DNA of 42,815 nucleotides, from assembly GCA_001805575.1 (NCBI GenBank), contig MHGN01000018.1, forward strand, positions 19,637 through 62,451, read 5' to 3'. Below the pieces are notes generated by a model. That model saw nothing but the letters and a program-made list of their open reading frames with translations, was not told the origin of the DNA and did not search any database. This document shows positions 1-42,815 of the stretch, in pieces; within the stretch, counting starts at the first letter, position 1; each line of letters begins with the position of its first letter. A program made the position numbers and the translations under genes. This stretch comes from Omnitrophica WOR_2 bacterium RIFCSPHIGHO2_02_FULL_45_21 (lineage in GTDB: Bacteria; Omnitrophota; Gorgyraeia; Gygaellales; UBA12090).

Positions 1-58
1 GAGCGATGAAACTCACTATCGCCAACAAGCAGATCCATATACCTAAACGTTTTGCCAT
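1..58 (-). CDS. Partial exported protein, N-terminus only
   Basis: Only the first 19 codons lie in the window; the gene continues beyond position 1. The visible peptide is MAKRLGIWICLLAIVSFIA: a short basic start followed by a hydrophobic core, as in a Sec signal peptide. The start is supported by a strong Shine-Dalgarno sequence (AGGAGG) about seven bases upstream. The gene has its own promoter candidate and a leader of more than 200 nt that folds into hairpins, which is unusual for this gene-dense window. The function cannot be told from the signal peptide alone. Confidence 0.75.
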   Translation of the reverse strand, partial: MAKRLGIWICLLAIVSFIA

Positions 59-287
59 TTGTTTACCTCCTTTGTTTTGTTTTGATTTTTCAGTATACAT
101 TTTAATAACTTATAATCTATATTGTTAACTAAGGTAACGACCTGACTGATGCTTTTACCCTACGCATTATATTCTAAAAAGCTTATGGCTATGAGCGTGA
201 GGTTTCCGATAGTTTACAGGCATTTTAGGTTTTAAGCCCCCTTTCCGCCTCTGATTGTAACTATCACCTTACGGCACAGTTGTTCTC
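59..287 (-). promoter_or_regulatory. Long structured 5' leader, possible cis-regulatory RNA
   Basis: A stretch of about 225 nt separates the promoter candidate from the start codon of the exported protein at the window edge. It holds a long hairpin (196-273): outer arms 196-203 and 266-273 enclose a second stem pairing GATAGTT (208-214) with AACTATC (259-265), continued by a GGC/GCC stem. A second hairpin pairs 133-137 with 155-159 (GGTAA/TTACC). I compared it by eye with the common riboswitch classes (cyclic-di-GMP, TPP, SAM, cobalamin, lysine, glycine, purine, fluoride, ydaO) and recognised none. The outer stem has an A-C mismatch on the minus strand but a G-U pair on the plus strand, so a plus-strand RNA is not excluded. 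Confidence 0.4.
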
Positions 288-316
288 TTTTTATCATACA
301 ACATATAGTTTGTCAA
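288..316 (-). promoter_or_regulatory. Sigma-70-type promoter candidate for the window-edge gene
   Basis: On the minus strand a perfect -35 box TTGACA (311-316) is followed, after a 17-base spacer, by TAAAAA (288-293) as a weaker -10 box. It faces the exported-protein gene and would start transcription near 281, just before the long hairpin in the leader. The -10 match is four of six bases. Confidence 0.5.
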
Positions 317-331
317 GAGAAAATTTTAAAA

Positions 332-841
332 TTATTTTATCGGCTTACCCCCCTCGGTGGGCTTGCGCGGTGAAAACTGGGACTTAGGGGCAACGGATAC
401 GGTTATGCCGGCCTTGTTTGCCTTTTCATCTATAGTGATGATGCAGGTTTCATTCTCTTTCTCAAAGCTGATCATTCTTCTGCCATGTTCAACAATGTTA
501 AGTAGCTGCCAGTTATAAAGCGGCATCTGTTCTTTGAAAAAGACAACCGCCTGTTCTCCTGTTGCCTTGCCATTATACTTTAAGAGCCCGGCGCGAAAAC
601 CCGTGGTCTGGAAGGCGTAGGATTCCTCCGGCGCAAACTTAAATACCGCGGGCACAGGGATGTCTGAAAATTTTAGCAATGCCGCCGGCTCTAATGCCGG
701 TACCTGGGTGGGGTCAGAACTTTTGCTGGTAGTGGCGCATCCTGTCAAAAGGAGTAAGCAGTAGACAGTAGTCAGTAGAGAGAAGATAGTTGATGGTTTA
801 TAGTTTATAGTTGATAGCTTTAAATTTTTTCTGTTTTGCAT
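332..841 (-). CDS. Small lipoprotein of unknown function
   Basis: The 169-residue product has a lipobox LTGC ending at Cys35, so it should be lipidated and anchored in a membrane after export. The mature part (about 55-150) has alternating strands and is rich in charged and aromatic residues; it looks like a small globular domain, and I cannot name a family with certainty. The first 30 codons are odd: residues 8-30 are encoded by degenerate repeats of ACTATAA- and CTACTG-type units (751-817), so the hydrophobic core of the signal peptide comes from repeat DNA. The gene lies directly downstream of the tRNA-Arg gene. The last residues are a Lys/Pro-rich tail. Confidence 0.7.
   Translation of the reverse strand: MQNRKNLKLSTINYKPSTIFSLLTTVYCLLLLTGCATTSKSSDPTQVPALEPAALLKFSDIPVPAVFKFAPEESYAFQTTGFRAGLLKYNGKATGEQAVVFFKEQMPLYNWQLLNIVEHGRRMISFEKENETCIITIDEKANKAGITVSVAPKSQFSPRKPTEGGKPIK
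751..817 (-). repeat. Degenerate short-unit repeat inside the lipoprotein signal sequence
   Basis: On the plus strand this reads as repeated GCAGTAGACAGTAGTCAGTAG-like units followed by units of the type TATAGTTTATAGTTGATAG. The unit length is about 7-9 bases with drift. Related blocks occur near 855-886, 3325-3390, 10912-10985 and 20485-20512. Confidence 0.65.
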
Positions 842-891
842 TCATCCCTCCGTCTTTTGACCCGTAACCTGTGACTTGTAACTTAGAATAA

Positions 892-964
892 TGCCCCTGG
901 CAGGAATCGAACCTGCCCACATGGTTTAGGAAACCACCGCTCTATCCTTATGAGCTACAGGGGC
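892..964 (-). tRNA. tRNA-Arg (anticodon CCU)
   Basis: The minus strand folds into a full cloverleaf. The 7-bp acceptor stem is GCCCCTG/CAGGGGC and the D stem is GCTC/GAGC with GG in the loop. The anticodon stem GTGGT/ACCAT carries loop TTCCTAA, giving anticodon CCU, which reads AGG. The T arm is GCAGG, TTCGATT, CCTGC. The discriminator is A. The 3' CCA is not encoded, so it must be added after transcription. No long variable arm is present, which excludes Leu and Ser. Confidence 0.97.
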
Positions 965-1016
965 GTTTGTATCAAATCGCTTAGCGTTTAGCGCGATAAA
1001 TCGCGCCGCTACAAAC
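965..1016. repeat. Small palindromic element (MITE-like)
   Basis: The element lies between the tRNA and apt. Terminal 7-base inverted repeats GTTTGTA (965-971) and TACAAAC (1010-1016) flank a perfect 16-base palindrome, GCGCGATAAATCGCGC (991-1006). The second palindrome GGCATTTATGCC (1028-1039) follows directly. It could act as a terminator for apt on RNA level, but no T-run follows, and its form is more like a dispersed palindromic repeat. Confidence 0.55.
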
Positions 1017-1046
1017 AGGGCAGCGGAGGCATTTATGCCGCGTTGT

Positions 1047-1580
1047 TTATTCCCCTTCGAATTTCACTAACGAGACTATAGGGTATTTTTTGAGTTTCTC
1101 TCTTCCTTTTAAATCCACCAGCTCAATGACAAAGGCAATCCCGATGATTTTTGCGCCTTGAGCTTCAAGCAAGTCCGCAACTGCTTTGACTGTTCCGCCG
1201 GTTGCTAAGAGGTCATCAATAATTAAGACCTTATCTTTTGGCTTGAGCGCATCTTCGTGGATTTCTAAGCTATCAGTGCCGTATTCTAAGTTATAGCTGA
1301 TGCCTTTTGTTCTCCCGGGAAGCTTCCCCTTTTTACGCACCGGGATAAAGCCTAAATGAAGTTTTTGCGCCAGAGCTCCGCCGAAGATAAAACCCCGCGC
1401 CTCAACTCCTACCACATAGTCAATTTTGCTTTTGGAGAATTTCCCGGCAATCAAATCTACCGCCCTGGTAAATGCCTTTTGGTTTTTTAATAAAGTAGTG
1501 ATGTCCCTGAATAAGATTCCCGGCTTGGGAAAGTCAGGAATGCTGCGGATGGAGCGAGCAAGGTCAATTGCGTTTTTCAT
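1047..1580 (-). CDS. apt: Adenine phosphoribosyltransferase
   Basis: This cytoplasmic enzyme salvages adenine, joining it to PRPP to give AMP and pyrophosphate. The 177-residue length is typical. The PRPP-binding signature VLIIDDLLATGGT is at about 118-130, and the N-terminal IPDFPKPGILFRDI block that marks the Apt family is at about 14-27. The gene follows the LacI-like gene by 32 bases and is probably in the same transcript. Palindromic DNA and a tRNA gene lie downstream. Confidence 0.97.
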   Translation of the reverse strand: MKNAIDLARSIRSIPDFPKPGILFRDITTLLKNQKAFTRAVDLIAGKFSKSKIDYVVGVEARGFIFGGALAQKLHLGFIPVRKKGKLPGRTKGISYNLEYGTDSLEIHEDALKPKDKVLIIDDLLATGGTVKAVADLLEAQGAKIIGIAFVIELVDLKGREKLKKYPIVSLVKFEGE

Positions 1581-1612
1581 AGAGCGTCTTTTCTCATCAG
1601 CCCTTTCTGGCT

Positions 1613-2464
1613 TTATTTCGCTGGCGCGGCGCAGGATTCTCTGAGCACCAGCCTTGCCGGTAATGTTGTTTTCACTGGTAGTTTTGCTTTTCTCTCGGCA
1701 ATTTGATTCAGGGTTTCTAAGCCAAGTTGGCCCATTTCAACAATGGGCTGCCTGACCGTAGTTAAAGGAATAGATGAATAGATCGCGATGGGATTATCGT
1801 CAAAACCGATAATGGATAAATCCCCGGGGATAGAAAGCCCTTCTTTTCTTGCCAGGTCAATGGTCTCTAAAGCCATCACATCGGATGCGGCAAATATCGC
1901 AGTAGGCCTCTGGTGCAGGTGGAGCAGTTTTTCCGCGGCGTTACGCGCCGGAGTGCGCAGGAATTCGCCTATAGTGATATATTCGTCTTTAAGCGGTATC
2001 TTATGTTTAGCCAGCGCTTCTTTATAACCCTTAAGCCGGCTCTTACCGGCATAGGTATGCAGGTCGCCGGCTATGGTAGCGATTTTTTTATGGCCTAATT
2101 TGAGCAGGTAATTGACTGCTTCAAGGGCCGCCTTTTCATTGTCTATAGAGATGCAGTTAATATCTTCGCTAAAAAAATTATTCAGCACTAGATAGGGGAT
2201 ACCTTTGGCAATTACTTTTTTCAGGGTTACCTTATCGCTGTCAATATCCGCAAATAACAGCCCGTCAAGATAATTTGACTGCAGGACAGGCCAATTCAGC
2301 CAGTCCTCGTGCTGGAGCCTGTCGGTGATGTGGATTAAGACATCAGCTTTTAGATGGCTGGCAGACAAGCTCACCCCTTTAATAATTTCAGAGGCATAAA
2401 AGGAATGCAGTACGTCTTCAAAGCGGGGAACGATAAGCGCATAGGCTTTTGACTTGGTTTTCAT
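1613..2464 (-). CDS. LacI/GalR-type sensor domain protein without a DNA-binding domain
   Basis: The 283 residues match the periplasmic-binding-protein-like ligand domain of LacI/GalR regulators. Recognisable blocks include a short form of the opening strand (ALIVPRFEDVLHSFY), the Asp/Asn core CISIDNEKAALEAVNYLL with GHKKIA, the FAASDVMALE block, and the closing blocks LSIIGFDDNP and LTTVRQP. A normal LacI protein has about 60 extra N-terminal residues forming the helix-turn-helix and hinge; here the protein opens directly at the sensor domain. The start has a good Shine-Dalgarno (AAAAGGAG), so this does not look like a wrong start call. It sits just downstream of a sigma factor. It may bind a sugar or nucleoside and act on another protein; the partner and ligand are unknown. 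Confidence 0.85.
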   Translation of the reverse strand: MKTKSKAYALIVPRFEDVLHSFYASEIIKGVSLSASHLKADVLIHITDRLQHEDWLNWPVLQSNYLDGLLFADIDSDKVTLKKVIAKGIPYLVLNNFFSEDINCISIDNEKAALEAVNYLLKLGHKKIATIAGDLHTYAGKSRLKGYKEALAKHKIPLKDEYITIGEFLRTPARNAAEKLLHLHQRPTAIFAASDVMALETIDLARKEGLSIPGDLSIIGFDDNPIAIYSSIPLTTVRQPIVEMGQLGLETLNQIAERKAKLPVKTTLPARLVLRESCAAPAK

Positions 2465-2480
2465 TTATCTCCTTTTAAAT

Positions 2481-2505
2481 CCTGTCAACCTCGTAGGTTA
2501 GCAGG
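2481..2505 (-). other. Short hairpin between sigma factor and LacI-like gene
   Basis: Inverted repeat CCTG..AACCT-CGT-AGGTT..CAGG, with arms 2481-2491 and 2495-2505 broken by a two-base mismatch. It sits directly before the ribosome binding site of the LacI-like gene and could set the relative expression of the two genes. There is no T-run, so it is not a classic terminator. Confidence 0.4.
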
Positions 2506-2511
2506 GTTACT

Positions 2512-3324
2512 TTATTCTGTCGTATCCTGGGCAATAGCTAATTTACGTAGTTTCTTAAGGGCGGCTTCTTCAATCTGGCGCACTCTTTCCCGTGAAATAC
2601 GCATTTTCTTTGCTGCTTGAGCCAGGGTATGCGCTCTTTGGTCATTTAGGCCAAAGCGCATATCTAAAACCATGCGTTCGCGTTCGTTCATATGGTCAAG
2701 AAGGTTGGTCACCCTTTCTTTATTAAATGTCCGGGATAGGCCTGCTTGCGGAGATTCGCTTGAGGTATCTTCAATCAGGTCTTTTATCTGGTCTTCTCCT
2801 CCTTCCCCAATAGGGGCATCTAAAGATGAGGTTCTGGAGATCCAGGAGATAAGCTGTTGGAGTTTTGCCAGCGGCATTTTCATTTCCCTGGATAATTCAT
2901 CCAACGAAGGCGTGCGGCCTAACTTCTGGGTTAAGGCTTCAGTAGTCTTTTTCAATCTGGCAAGCATATCGCTGACATATACCGGCACTCTCACTAACCT
3001 GCCCTGGTCCGAAATTGACCGGCTGATTGCCTGTCTTATCCACCAGGCGGCGTAAGTGGAAAAACGAAATCCCCGCAGGGGATTGAATTTGTCTACCGCC
3101 CTCATCAGCCCGACGTTACCTTCTTCTATTAAATCCATAAAGGCAAGGCCAAAGTGGGTATAGCGTTTGGCGATATTAATCACGATGCGCAGGTTGGAAC
3201 GGATCATTTTATTACGCGCTTGCTCATCGCCCTTTTTTACCCTTTTAGCCAGAGCTATTTCTTCTTCAGGCCCAAGCAGCGGTATATGGCGGATTTCTTT
3301 GAGGTATGTTTTAATTGATTCCAT
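2512..3324 (-). CDS. RNA polymerase sigma factor, RpoD/RpoS (sigma-70) type
   Basis: The 270-residue protein has all sigma-70 regions except 1.1. Region 1.2 is at 1-33; region 2 at about 36-105 includes the promoter-melting stretch [17 protein letters not shown]; region 3 is at about 110-190; region 4 at about 205-262 has the recognition helix [18 protein letters not shown]. The small size and lack of region 1.1 fit either a group-2 sigma factor or the compact primary sigma found in some candidate phyla. The leader upstream consists of degenerate repeat DNA with an 11-bp inverted repeat, and the Shine-Dalgarno is weak. ppdK lies directly upstream, with 15 bases between them. Confidence 0.95.
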
Positions 3325-3390
3325 CTTTCAGGTTTCAGGTCACAGGTTGCGGCCTGAAACCTGCGGCTTGTGCCTTGTGACTGTTTTCGC
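3325..3390 (-). repeat. Degenerate short-unit repeat with an inverted repeat across the ppdK/sigma junction
   Basis: The block contains CAGGTTTCAGG and its perfect complement CCTGAAACCTG (11-base arms, 3330-3340 and 3354-3364) plus GTCACAAG/GCACAAG units. It encodes the last residues of PPDK and forms the ribosome-binding region of the sigma-factor gene. It resembles the block inside nfnB (10912-10985). Confidence 0.65.
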
Positions 3391-6114
3391 TTCTTTCAAC
3401 ACTGCCTGCGCCGCGGCTAAGCGCGCAATAGGCACCCGAAACGGCGAACAAGAGACATAATTCATTCCTACCTTATGGCAGAATTCTATTGACAGGGGAT
3501 CTCCTCCATGTTCACCGCAGATGCCGACTTTTAAATCCTTACGTACTTTTCTTCCTTGCTTGATGCCGATTTCAATTAACTGGCCAATGCCTTCATAGTC
3601 AATGGTTTGAAAGGGGTCGTCTTTGAGGATCTGTTTATTCAGGTAATCCGGCAGGAATCCGCCGATATCATCGCGCGAAAAGCCAAAACCCATCTGGGTG
3701 AGGTCATTGGTGCCAAAAGAGAAGAATTCAGCTACTTCGGCAAGCCGGGCCGCAATGAGGCTTGCCCTGGGAACCTCAATCATTGTGCCAAAGAGATGGG
3801 GAATTTTCTTCAGCTTGTATTTTTTCAAGGCCTCTTGATAAACCTTTTTACATAGCGCCAATTGGTCGGTTAATTCCCTGACTGCGCAGACAACCGGAAC
3901 CATAATCTCCGGCTCTGCCTTTTTACCTTGCTGTAATAGTTGTGCCGACGCTTCAAATATTGCCCGTAGCTGCATTTCAGTTACTTCTGGATAGGTAATG
4001 CCTAAGCGCACACCGCGGTGGCCCATCATCGGGTTATTTTCGTGCAGCGCATCCGCCCGTTTCTTGAATTCTTCCAGGCCGATGCCTACGCTCGCGGCCA
4101 GCTCTGCCTGTTGTTTTTCCTCCCGGGGGACAAACTCATGAAGCGGAGGATCAAGCAGGCGGATAGTAACCGGTAAGCCCTGCATCGCCTCTAAGGTTGC
4201 CTTAATGTCAGCCTTTACGTAAGGAAAGAGTTCATCCAGGGCTTTTCTTCTTTCCTTTTCGGTTTTGGAGATGATCATCTGGCGCAGTTTAAAGAGCGGT
4301 TCTTCTGCGCCTTTGCCGTAGAACATATGTTCGGTTCTAAATAACCCTATACCTTCGGCGCCGAATTGACGCGCCTTCCTGGCGTCTTGCGGGGTATCGG
4401 CATTGGTGCGTACTTTAAGCCTGCGAAAAGAGTCGCAGAGTTTTAAGAATTTAAAGAGGAGTTTATTTTCTAGAGAAGCATCCATCATTTTGAGCTCTCC
4501 CGGATAAACGTTCCCCTTAGTTCCATTTAAGGTAATCCAATCACCTTCTCTGAAGACTTTATCATCCACATTCATGGTTTTGGCCTGCGCATTAATCTGT
4601 AAAGCGCCGCAGCCGACAATGCAGCATTTACCCCAGCCCCTGGCAACCAACGCGGCGTGAGAGGTCATTCCGCCTCTGGCAGTAAGTATTGCCTGGGCCG
4701 CGCGCATTCCTTCCACATCTTCGGGATTGGTTTCTTCTCTTGCCAGGATAACTTTCTTGCCTTCTTTTGCCCAGCGGACCGCATCCTGGGAAGAAAAGAC
4801 GAGCATACCGCTTGCGCCACCGGGGCCTGCCGGAAGGCCCTTGGCAATCGGCTTAAACGCTAACTCTAACTTGGGGTCAATGACCGGATGAAGCAATTCA
4901 TCAAGCTGGGTAGGCGCTACCCTCAATACCGCCTCTCCTTTGCTGATCAGTCCTTCTTTATACATCTCCAGCGCCATGCGCACCGCTGCCGGGCCGTTAC
5001 GTTTACCGATACGGCACTGGAGCATAAAGAGGGTTCCCCTTTCAATGGTGAATTCAATATCCTGCATATCCCGGTAGTGCTTTTCTAATCGCCTCTGGAT
5101 GTTAAAGAGCTCTTTATAGATCTTGGGCATTGCTTTCTCAAGGGTAACTAACTCTCTGTTGTGTTCGCTCTTTGAATATTCATTAATCGGGGCCGGGGTG
5201 CGCAGTCCGGCAACTACGTCTTCGCCCTGGGCATTGCTAAGATATTCTCCATAAAATTTGTTTTCTCCGTTACCGGGATTTCTGGTAAAGGCAACTCCGG
5301 TTGCGCAGTTCTCTCCCATATTGCCAAAGACCATGGCCTGGACATTGACCGCGGTTCCCCATTCATGCGGGATATTTTCAATCTTGCGGTAGGAAACCGC
5401 GCGCTTACCGTTCCAGGAGGAAAAGACCGCGCCGATTGCGCCCCAGAGCTGTTCGCAGGGTTCGTCGGGAAAATTCCTTTTCAGGACTTCTCTTATCTTT
5501 TCCTTGAATAGAGCGCAAAGCTTTTTTAAATCCTCTGCCTCTAAATCCGTGTCGTTAGTCATTCCCTTTTGCTTCTTCATCTCTAACATGAGCTTCTCAA
5601 GCTGTCTGCGGATCCCTGCCGCATCGCCTTCAGGCTCAATGCCGGCCGCCTTTTCCATCACCACATCCGAATACATCATAATCAGCCGGCGGTAGGCATC
5701 GTAGACGAAACGTTCATTGCCGCTTTGTCTTATTAGTCCCGGGAGCGTCTTTTCGGTCAGGCCGACATTCAGCACTGTCTCCATCATTCCCGGCATTGAC
5801 CTGCGCGCTCCCGAGCGCACAGAGAGCAAAAGCGGATTATCAGGAGCGCCGAATTCTCTGCCGAGTGAGCCCTCAACTTTCTTTAATGACTTCTCCACCT
5901 CTTGCTTAAGGCCTTTTGGGTAAGTCAGTTTATGCGCATAATAATATATGCAGACCTCGGTGGTGATGGTAAAGCCAGGGGGAACCGGAAGGCGTAAATC
6001 CTTATCTCCGGACATCTCCGCCAGGTTAGCCCCTTTACCGCCGAGGAGATTCTTCATACTCTGGTTACCGTCTGCCTTTCTTCCTCCGAAGTTGTAAACA
6101 TATTTTTTTGCCAT
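3340..6114 (-). CDS. ppdK: Pyruvate, phosphate dikinase
   Basis: PPDK interconverts pyruvate, ATP and phosphate with phosphoenolpyruvate, AMP and pyrophosphate in the cytoplasm. In anaerobes it often runs in the glycolytic direction or feeds gluconeogenesis. The N-terminal ATP-grasp domain opens with LLGGKGANLAEM. The swivelling phosphohistidine domain has GGMTSHAALVARG with the catalytic His near residue 486. The C-terminal PEP/pyruvate barrel ends with GICGEHGGDP, carrying the catalytic Cys. At 924 residues it is slightly longer than usual. The last dozen residues (TRHKPQVSGRNL) come from repeat DNA and are unlikely to belong to the fold. Start: GAAGGGAA lies about nine bases upstream. Confidence 0.97.
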   Translation of the reverse strand: MAKKYVYNFGGRKADGNQSMKNLLGGKGANLAEMSGDKDLRLPVPPGFTITTEVCIYYYAHKLTYPKGLKQEVEKSLKKVEGSLGREFGAPDNPLLLSVRSGARRSMPGMMETVLNVGLTEKTLPGLIRQSGNERFVYDAYRRLIMMYSDVVMEKAAGIEPEGDAAGIRRQLEKLMLEMKKQKGMTNDTDLEAEDLKKLCALFKEKIREVLKRNFPDEPCEQLWGAIGAVFSSWNGKRAVSYRKIENIPHEWGTAVNVQAMVFGNMGENCATGVAFTRNPGNGENKFYGEYLSNAQGEDVVAGLRTPAPINEYSKSEHNRELVTLEKAMPKIYKELFNIQRRLEKHYRDMQDIEFTIERGTLFMLQCRIGKRNGPAAVRMALEMYKEGLISKGEAVLRVAPTQLDELLHPVIDPKLELAFKPIAKGLPAGPGGASGMLVFSSQDAVRWAKEGKKVILAREETNPEDVEGMRAAQAILTARGGMTSHAALVARGWGKCCIVGCGALQINAQAKTMNVDDKVFREGDWITLNGTKGNVYPGELKMMDASLENKLLFKFLKLCDSFRRLKVRTNADTPQDARKARQFGAEGIGLFRTEHMFYGKGAEEPLFKLRQMIISKTEKERRKALDELFPYVKADIKATLEAMQGLPVTIRLLDPPLHEFVPREEKQQAELAASVGIGLEEFKKRADALHENNPMMGHRGVRLGITYPEVTEMQLRAIFEASAQLLQQGKKAEPEIMVPVVCAVRELTDQLALCKKVYQEALKKYKLKKIPHLFGTMIEVPRASLIAARLAEVAEFFSFGTNDLTQMGFGFSRDDIGGFLPDYLNKQILKDDPFQTIDYEGIGQLIEIGIKQGRKVRKDLKVGICGEHGGDPLSIEFCHKVGMNYVSCSPFRVPIARLAAAQAVLKEAKTVTRHKPQVSGRNL

Positions 6115-6152
6115 TGCTTTTAATTCCCTTCTTGTTTTACTGAGAAACGGAT

Positions 6153-6230
6153 AAATAATGGAAAGCTCTATTTCGCTACCAGGAAAATTTTTGCCGTCTG
6201 CTGCGGCTTACCAGAGGATTTCCATTATTT
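6153..6230 (-). ncRNA. Candidate structured RNA element between glyS and ppdK
   Basis: A perfect 12-bp inverted repeat (AAATAATGGAAA at 6153-6164; TTTCCATTATTT at 6219-6230) closes a 54-base region. On the minus strand the interior can form a CTCT/AGAG stem and a GCCG-loop-CGGC hairpin. It starts just after the glyS stop and ends about 40 bases before ppdK. I do not recognise a known class. It may be a leader of ppdK or an intercistronic processing element; no T-run supports a terminator. Confidence 0.35.
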
Positions 6231-6239
6231 TCGCGTAAT

Positions 6240-7568
6240 TCAATAGTGGTTTAACTTTTCTGAACAATACTCTCTGAGTTTATCAATACTGATGCGTTCC
6301 TGCTTCATTGTGTCCCTCTCCCGTACGGTTACCTGTTTATCATCTAATGATTGTACATCAACTGTCAAGCAAAATAGGGTTCCTACCTCATCCTGCCGAC
6401 GATAGAGCTTGCCGATTGAGGCAGTATCATCATAGACACAGGCGTAATGCTTCCTCAAATCTTCATAGATTTTTTTTGCCAGTTCAACGAGCTGCGGCCT
6501 ATTTTTTAATAACGGCAGGACTGCAATTTTAACCGGAGTAAGCTCTTTAGAGAATTTTAGAACCGTCCTGTTTTCGTCCTTGACTTTTTCTTCCCAATAG
6601 GCATCAACTAAAAAGGCCAGCGCCGCCCTATCCACTCCGCCGGAAGGCTCAATAATATAAGGGATTATTCTTTTTTTGTCAAGGGCATCAAAATAAGAGA
6701 GGTCTTTCCCGGAAAATTTAGCGTGCTGGACTAAGTCAAAGTCGCTCCTATTGGCAATACCCTCTAATTCTGACCAGCCAAAGGGAAATTGATATTCTAT
6801 ATCAGAGCAGGCCCTGGCATAGTGGGCAAGCTCTTCTTTTGCGTGCGGCCTGAGCCTCAGGTTCTGCTTCTTTATTCCTAAGCGCAGGTACCAGTTATAT
6901 CTTTCATTTACCCAGTATGCGTAATATTTATCCGCCTCTTCCGGCCTGACAAAATATTCAATCTCCATCTGCTCAAATTCCCGGGTGCGAAAGGTAAAAT
7001 TGCCCGGGGTTATTTCATTGCGAAATGATTTTCCGATCTGGGCCACGCCAAAGGGGAGTTTCTTGCGCGAGACATCCAGGATATTCAGGAAGTTAACGAA
7101 TATGCCTTGGGCGGTTTCAGGGCGAAGGTAGGTTAAGCTCGCCTGATCCTCAACTGCCCCCTGATGAGTTTTATACATAAGATTAAAGGCCCGCGCTTCG
7201 GTTAAATCATTACTGCCGCACTGCGGGCATTTACCCTGGGCCTGTTCAGGGCGCCATCTTTTTTTGCAATTTTTACAATCAACTGAAAGATCCGAGAAGT
7301 TCGCAGTGTGTCCTGATGCCTCCCAGACCTTCGGATGCATCAGTATCGCTGAATCTAAACCCGCCATATCTGAGCGTCGATAGAGATTATCCCTCCACCA
7401 GGCCTCTTTGATGTTGCGTTTTAATTCAGCGCCCAGCGGCCCATAGTCCCAGGTATTGGCTAAGCCGCCGTAGATTTCCGAGCCCTGAAAGATGAAACCC
7501 CGGCGCTTGCAGAGCGAAACGACATTCTCCATGAGAAGTGTATGGTTATCTGTTTTACTTATGGCCAT
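6240..7568 (-). CDS. glyQS: Glycyl-tRNA synthetase, single-chain type
   Basis: This enzyme charges tRNA-Gly with glycine. It is the dimeric class II type found in eukaryotes, archaea and many bacteria rather than the bacterial alpha2beta2 form. Residues 19-45 hold the opening RGFIFQGSEIYGGLANTWDYG block. Two CxxC pairs around 98-118 (CKNC and CPQC) form a zinc site. Motif 2 lies in FRNEITPGNFTFRTREFEQM, motif 3 in EPSGGVDRAALAFL, and an anticodon-binding domain follows from about 345. The length, 442, is typical. Its first 14 bases overlap the end of the PilZ-PilT gene, so the two are probably translationally coupled. Confidence 0.97.
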   Translation of the reverse strand: MAISKTDNHTLLMENVVSLCKRRGFIFQGSEIYGGLANTWDYGPLGAELKRNIKEAWWRDNLYRRSDMAGLDSAILMHPKVWEASGHTANFSDLSVDCKNCKKRWRPEQAQGKCPQCGSNDLTEARAFNLMYKTHQGAVEDQASLTYLRPETAQGIFVNFLNILDVSRKKLPFGVAQIGKSFRNEITPGNFTFRTREFEQMEIEYFVRPEEADKYYAYWVNERYNWYLRLGIKKQNLRLRPHAKEELAHYARACSDIEYQFPFGWSELEGIANRSDFDLVQHAKFSGKDLSYFDALDKKRIIPYIIEPSGGVDRAALAFLVDAYWEEKVKDENRTVLKFSKELTPVKIAVLPLLKNRPQLVELAKKIYEDLRKHYACVYDDTASIGKLYRRQDEVGTLFCLTVDVQSLDDKQVTVRERDTMKQERISIDKLREYCSEKLNHY

Positions 7569-8949
7569 ATTTTGTGAATTCTTCTAAATAAGATTTTGCT
7601 ATTTCCGCATCAACGATGCCCTCTTCTACACATTTATTAATAGATTCAAACAGTGATTGCATCTTATAGCTGGAGCCGGTCTGGATAATCGTAGGCAGTT
7701 GGACAAGCTCATCACCGCGGATAATCCGTTTTACCGCGTCAGTAACTATGATTACCTCGCAGGCAAGAACTCTGCCGAGTTTATCTTTACGCGGAAGCAG
7801 CACCTGCGAGACAATACCCTTTGTGCAATTTGCTAATTGAGAGAGCATCTGTTTTCTATTTTCCGGCGGAAAAAAACCTATTAAGCGGTCTATACCCTGC
7901 AACGTATTCAGGGAATGAAATGATGCGACTACTAAATTTCCTCCCTCAGCCGCAGCGATCGCATTTTTTACCGTTTCAATATCATCCAGTTCTCCGATTA
8001 CTATTACGTTAGAGTCTTGCCTGAAAGTACTTTTCAGGGCGATAGAAAATGAGCTTGCATCTATTCCGATTTCTCTCTGTTTGATTATGCTCTTCTGGCC
8101 GGTATGCACATACTCAATAGGCCTTTCAAGGGTTATGACAACGGCTTTTCTTTCCTGGTTTATTAATTCCACCATCGCCGCTATGGTGGTAGTTTTACCT
8201 GAGCCTGCAGGTCCGACGATAAGCAATAAGCCGTCTTTTAGCCGCGCCAAGTCTTTTATTACCTCCGGTAAATTTAATTCTTTAAAAGAAGGTATCTTTG
8301 TGCTTATAAGCCTGAGCGTAGCCTCCATAAAACCTTTCTGCTGATGCAGGTTAATCCTGAAGCGGTTAGCTAAATCGTATTGCAGGCCGAAGTCTAACTC
8401 TTTTTCCTGCTCAAATTTCCTTATCTGCAAGTGCGTCATTATGCTGTAAAGCAATTTTGTGATTTCATCGTGAGAGAAGGCAGGTATATCTATTGCTTCT
8501 ATTTCACCGTGAATACGCAATGCCGGAGGCCTGTCCGCAAGCAAGTGCAGGTCAGAGGCTCCTTTACTGATAGTTAAGGCCAATAGTGTATTAATATTCA
8601 GATGGTCAACAAATTTTTTGATCTCGTTCCTATCGTTTTCTTCTATAGTTTCAAAATTTGCCCCTATGCCGAATAGATCCTTATCTTCAAGAGACTCGAC
8701 CCTGGCCACTTGAGCAACTGCATTGATAAGCTGTGTATCTTTAGCCAATCGGAAGGCGAGTTTTATCATGCTGTTTAAGGGCGGGGTTTTGTTCATTTCA
8801 AGGTAGATACCTTCAGAACTTATGTCTTTAGCCATTATCGTTGTTTTCTCTGTCGCTAGCCCTTGCGCATCAAGCATTTCGCAGTTAACAGGCATTGTGT
8901 TATAAATCCTGTACATCTGTCTTTTATCTGATAATTTAAATATTGCCAT
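7555..8949 (-). CDS. PilZ domain fused to a PilT/GspE-type secretion ATPase
   Basis: Residues about 8-110 form a PilZ domain, the family that binds cyclic-di-GMP, with an RxxxR motif (RQMYR at 10-14) and DISSEGIYLEM (about 42-52). Residues about 115-460 are a PilT-like motor ATPase: GASDLHL, Walker A GPAGSGKTTT (246-255), an Asp box with QREIG, a Walker B-like VIVIGELDD (316-323) and a His box ASFHSLN (His345). PilT drives pilus retraction by ATP hydrolysis at the inner membrane. The fusion suggests that a cyclic-di-GMP signal acts directly on the motor. No pilin or pilus assembly genes are nearby, and the gene sits between panB and glyS. The family and domain order are well supported; the signal and pilus target are inferred. 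Confidence 0.9.
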   Translation of the reverse strand: MAIFKLSDKRQMYRIYNTMPVNCEMLDAQGLATEKTTIMAKDISSEGIYLEMNKTPPLNSMIKLAFRLAKDTQLINAVAQVARVESLEDKDLFGIGANFETIEENDRNEIKKFVDHLNINTLLALTISKGASDLHLLADRPPALRIHGEIEAIDIPAFSHDEITKLLYSIMTHLQIRKFEQEKELDFGLQYDLANRFRINLHQQKGFMEATLRLISTKIPSFKELNLPEVIKDLARLKDGLLLIVGPAGSGKTTTIAAMVELINQERKAVVITLERPIEYVHTGQKSIIKQREIGIDASSFSIALKSTFRQDSNVIVIGELDDIETVKNAIAAAEGGNLVVASFHSLNTLQGIDRLIGFFPPENRKQMLSQLANCTKGIVSQVLLPRKDKLGRVLACEVIIVTDAVKRIIRGDELVQLPTIIQTGSSYKMQSLFESINKCVEEGIVDAEIAKSYLEEFTKYGHK

Positions 8950-8974
8950 AGTTTCTCTCCCTTTTTATACTTTC

Positions 8975-9022
8975 GCGGCCAAAAACCGCCCCGCCGATGG
9001 CTGGGCGGATGGGTTTGGCCGC
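8975..9022 (-). repeat. 48-base inverted repeat in the leader of the PilZ-PilT gene
   Basis: Arms GCGGCCAAA (8975-8983) and TTTGGCCGC (9014-9022) are perfect; inside, CCGCCCCGCC pairs imperfectly with GGCGGATGGG. The hairpin sits just upstream of the ribosome binding site and could act on expression. It is also consistent with a dispersed palindromic element. Confidence 0.5.
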
Positions 9023-9047
9023 TCAAGTATTTCGCCAAGCAAGGAAC

Positions 9048-9065
9048 CCCAGGCCTTAGCCTGGG
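9048..9065 (-). terminator. Hairpin over the panB stop codon
   Basis: CCCAGGC (9048-9054) and GCCTGGG (9059-9065) form a 7-bp GC-rich stem with a 4-base loop that includes the panB stop codon. No T-run follows on the minus strand, so intrinsic termination is uncertain; it may only protect or pause the transcript. Confidence 0.35.
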
Positions 9066-9907
9066 AGGGGCTCCATTTTTAGTTTGGCAAGTTCCTCTTC
9101 TTTGATAGTAAAACTATGTTTTGGCTCAGGGAATTTTTCCTGGAGCACTTCGTTTTTATATTCTTCGACGGCCTTAAGAATTAAAGGAGAAAGATTGATA
9201 TATTTCTTCACAAATTTAGGGGTAAAACGTTCAAAAAGCCCCAGCAGATCATATGTAACTAACACCTGGCCATCACAATGCACTCCTGCGCCGATGCCGA
9301 TAGTTGGGATGGTTAATTTTTGGGTAATCAGCTTTGCTATTTTATCCGGAACGCATTCTAAGACGATTGAAAAACAGCCTAACCTCTCTAAGAGCGATGC
9401 CTGCTCAATAAGTTTTTGGGCTGCTTCCGCGTCTTTACCCTGAACCTTAAAGCCTCCTGACTTATCAGCGGTTTGCGGGGTTAAGCCGATATGCCCGATT
9501 ACGGCAATACCTGCGGAAATAATTTCTTCACTTACCTCAAGGCATCGGTCAAACCATTCTAACTTTATGCAATCACAGTATGCTTCATCAATAAAACGTT
9601 TGGCATTTTTTACTGATTCATGCGGATTTACCTGGTATGATTCATAAGGCATATCGCCGATAACAAGGGCATGCCGGACAGCCCGGGTTACTGCCTTGGC
9701 GTGATGAAGCATCTCTGACATTCCCACCTTGGTAGTTGAGTCTAACCCCAAGACGACATTGGCAAGAGAGTCCCCCACCAGAATCATATCTATGCCAGCC
9801 CGGTCAATTAAAGATGCCAAAGGATAGTCGTAGGCGGTGAGCATGGTAATTTTGCGTTTATTCTTCAGGGCTATGATATCTTTTGCGGTAATTTTTTCTT
9901 GTCCCAT
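9056..9907 (-). CDS. panB: 3-methyl-2-oxobutanoate hydroxymethyltransferase
   Basis: PanB adds a hydroxymethyl group from methylene-tetrahydrofolate to 2-oxoisovalerate, the first committed step of pantothenate and CoA synthesis. The 283 residues carry the metal and substrate motifs ILVGDSLANVVLG (about 41-53), GMSEMLHHAKAV, GHIGLTPQ (about 138-145) and IGIGAGVHCDGQVLV. The length is typical. The next pathway enzyme, panE, is in the same direction six genes upstream; panC and panD are not in the window. It follows nfnB by 21 bases. Confidence 0.97.
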   Translation of the reverse strand: MGQEKITAKDIIALKNKRKITMLTAYDYPLASLIDRAGIDMILVGDSLANVVLGLDSTTKVGMSEMLHHAKAVTRAVRHALVIGDMPYESYQVNPHESVKNAKRFIDEAYCDCIKLEWFDRCLEVSEEIISAGIAVIGHIGLTPQTADKSGGFKVQGKDAEAAQKLIEQASLLERLGCFSIVLECVPDKIAKLITQKLTIPTIGIGAGVHCDGQVLVTYDLLGLFERFTPKFVKKYINLSPLILKAVEEYKNEVLQEKFPEPKHSFTIKEEELAKLKMEPLPG

Positions 9908-9928
9908 ATTTTCATCAAGGGTTACTAA

Positions 9929-11338
9929 TCAACCTTGGCCTTTTACTCGTTTTCGTAAATATTCATCAATTGCCAGTGCCGCCTTTTTCCCTGCCCCCAT
10001 TGCCGCGATGACCGTATCTGCCCCGCTGACAATATCGCCTGCGGCAAAAACCCCGGGAATTGAGGTCATAAAATTTTTATCCACTACAATTGTCCCATCG
10101 GGATTTGTTTTAAGTTCTGCTGTAGCTTTGCTTAGAAGCGGATTAGGGGTTTGTCCGATTGCCACAATCAGGGTATCTATATCCATAACGAAGTTTGAGT
10201 CCTTTATCATGATTGGCCGCGGCCTTCCTGAATTATCGCACTCGCCTAACTGCATTTTTACGCATTCCAGCCCCTTGACGAAGCCATGCTCATCGCCAAG
10301 GATGCTTACCGGCTGGCTAAGCAGTTGAAGGCTTATCCCTTCATCTCTGGCATTTTGAATTTCTTCGCTTCTTGCCGGCATTTCTGCTTCGCTTCGGCGA
10401 TAAACTATTGTCACCTCGCTTCCTAATCGCAGGGCGCAGCGGGCAGCGTCAAAGGCAACATTACCGCCTCCAATCACTGCTGTTTTCTTGCCGATATTAA
10501 CAGGGGTTCTGTATTCCGGGAATGCATAGGCGCGCATTAGATTTATGCGGGTCAAGAATTCGTTAGCCGAGTAAACCCGGCCTAAGTTTTCTCCCGGAAT
10601 GTTTAGAAATTGCGGCAGGCCCGCGCCCAGTCCCAGGAAAATTACAGGATACCCCTTTTCAAAGAGGTCTTTTATGGTAAAGGTTTTGCCAACTAAAACA
10701 TTGGTTTGTATTTCTACGCCCAAACTTTTTATATAGGCGATTTCTTCATCTACAATTTTCTTAGGCAGGCGAAACTCCGGTATGCCATAGCTAAGCACTC
10801 CGCCAGCTAAATGTAATGATTCAAAGAGCGTAACCGAATATCCAATTTTAGCAAGGTCTGCGGCTATTGTCAAGCCCGCAGGGCCGGAGCCGACTACGGA
10901 AATTTTGGTCGCAGGCCGCAGGTTGCAGGTCTCAGGTTCTTTACTTGTGACTTGTGACTCCCGACTTGTGACTGGGGACCTGCCATAGTCTGCGGCATAT
11001 CTTTCCAGCGCTCCGATATTGATAGGGATTTTCTTCTTATTGAGGATGCACATTGCCTCGCACTGCTCCTCCTGCGGGCAGACCCTGCCGCAGACAGCGG
11101 GAAGATTATTTCTTTCTTTGATTTTAGCCAGGGCTTCTTTGATTTTATCTTCGCGGATGAGTTTTATAAAAGCGGGTATATCTATTTCAACCGGGCATCC
11201 TTTAACGCATAAGGGGTCTTTGCACAAAAGGCAGCGCTCGGCTTCTTCCCGCGCCTGTTTCTTCGTATAGCCCAGGGTAACCTCAAAGAAGTTTTGGATT
11301 CTTTTTTTTATATCCTGCTGCGGAACTTTTGCTCTCAT
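9929..11338 (-). CDS. nfnB: NADH-dependent reduced ferredoxin:NADP+ oxidoreductase, large subunit (NfnB)
   Basis: This subunit resembles the small chain of glutamate synthase. With NfnA it forms the cytoplasmic Nfn complex, which couples NADH and reduced ferredoxin to NADPH by electron bifurcation or its reverse. Cys clusters for [4Fe-4S] centres are in CLLCKDPLCVKGC (36-48) and CGRVCPQEEQCEAMC (83-97). The FAD site VVGSGPAGLTIA is at 148-159, and an NADP-binding site GGGNVAFDAA lies near 290. Residues 121-145 are an insertion absent from homologues I know (SPVTSRESQVTSKEPET-like), encoded by short-unit repeats. The gene partner upstream, nfnA, is the strongest argument for Nfn rather than a glutamate synthase subunit, since no gltB is present. 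Confidence 0.93.
   Translation of the reverse strand: MRAKVPQQDIKKRIQNFFEVTLGYTKKQAREEAERCLLCKDPLCVKGCPVEIDIPAFIKLIREDKIKEALAKIKERNNLPAVCGRVCPQEEQCEAMCILNKKKIPINIGALERYAADYGRSPVTSRESQVTSKEPETCNLRPATKISVVGSGPAGLTIAADLAKIGYSVTLFESLHLAGGVLSYGIPEFRLPKKIVDEEIAYIKSLGVEIQTNVLVGKTFTIKDLFEKGYPVIFLGLGAGLPQFLNIPGENLGRVYSANEFLTRINLMRAYAFPEYRTPVNIGKKTAVIGGGNVAFDAARCALRLGSEVTIVYRRSEAEMPARSEEIQNARDEGISLQLLSQPVSILGDEHGFVKGLECVKMQLGECDNSGRPRPIMIKDSNFVMDIDTLIVAIGQTPNPLLSKATAELKTNPDGTIVVDKNFMTSIPGVFAAGDIVSGADTVIAAMGAGKKAALAIDEYLRKRVKGQG
10912..10985 (-). repeat. Degenerate short-unit repeat inside nfnB
   Basis: On the plus strand it reads as CAGGTTGCAGGTCTCAGGTT followed by several ACTTGTGACT units. It keeps the reading frame and encodes the linker between the iron-sulphur and FAD regions of NfnB. 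The same units occur at the ppdK/sigma junction. Confidence 0.7.
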
Positions 11339-11341
11339 CTT

Positions 11342-12187
11342 TTACATTTTCCTGGGGCAGTTTTTATTAAGGCATCCTTCCTTTTCCTTGAAGGAATTCA
11401 ATCTTTTCTCTAATTCAGGGAAATCAACCAAATGTCCGTCAAACTCAGGGCCATCCACACAGCCGAACAAGGTCTTGCCTCCCACGCTAACCCTGCAGCT
11501 TCCGCACATTCCGGTGGCGTCAACCATGATCGGATTGAGGCTGACAATAGTTCTGATACTGTAAGGTTGGGTAAGCTCTGAGACGGCCCGCATCATCGCT
11601 ACAGGCCCGACCGCATAGACCAGATTGGGGTATTTGCTATGAGTTGATTTTTCTATTACCGTAAGTAATTCTTTCAGAGGATCAGTGACCAGCCCCTGCT
11701 TACCGTATGAACCGTCATCGGTTGTAATAAACAACTCATCAGAGGCCTGTTTTAGCTCGTCTGCTAAAATAATTGACTCTTTAGTGCGGGCGCCGATAAT
11801 AGTAAGCAGCCGGTTTCCCGCTTTTTTGAAGCTCCTGGCTACCGGTAAGACCTCGGCAATGCCGACGCCTCCGGCAACACAAACTACAGTGCCAAAGTTT
11901 TCAATCTGAGTCGGTGTTCCTAATGGGCCTAAGATATGCCGCAGAGAGTCGCCAACGTTAAGGGCGCCTAATTCCCGGGTTGAGAAACCAACCTCCTGGA
12001 AAATGATGCTGACTGTCCCCTTAGTTCTGTCGCAATCGGCAATGGTTAAAGGTATGCGCTCGGAATTCTTATTACTGACAATAACTACAAATTGGCCGGC
12101 CTGCGTATGGCTTGCGATATCAGGGGCGTTTATAACAAACTTTTTGGTATCTTTGCTCAGCCATGATTTTCCTAATATCTTAAACAT
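11342..12187 (-). CDS. nfnA: NADH-dependent reduced ferredoxin:NADP+ oxidoreductase, small subunit (NfnA)
   Basis: NfnA is a ferredoxin-NADP reductase-type flavoprotein that bifurcates electrons in the Nfn complex. The FAD domain is at about 1-95; the nucleotide-binding domain has VVCVAGGVGIAEVLPV (about 101-116) and ends with AVGPVAMMRAV. A [2Fe-2S] cluster is held by Cys residues in GMCGSCRVSVGGKTLFGC near 222-239, with the GPEFDGHLVDF signature after it. The length of 281 is typical. The gene is 3 bases before nfnB, so the two are co-translated. ApbE lies just upstream. Confidence 0.93.
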   Translation of the reverse strand: MFKILGKSWLSKDTKKFVINAPDIASHTQAGQFVVIVSNKNSERIPLTIADCDRTKGTVSIIFQEVGFSTRELGALNVGDSLRHILGPLGTPTQIENFGTVVCVAGGVGIAEVLPVARSFKKAGNRLLTIIGARTKESIILADELKQASDELFITTDDGSYGKQGLVTDPLKELLTVIEKSTHSKYPNLVYAVGPVAMMRAVSELTQPYSIRTIVSLNPIMVDATGMCGSCRVSVGGKTLFGCVDGPEFDGHLVDFPELEKRLNSFKEKEGCLNKNCPRKM

Positions 12188-12189
12188 TT

Positions 12190-13149
12190 TTAAAGGTCTT
12201 TTTCTTCTATTATCCTGTATTCTGTGTTCGCTATTTTTTCAAGTAGAGCTTGCCCTTTTTCCTTGCCCAGGACAAATACTGTTGTGCTTAAGATATCGGC
12301 AGTGGTGGCGTCTTTAGTAATTATAGTTACCGAAGCCAGGCCATTATCCACCGGATAGCCTGTTTCGGGATTGATAATATGGCTGTAGCGTTTGCCTGCG
12401 AGCATAAAATATTGCTCATAATCTCCTGAGGTAGCCACTGCCTGGTTTTCCAGGTCTAAATAAAAAAGAAGCTTCCCGGGATTGCGCGGATGCTGAATCC
12501 CGATATGCCACTTGCGTTTTCCTTTCTTGCCTAAACAGTAGATGTTTCCTCCGGCATTGATTAAGCATGAGTTAATCCCCAGCGCCTTAAGCCGCAAAAC
12601 AGCTTTGTCAACGGCATAGCCCTTGGCAATGCCGCCTAAATCAATGGACATTCCTGATTGCGTAAATTTAACCAATGATTCTTTCTGATTAATAAAAATT
12701 TTATCCGAGCCGACAAGGGTAAGCTTATCCCCAAGCTCATCTTCTGCCGGCAGGAGGTTCTCTGACTTCTTCTCCAGCGCCTCTTTAATCTTATTTTTCC
12801 AAGTATCAACAAGCGGGCTCACCGTGATATCAAAGGCGCCGCCGGAGAGCGCGTAATATTTTTTAGATTCCTTGATTAAATTCAGGAAATCCGGGCTGGC
12901 CTTGATTTCGCCGTTTTTATTAAGCCGGGATATTTCAGATGCCGGCGAAAACTTATTGGCAATATTTTCTATTTTTTTTATCTCCTCAAACGCCGCATTC
13001 ATTGCCGTTTTATCCTGACAGGTGATTTCTACGAAGGTGCCCATCATAATGCGGGTTTCTTTATGGTATGGTTTTTGGGAACAACCGGCAAGAATAAATA
13101 ACGAGCAGTATAGAACAATACAGGCCCGGCAAAATTTAATCTGACGCAT
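12190..13149 (-). CDS. apbE: FAD:protein FMN transferase (ApbE), lipoprotein
   Basis: ApbE proteins attach FMN to Thr residues of exported or membrane redox proteins such as Rnf or Nqr subunits. The 319-residue protein has a lipobox LAGC (Cys23), so it should face the periplasm. Family motifs are METHIMGTF-like MMGTFVEITC, DLGGIAKGYAVDKA, INAGGNIY, HIINPETGYPV and the metal-binding DATTADILSTTVF. It is one base from polX and two bases from nfnA. Nfn itself is cytoplasmic and not known to need ApbE, so the flavin acceptor must be elsewhere in the genome. Confidence 0.95.
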   Translation of the reverse strand: MRQIKFCRACIVLYCSLFILAGCSQKPYHKETRIMMGTFVEITCQDKTAMNAAFEEIKKIENIANKFSPASEISRLNKNGEIKASPDFLNLIKESKKYYALSGGAFDITVSPLVDTWKNKIKEALEKKSENLLPAEDELGDKLTLVGSDKIFINQKESLVKFTQSGMSIDLGGIAKGYAVDKAVLRLKALGINSCLINAGGNIYCLGKKGKRKWHIGIQHPRNPGKLLFYLDLENQAVATSGDYEQYFMLAGKRYSHIINPETGYPVDNGLASVTIITKDATTADILSTTVFVLGKEKGQALLEKIANTEYRIIEEKDL

Positions 13150-13150
13150 A

Positions 13151-14872
13151 TTATTTCTGAAAGAACTTCATCAGTTCTTCGTAAGATAACGTGTTGAGGA
13201 GATCATTCTTAGTCAGCCAGCCGCGCCTTGCCGTAGCCACGCCCAAGCGCATATAATTAAGCTGGCTGGCGCTGTGGGCATCAGTGGAAATAGCTAATTT
13301 TACGCCTTTTTCTTTGGCCTGGCGGGCGTGAGTGTCGTTTAAATCCAGCCGCAGCGGATAGCCGTTAATTTCTAAGGCTGTCCCATAATCTGAGGCGGCC
13401 TTAAAGAGCTGATGGAAGTCTACTCCATAGCCGTCCCGTGTTCCCCAGAGCCTTCCGGTAGGATGGGCAATGATATCCACATTTTTATTTTTACAGGCGC
13501 TCACTAAGCGTTTAGTGTTTTGAGTCTCCGATTGCTTAAAGCCGCTATGGATTGCCGCTAGCACAACGTCAAATTCAGCCAGAACACTATCAGGGTAATC
13601 AAGATTTCCCTCTGCGTCAATGTCAACTTCTGTCCCGAAAAGTATCCTGAAATTTCTCATTCGCGAGTTTAATTTATCCACCTCTCTCTTTTTTTCCTTT
13701 AGTTCCTTAATCGAGAGGCCTCCGGCTACCTTTAGGCTCTGCGAATGATCGCTGATGTTGAGGTATGTATATCCTGACTGCCGGGCCGCCTCAGCCATTT
13801 CCGGGATGCTCTGCTGGCCGTCAGAATATTTTGAATGGGAGTGAAAATCGCCTTTGATGTCTTTTAAAGAGACAAGCTCGGGCAGTTTATTTTGAGCTGC
13901 TAACTCCACTTCGCCGCGGTCCTCCCGTAACTCCGGCTCAATGAAGCTTAAGCCCAGCCGTTTAAAAATTTCTTCCTCTGTCCTGCCCGGAAGGCAGGTT
14001 TCTTTATTGCCTTTGAGCTTAAAAACTCCATATTCGTTTACCTTTAAATTTTTCTTGATTGCCAGTTGTCTTATTTTAATATTAAAATTCTTTGAACCGG
14101 TAAAATAAATCAGCGCCGCTCCATAGCTTTTTTCTTCCACTACCCTTAAATCCACCTGGGCGCCTTCATCGGTGATCACGGAAGATTTGCTTTCGCCTTT
14201 TGCAGTTATATCTTTAACCGCAGGCAGTTTTGTAAAGGCCTCGATTACCTTATTCCTTGAGTCCGAAACAACCAAGATGTCGATATCCCGTATTGTTTCC
14301 TTCATTCGGCGCAGTGAACCGCAGGCAGTTATTTTCTTCACATAGTCGTGCGCTTTGAGCGGTTTTATGAATTCATCCGCCCTGAGCATGGCTGTATCCA
14401 GGTCCATTCTCTGGCGGCCTTTTTCAAGCAGGGCTATGCCTTTTAAGATATTTTCCACCGTTTTTTCTTTTATCCCTTTTAGCCCGGAGAGTTTTCCCTG
14501 GCCGGCAGCTTTTTTTAACCCGGCGATACTTTTTATTTTGAGCTCTTCAGAAAATAGTTTTGCATGTTTTGGGCCGAGGGAGGGGACATTCAACAAATCC
14601 ATCAGCCCTTGAGGAATTGTCTTCCTGAGTTCATCGTAAAACCTGAGTTTTCCGGTTTTTACGATTTCAATGATTTTTCCGGAGAGGTCAGGGCCTATCC
14701 CGGGGATAAGCCTGAGCTGATTTTCATTAATCAAGTCCCGGGCATCCTGGTTGAGGCTTTCGATATTCTGCGCTGCCCGTTCATAGGCGCGCATGCGGAA
14801 GACATTTTCACCCTTGAACTCTAAGATTCTGGCAATGTTACGAAATATTTTGGCAATGGCCTTACTTATCAT
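13151..14872 (-). CDS. polX: DNA polymerase/3'-5' exonuclease PolX
   Basis: Bacterial PolX fills short gaps in base-excision repair and has a C-terminal PHP exonuclease. The 573 residues show the N-terminal lyase-like helix-hairpin-helix region (1-100, with IPGIGP), the nucleotidyltransferase core GSLRRMKETIRDIDILV (about 183-199), and the PHP domain from about 338, opening FHSHSKYSDGQQS and carrying DHSQSL, GTEVDID, HSGF, HPTGR and STDAH metal ligands. Length is typical. Its start overlaps the end of the small membrane protein by 11 bases. Confidence 0.96.
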   Translation of the reverse strand: MISKAIAKIFRNIARILEFKGENVFRMRAYERAAQNIESLNQDARDLINENQLRLIPGIGPDLSGKIIEIVKTGKLRFYDELRKTIPQGLMDLLNVPSLGPKHAKLFSEELKIKSIAGLKKAAGQGKLSGLKGIKEKTVENILKGIALLEKGRQRMDLDTAMLRADEFIKPLKAHDYVKKITACGSLRRMKETIRDIDILVVSDSRNKVIEAFTKLPAVKDITAKGESKSSVITDEGAQVDLRVVEEKSYGAALIYFTGSKNFNIKIRQLAIKKNLKVNEYGVFKLKGNKETCLPGRTEEEIFKRLGLSFIEPELREDRGEVELAAQNKLPELVSLKDIKGDFHSHSKYSDGQQSIPEMAEAARQSGYTYLNISDHSQSLKVAGGLSIKELKEKKREVDKLNSRMRNFRILFGTEVDIDAEGNLDYPDSVLAEFDVVLAAIHSGFKQSETQNTKRLVSACKNKNVDIIAHPTGRLWGTRDGYGVDFHQLFKAASDYGTALEINGYPLRLDLNDTHARQAKEKGVKLAISTDAHSASQLNYMRLGVATARRGWLTKNDLLNTLSYEELMKFFQK

Positions 14873-15296
14873 CCCGATTGAAGTCCTTCGCCCTAAAACC
14901 TTTTAGGGCGCGCATAGTTATAAAATAAAAAGAATGTGTCTTGATAGTAGCGCTATTACCAATGAGATCAAATAGTATATGCTGGCTTATTCCAATGGCC
15001 AGGGAAATCCAGAAAATTCCAAGTTTATAGATATAAATAAGAAGCCAGAAGAGAAAGAGGAATTCCAAGGAATGAAAAATAAGGATCAAGTATACGAATC
15101 GCTGTTCAACGCAATATCGCCAGAAGCGCTTGAGATTGAGGCTGGGGCCTTCCTGAAGGCAGTAATCAAAGAGGTGGTCAATGTCAATAACTAAACCGCC
15201 GATAAAAGAAGCGATAAAACACGATACTGACTTTGTAATTAAATAGATAACAGCCGATACCGCTATCGTAGCTTTAAAATGATATAATGCCTTAAT
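14862..15296 (-). CDS. Small membrane protein with DxDH and HxxxD motifs, apparent ATT start
   Basis: An uninterrupted reading frame of 144 residues has four hydrophobic segments, an early GGLVIDIDHLFDY block and a later SQHILFDLIGN block. These motifs recall small integral-membrane proteins of the YdjM/DUF457 metal-dependent hydrolase type; that relation is tentative. No ATG, GTG or TTG occurs before the first motif. The frame opens after a stop with ATT AAG GCA, preceded by AAAGGGA at ideal spacing, so I chose ATT (15294-15296) as the start. The first ATG, at 15089, would remove the conserved DxDH block. It overlaps polX, suggesting coupled translation. A sequencing frameshift in the A-run before ATT is the alternative. 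Confidence 0.65.
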   Translation of the reverse strand: MKALYHFKATIAVSAVIYLITKSVSCFIASFIGGLVIDIDHLFDYCLQEGPSLNLKRFWRYCVEQRFVYLILIFHSLEFLFLFWLLIYIYKLGIFWISLAIGISQHILFDLIGNSATIKTHSFYFITMRALKGFRAKDFNRDDK

Positions 15297-15340
15297 TTTT
15301 TATTCCCTTTATACACTTGGCAAGTAGAGGTATTTCAGGC

Positions 15341-16291
15341 TTACAAAGTGCAGGTGTTTTTTTGGCCTACCCGTAAGCTGTAGCTTGCCTCAATGGTCTT
15401 CACTAAATACGTTAGCGCCGCGTTGACCGGGGTTGCTATGCCTAAGCCCTGGGCCTGTCTTACCACTGCCCCGTTTATAAAATCAATTTCAGTGCGCCTT
15501 TGTTTTAAAACATCCTGGAGCATGCTAGAGACGTTATTGGCGGTTGCTTCACAAACTGCCTCAACCTTAGAGAGCGGGTCGTCATAAATTAACCTGATCC
15601 TTTTTTTCTTCGCCACTTTTATTGCCTCATTGACCGCTTCTTCCAGGATTTTCCTTGTTCCGTCAAATTCAATCAGCCTGCCGTTGTTTAAGCGGGTGAT
15701 TGCGGTAAGGGCATTGATGCCTACGTTGATCATCAACTTTGACCAGAGCAGGGCCTTAATGTCTTTGCTAATGCAGGTCTTAAGCCCCGCCTTGTTAAAG
15801 AGTTCGCGGATAGAGCGCAGTTCAGCGGTAATTTTGCCATCCATGCGGCCGAACACTGTTTCCCCGCGCCCGGCGTGCCGTATTGATCCTGCGGCTAAGA
15901 GCGTTGCTCCGTGATTAGTGGTGCCGCCAAGGGTTTTTTCCTGGCCGGCCACTTCGGAGATGATTTCCGTGTTGCCTAAGCCGTTTTGCAGGCTGAGCAC
16001 TAAAGTCGATTCGCCAAGCATGGGCTTGATATCCTTAAGGGCGCCTTTGGTGTCATAGGATTTTACCGCTATAATGATAAGGTCCTGGGGGCCTATTTCT
16101 TCGGCGCTTACGCTGACGTTGACTTTTGCCTGCCAATTACCCGAGACGCCCTCTGCTTTTATGCCTTGCTCTTTGATTTTTTGGGCGCGTTCGGCATTTT
16201 TATCTAAAAGCCAGATTTCTTCCCCGCTCTTTGAGAGAAAACCGGCTAATAAACATCCCATAGCTCCCGGCCCGACAATGGTTATTTTCAT
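15341..16291 (-). CDS. panE: 2-dehydropantoate 2-reductase (ketopantoate reductase)
   Basis: PanE reduces ketopantoate to pantoate with NADPH, the step after PanB in pantothenate synthesis. The 316 residues start with the dinucleotide-binding motif VGPGAMGCLLAGFL (6-19). The catalytic Lys block is SKLMINVGINALTAI (about 188-202), and the EAVNEAIKVA and LQDVLKQRRTEIDFINGAVV blocks (the latter about 262-281) complete the C-terminal domain. Members of the wider ApbA family can act on other 2-oxo acids, but the presence of panB in the same gene run supports this role. Confidence 0.93.
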   Translation of the reverse strand: MKITIVGPGAMGCLLAGFLSKSGEEIWLLDKNAERAQKIKEQGIKAEGVSGNWQAKVNVSVSAEEIGPQDLIIIAVKSYDTKGALKDIKPMLGESTLVLSLQNGLGNTEIISEVAGQEKTLGGTTNHGATLLAAGSIRHAGRGETVFGRMDGKITAELRSIRELFNKAGLKTCISKDIKALLWSKLMINVGINALTAITRLNNGRLIEFDGTRKILEEAVNEAIKVAKKKRIRLIYDDPLSKVEAVCEATANNVSSMLQDVLKQRRTEIDFINGAVVRQAQGLGIATPVNAALTYLVKTIEASYSLRVGQKNTCTL

Positions 16292-16310
16292 AATATCACC
16301 CCGCTGAAAG

Positions 16311-17054
16311 TTAACCTAATATGCTTAAGAGTTTTTCTGATTTCGGCCTGAGCTGTAAATGAAATTCCATAAAATTATGCAGGATGTTTTTGAGTTCATC
16401 TTTTATCTTTGCGCTCAAGCCCAGCCGTAAGGCATCATCCCAGTTCCCCTGCTCAATATGCAATATAGAGGCGATGGTTCCCCCGAGCACATCGCTAGAA
16501 TAACTATCGGCAGCGCTGCATTCGCTGCAAATCAGCCCTCCGCGCTTGAGATTAAAAAAAGCCGCAACGGAAATATCCCGGTCGCAGGCTATACAGCCAT
16601 CTAATCTAGGCCGAAAGCCGATGCTTTTTAAGAACTTAATCAGGAATATACACAAGACCTTTTCCGCATCAAAGCCGGAAGATATCTGTTTTAAGGCAGA
16701 GAGAGTCAGTTCGTATCCCTCTATATTTTTATCATTCGGCTGTATCAGCTGCCCTATAAGATCGATTATGTAACTGGCATAGGCAATTGATTTTAGATTA
16801 TTTCTGATCACGGTAAAATCATCTTTTAAGTCACACTGTGAAATAAGATGCAGGCCTGAACTGCGCGCTTGATAAAAGATAATATCATTGAGAGAAAATG
16901 GCTCTAAGTTAGAGGCGAATTTCCTGGAGTCGCCGCGTATCCCTTTTAGAATTCCGTCTAATCTGCCGTAGTCTTTGCTAAAAAAATGCGCGATCAGGCT
17001 TGTTTCCCTGAAATCAAAGGTCTTTAATACTATTGCTTCGGTTTTTAGGATCAT
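16311..17054 (-). CDS. recO: DNA repair protein RecO
   Basis: RecO anneals single-stranded DNA and helps load RecA in the RecFOR pathway. The N-terminal OB fold opens with the family block KTEAIVLKTFDFRETSLIAHFFSKDYG. The zinc site is in CIACD (about 157-161) and the later CSEC pair near 178. The length of 247 is typical. No Shine-Dalgarno is evident, and an extended -10-like TGATATACT lies 5 bases before the start, so translation may begin on a very short leader. ybeY follows after about 100 bases of inverted repeats. Confidence 0.95.
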   Translation of the reverse strand: MILKTEAIVLKTFDFRETSLIAHFFSKDYGRLDGILKGIRGDSRKFASNLEPFSLNDIIFYQARSSGLHLISQCDLKDDFTVIRNNLKSIAYASYIIDLIGQLIQPNDKNIEGYELTLSALKQISSGFDAEKVLCIFLIKFLKSIGFRPRLDGCIACDRDISVAAFFNLKRGGLICSECSAADSYSSDVLGGTIASILHIEQGNWDDALRLGLSAKIKDELKNILHNFMEFHLQLRPKSEKLLSILG

Positions 17055-17082
17055 CGGAAAGTATATCAGGTTACCTAAATTA

Positions 17083-17129
17083 GATCCTTCAGCGCTTTAA
17101 CAGGCTATAGAAACGAGCGCTGAAGGATC
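17083..17129 (-). repeat. 14-bp perfect inverted repeat between recO and ybeY
   Basis: Arms GATCCTTCAGCGCT (17083-17096) and AGCGCTGAAGGATC (17116-17129) are perfect complements with a 19-base loop. It directly adjoins a second inverted repeat; the two share two bases. Confidence 0.75.
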
Positions 17130-17164
17130 AAGATAAATCTGCCCGCAGGGCAGATTTATCTTGA
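17128..17164 (-). terminator. 17-bp perfect inverted repeat over the end of ybeY, terminator-like
   Basis: Arms TCAAGATAAATCTGCCC (17128-17144) and GGGCAGATTTATCTTGA (17148-17164) enclose a 3-base loop. The distal arm is the last part of the ybeY coding sequence. A 17-bp stem at a gene end should stop or stabilise the transcript, but no T-run follows. Confidence 0.5.
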
Positions 17165-17590
17165 ATTGACATGGATTATTTGATTAAGTATCTGCTCTTG
17201 GTGCTTAAACATTATTTTTTTATCTTTGGGGCTTCTATCGTCGTAGCCGTAGAGGTGCAATAGGCCATGGATAATATAACGGACGAGTTCTTTCTTAAGC
17301 GAGGCCTTATAGAATTTGGCATTCCTTTTTGCGCTTTCTAAAGAAATGGCCAGGTCAGCGGTATTTTGGCCGTAATTGAAGACCAGGACATCCGTAGGCC
17401 TATTGGCCTTGAGATATTTTTGATTCAATAGCTTAATCCGGGTATCATTGAGAAAAACTATCCCCAGCAACCATTCCTCTGGCTGTTTTGATTTGCCCAA
17501 GCATGGCAATATTTTCCGGATCAGCTTTTTGGCCGCGCCATAGCTAATCGGCAGGGCCTGGCTGCTTAAGTTTCTTATGCTGATTTTCAT
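17156..17590 (-). CDS. ybeY: Endoribonuclease YbeY
   Basis: YbeY is a single-strand-specific metallo-endoribonuclease needed for 16S rRNA 3' end maturation and ribosome quality control. The zinc motif is HGLLHLYGYDD (108-118). Two of the usual three His ligands are present (His108, His112); the third position is Asp118 instead of His. The domain also has TADLAISLESA (about 77-87). The 144-residue length is typical. It overlaps the pgpH-like gene upstream by 4 bases in the conserved phoH-pgpH-ybeY order, which strongly supports the call. Confidence 0.94.
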   Translation of the reverse strand: MKISIRNLSSQALPISYGAAKKLIRKILPCLGKSKQPEEWLLGIVFLNDTRIKLLNQKYLKANRPTDVLVFNYGQNTADLAISLESAKRNAKFYKASLKKELVRYIIHGLLHLYGYDDRSPKDKKIMFKHQEQILNQIIHVNSR

Positions 17591-18990
17591 ACCGATAGAG
17601 CTTCTGGATACTTAATCCGTCCATGATATATCCCGCTTAAGATATGGGTAAAGACCCGGGCAATCTTCTCCAGGTCTTTTAAAGTCAGTTCGCAGCTATC
17701 TAACTGGCCGTCTATAAATTTATTGTTGATAACCTTATGCACTACTTCTTCAATCTTTGGGGCCTTAGGTTCGTTAATTACTCTTGATGCCGCTTCCACC
17801 GAATCTGCCAGCAGCACAATTGCGGTCTCCTTTGAAGTAGGGCGCGGCCCGGGATAACGAAAGCCTTCTTCATAGATTTTTTCATCCTCTTCGATTTCTT
17901 CCAGCGCCTTACGGTAAAAATAATAGACCAGGCCATTTCCGTGGTGTTGGGTTATAAAATCAATGATTGCCGGTTTGAGCCGGTATTTTCCTGCCAGTTC
18001 AACTCCTTCCTTAACGTGGTTCATAATAATCATTTTACTCATTGAAGGAGTAAGGCCTATATGTTTACTTAAAAGGCACTGGTTTTCCATAAAATATTCA
18101 GGGTGGGCGAGTTTTCCGATATCATGATAATATGAGCCGATGCGCGCCAGTAAAGGATTGGCTCCGATACTCTCTGCAGCTTGCTCGGCAAGGTTCCCTA
18201 CCACCAAACAGTGATGGTATGTTCCGGGAGCTTCCAGTATCATTTTTTTTAATAAGGGATGGTTAAAGTCGGATAGCTCAAGTAAACTGATATTAGTGGT
18301 AATCCCCAGGAAATTTTCCAGGAACGGCAGGGTTCCGCTTACCGCAACTGCGCAGAGAATTCCGCTGTAGAGATTGGAAGCCAGAGATGCAAAGTTTACC
18401 GGCGGATAAGCCGCTAAGGCAATGCCTTGGCTTTCCATATAGCCAAAGCCATAAGTGAGCCAGTAAAGCAGAGATTGAATGATGCCGGATAGGCATCCTG
18501 CGGTTAAAATACGGCTCCTCTTTCTTAAGCCGAATACGATAATCGCCGCAGCCATAGCGGTTATTGAAAAAATGATGCTTAGATACAGGGAGCTGCCGGC
18601 AATCATTCCGGCATAATACGATGATAATACGCAAAAAGTAAAGGCGAGCTTGAGGTCATTATAAAATATGGTTACATACATAGCCAGAGCCGTAACCGGT
18701 ATATACGGTGCCGGTATGCGATACTCTGTTAATTTACAGGTGCTAAAGATAAACAGCGCAAATAAAAAAATAAGTACAAGATAGTTATGCCGTTTATCCC
18801 GGGTAATTGCAGGCGGTGAAAATTTAAAATATAAGATAAAACTGATCAGCAGGAGCCCGCTTAAGATATTTATATTAAAGGCAATGGGCAAGAGGATTAG
18901 GATTATACCGCTTGCTATAAGAAAAGCTTGAGATTGGCAGCGCGCGATGAGGCGTAAGGCTTTATTTAGAGGGTGAGGATTTAAAGGCAT
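17587..18990 (-). CDS. HD-domain membrane protein, PgpH/YqfF-like (short form)
   Basis: The first 270 residues hold several membrane segments, followed by a cytoplasmic HD phosphohydrolase domain with TYHHCLVVGNLAE, IGSYYHDIGK, IIMNHVKEG, QHHGNGLV and LLADSVEAASR as metal and substrate motifs. PgpH proteins hydrolyse cyclic-di-AMP. Standard PgpH is about 700 residues and has a large extracellular HDED domain between the first and second membrane segments; here that domain is missing and total length is 467. Its position between phoH and ybeY is the usual one for this family. Activity on cyclic-di-AMP is inferred from family, not shown. Confidence 0.88.
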   Translation of the reverse strand: MPLNPHPLNKALRLIARCQSQAFLIASGIILILLPIAFNINILSGLLLISFILYFKFSPPAITRDKRHNYLVLIFLFALFIFSTCKLTEYRIPAPYIPVTALAMYVTIFYNDLKLAFTFCVLSSYYAGMIAGSSLYLSIIFSITAMAAAIIVFGLRKRSRILTAGCLSGIIQSLLYWLTYGFGYMESQGIALAAYPPVNFASLASNLYSGILCAVAVSGTLPFLENFLGITTNISLLELSDFNHPLLKKMILEAPGTYHHCLVVGNLAEQAAESIGANPLLARIGSYYHDIGKLAHPEYFMENQCLLSKHIGLTPSMSKMIIMNHVKEGVELAGKYRLKPAIIDFITQHHGNGLVYYFYRKALEEIEEDEKIYEEGFRYPGPRPTSKETAIVLLADSVEAASRVINEPKAPKIEEVVHKVINNKFIDGQLDSCELTLKDLEKIARVFTHILSGIYHGRIKYPEALSV

Positions 18991-18992
18991 TT

Positions 18993-19955
18993 CTAGCGGG
19001 CTGTATATATTTTCTCATAGGCAGCGATGATTTTCTGCACTAATTCGTGCCTGACTACATCTTTGCCGGTAAAATGGATAAATTTTATCCCTTGGATAGG
19101 TTTTAAGATCTCTATTGCCAGCACTAACCCTGCGGGTTTTCCTCCCGGAAGGTCGCTCTGGGTGGTATCGCCGGTAATAACGGTTTTAGAATCAAACCCC
19201 AAGCGGGTAAGAAACATCTTTAGCTGCTCAACAGTGCAGTTCTGCGCTTCATCAAGGATAACAAAGGCATCGTTTAAGGTCCTGCCGCGCATAAAGGCTA
19301 AAGGCGCTACTTCAATAGTTCCTATTTCAATGTATTTCTCTATCTGCTCTGCCTCCATCATATCGTAGAGGGCGTCGTAAAGCGGCCTCAAATACGGCAA
19401 TATTTTTTCGTATAGAGTTCCCGGAAGATATCCTAAGGATTCCCCTGCTTCAAGAGCCGGACGGGTAAGGATTATTCTGCGCACATATCCTTTTCGTAAG
19501 GCCTCAACTGCCATTGCCATAGCCAGATAAGTTTTCCCGGTGCCTGCCGGACCAACGCCAAAAACAATATCATAATCCTTTATTGCCCGGACGTATTCAC
19601 GTTGCGCGGCGCTTCTGGGGCTGAGCGTCCTGCCTTTAAATGAAAAACCGATATCCACCTTTTCAAGATCAAGGCCTTGTTTCGGCCGATGGTTTTCTGC
19701 GGGTTTTGGCGAATGAAACAAGTGCTGCAGCCCTGGTTTATCTATTCTTCGTCCCAGGCGGTTCTCGTTTAAGATATGCTCTATAATCGGCAGGGCGTTT
19801 TTAAGTTTTTTATTTCTGCCGGAGATTCTCAAGGTATCTAAGCGCAGAACGATTTCTACCCCCAAATCTTTTTCTAAAATCGGAAGATTTTCATCCCGGG
19901 GGCCAAAGAGCGCCAATGCCTCAGCGGCATTCTCTAACTTGATCTGTTTTTCCAT
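18993..19955 (-). CDS. PhoH family ATPase (YbeZ-like)
   Basis: PhoH/YbeZ proteins are cytoplasmic P-loop ATPases, thought to assist YbeY in RNA processing. Walker A is GPAGTGKT (135-142) with NEAQ-type Walker B VILDEAQNC (about 216-224) and the TGDTTQSDLPGG sensor block after it. An N-terminal KH-like region covers about 1-100, which may bind RNA. Length 320 is typical. The conserved run phoH-pgpH-ybeY argues for a shared role in RNA metabolism. Confidence 0.95.
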   Translation of the reverse strand: MEKQIKLENAAEALALFGPRDENLPILEKDLGVEIVLRLDTLRISGRNKKLKNALPIIEHILNENRLGRRIDKPGLQHLFHSPKPAENHRPKQGLDLEKVDIGFSFKGRTLSPRSAAQREYVRAIKDYDIVFGVGPAGTGKTYLAMAMAVEALRKGYVRRIILTRPALEAGESLGYLPGTLYEKILPYLRPLYDALYDMMEAEQIEKYIEIGTIEVAPLAFMRGRTLNDAFVILDEAQNCTVEQLKMFLTRLGFDSKTVITGDTTQSDLPGGKPAGLVLAIEILKPIQGIKFIHFTGKDVVRHELVQKIIAAYEKIYTAR

Positions 19956-19968
19956 TTACTATAAACTC

Positions 19969-20520
19969 TTAATCTCTTGGTATTTTTAGCTGCTGCCCGG
20001 CCCTAATTTTATCCGGGCTCTTGAGTTCGTCTTTATTCGCTTCAAAGATCTTCGTCCATTTTTTGCTTGTTCCGTAAGATTGAACAGAGATTTTTTGTAA
20101 GCTGTCGTCTTTCTTGACTATGTAGGTATCATATTTCTCTGCAGCCGTTCTCTGGGTTGATTTATCCTCATTCGGCTCAAATGCCGGAGGCGGAACTTCA
20201 AGATAACCGCGCTTTCCTTCGGGTGAGATATCCTGCGTTTCTCGCCGTTCAATCGGCTTCGGCGGTTCTTTAACTTTCTCAAATTTTACCGGGCTGTGCA
20301 TTTCAATTTCTACAATTCTGGTTGTGCGTTGGATGAATTTTTTTGGCGCAGGAGCGCCGGCCGGCGCAGAGCCGGTTAAATATCCTTGATTACCGCCTGT
20401 CTCCTGGTCAACCCTGTCTTTTACTGCCGAGTATGTCCTGACTGTGCATCCGCTTAAAAATAGCATAGTTACCAAACCAGATACTGCCCACTGCCCACTG
20501 CCCACTGCCAATTTTTTCAT
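19969..20520 (-). CDS. LysM-domain lipoprotein
   Basis: A lipobox LSGC ends at Cys25, giving a lipid-anchored cell-envelope protein. Residues 130-183 form a LysM domain (YIVKKDDSLQKISVQSYG, then QQLKIP), which binds peptidoglycan. Between them is a low-complexity Pro-rich linker. Residues 4-14 of the signal peptide (LAVGSGQWAVS) are encoded by a run of ACTGCCC-type units, one of the short-unit repeat blocks of this window. Start is supported by GAGGAGG about six bases upstream. It is the third gene downstream of hisS and precedes phoH. Confidence 0.9.
   Translation of the reverse strand: MKKLAVGSGQWAVSGLVTMLFLSGCTVRTYSAVKDRVDQETGGNQGYLTGSAPAGAPAPKKFIQRTTRIVEIEMHSPVKFEKVKEPPKPIERRETQDISPEGKRGYLEVPPPAFEPNEDKSTQRTAAEKYDTYIVKKDDSLQKISVQSYGTSKKWTKIFEANKDELKSPDKIRAGQQLKIPRD
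20485..20512 (-). repeat. Tandem ACTGCCC repeat at the start of the LysM lipoprotein gene
   Basis: Near-exact copies of ACTGCCC (plus-strand reading) run through codons 4-14 of the gene. They preserve the reading frame and extend the signal peptide. Confidence 0.7.
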
Positions 20521-20531
20521 AACTCCTCCTC

Positions 20532-21914
20532 TTATTTTTTACAGGCCAAGTTTAATTCGTTTAATTGCTTCGTTGTTGCTTTGCCCGGGGCGCCGGTCAT
20601 AGGGCAAATTCCTTTCTGGGTTTTCGGAAAAGCGATTACATCACGGATGGAAGCGCATCCAGTCAGAATAGCAAGCAGCCTGTCTAACCCGAAAGCAATT
20701 CCTCCATGCGGGGGCGCCCCATAGGTAAACGCTTCTAAAAGAAATCCGAATTTTGCTTTTGCTTCTTCATCTGAAAGGCCGAGAATGCGGAAAATTTTTC
20801 CTTGCAGGCCTTGTTGATGAATTCTAATCGAGCCAGAGGCAATTTCATTGCCATTGAGCACTAAATCATATGAGCGTGAGCGGGCCACGCTAAACTCTCC
20901 TTTCTCTATCATAGGAATGTCTTCGGCATTAGGGGCGGTAAAGGGGTGATGCTCGGATTCCCAGCGCTTCTCTTCATTATTGTATTTAAATAAAGGAAAG
21001 TCCATAATCCAGACAAAAGCAAATTCGCCTTCCGCCAAACGCAAATCAGGTTTATCGCAGCGATAGCGTTCGATTGACTCTTTATATGTCATTCGTCTAA
21101 AGGGAACGGGTAATAGAATGCCTTTTAATTCTTTAAAGACAGCATAAAGAAGCCTTTCGCTTAAGCCTAAGACATCCTCTTCGTTGATAAAAGACATTTC
21201 CATATCTAACTGGGTAAACTCCGGCTGGCGGTCTGCCCTTAAGTCCTCATCGCGGAAGCATTTGGCAATCTGGAAGTATTTTTCCAGGCCTGAGACCATG
21301 AGCAGTTGTTTGAACAGCTGCGGAGACTGCGGTAAGGCATAAAATTCTCCAGGGTTAAGGCGCGAGGGAACCAGAAAGTCGCGTGCGCCTTCAGGAGTAG
21401 GCTTGGTAAGGATGGGCGTTTCTACTTCAATAAATCCGGCGCTATCTAAAAACTTGCGCAGGGCCTGATAGAGTTTATGCCTTAGGAGGATATTAGCTGA
21501 CATCGTCTGCCTGCGCAGGTCTAAGTAGCGGTATTTAAGCCGAATCTCCTCCCCTGCCTCTAAGCTGCCGCTGATTTCAAAAGGCGGGATAAGCGCGGGA
21601 TTGAGTATTTCTAATTCCAGGGCCAGGATTTCAATTTCACCGCTGGGTATCTTATGGTTAATTGTCCCTTCTGGCCGGGGGTTAACTTTACCTTTGAGCC
21701 GGATCACGAATTCGCTGCGTAAGCTTGCCGCCAGTTCGTAACTTTGAGGCGATTGCTTAGGAATAAATACTACCTGGGTTATGCCGCAGCGGTCGCGGAT
21801 ATCAATAAAAATGAGCTTGCCGTGGTCTCTGCGCGCGCCAACCCAGCCGCATAATACCACTTCCTTCCCAAGGTCATTAATGGTTAGTTCTCCGCAAGTA
21901 TGGGTGCGCATCAT
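20532..21914 (-). CDS. aspS: Aspartyl-tRNA synthetase, bacterial type lacking the GAD domain
   Basis: AspRS charges tRNA-Asp with aspartate. The N-terminal anticodon OB-fold has the bacterial block CGWVGARRDHGKLIFIDIRD (22-41), followed by class II motifs RYLDLRR, FRDEDLRADRQPEFTQLDME (about 220-239) and GIAFGLDRLLAI. Bacterial AspRS is normally near 590 residues, with a GAD insertion of roughly 120 residues between the aminoacylation halves. Here the DKPDLR block (287-292) runs straight into EFAFVWIMDFPLF (297-309), so that insertion is gone and the length is 460. The enzyme otherwise looks intact. Downstream of hisS by 3 bases. Confidence 0.94.
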   Translation of the reverse strand: MMRTHTCGELTINDLGKEVVLCGWVGARRDHGKLIFIDIRDRCGITQVVFIPKQSPQSYELAASLRSEFVIRLKGKVNPRPEGTINHKIPSGEIEILALELEILNPALIPPFEISGSLEAGEEIRLKYRYLDLRRQTMSANILLRHKLYQALRKFLDSAGFIEVETPILTKPTPEGARDFLVPSRLNPGEFYALPQSPQLFKQLLMVSGLEKYFQIAKCFRDEDLRADRQPEFTQLDMEMSFINEEDVLGLSERLLYAVFKELKGILLPVPFRRMTYKESIERYRCDKPDLRLAEGEFAFVWIMDFPLFKYNNEEKRWESEHHPFTAPNAEDIPMIEKGEFSVARSRSYDLVLNGNEIASGSIRIHQQGLQGKIFRILGLSDEEAKAKFGFLLEAFTYGAPPHGGIAFGLDRLLAILTGCASIRDVIAFPKTQKGICPMTGAPGKATTKQLNELNLACKK

Positions 21915-21917
21915 AAG

Positions 21918-23174
21918 TTAGAGCCTTTTCTTTATCTCTTCAACAAAATTATCTAAGCCAATTTCTTCCTGTTTACCGGACTGCATATCTTTGAGAATTA
22001 TCATTTGTTTCTTAAGCTCATCGTCGCCAAGTAAAGCCACAAATTTTACGGCTAAATCGTTGGCTCTGCGCATCTGGCCTTTTAAGGATTTGTTTTCATA
22101 GTCCGTTTCAGAAGCAACCTGCGCTTCGCGCAGTTTTTGCAGTAAGACAAAGCCCTGCTCTTTGGCAGAATTTCCCAAGCTGGCGATAAAAATATCCAAC
22201 CTTGGTTTGGCTGCCGCGCATTCAAGCCCTGAGGCCAAAAGCAGCCGTTCAACTCCAAAGGCAAATCCCGCAGCGCCGAGTTCTGGCCCGCCAAGCTCAG
22301 GGATAAGGCGGTCGTAGCGCCCCCCGGCCGCGATGGCATCTTGAGCGCCTAAGCCCTGGTGGGTTATCTCAAATACCGTGCGGCTATAGTAGTCAAGGCC
22401 CCTGACCAGCGTAGGACTCAAGGAATAATTAATCTTAAGCCGGTCTAAGTTTTTCCGCACAATGAGAAAATGTTCGCTGCATCCGCTGCACAGATAATCT
22501 TCATAACGCAGCTTTAGGGTAGCGACTACCTGTGGACATCCTTCATTTTTACAATCGAGGACCCTGAAGACATTTTTCTTATAACGTTCATTACAGTCAG
22601 CGCAGAGTTTATTTAGATGGCCTTTAAGTTTTATGCGCAATATACTTTTAAGTTTTTGCTGGTCTGAAGAACAGCCTAAACTATTGAGCCTGATGGTAAA
22701 ACCGTGCACCTTGAGCTCTTCTAAGATTCTCCGGGCTAATGCGATAATTTCACTGTCTAAATAAGGGCTGTCCGAGCCTAAGGCCTCAACACCGATGTGG
22801 TGGAATTGCCTGAGGCGCCCTTTTTGCGGCCGTTCAGCCCTGAACATCGGCCCGATATAAAATAATTTAATAAAGGTATTAGTCCTATCTAAGTTATTTT
22901 CTAAATAAGCGCGCACCACCGCGGCCGTTGCCTCGGGCCTTAAGGCATAGCTTTCGCTTGAGCCGCGCTTGACTTCAAACATCTGTTTCCTGACGATTTC
23001 GGCCTCTTCGCCCAGAGAGCGGTTAAAGAGAGCGCTCTCTTCTAAGATCGGAGTGCGCAGCGGCTTATATCCATAAAGATTGAATATGCTGATTGCCTTT
23101 TCTTCAATAAGATGCCAGAGGAGCGCTTCCTCTGGCAGGATATCCTTCATCCCGGTTGGCGAATTAAATTTCAT
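21918..23174 (-). CDS. hisS: Histidyl-tRNA synthetase
   Basis: Class II synthetase that charges tRNA-His. Visible family blocks: opening GMKDILPEEALLWHLIE, motif 2 YALRPEATAAVVRAYLENN, HHIGVEALGSDSPYLDSE, and the histidine-specific GLDYYSRTVFEI and AAGGRYDRLIPELGGP. The C-terminal anticodon-binding domain starts near 325. Length 418 is normal. It overlaps the HU-like gene by 4 bases (ATGA type) and precedes aspS, the common hisS-aspS pair. Confidence 0.97.
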   Translation of the reverse strand: MKFNSPTGMKDILPEEALLWHLIEEKAISIFNLYGYKPLRTPILEESALFNRSLGEEAEIVRKQMFEVKRGSSESYALRPEATAAVVRAYLENNLDRTNTFIKLFYIGPMFRAERPQKGRLRQFHHIGVEALGSDSPYLDSEIIALARRILEELKVHGFTIRLNSLGCSSDQQKLKSILRIKLKGHLNKLCADCNERYKKNVFRVLDCKNEGCPQVVATLKLRYEDYLCSGCSEHFLIVRKNLDRLKINYSLSPTLVRGLDYYSRTVFEITHQGLGAQDAIAAGGRYDRLIPELGGPELGAAGFAFGVERLLLASGLECAAAKPRLDIFIASLGNSAKEQGFVLLQKLREAQVASETDYENKSLKGQMRRANDLAVKFVALLGDDELKKQMIILKDMQSGKQEEIGLDNFVEEIKKRL

Positions 23175-23443
23175 TTAATCTTTTGTTTCATCTCAAGGCC
23201 GGGCTTAAAAACCACCACTTTGCGGGAAGGAACGGGAACGCTCTGGCCGGTGCGGGGATTTCTGCCGATGCGCGCCCGGCGGGCTTTGATCTTAAATACT
23301 CCGAAGTTACGCAATTCTATTTTCTCTTCGCGGATTAAACTTTCTATGATACAGTCAAAAATTCCCTGCAGGACTTTTTTGACAATAACCTGTTTTATTC
23401 CGCAGGCATCGGCAACCTTAAGAGCAATATCTTTTTTGGTCAT
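23171..23443 (-). CDS. HU/IHF family DNA-binding protein
   Basis: The 90-residue basic protein bends and packs DNA as a dimer. The N-terminal helices open with MTKKDIALKVADACG, and the arm carries RNPRTGQSVPVP with the conserved Pro that intercalates DNA. The length is typical of HU. The start has GGGAGAG upstream. It is the first gene of the hisS-aspS run, an unusual place for an HU gene. Whether it acts as HU or IHF cannot be told from sequence. Confidence 0.93.
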   Translation of the reverse strand: MTKKDIALKVADACGIKQVIVKKVLQGIFDCIIESLIREEKIELRNFGVFKIKARRARIGRNPRTGQSVPVPSRKVVVFKPGLEMKQKIK

Positions 23444-23475
23444 TATAGCTCTCCCTTCTATATTGCCTAATTAGA

Positions 23476-23504
23476 TAAATATATAGGCGCTATCGTCTAT
23501 CCAA
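23476..23504 (-). promoter_or_regulatory. Weak promoter candidate for the HU-hisS-aspS run
   Basis: TTGGAT (23499-23504) could be a -35 box. An AT-rich -10 follows, either TATTTA at 17-base spacing (23476-23481) or TATATT at 15 bases (23478-23483). The spacing is ambiguous, so this is only a candidate. Confidence 0.35.
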
Positions 23505-23510
23505 AATTAC

Positions 23511-23594
23511 CCTCATCGCGAGCGAAGCGAAGCAACCTCGTTTTTATGGGTTTGCTTCGTCGCCCCGCCAGAGGCGGGGGCTCCTCGCAATGAC
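23511..23594. repeat. Dispersed inverted-repeat element of the TCATTGCGAGGAGC type
   Basis: The left arm TCATCGCGAGCGAAGCGAAG (23513-23532) and the right arm, ending CTCCTCGCAATGAC (23581-23594), are imperfect complements. They enclose a GC-rich CCCCGCC-AGA-GGCGGGG hairpin. Sequences of the form GTCATTGCGAGGAGCGAAGCGACGAAGCAATCTC recur in many bacterial genomes as non-coding repeats. It separates dnaE (upstream in transcription) from the HU operon and may also serve as a boundary. A second, much decayed copy may lie at about 39510-39550. Confidence 0.75.
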
Positions 23595-23635
23595 AATTAA
23601 GATCTATTTTACGTAACTAATTTAACATAAAAAGG

Positions 23636-26600
23636 TTAGAGGGTCAATGAAAATCTTTCTTCACCCAGGAGGGATTCTATTTCCTGGATAAGGCCCTGAT
23701 TTGGCTGGACATAGAGTTCATCCGAGACTAAGATTTGATACCTGGCGCGGTTTGTGGTATCCATATGCAGATAGACCGGGGTTTTTCCCGCGTGCCCTTT
23801 AAGCCTTTCCTTGAGGCTTTCCAGCAGATTTTGCCGCACTCCGGCGATATTGATATCTATTTTAGAGATTTGTTTATAGGCCTCGTCAATCGGCAGGATT
23901 GAATTGACGATAATCTTGGGCGATTCTTCTTTCAGGTTAAGCCTGCCCTGGATGAGCACGATGCTGTTTAGCTGAATAAAGCGGGAATTTTGCTTATATG
24001 CCTCAGGAAAGACCAGAATCTCAACCGCGCCGTTTAGATCCTCAAGCTTTAGGATCGCCATTTTTTCGGCAGACTTGCGGGTAACCGTATTCTTTATTTT
24101 GACAATAAGCCCGGCTAATTTTACCAGGTCGCCATCCTTATAGGTGCGCAGGTTAGTGGTTGAACAGAAGGCAAATCGTTTGAGCTGATTAGAAAATCTG
24201 GCTAAGGGATGCCCGGTGACATAGAAACCTAACATCTCTTTTTCAAATGCCAGAAGCTGTAGTTCGGGCCATTCTCTGATTTGCTGGGTAGATTGGGCAA
24301 TAGTTTTCTTAAAACCATTCTCCTCTTGCGCATCAAAGAAAGATAGCTGGCCTTTGGCTTTTTCCTTCTGGGCCCTGGATGACGTCTCTAAGACAGGGTC
24401 TAAGTTTACCATAAGTTGCGCCCTGAACTGGCCGAAGGAATCCATCGCGCCGCTCTTAAGCAAAGATTCAATGACCTTGCGGTTTACCAGGCGCAGGTCA
24501 AGATCCTGGCAAAAATCAGTTAAGGATTTAAAATTGCCTTTTTCCCGCCTCACCTTAAGAATGGATTCAATCGCTCCCTGGCCAACGTTTTTGATGGCAA
24601 TCAGGCCAAAACGGATTTTTTGGTTATCAATAACCGTAAAGATATCCCTTGATTCGTTTAGGTCAGGCGGCAAAACCTCAATCCCCATACGCAGGCACTC
24701 GCCGACATATTCTACGATTTTGTCGGTATTGTCTTTTTCTGAAGTCAGCAGCGCTGCCATAAATTCAACAGGGTAATTCGCCTTGAGATAGGCAGTGCGG
24801 TAGGAAATCATCGCGTATGCGGCCGAATGTGATTTGTTGAAGCCGTAACCGGAAAAATACTCAATCTGGTCAAATATCTTATGGGCTGCCTGCTCTCTGA
24901 TATTATTTTTCCTGCATCCGTCAATAAAGGATTTGCGTTGGAGTTCAATTACCTCAGGAATTTTTTTTGCTATTGCCTTGCGCAGGAGGTCTGCCTGGGC
25001 TAAGGAAAACCCGGCTAATTCCGAGGCAATCTGCATTACCTGTTCCTGATAGACCATAATCCCGTAGGTGCTCGCAAGGATGGGCTCCATTTTTTTTGAT
25101 TCGTAGCGCAGCGTGGTCTTATGCAGCCGGCGCTGGATAAAGTCATCTAGCATCCCAGAGCCCATTGGCCCCGGCCGATAGAGGGCCAAGACGGCAATTA
25201 AATCTCCGAATTCAGATGGATTGATTTTTTTCAATAAATCGCGCATACCGTTGGATTCCAGCTGGAATACCCCGAGTGTTTGCGCTGAACTTAAGAGCTG
25301 AAAGGTCTTAGGGTCGTCTAGCCCGATGCTCTCGATGTCAAGCTCCACCTTATGGCGCTCTCTGATAATTTCGGCCGCGCGCTGGATAACGGTTAAGGTG
25401 CGCAATCCCAAAAAGTCTATTTTTAAAAGGCCGATTTTCTCAAGCGCTTCCATGGGATATCCTGTGGTGATTTGTTCGTTGTCGCTGGGTTTAAAAAGCG
25501 GCACGTAATCGGCAAGCGGCCCATCGGAGATAACTACTCCCGCGGCATGGGTTGAGGCATGGCGGGTCAGGCCTTCCAAGGATTTGGCTGTATCAATAAG
25601 CCCTTTCACCTGAGGGTCATTTTGATAAAGATTATTCAACTCAAGGGATTGTTTAAGCGCGTCATCAAGGGTGATATTTAATTCCACAGGCACTAACTTT
25701 GCAATTTTATCCACTTCGGCATAGCTCATCCCCTTGACTCTTCCTACGTCACGGATAGCTGCCCTGGCAAGCATGGTTCCAAAGGTGATTATTTGGGCAA
25801 CGTTATCCCGTCCGTATTTCTGCGTAACGTAGTCAATGACTTCCGCTCTTCGCTCATAGCAGAAATCAATATCAATATCAGGCAGGCCGATACGTTCAGG
25901 ATTTAAGAAACGTTCAAATAACAGGCCATATTTTAGAGGGTTGATATCAGTAACGGCTAAGAGATAACTTACTAAGCTTCCTGCGGCAGAGCCTCTTCCG
26001 GGCCCAACCGGGATTCCTCTATTTTTGGCAAAATGGATAAAATCCCAGACAATCAAAAAATAACTGGTAAAACCGATATTTTTGATTATGCGCAGTTCGT
26101 GTTCCAACCTCTCTTTTATCTCTGGAGTGTTTCCTTCGGGAAATCTTTTTTGCAGGCCCTCAAGGCAGAGTTGACGCAGGAATTCATCTTTTGTCAGTCC
26201 TTGCGGCGGGGTATAAGCGGGGAGATGCAGCTTTTTAAAATCCAATTCTAAATTACAGCGCTCCGCGATAGTTATGGTATTCTCGATCGCTTGGGGAAGC
26301 TCTTTAAATAACGACTTCATTTCATCCGCGCTCTTAAAATAGAATTCCTCGGAATTAAAGCGCATATGTTGTGGGTCAGAAAGAGTGGTTTGGGTCTGGA
26401 TGCACAAGAGCGCCTCATGGGCCCTGGCAGTTTCTTTGCTTAGATAGTGAACATCATTGGTGGCTACGATAGGCAGGGAAAGCTGCTGAGAAATCTTAAG
26501 CAGGCCCTGATTGCAGGTTGTTTGTCCGGGGATGAGGTTTTCCTGCAGCTCTAAGTAGAAATTTTCCTTCCCGAAAATCTGAATAAAATCATCGGCGCAT

Positions 26601-27079
26601 TTTAAGGCAGAGTTGAACTGGTTATTCTGGAGTAATTGTGGAATTTCGCCTTTCAGGCAGGCGCTCAGCCCGATGAGGCCTTTTGCGTATTTGCTCAAGG
26701 TTTCCTTATCAATCCGCGGACGATAGTAGAATCCTTCTAAGTATCCGATTGAGATCAGGCGCATCAAATTGTGATACCCCTCTTCATCCCGGCATAAGAG
26801 GATGAAATGATGCGCTGCTTCCTTTATGCCGGAGCCCGATTTCTCTAAGCGGCTCCTGGGCGCGATATAGACCTCAGAGCCGATAATAGGCTTGACGCCT
26901 GCATTTTGGGCTTCTTGATAGAATTCAATTGCCCCAAAGATATTGCCGTGGTCAGTAATGGCTAAGGAAGGCATCATAGAGCGGCTGGCAAGATTGACTA
27001 ATTTTTTCAGGTGGCAGGCGCCGTCAAGCAGGCTGTATTGGGTATGCACGTGCAGATGGACAAAATCAGAGTGCGGCAT
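23636..27079 (-). CDS. dnaE: DNA polymerase III alpha subunit
   Basis: This is the replicative polymerase catalytic subunit. The N-terminal PHP domain opens HLHVHTQYSLLDGACHL. The polymerase domain holds the catalytic Asp residues in LPDIDIDFCYERRAEVIDYV (about 397-416) and the GPGRGSAAGSLVSY block before it. A helix-hairpin-helix and an OB-fold at about 975-1060 (with KLAGLIVKIK and LNGAVEILVFPE) follow. The length of 1147 fits DnaE1 type. The start abuts the guaA stop, so it is co-transcribed with guaB3 and guaA, an arrangement outside the usual replication clusters. Confidence 0.97.
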   Translation of the reverse strand: MPHSDFVHLHVHTQYSLLDGACHLKKLVNLASRSMMPSLAITDHGNIFGAIEFYQEAQNAGVKPIIGSEVYIAPRSRLEKSGSGIKEAAHHFILLCRDEEGYHNLMRLISIGYLEGFYYRPRIDKETLSKYAKGLIGLSACLKGEIPQLLQNNQFNSALKCADDFIQIFGKENFYLELQENLIPGQTTCNQGLLKISQQLSLPIVATNDVHYLSKETARAHEALLCIQTQTTLSDPQHMRFNSEEFYFKSADEMKSLFKELPQAIENTITIAERCNLELDFKKLHLPAYTPPQGLTKDEFLRQLCLEGLQKRFPEGNTPEIKERLEHELRIIKNIGFTSYFLIVWDFIHFAKNRGIPVGPGRGSAAGSLVSYLLAVTDINPLKYGLLFERFLNPERIGLPDIDIDFCYERRAEVIDYVTQKYGRDNVAQIITFGTMLARAAIRDVGRVKGMSYAEVDKIAKLVPVELNITLDDALKQSLELNNLYQNDPQVKGLIDTAKSLEGLTRHASTHAAGVVISDGPLADYVPLFKPSDNEQITTGYPMEALEKIGLLKIDFLGLRTLTVIQRAAEIIRERHKVELDIESIGLDDPKTFQLLSSAQTLGVFQLESNGMRDLLKKINPSEFGDLIAVLALYRPGPMGSGMLDDFIQRRLHKTTLRYESKKMEPILASTYGIMVYQEQVMQIASELAGFSLAQADLLRKAIAKKIPEVIELQRKSFIDGCRKNNIREQAAHKIFDQIEYFSGYGFNKSHSAAYAMISYRTAYLKANYPVEFMAALLTSEKDNTDKIVEYVGECLRMGIEVLPPDLNESRDIFTVIDNQKIRFGLIAIKNVGQGAIESILKVRREKGNFKSLTDFCQDLDLRLVNRKVIESLLKSGAMDSFGQFRAQLMVNLDPVLETSSRAQKEKAKGQLSFFDAQEENGFKKTIAQSTQQIREWPELQLLAFEKEMLGFYVTGHPLARFSNQLKRFAFCSTTNLRTYKDGDLVKLAGLIVKIKNTVTRKSAEKMAILKLEDLNGAVEILVFPEAYKQNSRFIQLNSIVLIQGRLNLKEESPKIIVNSILPIDEAYKQISKIDINIAGVRQNLLESLKERLKGHAGKTPVYLHMDTTNRARYQILVSDELYVQPNQGLIQEIESLLGEERFSLTL

Positions 27080-28720
27080 TTATTCCCATTCAATCGTCGC
27101 CGGAGGTTTTGATGAGATGTCGTAGACCACGCGGTTTACGCCTTTAACTTCATTGATAATGCGGTTGGAGATAGTTTCTAAAAGCTCATGGGGAAGCTTT
27201 ACCCAGTCCGCAGTCATACCGTCGCTAGAGCTCACGCAACGCAGCGCCACCACATTCTCATAGGTGCGCTTATCGCCCATAACTCCCACGGATTTAATCG
27301 GCAGCAGCACGGCAAAGGACTGCCAGACCTGCTCGTAAAGGCCGGCCTTCCTCATTTCTTCAAGCACGCGCCTGTCAACCTCGCGTAAAACAGCGAGCGC
27401 CTCCTTAGTAACCTCACCGATTATTCTGATGGCAAGCCCCGGGCCAGGAAAAGGTTGACGATACAGTATGCCTTCCGGCAGGCCTAATTCCTTCCCGATA
27501 AGCCTGACTTCGTCTTTGAAGAGTTCTCGCAGCGGTTCAATCAGTTTCAGTTTCATATCTATTGGCAGGCCGCCCACGTTATGGTGGGTTTTAATCACTG
27601 CCGAAGGGCCGCCAAAGGCGGAAACCGACTCAATGACGTCGGGATAAAGCGTCCCCTGGGCTAAAAATTCAACTCCTTTAAACTTTCGCGCTTCTTCCTC
27701 AAATAGCCTGATAAACTCATCGCCGATAATTTTTCTTTTTTGCTCAGGGTCGCTTATTCCTGCAAGCCTCTTTAAGAACCTCTCTTGGGCTTCAACATAG
27801 CCCAGATTAAGATGCAGGGCGTCCTTAAAAACTTTCTTCACCTGGTCGCCTTCATCCTTGCGCAATAAACCGTTGTCAATAAAGACGCAGCGCAGATTTT
27901 TGCCGATTGCCCTATGGATAAGCATGGCAGTGACGCTGGAGTCAACCCCGCCGCTCAAACCGCAGATTACCCTGTTTTTTCCCACTGATTTCTTGATCTT
28001 TTCTATTGCCTCGCCCACAAAGGAGGAAATTCTCCATCTTGCGGCGCAGCCGCAGATTTTAAATAAAAAGTTGCCTAATATTTCGCTTCCTCTGGAGGTA
28101 TGTGCCACTTCAGGATGAAACTGCACTCCATAAATTTTGCGGCGCTTATCGGCAATGGCGCTGGCAGTAGTATTTAAGCTATGCGCGATTGAACGGAATC
28201 CCGCCGGCATCTTGATCGCCTGGTCGCCATGGCTTGCCCAGCAGGTGATGTTGCCGGGAAGCCGGTAAAATAAGTCACTGCTGTCGTCAATGAAGAGTTC
28301 GGCCTTGCCGTATTCGCGGCGTGGAGAAACTTTTACTTTTCCGCCCAGCATCAGGGTAATTGCCTGCATCCCGTAGCAGACCCCCAGAATAGGGATTCCT
28401 AATTTCAAGATGCCCGGGTCAGGAAGAGGGCTTTTCTTTTCATAGACCGATGCCGGGCCTCCTGAAAGGATAATCCCTTTAGGAGCAATTGCAGCTATAT
28501 CTTGCGCCTTTATGCTATAGGGAACAATTTGACTGAAAACACGGTTCTCGCGCACTCGCCGGGCAATCAGCTGGGTATACTGTGAGCCAAAGTCCAAAAT
28601 CAAGACCACTTCCCTTTTGCCCGCGGGTTTTTCCGGTTTTAGTTTTACCAGCCGCGCTTTATTTATATTTTTTCTCCCGTATTTTTTCTTAATAATGTTT
28701 TTCTTTTCAGGGTTTTCCAT
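27080..28720 (-). CDS. guaA: GMP synthase (glutamine-hydrolysing)
   Basis: GuaA converts XMP to GMP with ATP and glutamine nitrogen. The glutamine amidotransferase domain has LGVCYGMQ with the catalytic Cys115 and the His/Glu pair in [11 protein letters not shown]. The ATP pyrophosphatase domain has GLSGGVDSS (about 254-262), and the dimerisation domain ends [13 protein letters not shown]. Length 546 is about 30 residues above the norm: the first 36 residues are a Lys/Arg-rich extension before [11 protein letters not shown]. No ATG lies nearer, but a TTG at about codon 39 follows AAAAGGGAA, so the true start could be there. Confidence 0.95.
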
Positions 28721-28744
28721 CGTTCTATGCTATTAACTATGAAC

Positions 28745-29905
28745 TTATTTCCCCATCCCCACTCCTTGGACTACTTGAAAAATCTTACCTTCGGTCTGGA
28801 TGCTTGGGGCAATGATGATTTCCACATCGTGCATTTCCCGGATATTGGTTACCCCTAAAGACCCCATACAGGTGGTCAGCGCTCCGATGAGATTCTGCGA
28901 GCCATCATCAACTTTGGCCGGTCCAAAGAGTATTTCCTTAAGCGTTCCTGAAATGCCGACTTTGATTCTCGTTCCCCGGGGTAAATTTACATGTGAGGTA
29001 GCCATGCCCCAGTGATAACCTTTCCCCGGGGCTTCTTTAGCCCGGGCAAAGGCAGAGCCTACCATTACGCTATCCGCGCCGGTAGCAAAGGCCTTGCATA
29101 TTTCTCCGCCGATACGCATACCGCCGTCAGTAATGATAGGAATATATTTTCCGCTGCGTTTTAAATAATAATCCCTGGCTGCTGCGGCATCCACGGTTGC
29201 GGTTACCTGGGGCACGCCAATACCCAAGACGCCTCTTGTAGTGCAGGCCGCGCCAGGGCCGATGCCGATAAGTAACCCGCTGGCGCCGGTTTCTAAAAGT
29301 TCTAAGGTCACCTCATAGGTAACGCAATTCCCGATAATTACCGGTATCTTTACGGATTTACAAAATTTATACAAATCCAATGCCTTATATTCCTTTGAAA
29401 TATGGCGCGTGGTAGTTACTGTTGACTGGACCACAAAGATATCGCAGCCGGCATCCTGAGCAATTTTAGCAAAACGAAAGGCATTTGCCGGAATACAGCT
29501 TACGCAGGCCACCCCCTTCCTGCTTTTTATTTCATGAATGCGCTTGGTGATCAGGCTTTCCTTGATTGGCTTGCTATAGATACTTTGCACTAATTCAGTA
29601 GCCTTGGCCGGCGCGGCATGGGCTATTTTATTAAGCACCTCATCAGGATGGTCATATCTGGTCTGCACGCCATCAAGATTAAGCACAGCCAGCCCTCCTA
29701 ATTTACTCATTGCAACCGCAAATTCCACATCCACCACCCCATCCATTGCCGCCGCCACAATAGGCACCTTAAATTTCATTTCGCCAAGGAAGAAGGCAGT
29801 GTCTACCTCATTGGGGTTTGTGGTTTGCATTCCCGGAACCAGAGCTATTTCATCAAAGCCATAACAGCGCCGCGCGCGCCTGCCAATTCCAATCCATTCA
29901 GCCAT
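28745..29905 (-). CDS. guaB3: GuaB3-type IMP dehydrogenase family protein
   Basis: The enzyme is expected to oxidise IMP to XMP with NAD+, feeding GuaA. The TIM barrel has the substrate-binding GIGPGAACTTRGVLGIGVPQ with catalytic Cys221, the ITDGGMRIGGEI phosphate-binding block and a flexible C-terminal flap with the GISGTLKEILFGP segment. At 386 residues it lacks the CBS-domain pair of ordinary GuaB, and several blocks match the GuaB3 subfamily of actinobacteria and cyanobacteria. GMP reductase is less likely because of the adjacent guaA. It has its own promoter and an RBS-proximal hairpin. Confidence 0.9.
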   Translation of the reverse strand: MAEWIGIGRRARRCYGFDEIALVPGMQTTNPNEVDTAFFLGEMKFKVPIVAAAMDGVVDVEFAVAMSKLGGLAVLNLDGVQTRYDHPDEVLNKIAHAAPAKATELVQSIYSKPIKESLITKRIHEIKSRKGVACVSCIPANAFRFAKIAQDAGCDIFVVQSTVTTTRHISKEYKALDLYKFCKSVKIPVIIGNCVTYEVTLELLETGASGLLIGIGPGAACTTRGVLGIGVPQVTATVDAAAARDYYLKRSGKYIPIITDGGMRIGGEICKAFATGADSVMVGSAFARAKEAPGKGYHWGMATSHVNLPRGTRIKVGISGTLKEILFGPAKVDDGSQNLIGALTTCMGSLGVTNIREMHDVEIIIAPSIQTEGKIFQVVQGVGMGK

Positions 29906-29919
29906 AGCACCTCTCTCAT

Positions 29920-29938
29920 CCTATTGTTTATCAATAGG
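29920..29938 (-). promoter_or_regulatory. Leader hairpin upstream of guaB3
   Basis: CCTATTG (29920-29926) pairs with CAATAGG (29932-29938) across a 5-base loop, just ahead of the ribosome binding site (GAGAGGTG). It could moderate translation; no known riboswitch core is visible. Confidence 0.35.
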
Positions 29939-29972
29939 TTACGTTATAATACCAGATTATTGTAACTTTATT

Positions 29973-30001
29973 ATATTACCTTAATTTGCGATATTTGTCA
30001 A
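29973..30001 (-). promoter_or_regulatory. Strong sigma-70 promoter of the guaB3-guaA-dnaE operon
   Basis: TTGACA (29996-30001), a 17-base spacer and TAATAT (29973-29978) give a near-consensus promoter on the minus strand. Transcription should start near 29966, about 60 bases before guaB3. Confidence 0.75.
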
Positions 30002-30033
30002 TCTTTTTCTTGATACCTAATAGCTGACACTTC

Positions 30034-31623
30034 TTACTGCTGGATTACTGACTTATATTTTTGTTTTGACTTTGGCACCCACCACTGAATAAAATTATAG
30101 CCGATGCCAATCGGCGCCGGTTGTATGCCTTCAAAGCGGCTGGAGATAATCGGGAGCGCGTCAGGAACATAGAGGAAGACGCAGGGTTGTTCTTCATAGA
30201 TGATTTCCTGGATCCTGTGGTAGGCCTCTTTTCTTTTATTCTGCTCAAAGGTTTTTCTTGCCTCATCTAAAAGGCGGTCTACCTCTGGATTGCTATATCC
30301 GATAAAATTGAATTCACCCTCTTTCATTTTTGAGGAGTGCCAGATGTCGTAGTTATCCGGCTCTCTTCCCAATGCCCAGCCTAAAAGCACTGCTTCAAAA
30401 TGCCGCTTATCTATGAATTCGGAAAGGAAAACCGACCACTCCACCACTTTCAGCTTAACCTTAATGCCTAAAGCCGCAAGCCTTGCCTGAATGATTTCGC
30501 CAACGCGCTGTCGTTCTAAATTTCCCTGGTTTGTAATAATGGTAAATTCAAAACCCATCCCCTCTTTATCTAACCAGCCGTCTTTATCATGGTCAAGCCA
30601 GCCGCATTCAGCCAAAAGCTCTTTTGCTTTTTGCGGAGAAAATTCCAGGGGCCTGATATTATGATTATAGGCCCAGGATTCAGGGACAAACGGCCCGGTT
30701 GTGATTCTACCTAACCCAAGCAAAACGCCGCTGATAATTTCATTTTTATCTATCGCATAATTCAGGGCCTGGCGGATACGTTTGTCTTTGAATAAGGGGT
30801 TATTCAAATTGAATCCTAAGTAGGTATAGCTGAATGATTCTAAGCGGAATTTTCTATAGTTTTGTTTAAAGAAGTTAGTTTCGCTCAGCTTCCTATATTG
30901 TAAAGGCGTCAGCCCGCTTGAGTCAACCCCCTGGGCCTGTAATTCCAAAAAGAGCGTGGCTTCATCAGGAATTACCCTGTAGATAGAGCGGCTTATGTAA
31001 GGCGCCTTTTCAAAATATTCTTTATTAGCGGTTAGTTCAATTTTTTCCTGGGCCTTCCATGCCTTAAATCTATAAGGGCCGCTGCCAACGGGATGGCGCG
31101 AAAAGGCCGTGCTATTGAGGTTTTCTTTTTCTAAGAGATGTTTAGGCATTATTGGCATAGCCCAACTGGCAAGCGCCGGAGAAAATGGTTCCTTGTAGGT
31201 AATTTTAACTGTATAATCGTTAATCACCTCTAAAGATTTTATCTTTTGAAAGTCCCCGCTATAAGGCGTGCGCACAAGGGGGTCTATTAGTTTCTGGTAG
31301 GTGAATTCCACATCCTTAGCCGTGAATGGTTTTCCGTCGTGCCAGCTGATGCCTTCTCGTAAATGAAAAATTATGCTCAAGCCGTCATGCTGAATTTCCC
31401 AGGATTGCGCCAGGTCTCCGATAAGGTTAATCTCCTTATCGTATTTTATCAAGCCATTGAAGAGCATCCCGCAGACATCCGAGGAGCTAGAGTCCGAAGC
31501 TAAGATGGGCACCAGGGTCCGGGCATCGGCAATGGAACCGCTTACTAAGGCATCGCCATAGTCCTGGGCAAAGCAGATGCCTGAACAAAGGCTTAATGTT
31601 ATGATGAGAAGCAATGCAATCAT
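30034..31623 (-). CDS. Peptide/nickel-type ABC transporter substrate-binding protein
   Basis: The 529-residue protein has a signal peptide (MIALLLIITLSLCSGICFAQ) and the family-5 solute-binding fold: LVPILASDSSSSDVCGMLFNGL at the start, then SPALASWAMPIMPKHLLE, HPVGSGPYRFKAWK and the ligand-cleft block DKNEIISGVLLGLG. Such proteins (OppA/DppA-like) bind oligopeptides, nickel or haem in the periplasm and pass them to an ABC permease. No permease or ATPase gene is next to it, so the transporter must be elsewhere or this is a chaperone-like orphan. Shared transcription with secG and tpiA seems likely. Confidence 0.9.
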   Translation of the reverse strand: MIALLLIITLSLCSGICFAQDYGDALVSGSIADARTLVPILASDSSSSDVCGMLFNGLIKYDKEINLIGDLAQSWEIQHDGLSIIFHLREGISWHDGKPFTAKDVEFTYQKLIDPLVRTPYSGDFQKIKSLEVINDYTVKITYKEPFSPALASWAMPIMPKHLLEKENLNSTAFSRHPVGSGPYRFKAWKAQEKIELTANKEYFEKAPYISRSIYRVIPDEATLFLELQAQGVDSSGLTPLQYRKLSETNFFKQNYRKFRLESFSYTYLGFNLNNPLFKDKRIRQALNYAIDKNEIISGVLLGLGRITTGPFVPESWAYNHNIRPLEFSPQKAKELLAECGWLDHDKDGWLDKEGMGFEFTIITNQGNLERQRVGEIIQARLAALGIKVKLKVVEWSVFLSEFIDKRHFEAVLLGWALGREPDNYDIWHSSKMKEGEFNFIGYSNPEVDRLLDEARKTFEQNKRKEAYHRIQEIIYEEQPCVFLYVPDALPIISSRFEGIQPAPIGIGYNFIQWWVPKSKQKYKSVIQQ

Positions 31624-31652
31624 ACCTTACTTTTAGTTTTATAACGCGGGGA

Positions 31653-31994
31653 CTATTTTGCAGGTTGTGCTTTTTGATCCGAAGGTGCCGTAGTATCCGT
31701 TTTCTGCGCTTCTTCTTTTTTCTGCGTTTCCGCGGTAATTATTTTTTGAGCAGCCATAATTGACCGGGAGCGCTGTTTAGACAAAAACGCAAGGCTCAGG
31801 CATGTGACAAGGAAGATAATCGCGAAGAGCATAGTTGCGCGGGTAAGGAAAGTATTTGTTTTGGTGCCAAATATTGACTCAGCGCCGGAAAAACTTTCTG
31901 CCAGGCCGCCGCCCCGGCCTGCCTGGAGCAAAACAATTGCAATTAATCCAATGCAGACAAAGATATGAATAAAAGTTAATATTCCGTAAAACAT
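31653..31994 (-). CDS. secG: Preprotein translocase subunit SecG
   Basis: SecG is a small membrane subunit of the SecYEG channel. The 113-residue product has two hydrophobic helices (about 1-22 and 52-75) joined by the family segment LLQAGRGGGLAESFSGAESIFG. A Lys/Gln/Glu-rich cytoplasmic tail follows. I chose the ATG at 31994 rather than an upstream start because GGGAGG lies about six bases ahead and SecG normally begins at the first helix. Position after tpiA is common in bacteria. Confidence 0.94.
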   Translation of the reverse strand: MFYGILTFIHIFVCIGLIAIVLLQAGRGGGLAESFSGAESIFGTKTNTFLTRATMLFAIIFLVTCLSLAFLSKQRSRSIMAAQKIITAETQKKEEAQKTDTTAPSDQKAQPAK

Positions 31995-32011
31995 AGATTC
32001 CTCCCATGGGA

Positions 32012-32779
32012 CTACGAGGTGGGGTCTCGTACTATCTTCACAATTGCGCAAAAGCTATCCGCATCCAAGCTTGAACCCCCCACCAGGGCGCCGTCAACAT
32101 CAGCTTGAGCTATCAGCCCGGCAATATTATCCGGTTTAACTGAGCCGCCATACTGGATACGCACTTCCTGCGCTAAGCTCAAGCCATAATTTTTAGAAAG
32201 CCAGTCTCTGATATACCTATGCACTTCTTGAGCCTGTTCTGAGCTAGCAACTTTTCCGCTGCCGATTGCCCAGACCGGCTCATAGGCAATGATGATTTCT
32301 TTGAGCCGTTCCGGCTGAAGAGCTTTTAAAGCAAGTTCCAGTTGTTCGCTGACTAGAGCAAAAGTAACTCCCTCCTCCCGCTGCTTAAGATTCTCACCGA
32401 TACAGACTATTGGGGTAAGCCCGTTGTTTAAGGCAGAGGTGAGCTTTTTGTGGACGGTTTCATTGGTTTCGCCAAATAATTGCCTGCGTTCGGAATGGCC
32501 GATGAGCACAAATTTACACCCCGCGCTCTTGAGCATCGGCGCGGATATTTCTCCGGTATATGCTCCTTCATCTTCCCAGTGCATATCCTGGGCGCCCAAT
32601 AAAATGTTGCTTGATTCAAGCATATCCGCAATATAGGCAAGGTGGGTAAACGGCGGGCAGAGCACTATATCTATATCTTCCAGATCATAGAGCTGGCGCT
32701 TAAGTAAATTTACCAATTTTTCACCCTCTTCAATAGTTTTGTGCATTTTCCAGTTGCCGGCAATAATAGGTTTACGCAT
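32012..32779 (-). CDS. tpiA: Triosephosphate isomerase
   Basis: Interconverts dihydroxyacetone phosphate and glyceraldehyde 3-phosphate in glycolysis. Opening [15 protein letters not shown] with the substrate-binding Asn and Lys; catalytic His in LIGHSERRQLF (about 96) and catalytic Glu in IIAYEPVWAIGSGK (about 166). The closing YGGSVKPDN phosphate-binding segment is present. The length of 255 is typical. It overlaps the pgk stop by 8 bases. Confidence 0.97.
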   Translation of the reverse strand: MRKPIIAGNWKMHKTIEEGEKLVNLLKRQLYDLEDIDIVLCPPFTHLAYIADMLESSNILLGAQDMHWEDEGAYTGEISAPMLKSAGCKFVLIGHSERRQLFGETNETVHKKLTSALNNGLTPIVCIGENLKQREEGVTFALVSEQLELALKALQPERLKEIIIAYEPVWAIGSGKVASSEQAQEVHRYIRDWLSKNYGLSLAQEVRIQYGGSVKPDNIAGLIAQADVDGALVGGSSLDADSFCAIVKIVRDPTS

Positions 32780-33959
32780 TTTTGTCTGTCAAGGCAGCTA
32801 TACCCGGTAACGTCTTTCCCTCTAAAAATTCCAAGCAGGCGCCGCCGCCGGTTGAGATGTGGGTCATTTTGTTTTCCAATCCAAATTTGATAATCGCGCT
32901 GGCGGTGTCGCCTCCGCCGATAACCGTGGTTGCCTTTAGGCGGGATATAAATTCCGCCACTTTCTTAGTGCCGCTGGCAAAGGCGTCAATTTCAAATATT
33001 CCCAGCGGCCCGTTCCAGACAATTGTTTTTGCTTTCTTAAGCGTTGCGCAGTATGCCCTGATTGTCTTTGGCCCGATATCCACTCCCATCCAGCCAGCGG
33101 GAATATTTTCTCCGACGGCCTTGCCGGAGGAAGCATCTTCTATTTTTTCGGTTATGATATTGTCGATCGGTAAAAATATTTTTACCTTCTGTTTTTTAGC
33201 TTTCTCTAAAATTTCTTTTGCCATATCGAGCTTGTCTTTTTCTAATTTTGAGTTTCCGATTTGCTTTCCCTGCGCTTTTAAGAAAGTATAGCACATTCCG
33301 CCGCCGATAATGATTTCGTCAGCTCTGGGCAGGAGATTTTCAATCACTCCCAGCTTATCCGAAACCTTCGCCCCGCCCAGGATAAGCATAAACGGCTTTT
33401 GAGGTTTTTTTAGCACCCTGCCTAAGTAAGCAATCTCCTTCTCTAACAAAAGCCCTGCCACCGAGGTAAGGTAATGTGTAATACCCTCGGTTGAGGCATG
33501 CGCGCGATGCGCAGAGCCAAAGGCGTCGTTTACATAGATATCCCCTAAGCTCGCCAGGGCCTTTGAGAAATTTGGCTCATTTTGTTCTTCCCCGGGATGA
33601 AAGCGCAGGTTCTCTAAAAGAATCACTGTTTCTTTCGCTTGGTTTATTTCTTTTTGAATATCCCCGCCAATACAATCGGCTAACATTCTTACTTCCTGCC
33701 GAGTGAGTTCTTTTAATCTCTGCGCTACCGGCTTGAGGCTGTATTTTGAAACAACCTTGCCATCGGGCCTTCCTAAATGGCTGATTAAGATTAATTTCTT
33801 CGGCTTTTTGGAGAGAATGTAATTGATTGTCGGAAGCGATGCCCTGATACGGCTGTCATCGGCAATATTTAAATTAGCCTCCTGGGGGACATTGAAATCG
33901 CAGCGCGCTAAGACCTTTTTTCCTTTCAGGTCAACATCTTTTAAGGTTAATTTACTCAT
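32772..33959 (-). CDS. pgk: Phosphoglycerate kinase
   Basis: Makes ATP from 1,3-bisphosphoglycerate in glycolysis. The N-terminal signature [12 protein letters not shown] and the 3-phosphoglycerate loop SHLGRPDGK are present, as are the ATP-site blocks [28 protein letters not shown] and [11 protein letters not shown]. The length of 395 is typical. It overlaps gap by 4 bases and tpiA by 8, so the three are translationally coupled in the classic gap-pgk-tpiA order. Confidence 0.97.
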
Positions 33960-34957
33960 CTGGAAATAAACTCAATCAAGTCCACAATCCTGTTGCTATA
34001 TCCCCATTCGTTATCATACCAGCTGACTACTTTTACGAATGTTCCTTCAATAACCTTAGTTAACTCAGGGTCAAAGATGCATGACTTGGGATTGCCGACG
34101 AAATCCCTGGAGACTAATGGCGCATCAGAATATTCTAGGATATGGCTCATTGCACCTTGGGATGCCTTCTTGAAGGCAGTATTAACCTCGTCGATGTTGG
34201 TTGCTTTCTCTATCTCGCAGGTTAGGTCCATTATCGAAACATCAGGCGTGGGAACGCGGATGGCATAACCGTCTAATTTCCCCTTTAACTGCGGCAGGAC
34301 CGCGCCGATTGCCTTGGCTGCTCCGGTTGAGGTCGGTATCATGGATAGCGCAGCAGCTCTCGCTCTGCGTAAATCTTTATGCGGCAGGTCAAGGATCATC
34401 TGGTCGTTGGTGTATGAGTGGATAGTGGTCATCAGTCCGCGCTTGATGCCGAAATTATCTAACAAAACCTTGGCCATCGGCGCCAGACAATTAGTGGTGC
34501 AGGAAGCATTAGAGATTATATGGTGTTTTTTGGGCTCATACGTATCGTCATTTACACCTAGGACAATCGTAACATCTTCGTTTTTTGCCGGAGCCGAGAT
34601 GATTACCTTTTTTGCCCCTGCTGCTATATGGCCCTGGGCTTTTTCTCTTTCTGTAAATATCCCCGTAGATTCCACCGCTATTTCAACTCCTAAATCCTTC
34701 CAGGGAATTTCTGCCGGCGATTTGTAGCTGATTACCTTTAATTCCTTGCCGTTTACGAATAAAGAGCTATCTGTGAATTTGACTTCCTCTTTTAATATTC
34801 CAAAATTAGAATCATATTTTAATAGATGGGCCAAGGTCTTTGTTCCCACCGGCAGATCATTAACTGCCACAAAATCAATATTTTTGTTATTCAGCCCGGC
34901 GCGATAAACTAACCGGCCAATTCTTCCAAAACCGTTAATGCCAACTCGCACTGCCAT
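33956..34957 (-). CDS. gap: Glyceraldehyde-3-phosphate dehydrogenase
   Basis: Oxidises glyceraldehyde 3-phosphate to 1,3-bisphosphoglycerate. The NAD-binding opening is [16 protein letters not shown] (5-20). The catalytic Cys is in [18 protein letters not shown] near 153, and the closing [16 protein letters not shown] block is near 316. Asp in VAVNDLPVG (near 33) is typical of NAD rather than NADP preference. Length 333 is typical. It follows galT by 14 bases. Confidence 0.97.
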
Positions 34958-34971
34958 TTTACTATCCTCCT

Positions 34972-35970
34972 TTATATTTTTTCTCCTCGTAAATATTTAG
35001 CGGCTAATTCCGGCGGCGTGGGCACAATGTAAAAGCCGGTGCCCCATTCAAAGCCGGCCACGCGGGTAAGCTTGGGCATAATCTCAATGTGCCAGTGATA
35101 TCCTTGGCGGTATTCGGTATTAATCGGCGAAGTATGGATGATAAAATTGTAAGCCGGGTGGAGCAAAACGTCGCTGATGCGCGAAAGTGTGGATTTGAGC
35201 ATCTTTGCTAACTCCGGTATTTGCTCATGGGCCATCTGACAGAAGGCATCCTGATGTTTCTTGGGAATAATCCAGACCTCAAAAGGAAAGCGCGAGACAT
35301 AAGGACAGAAGGCAAGAAAATACTTGCTTTCAAAGACGATTCTTTCTTTTTCCTGCAGTTCCTGGCGGTTGATGTCGCAAAAGATGCAACGTTCGCGATA
35401 GTCAAAATATTTAAAGGCGCCGTCAAGCTCCTCCTGCACGTTTTTGGGGATCATCGGCAGGGCAATCAATTGGGTGTGGGGATGCTCGAGAGATGCCCCC
35501 GAAGAGGGGCCGTAATTTTTAAAGAGCAAGATATATTTAAAGCGCGTATCCTTGTGTAAGTCCGTCATCCTGCGGCAGTACATCTTGATCACATTTTCAA
35601 CTTCATAATCCTCTAAGTCGGAGAGTTCCTTGTGATGATAAGGTGTTTGGACGATGATTTCGTGGGCGCCGATGCCATTGGATATATCGTAAAGGCCCAG
35701 TCCGCGCCTTTCGATATCTCCTTCGATTTGTAAGGCCGGGAATTTATTTGCCATTACCCGAACCAGCCAGCCGGGTTTATTGCTTTCGGTTGCCGGGTCA
35801 CGGATAACCTCAATTTCAGGAGGCGTGGTGGATTCATTGCCATAGCAAAACGGACAATCGCCGCCTCTGAATGCAAGCGGCTCCTTCTCGAAATCTTCAG
35901 GCCCGCTGGGATGGTCGGTGTCAATGATAACCCATCTCTCCACGATGGGGTCGCGCCGTAATTCAGCCAT
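34972..35970 (-). CDS. galT: Galactose-1-phosphate uridylyltransferase
   Basis: GalT is a HIT-superfamily nucleotidyltransferase of the Leloir pathway, exchanging UMP between UDP-glucose and galactose-1-phosphate. The zinc-type Cys pair CPFC (about 38-41) and a second Cys pair CIFC (near 197) are present. The catalytic motif [10 protein letters not shown] has the nucleophile His165 with His163. The [21 protein letters not shown] block closes the active site. The length of 332 is typical of this GalT type. A close homologue lies directly upstream with a one-base overlap. ADP-glucose phosphorylase is a related possibility, so the substrate is not certain. Confidence 0.9.
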
Positions 35971-36989
35971 TAGACCTTAACCTCGCGCAAAAATTTTCCC
36001 GCCTCTTCCGGTGAAAGGGGACAGATATAAAAGCCAGTTCCCCACTCAAATCCGGCAACCCGGGTCAGCCGCGGTATAATTTCAATATGCCAATGGTAGT
36101 CCTGATCAATGGTTTTCCAGTAGCCGAGCTTCTGCCTTCTAAAAGGGGCGCTGTGAATTATATAATTATACGGCGGGTCCTTTAAGCCGGTCTTTAGCTT
36201 TTGCAGGACTAATTTCAATACCTTAGCTAAATCAATACGGTGTGCGGGATCGCTGTGGGCATAGTCGCTTGAGTGCTTCTTGGGTAAAATCCAGACCTCA
36301 AAGGGAAAACGTGAGGCAAAAGGCACAATTGCCAGGAAACCGTTTAAATCTAAGACTACCCTTTCTTTTTGTTCTAACTCCTGCCTGATGATGTCGCAGA
36401 ATATGCAGCGCTCATGATATTCAAAGTACTGCCGGGCGCCCACCAGTTCTTCTTTTACCCGTTTGGGAGTTACCGGCGTAGCAATAAGCTGGGAGCGGGA
36501 ATGTTTGAGCCTTCCGCTGCCGGCGGACCAGCCATAATTTTTGAAGATAAGCACGTATTTGAATCGGGAGTCCCTTTCTAAGTCAATCAGCCTTTCCCGG
36601 TAAGCATTCAGGACTTCGGATATTTGTTCGGCAGGCAGGTCAGCAATGTTGTTGATATGCTGGGGCGTTTCAATCACTACTTCATGGGCGCCGATGCCAT
36701 TCATTATGTCATACATCCCATGGCCGCGCCGGTCGAGCTCTCCTTCGATACGTAAGAAAGGCGCTATGCTGGGAACAACCCTGATCTGCCATCCGGGCTT
36801 ATTTTTTTCACCGTGCTTGCGGCTGGCGGATATCTCCGGCGGGGTATGAGATTCCCTTCCTTCACAGAAAGGGCATTCTCCCTCTTGAGGCCCTTCAGAT
36901 GCAGAGATGAAATGGTCGGGCTTTTTTGCCCGTTCCGTTGAAATTATTACCCAGCGTCCGATTATCGGGTCTTTCCTTAATTCAGGCAT
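35970..36989 (-). CDS. GalT-like protein with the catalytic His replaced by Arg
   Basis: This 339-residue paralogue aligns with its neighbour over its whole length and keeps the Cys pairs CPFC and CIFC, the [21 protein letters not shown] block and the final FLREVK tail. The active-site motif, however, reads LKHSRSQ: His163 is kept but the nucleophile position 165 is Arg. In the neighbouring copy residue 165 is His. Loss of the nucleophile should prevent a covalent UMP intermediate, so it may be a pseudoenzyme, perhaps forming a heterodimer, or use another mechanism. It is the first gene of the glycolytic run and has no Shine-Dalgarno; its promoter is nearly on the start codon. Confidence 0.85.
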   Translation of the reverse strand: MPELRKDPIIGRWVIISTERAKKPDHFISASEGPQEGECPFCEGRESHTPPEISASRKHGEKNKPGWQIRVVPSIAPFLRIEGELDRRGHGMYDIMNGIGAHEVVIETPQHINNIADLPAEQISEVLNAYRERLIDLERDSRFKYVLIFKNYGWSAGSGRLKHSRSQLIATPVTPKRVKEELVGARQYFEYHERCIFCDIIRQELEQKERVVLDLNGFLAIVPFASRFPFEVWILPKKHSSDYAHSDPAHRIDLAKVLKLVLQKLKTGLKDPPYNYIIHSAPFRRQKLGYWKTIDQDYHWHIEIIPRLTRVAGFEWGTGFYICPLSPEEAGKFLREVKV

Positions 36990-36997
36990 AGAGGAAA

Positions 36998-37025
36998 ATT
37001 ATAGCACAGAAAATATATCCCGCAA
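36998..37025 (-). promoter_or_regulatory. Extended -10 promoter of the galT-gap-pgk-tpiA operon, near-leaderless
   Basis: TTGCGG (37020-37025) with a 16-base spacer precedes TATAAT (36998-37003), and TGC directly upstream makes an extended -10 box. The expected start of transcription is about position 36991, 2 bases before the ATG at 36989. No Shine-Dalgarno is visible, so the first gene may be translated from a leaderless message. Confidence 0.65.
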
Positions 37026-37087
37026 GAATTATTTTGTAGAATGTAGATTAGGGGAATAAAATTCCGCTTCGGGAGTGGAAAGGGGTT

Positions 37088-38020
37088 TTAACCGAGTTTG
37101 TCGCCGACAACTAATTTGTGGCCGGCTAAGAAGGCTTCCGTGCTCAAGCGTTTCCCGCCTTGAAGCTGCAGTTCCCTGATTTCAAGCGCACCCTTAGCGC
37201 ATCCGATAACCAGGCCCTTTTTGCTGATACTTAAGATGCGAGCGGCTTTCGCTGCCTCTTTATTCTCGCTAACTCTCGCGCTCCAGATTTTGACTAGTTT
37301 GCCTTTATAATAGGTGAATGCGCCTGGCCAGGGAATAAGCCCTCTTATTTGATTAACAATGTTCAGGGCGTCATTATTCCAATTGATTAAGCCATGGTTT
37401 TTTTCTAATTTTGGAGCAAACGATGCCTCCTGCCCTACCTCTTGCCCTATAAACTTCATGCTGCCTTTTCCTATTGTCTCTATTGCTTCAAGCGTTGCCC
37501 GGGCAGCGAGGATTGCGAGTTTCTCTTCCAACGTTTGGGCGGTATCATCCTGCTCAATAGCGAGTTTTTTCTGCAGGAGCATATCTCCGGCGTCGATAAG
37601 TTCATTCATTTTGATCACGCTGATGCCGGTTTCCTTTTCGCCGTTGATGATTGCCCAGCTGATCGGTGCCGCTCCTCTGTATTTTGGCAGCAGCGAGGCA
37701 TGCACATTGAGGGGATAAAGCTTAGGCAGGCCTAATAGCGGATTTTTCAGGATATGGCCATAAGCAATGACCATAAATACATCGGCAGGGAATTTTTGCA
37801 GGTAGTCCACTGCCTCCTGGGAATTTGGGTTTTGCGGCTGGTAAATACTAAGTGCTAATTCCCGCGCTTTTATTTTAACTTCGGTAGGCAAAGAGTTAAG
37901 GCGCCTTCCCTTAGGTTTATCCGGCTGAGTAACCACCAGGGCAATGTTATGCCCCGCGCTTACGAGCGCTTCTAAGCTTTTTACTGCAAACCTACCGCTG
38001 CCAAAGAATACTATATTCAT
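37088..38020 (-). CDS. fmt: Methionyl-tRNA formyltransferase
   Basis: Formylates initiator Met-tRNA using 10-formyl-tetrahydrofolate. The N-terminal Rossmann part opens MNIVFFGSGRFAVKSLEAL and holds VTQPDKPKGR. The catalytic block is NVHASLLPKYRGAAPISWAIINGE (near 107-130) with the usual HxSLLPxYRG, followed by TGISVIKMNE and DAGDMLLQ. A C-terminal tRNA-binding domain starts near 205. Length 310 is typical. priA lies upstream beyond an ATPase gene, close to the common priA-def-fmt order, although no def gene is present here. Confidence 0.96.
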   Translation of the reverse strand: MNIVFFGSGRFAVKSLEALVSAGHNIALVVTQPDKPKGRRLNSLPTEVKIKARELALSIYQPQNPNSQEAVDYLQKFPADVFMVIAYGHILKNPLLGLPKLYPLNVHASLLPKYRGAAPISWAIINGEKETGISVIKMNELIDAGDMLLQKKLAIEQDDTAQTLEEKLAILAARATLEAIETIGKGSMKFIGQEVGQEASFAPKLEKNHGLINWNNDALNIVNQIRGLIPWPGAFTYYKGKLVKIWSARVSENKEAAKAARILSISKKGLVIGCAKGALEIRELQLQGGKRLSTEAFLAGHKLVVGDKLG

Positions 38021-38091
38021 AGTTCAATAGTCATCAATACTCTCTTCTATCGTAAACGGTGATTTCCAACCCAAGCAAATACTTGATTTTA

Positions 38092-39417
38092 CTACTGTGC
38101 TTCCCGAGCTAATCTTCTCATTTGCTCTGCCATATACAGCGGTAGTGTTAACACTTTATCATGCAAAGATAGTTTCTCCTGCGAAAAACGCACACCAAAT
38201 AATGATTTTTTTTCTTCAATAAACAGTTTTAGCGATTTAAGCGTGCCGGTCTTACCTGCTTTAACCTCTACCGGCAGTATTAGGGAATCTACCGCCATAA
38301 CATAATCAACCTCAGCTGAGCTGTTTTTTTTATCACGCGCCCAGAAAAACAGGCCGCGCTTTAAATAACTGTCAGAATGAGCCCTTAATTCCTGGCCAAT
38401 AAACTGTTCTGTTACGGCGCCGGAATTAATCTGAATAAAATCATTCGTTAATGTAAGTTCTGCTTGCAGGCCGCAGGCATTCTGCATTAGGCCTACATCA
38501 AGGAAGTTCACTTTGAATTTCATTTCATTAACTTGCGCTTCCAAGGGAAGCCCTGAAGCGCTAGTTGCGTATACCGGATAAATAATACCGGATAATTTTA
38601 AAAGGTTAAGCGCCTGTTTAATATCCCTTGATTTGCTATCAGCATCGATATTCGAATACTTAATGCGATCGCCAACGAGCCGCGGAGCTTGATCTAATAC
38701 CTTTTGCAAATACTTGTGCTCAGAAGAATTAGAGTATTTGCCAAAATCACTCCGATATGTTTGAAGCAGGGAATTTTGGATTCGCTGACAACTTAAAAAA
38801 TTTCTGCTTTCGAGATACTCTTTAACTACAGCCGGCATACCTCCCACAATAAGGTATATCCGCAATAGGTCCAGCAGTTTCTTATGCACCGCGCCGTCAA
38901 ATACGCTGTTCAATCGTATCTCCCCAAGATAATGACGCAACTGCTCATTCCCTGACGCCGTTAAAAACTCGCCAAATGATAAGGGCTCAAGATATATAAA
39001 CTGAACCCTCCCTACCGGCATTTTAAAATTTGAATTGTTAAGGGCGAATTCCATCAATGAACCTGCCCCGATAACGGCAAGCTGATCATGCTTTTCTTTG
39101 AAATACCGCAGGGCCATTATCGCATCGGGGCATTCCTGTATCTCATCAAGAAAGAGCAAAGTCTTCCCTGCTTCTATGGCTTCACCCATAAGAAGCTGTA
39201 GCTTATTAATAATCTCAACAGGATCAAGCGTGATGAAACACTGCTTGAGTTCAGGCCTAAACTCAAAATTGACGATAACTGTATTTTTAAATGCCCTTTT
39301 CCCAAACTCCTCCACAACGTAACTTTTACCTACTTGCCGCGCTCCTCGCAATAATAAAGGCAGCCTATCTTTGCGTTCTTTCCAGTTAAATAAATCTCTT
39401 TCCAGGTCCCTTTTCAT
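38092..39417 (-). CDS. AAA-type ATPase of the DUF4143 family
   Basis: The protein has a Walker A GARQVGKS (25-32), a Walker B LLFLDEIQE (87-95) and the GAGSLMEFAL arginine-sensor block. The C-terminal third contains AEVDYVMAVDSLILPVEVKAG, which resembles a PD-(D/E)xK nuclease-like core, as in DUF4143. Such proteins are common, often mobile, and of unknown function. It sits between priA and fmt, breaking a conserved gene order, which suggests that it was inserted there. The upstream region has AT-rich direct repeats. Confidence 0.85.
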   Translation of the reverse strand: MKRDLERDLFNWKERKDRLPLLLRGARQVGKSYVVEEFGKRAFKNTVIVNFEFRPELKQCFITLDPVEIINKLQLLMGEAIEAGKTLLFLDEIQECPDAIMALRYFKEKHDQLAVIGAGSLMEFALNNSNFKMPVGRVQFIYLEPLSFGEFLTASGNEQLRHYLGEIRLNSVFDGAVHKKLLDLLRIYLIVGGMPAVVKEYLESRNFLSCQRIQNSLLQTYRSDFGKYSNSSEHKYLQKVLDQAPRLVGDRIKYSNIDADSKSRDIKQALNLLKLSGIIYPVYATSASGLPLEAQVNEMKFKVNFLDVGLMQNACGLQAELTLTNDFIQINSGAVTEQFIGQELRAHSDSYLKRGLFFWARDKKNSSAEVDYVMAVDSLILPVEVKAGKTGTLKSLKLFIEEKKSLFGVRFSQEKLSLHDKVLTLPLYMAEQMRRLAREAQ

Positions 39418-39437
39418 GACAAACCCTTTCTATATAT

Positions 39438-39495
39438 GGTTAATATACAAGGATATAATATAACAAAATTGGCTATAATACAAGGTATATTATAT
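39438..39495 (-). repeat. Two direct repeats of 25 bases upstream of the ATPase gene
   Basis: GGTTAATATACAAGGATATA (from 39438) and GGCTATAATACAAGGTATAT (from 39471) begin similar 25-base units, spaced 33 bases apart. Each holds ATACAAGG and TATAAT-like boxes. They may be a duplicated promoter or paired operator sites. The gene they precede starts 21 bases away. Confidence 0.5.
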
Positions 39496-39565
39496 GAGAG
39501 CAGCGTAGGCCGCTTCAGAGAGAGCCAGCGAAGGGGCGACCAAAACAATCTCCGTTCGCAGTTCA

Positions 39566-41443
39566 TTAAGGGTCAACCTCCATTGCCAGCCGTACTCCCG
39601 GCAGACGGATTTCTTTAAGCCGCGCCTTGAGAAGTTTAGTTAGGCTAAGAGGATTTTTTACCTTGAGTAAGATATTGAAATGGAACCAGCCGCGCAGCTT
39701 AAGGGGAATTGCTTCAAGAGGTTCAAATACCTCTAACCTTTTATCCAGAGTTTTTAATTTTTCGTATAAATTTGTACTTGAGGACTGAGCGCGCTGTAAG
39801 TTCTTCCCGCGCAGCTTTAAGGTTATCAGATGGGTAAATGGCGGCAATCTTAAGGCGCTTCTCTCCTTTAACTCGGCGTCATAAAGTTTATCTAATTCTA
39901 AGTTAATGAATTCTCCTGCCAAAAAAAGCTCAGGGATTGCGGTTTGAATAATGAGCTCTTCAGTAGCTAATGATTTGAGGCGGTAGATGAGCGCATATAA
40001 CTTTTCGCTGCTTCTAAAATTTATAATATTTAGAGCGTTGTCTAAGTTAATCGCTCCCACGACCTCAGCGCTTAGAGCATAATCCAGATGGAAGAGCATT
40101 TCTGTTGCAACAAGAATCTGAAAATCCGGGGATAATCCCGGATGTTCTTTATCAATACGGCTTATTTTGGCCTGGGGAAAGACAAGGTGTAGCTGGCTGA
40201 TGAGTTTTTCTATCCCGTAGCCTTTATATCTGATGTAATCAGCATTACACCTGGGACATAGATTAAAGAGCATTTTCTTAAGCCCGCAGGAATTGCAGAC
40301 TAATTTTTTCTCTTCAAAATGAAAAATAAGTTTGCTGCTGCATTTATCGCAGGCTGCAGCATAACCGCATTTCTGACAATAGACAAAGCTGGCATAACCC
40401 TTGCGGTTGATAAAAATAATTACTTTCTTTCCGCTTTGCGTGGCTTTATGAAGCTTATCTTCCAGGACCGGCGAGAGGAGCATCTTTGATTTTTGCCTTT
40501 GCCCGTATTGCCTCATATCAGCAATGGTAATTTTTGGCTCTTCAATTTTTTTATCAGCGATACTGACAAGAGTATATTTTTTACGTTTAACGGCATAATA
40601 CGATTCCAGCGATGGCGTGTTACTGGAAAGGATTAGCGGTATTTTCTCTAAGCCTGCGCGCATAAGCGCTACCTCACGGGCATGATAATAAGGCGAGCGC
40701 TCATCTTTGTAGCCGTAGGCATCTTCATTTTCAACGATGATCAGGCCTAAATTAGTAAAGGGAGCGAATACCGCCGAGCGCGTCCCTACCAGGATATCTA
40801 TCGAGCCATTTCTGGCTTTTTCCCAGACGCGTAAATCTTCTTTCGCATTCTCTTTTCGATGGGTGAACTCAATCCTATCCGGATAATTTTTCTTGAGCAA
40901 ATCAAGAATATTCAGGCAGCGCTTCACCTCTGGCGATAGCATGATTACTGATTTTTTCTGTTTACGAACTCTATCAATCTGCTCATCGTAGACTTTAACG
41001 CGTTCCTTGAGGCTGCCGCCCCGAAGAAAAATAACTTCACAAGAAGTGTCATTATTGCCTATGATAGCGTCATCGCCGGGAGCGAAGGGGGCAGGCAATC
41101 CCGTTTCTAAGATACTAACCGCCAGGCCCCTTCTGAGGCCAACCGGTAAAGCCGCTTCTATTGCCTGGCCCCAAGAGCTGTAATAGTAATCAGAGACTAA
41201 CTTGGTAAGCCCTAACATTTTATTATTTAATACAGGTATTTGGTCTATTAGTTTTATTACTGGTTTGACTTTTGATACTTTCGTTCTTGAGCTTATGCCT
41301 ACGATGTAACCGATGAGATTACGTTTTAAAAATGAAACTAATACCCTGCAGCCCACAGGACAATTGTTGCTGTAAGCTTCAGGGATAAGGTAATCAAAAA
41401 CTTCATCTATAGGAAGCCCTAAGGCCACCCGCGCGTATCTCAT
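39566..41443 (-). CDS. priA: PriA-like primosomal protein with degenerate ATPase motifs
   Basis: PriA recognises stalled replication forks and reloads the replisome. Zinc-binding Cys pairs CQKC, CDKC, CNSC and CPRC (about 365-410) and the surrounding IFINRKGYASFVYC block are intact, as is the N-terminal 3' DNA-binding fold. The helicase motifs are not: the GxTGSGKTE Walker A of normal PriA is RGGSLKERVKVY at 141-152, the DEEH Walker B is ENED (238-241), and the QVAGRAGR motif VI is replaced by RLKSLATEEL. At 625 residues it is about 100 shorter than usual. It probably keeps fork and protein binding without ATPase activity. Confidence 0.92.
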   Translation of the reverse strand: MRYARVALGLPIDEVFDYLIPEAYSNNCPVGCRVLVSFLKRNLIGYIVGISSRTKVSKVKPVIKLIDQIPVLNNKMLGLTKLVSDYYYSSWGQAIEAALPVGLRRGLAVSILETGLPAPFAPGDDAIIGNNDTSCEVIFLRGGSLKERVKVYDEQIDRVRKQKKSVIMLSPEVKRCLNILDLLKKNYPDRIEFTHRKENAKEDLRVWEKARNGSIDILVGTRSAVFAPFTNLGLIIVENEDAYGYKDERSPYYHAREVALMRAGLEKIPLILSSNTPSLESYYAVKRKKYTLVSIADKKIEEPKITIADMRQYGQRQKSKMLLSPVLEDKLHKATQSGKKVIIFINRKGYASFVYCQKCGYAAACDKCSSKLIFHFEEKKLVCNSCGLKKMLFNLCPRCNADYIRYKGYGIEKLISQLHLVFPQAKISRIDKEHPGLSPDFQILVATEMLFHLDYALSAEVVGAINLDNALNIINFRSSEKLYALIYRLKSLATEELIIQTAIPELFLAGEFINLELDKLYDAELKERSALRLPPFTHLITLKLRGKNLQRAQSSSTNLYEKLKTLDKRLEVFEPLEAIPLKLRGWFHFNILLKVKNPLSLTKLLKARLKEIRLPGVRLAMEVDP

Positions 41444-41476
41444 ATTGTCCTATTAACATATTTTTTATCAGGATGT

Positions 41477-41504
41477 ATTTTAGTTAAACTTAAAGTAGAT
41501 TCAA
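41477..41504 (-). promoter_or_regulatory. Promoter candidate for priA
   Basis: TTGAAT (41499-41504), 16 bases, then TAAAAT (41477-41482) on the minus strand. The expected transcript begins about 27 bases before the priA start, which has AGGAC as a ribosome binding site. Confidence 0.5.
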
Positions 41505-41514
41505 ATTTAATCTT

Positions 41515-41528
41515 AGCCCGGGCGGGCT
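41515..41528 (-). terminator. GC-rich palindrome downstream of the toxin gene
   Basis: On the minus strand AGCCCG and CGGGCT flank a two-base centre. It lies between the toxin stop and the priA promoter and may end toxin transcription; only a weak A/T tract follows. Confidence 0.35.
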
Positions 41529-41581
41529 CCATTTGTAACCTAGTTATGAGGGCCAATAGCTATTTTACGGTTATCTTTTGT

Positions 41582-41875
41582 CTACGGATGAGGAGTTATG
41601 GCAGCGACACTTATTTGATTCTTTCGCGGCCCATAATACCAAAATACACGATAAGCGCCAGGGGTATTATGTTGAGCATAAGCCTCAAAGACTTTTTCAC
41701 CATGCGGCCCCTTAAGACTTGTGAATTCATGCGTATTTAAACTCGGATGGCGGAGGTTATGCTGCATCAAGGCTAGAGTTTTTTTGACTGCCTTCTCGAT
41801 ATTCTTGCGGGAGCGGTCGTTTTCAAGTGCGGTTAACTGTTCTTGCGCCGTATTCGTCAGAACAATTTCATTCAT
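41582..41875 (-). CDS. RelE/ParE-superfamily toxin
   Basis: The 97 residues resemble the RelE-type mRNA interferase fold: an opening helix pair (EIVLTNTAQEQLTALEND), then strands with PSLNTHEFTSLKG, EKVFEAYAQHNTPGAYRVFWYY and a closing AAITPHP. RelE-type toxins cut mRNA in the ribosome, but this subfamily's activity is inferred only from the fold. It overlaps the antitoxin stop by 8 bases, which is typical of toxin-antitoxin pairs. Confidence 0.85.
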   Translation of the reverse strand: MNEIVLTNTAQEQLTALENDRSRKNIEKAVKKTLALMQHNLRHPSLNTHEFTSLKGPHGEKVFEAYAQHNTPGAYRVFWYYGPRKNQISVAAITPHP

Positions 41876-42122
41876 TATCCTTCAAATATTCAGACATATC
41901 CGGCAATTTATGCTTAGGTTTTTCGTTTAAACCCCGTCTAACGCTGGATAAGGCCGCAGGGTTCTTATAAAGCCAAGCCTCATCTTCCGGGACAGCCATC
42001 ATAGGCTCAAGGACAATCTTGCCGTCAACCATCTCTGCGTTGTAAAGGGTAGCATTTGATTTGGCCGCCCTTAGAATTTTGCCTAAGGGAATACGTTTGC
42101 GTTCATCTAGCGACAATAACAT
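41868..42122 (-). CDS. AbrB/SpoVT-like antitoxin
   Basis: The 84-residue product opens LSLDERKRIPLGKIL, an AbrB/MazE-type swapped-hairpin DNA-binding start, followed by DGKIVLEPMMAVPEDEAWLYKNPAAL, the usual middle of this antitoxin type. The tail should bind the toxin. I chose ATG 42122 because a GTG three codons upstream lies within the Shine-Dalgarno itself. The promoter overlaps a palindrome, consistent with autorepression. Confidence 0.85.
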   Translation of the reverse strand: MLLSLDERKRIPLGKILRAAKSNATLYNAEMVDGKIVLEPMMAVPEDEAWLYKNPAALSSVRRGLNEKPKHKLPDMSEYLKDNE

Positions 42123-42155
42123 AAAAAACACCCCCTTTTTCGCTCACCACGTTAA

Positions 42156-42184
42156 AGTATACAACATTGTATCATTGTTGTCAA
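42156..42184 (-). promoter_or_regulatory. Near-consensus promoter of the toxin-antitoxin operon
   Basis: TTGACA (42179-42184), 17 bases, TATACT (42156-42161) on the minus strand. The transcript would begin near 42149, giving a short leader with AAGGGGG before the antitoxin start. Confidence 0.8.
42159..42172 (-). promoter_or_regulatory. Palindromic operator overlapping the -10 box
   Basis: ATACAA-TG-TTGTAT is a perfect 6+6 inverted repeat that covers part of the spacer and the start of the -10 box. Its place and symmetry suit binding of the antitoxin dimer as a repressor. Confidence 0.6.
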
Positions 42185-42200
42185 GTGGGTATTGCTCCGC

Positions 42201-42815
42201 TCATTTGGAAAGGTGAACTCCCTCAAGGTTTTTTAAAGCGGCTACGCCAATCCCCATCACGAGCCAGAAGAGCATCCCCAAATCTAAGGAATAAAGAGTG
42301 GTATCCACTCCCATCTGAACGCAATAGCCAATAATGGCAGCCTGCGAAGCAAGCAACGTATACCAGTAAAAGTTTCTTTCTCGGCTATTTAAAATCTTGA
42401 TCCCGTGATAAAAAAACAGTCCCAGGATAAATAAAAATGCCAGAAGCCCAATGAGCCCCATTTCAGAAGCCATCTGCAGATAGCAGTTATGGGCATAAGC
42501 CGCGCTATATTGATAATCTTCAGCTATGAACTTCTTAAAATTAAACATAAATGTCCCTAAGCCAACCCCGATCCAGGGATTTGAGATGAACATCTTCCAT
42601 CCTGCCCGCCAGATGAATTTTCTATCAATACTGCTGGTATCGGAAAAGACAAAGAATTTAATTAATCTCTCCTTTAAAAAAGGAGGATAAAATACATAAG
42701 TGGCTATTATAAACATTCCCAGAATCAGTAAGAAAACAGCTAAGGCGTGTATCCATATACTCATAAACAAAATTGAAGTTAAGAAAGCCAGCCAAGCCCC
42801 GCGGGATACGGTCAA
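42201..42815 (-). CDS. O-antigen ligase/polymerase family membrane protein, N-terminus missing
   Basis: The frame runs off the end of the window; 204 residues are visible. They hold the SRGAWLA motif (residues about 4-10) of the Wzy/WaaL family, the periplasmic loop with NPWIGVGLGTF and AYAHNCYLQMASEMGLIG, and five or so membrane segments. Such enzymes polymerise or ligate glycans on undecaprenyl carriers in the inner membrane, but substrate and direction cannot be told. The open frame continues upstream of 42815, and the last codon visible is not a start by context. Confidence 0.88.
   Translation of the reverse strand: MTVSRGAWLAFLTSILFMSIWIHALAVFLLILGMFIIATYVFYPPFLKERLIKFFVFSDTSSIDRKFIWRAGWKMFISNPWIGVGLGTFMFNFKKFIAEDYQYSAAYAHNCYLQMASEMGLIGLLAFLFILGLFFYHGIKILNSRERNFYWYTLLASQAAIIGYCVQMGVDTTLYSLDLGMLFWLVMGIGVAALKNLEGVHLSK

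Follow-up and report, generated by a model that had tools for sequence, protein, structure and literature searches.

The window, i.e., the whole 42.8-kb stretch of DNA that was analysed, belonged to a 1.31-Mb Omnitrophota draft genome. The gene at 332–841 (minus strand) encoded a protein of 169 amino acids. A Shine-Dalgarno-like GGAGGG (846–851, minus strand) was located 5′ of the ATG at 841, and a tRNA-Arg (CCT) gene, detected by ARAGORN at 892–964 (minus strand), lay directly upstream. The product was predicted to be a Sec/SPII lipoprotein, as an n-region, a hydrophobic h-region and a lipobox cysteine were all present. The lipobox L-T-G-C was encoded at 737–748 (minus strand), and the lipid-modified Cys was expected at codon 35. 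This Cys was invariant across 73 aligned orthologues; the contigs with orthologues of this family came from Omnitrophica WOR_2 GWF2_43_52 and other Omnitrophota MAGs. The mature domain belonged to no family in Pfam or NCBIfam, and no solved sequence relative was found for it. The 73-row alignment gave a good prediction of an alpha/beta fold (pLDDT 84.8); an earlier prediction from 6 rows was poor. The PDB structure matches to the predicted fold were weak (best E 6e-3, TM about 0.3), and LpqN/MTC28, DcrB, and PsbP were among them.

Nearly the whole signal peptide (codons 9–31) was encoded by degenerate arrays at 748–820 with a strict 7-base period. Array A (786–822, minus strand) consisted on the coding strand of the units ACTATAA, ACTATAA, ACCATCA, and ACTATCT and encoded the n-region LSTINYKPSTI; it was found both by TRF (period 7, score 44) and by the lag scan. 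Array B (748–790, minus strand; TRF 759–790, lag scan 748–779) consisted of CTACTGA, CTACTGT, CTACTGC, and TTACTCC and encoded the h-region. The units given by TRF were CAGTAGA (+)/TCTACTG (−) for 759–790 and ATAGTTT (+)/AAACTAT (−) for 786–822, which represented two abutting period-7 arrays. Both were composed of head-to-tail 7-nt units and are thus heptanucleotide tandem repeats. A weaker heptad stretch (GTTACAA, GTCACAG, GTTACGG, and GTC), read in the sequence and under the 19/24 threshold, was located in the leader between the tRNA-Arg and the gene (857–888, minus strand). Among lags 2–20, only lag 7 attained 19 of 24 matches in the window, and it did so at four places: 748–779, 781–812, 10907–10937, and 20476–20516. 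The lag-7 score of the 332–841 signal peptide gave p = 0.001 against codon shuffles, which was the floor of the test. The first-pass annotation had described the h-region as repeat DNA, and TRF, the lag scan and the codon shuffles confirmed this. Its extent and unit were revised: the repeats covered codons 9–31 instead of 8–30, and the unit was 7 nt, each of the 19–20-nt strings proposed earlier corresponding to about three units.

Further copies of those strings had been proposed as a check. The 20-mer CTACTGACTACTGTCTACTG had no other match at ≤3 mismatches in the 1.31-Mb assembly, and the ACTATAA unit did recur in the genome, once within the signal peptide of another gene. What recurred was the 7-base period. 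In 344 kb of the same genome, a sample of about a quarter of the assembly chosen partly around contigs with repeat matches, there were 24 lag-7 tracts vs. 0–3 at other non-harmonic lags. The corresponding numbers, apart from harmonics 14 and 21, were 26 vs. 0–2 in 191 kb of genome G007 and 18 vs. 0–4 in 365 kb of 20 further members of the order; the stretches of G003 in the sample were partly masked. No period-7 tract was detected in 100 kb of E. coli K-12. Many unit families were found within one genome, including CTATAAA, GGTTACT, CCTGTGA, GCTATCC, and GGCCTCC. CTATAAA was tried as a phylum-wide marker and rejected, since it occurred in 6 of 117 genomes and was too unit-specific for measuring the class. 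Two and one period-7 tracts were present in 20 kb of L095 and L096, respectively, both Deltaproteobacteria/Thermodesulfobacteriota contigs from unrelated genomes, which indicated that the class is not restricted to Omnitrophota.

Across three samples, 43 of 70 tracts were located in the intergenic DNA, which made up about 9.5% of the sequence (binomial p = 1.7e-26). The occurrence at many, mostly intergenic loci agreed with the heptanucleotide SSR/STRR class, and the limitation to one or a few fixed units per genome that marks this class was not observed. Of the 27 tracts inside genes, 23 had units without a stop on the coding strand, vs. 14 of the 43 intergenic tracts (p = 2e-5). Some of the host genes, judged by their N-termini, we take to be PheS, PheT, and RecG; in-gene tracts were therefore not confined to doubtful reading frames. 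Arrays inside apparently conserved enzyme genes (POR_N oxidoreductase, PheT-, PheS-, RecG-, and ABC ATPase-like) were located at L021:1775-3348, 14843-14874, and 15681-15725, L029:1680-1721, and L027:11517-11561. In the window, the adjoining arrays GGTCGCA and ACTTGTG (10907–10973) were found inside a Fer4_20/pyridine-nucleotide oxidoreductase gene (9929–11338, minus strand). They corresponded to about codons 122–144, between two Pfam domains of which the first ends at 120 and the second starts at 145, and thus formed an interdomain linker from repeat DNA. Inverted pairs of intergenic arrays, which could form long hairpins, were observed at L103:6052-6119, L052:13193-13341, L045:9194-9353, and L056:9091-9160.

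The heptads were enriched in signal peptides. When 105-nt segments with at least 17 of 21 lag-7 matches were counted, and hits common to every lag (runs of N) were subtracted, 8 of 188 hydrophobic (signal-peptide/TM) N-termini contained lag-7 heptads, vs. 1 of 626 other N-termini (odds ratio 28, p = 5e-5) and 15 of 5897 internal coding windows (odds ratio 17, p = 2e-7), the signal-peptide class being defined by a crude rule of hydrophobicity on genes called with a home-made program. The genes involved were varied and included the two lipoproteins of the window, a cupredoxin, and an exported protein with weak DUF4131 similarity. The cupredoxin had heptad signal peptides in all five orthologues, and the exported protein at L021:16147-16668 had them in most orthologues, with five unit families. 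In its orthologues L169, L170, and L171, the signal peptides contained heptad arrays in inverted pairs. Two of them, L170 and L171, had the polar n-region on the purine-rich arm and the hydrophobic h-region on the pyrimidine-rich one. In the examples read, the coding strand of the h-region arrays was pyrimidine-rich or T-rich (CTACTGT, TTTGCTA, TTTATGG), and several n-region arrays were purine-rich. This is the pattern that selection on the peptide would leave.

Comparison of orthologues revealed that signal peptides with and without repeats had been exchanged on one conserved protein. In the 332–841 family, three of six members had heptad signal peptides, each with a different unit (CGTCCTT in G003 and TTTCTGG in G006), and those of G005, G007, and G002 were ordinary and without heptads. 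G006 and G007 belong to one genus and were identical at 394 of 425 nt (93%) from the lipobox on; the 60 nt before the lipobox agreed at 17 of 60 positions, i.e., at the random level. The two signal peptides were unrelated, one being a heptad array and the other not, in a comparison that is unpolarised. Among 78 signal peptides from the whole order, the level of p ≤ 0.01 against codon shuffles was reached by 12 at lag 7, by 8 at lag 8, by 9 at lag 14 and 7 at lag 16 (the harmonics), and by 0–3 at other lags. The lag-8 cases belonged to other genera within the order and were octad arrays, for instance (GTTATTGG)n and (TTCTTGTG)n; one or the other of these made up the signal peptides of the lipoprotein orthologues at L064:1814-1874, L069:418-465, L080:1637-1684, L082:1900-1936, and L083:1504-1546. 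On a tree of 73 mature domains, from which the signal columns were left out, the states none, 7, and 8 needed at least 18 changes, some of which may represent the decay of one ancestral array below detection; this order-wide tree had many weak forks. Orthologues with the same peptide encoded by unrelated DNA would have spoken against the repeats as a source. The peptides of the orthologues differed, and they were derived from other heptad or octad arrays or from non-repeat DNA.

A similar replacement was found in the second lipoprotein of the window, which contained a LysM domain (19969–20520, minus strand) and whose n-region was derived from the heptads MKKLAVGSGQWAVSGLVTMLFLSGC. Its array (GGCAGTG)4 was located at 20476–20516 (minus strand), and the congener G001 had (TTTACGG/TTTACAG)4 in its place. 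The position, register and length of the two arrays were alike and the flanks were near-identical; the units were 83–93% alike within a genome and 50% between the two. Together with the units in the orthologues of L021:16147-16668, this indicated that the unit changes while the period and the place persist.

We consider it probable that the signal peptide of 332–841 consists of two short degenerate heptad arrays of the genome-wide Omnitrophota period-7 class, and that slippage-type turnover rebuilt an older export signal. Directly observed in this explanation are the 7-base period and its excess across the genome, the enrichment in signal peptides, the exchange of signal peptides in close relatives and the stop-free in-gene units. 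The first-pass annotation had suggested that the export signal was born here from repeats, and the comparison of N-termini that it proposed bore out the turnover of repeats and not the birth of export. Orthologues across the order and distant Thermodesulfobacteriota relatives had a lipoprotein-like signal; therefore, export, as predicted from sequence, is older than the repeats, and a tolerant module was probably rebuilt recurrently rather than export arising de novo. Repeat DNA thus seems to remake export signals again and again in this bacterium and its relatives.

The requirements on a signal peptide are limited to a polar or basic start, some 10–12 hydrophobic residues and a cleavage box. 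Because so little is demanded, an old segment could be replaced without loss of export by a stop-free array that is pyrimidine-rich on the coding strand. The likeliest mechanism would be slippage with in-register unit turnover: replication slippage, in steps of 7 nt, would both create the arrays and turn them over, and unit variants would spread within the array. Within genes, such arrays would survive only at sites that accept nearly any sequence of a suitable kind; most genes could not take them, whereas intergenic DNA, linkers, and signal peptides could. Since neither 7 nor 8 is a multiple of three, an array passes through each of the three frames in turn and encodes one cyclic peptide whatever the entry frame, which may ease its capture. 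The agreement between frames was 97% for random heptads vs. 71–76% for 6- and 9-mers. About 4% of random heptads gave a stop-free hydrophobic 12-mer, so the capture of a heptad as an h-region would not be rare. However, the shortness (3–6 units) and the degeneracy of the arrays should slow slippage, and this counts against it. We also considered, as a rather unlikely proposal, that an intrinsic DNA-synthesis or repair activity of Omnitrophota working in 7-nt steps (8 in some genera) keeps rewriting arrays of any sequence, so that the secretome would be re-tagged by in-register turnover and not by point mutation.

Other explanations were weighed against rebuilding by slippage. An array with a unit length not divisible by three, placed just past the start codon of an exported protein, has the classic layout of a contingency locus, in which the gain or loss of one 7-nt unit would shift the frame of the mature protein and switch the lipoprotein on or off; the array peptide itself would read alike in any frame. 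Such phase variation is nevertheless unlikely here, as the arrays are short and degenerate, the unit number and signal-peptide length were kept in the LysM and cupredoxin orthologues, and nearly all orthologues were in frame. It is very unlikely that the heptads are a regulatory element near start codons, comparable with the intergenic TAACTGA of Beggiatoaceae, to which a translational regulator binds and whose overlap with the signal peptide is incidental. Most heptads are intergenic, and the leader stretch at 857–888 would suit such an element. However, the units varied by orthologue and by locus, and hence did not provide a shared binding site; heptads were almost absent from N-termini that lacked a signal peptide (the 1 of 626 given above), and the leader and signal-peptide region folded no better than shuffled sequences (z +1.3), i.e., without RNA structure or a hairpin. 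The window arrays did not belong to the TAACTGA repeats either, as their units differed and they were located inside the coding sequence.

The inverted arms that encode the n- and h-regions in three orthologous signal peptides, the similar repeats at many loci and genes, and the inverted partners of some tracts (2–4 per genome sample vs. at most 0.35 expected) could point to a small mobile element, MITE or palindromic, that carried heptads into signal-peptide segments. No conserved sequence existed beyond the 7-base period, however; the unit families were many, no common termini were seen, and orthologues had different units, which made this origin quite unlikely. The window arrays of 332–841 had neither terminal inverted repeats nor a conserved element, and an inverted partner that was sought for them was not found, so they were not assigned to the MITE or palindromic elements. 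That the periodicity arose by chance in a leucine-rich signal peptide of low complexity is hardly credible: signal peptides are compositionally biased, but the shuffles applied to 332–841 kept the composition, the clear excess over the 78 signal peptides was confined to lags 7 and 8 and their harmonics, and noncoding tracts share the period.

Heptamer repeats, repeats turned into protein, and one predicted signal peptide partly derived from a MITE are already known. In Yersinia, the RU-2/YPAL MITE forms part of the predicted signal peptide of YPO1552 (Delihas 2007; PMC2759123, PMC2229807). That is a 168-bp element of fixed sequence in one putative protein, whereas Omnitrophota have 7–8-nt arrays of many sequences, repeatedly in conserved lipoproteins. 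Heptanucleotide repeats include GGGAATC in Xanthomonas and Nostoc (PMC4692102), TAACTGA in Beggiatoaceae (PMC4679880) and the cyanobacterial STRR, and polymerase slippage is cited as a proposed cause of their abundance (PMC4692102, PMC4679880). They share with the Omnitrophota tracts a 7-nt unit that is scattered genome-wide and mostly intergenic. However, their units are fixed and number one or a few, they seldom occur inside genes, and they have been considered as regulatory or G-quadruplex DNA; in Omnitrophota the unit is free to vary, the period is kept, and signal-peptide codons are enriched. In Borgs, tandem repeats occur in genes as well as between them and become part of proteins, and the repeat proteins are enriched in signal peptides (PMC9879509). 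The Borg in-gene units have lengths that are multiples of three, are nearly perfect and mostly encode disordered regions, in contrast to the Omnitrophota unit, which is degenerate, has a length not divisible by three, and forms the hydrophobic signal as such. The Rickettsia palindromic elements found in genes (Ogata et al. 2000, via PMC2229807), as far as they are covered there, are fixed and 105–146 bp long. They resemble the heptads as selfish-looking repeats that are kept in frame where conserved genes tolerate them, but in that account they are not heptad arrays and a preference for signal peptides is not described. In the open-licence literature, we came across no account in which arrays of 7 or 8 nt recurrently rebuilt signal peptides, and none of heptads in Omnitrophota.

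Signal peptides tolerate great sequence freedom, and the source of new ones is rarely seen. Here, the source of export signals can be read directly as heptad and octad arrays of noncoding type, on the basis of repeat and non-repeat versions in one genus and of many changes on one gene tree. The question is raised why slippage-like arrays hold a 7- or 8-nt period whatever the sequence; if the activity working in 7-nt steps were real, signal peptides would change through array turnover and not through point mutations. With the source readable in this way, where export signals come from and how they turn over becomes a countable process.
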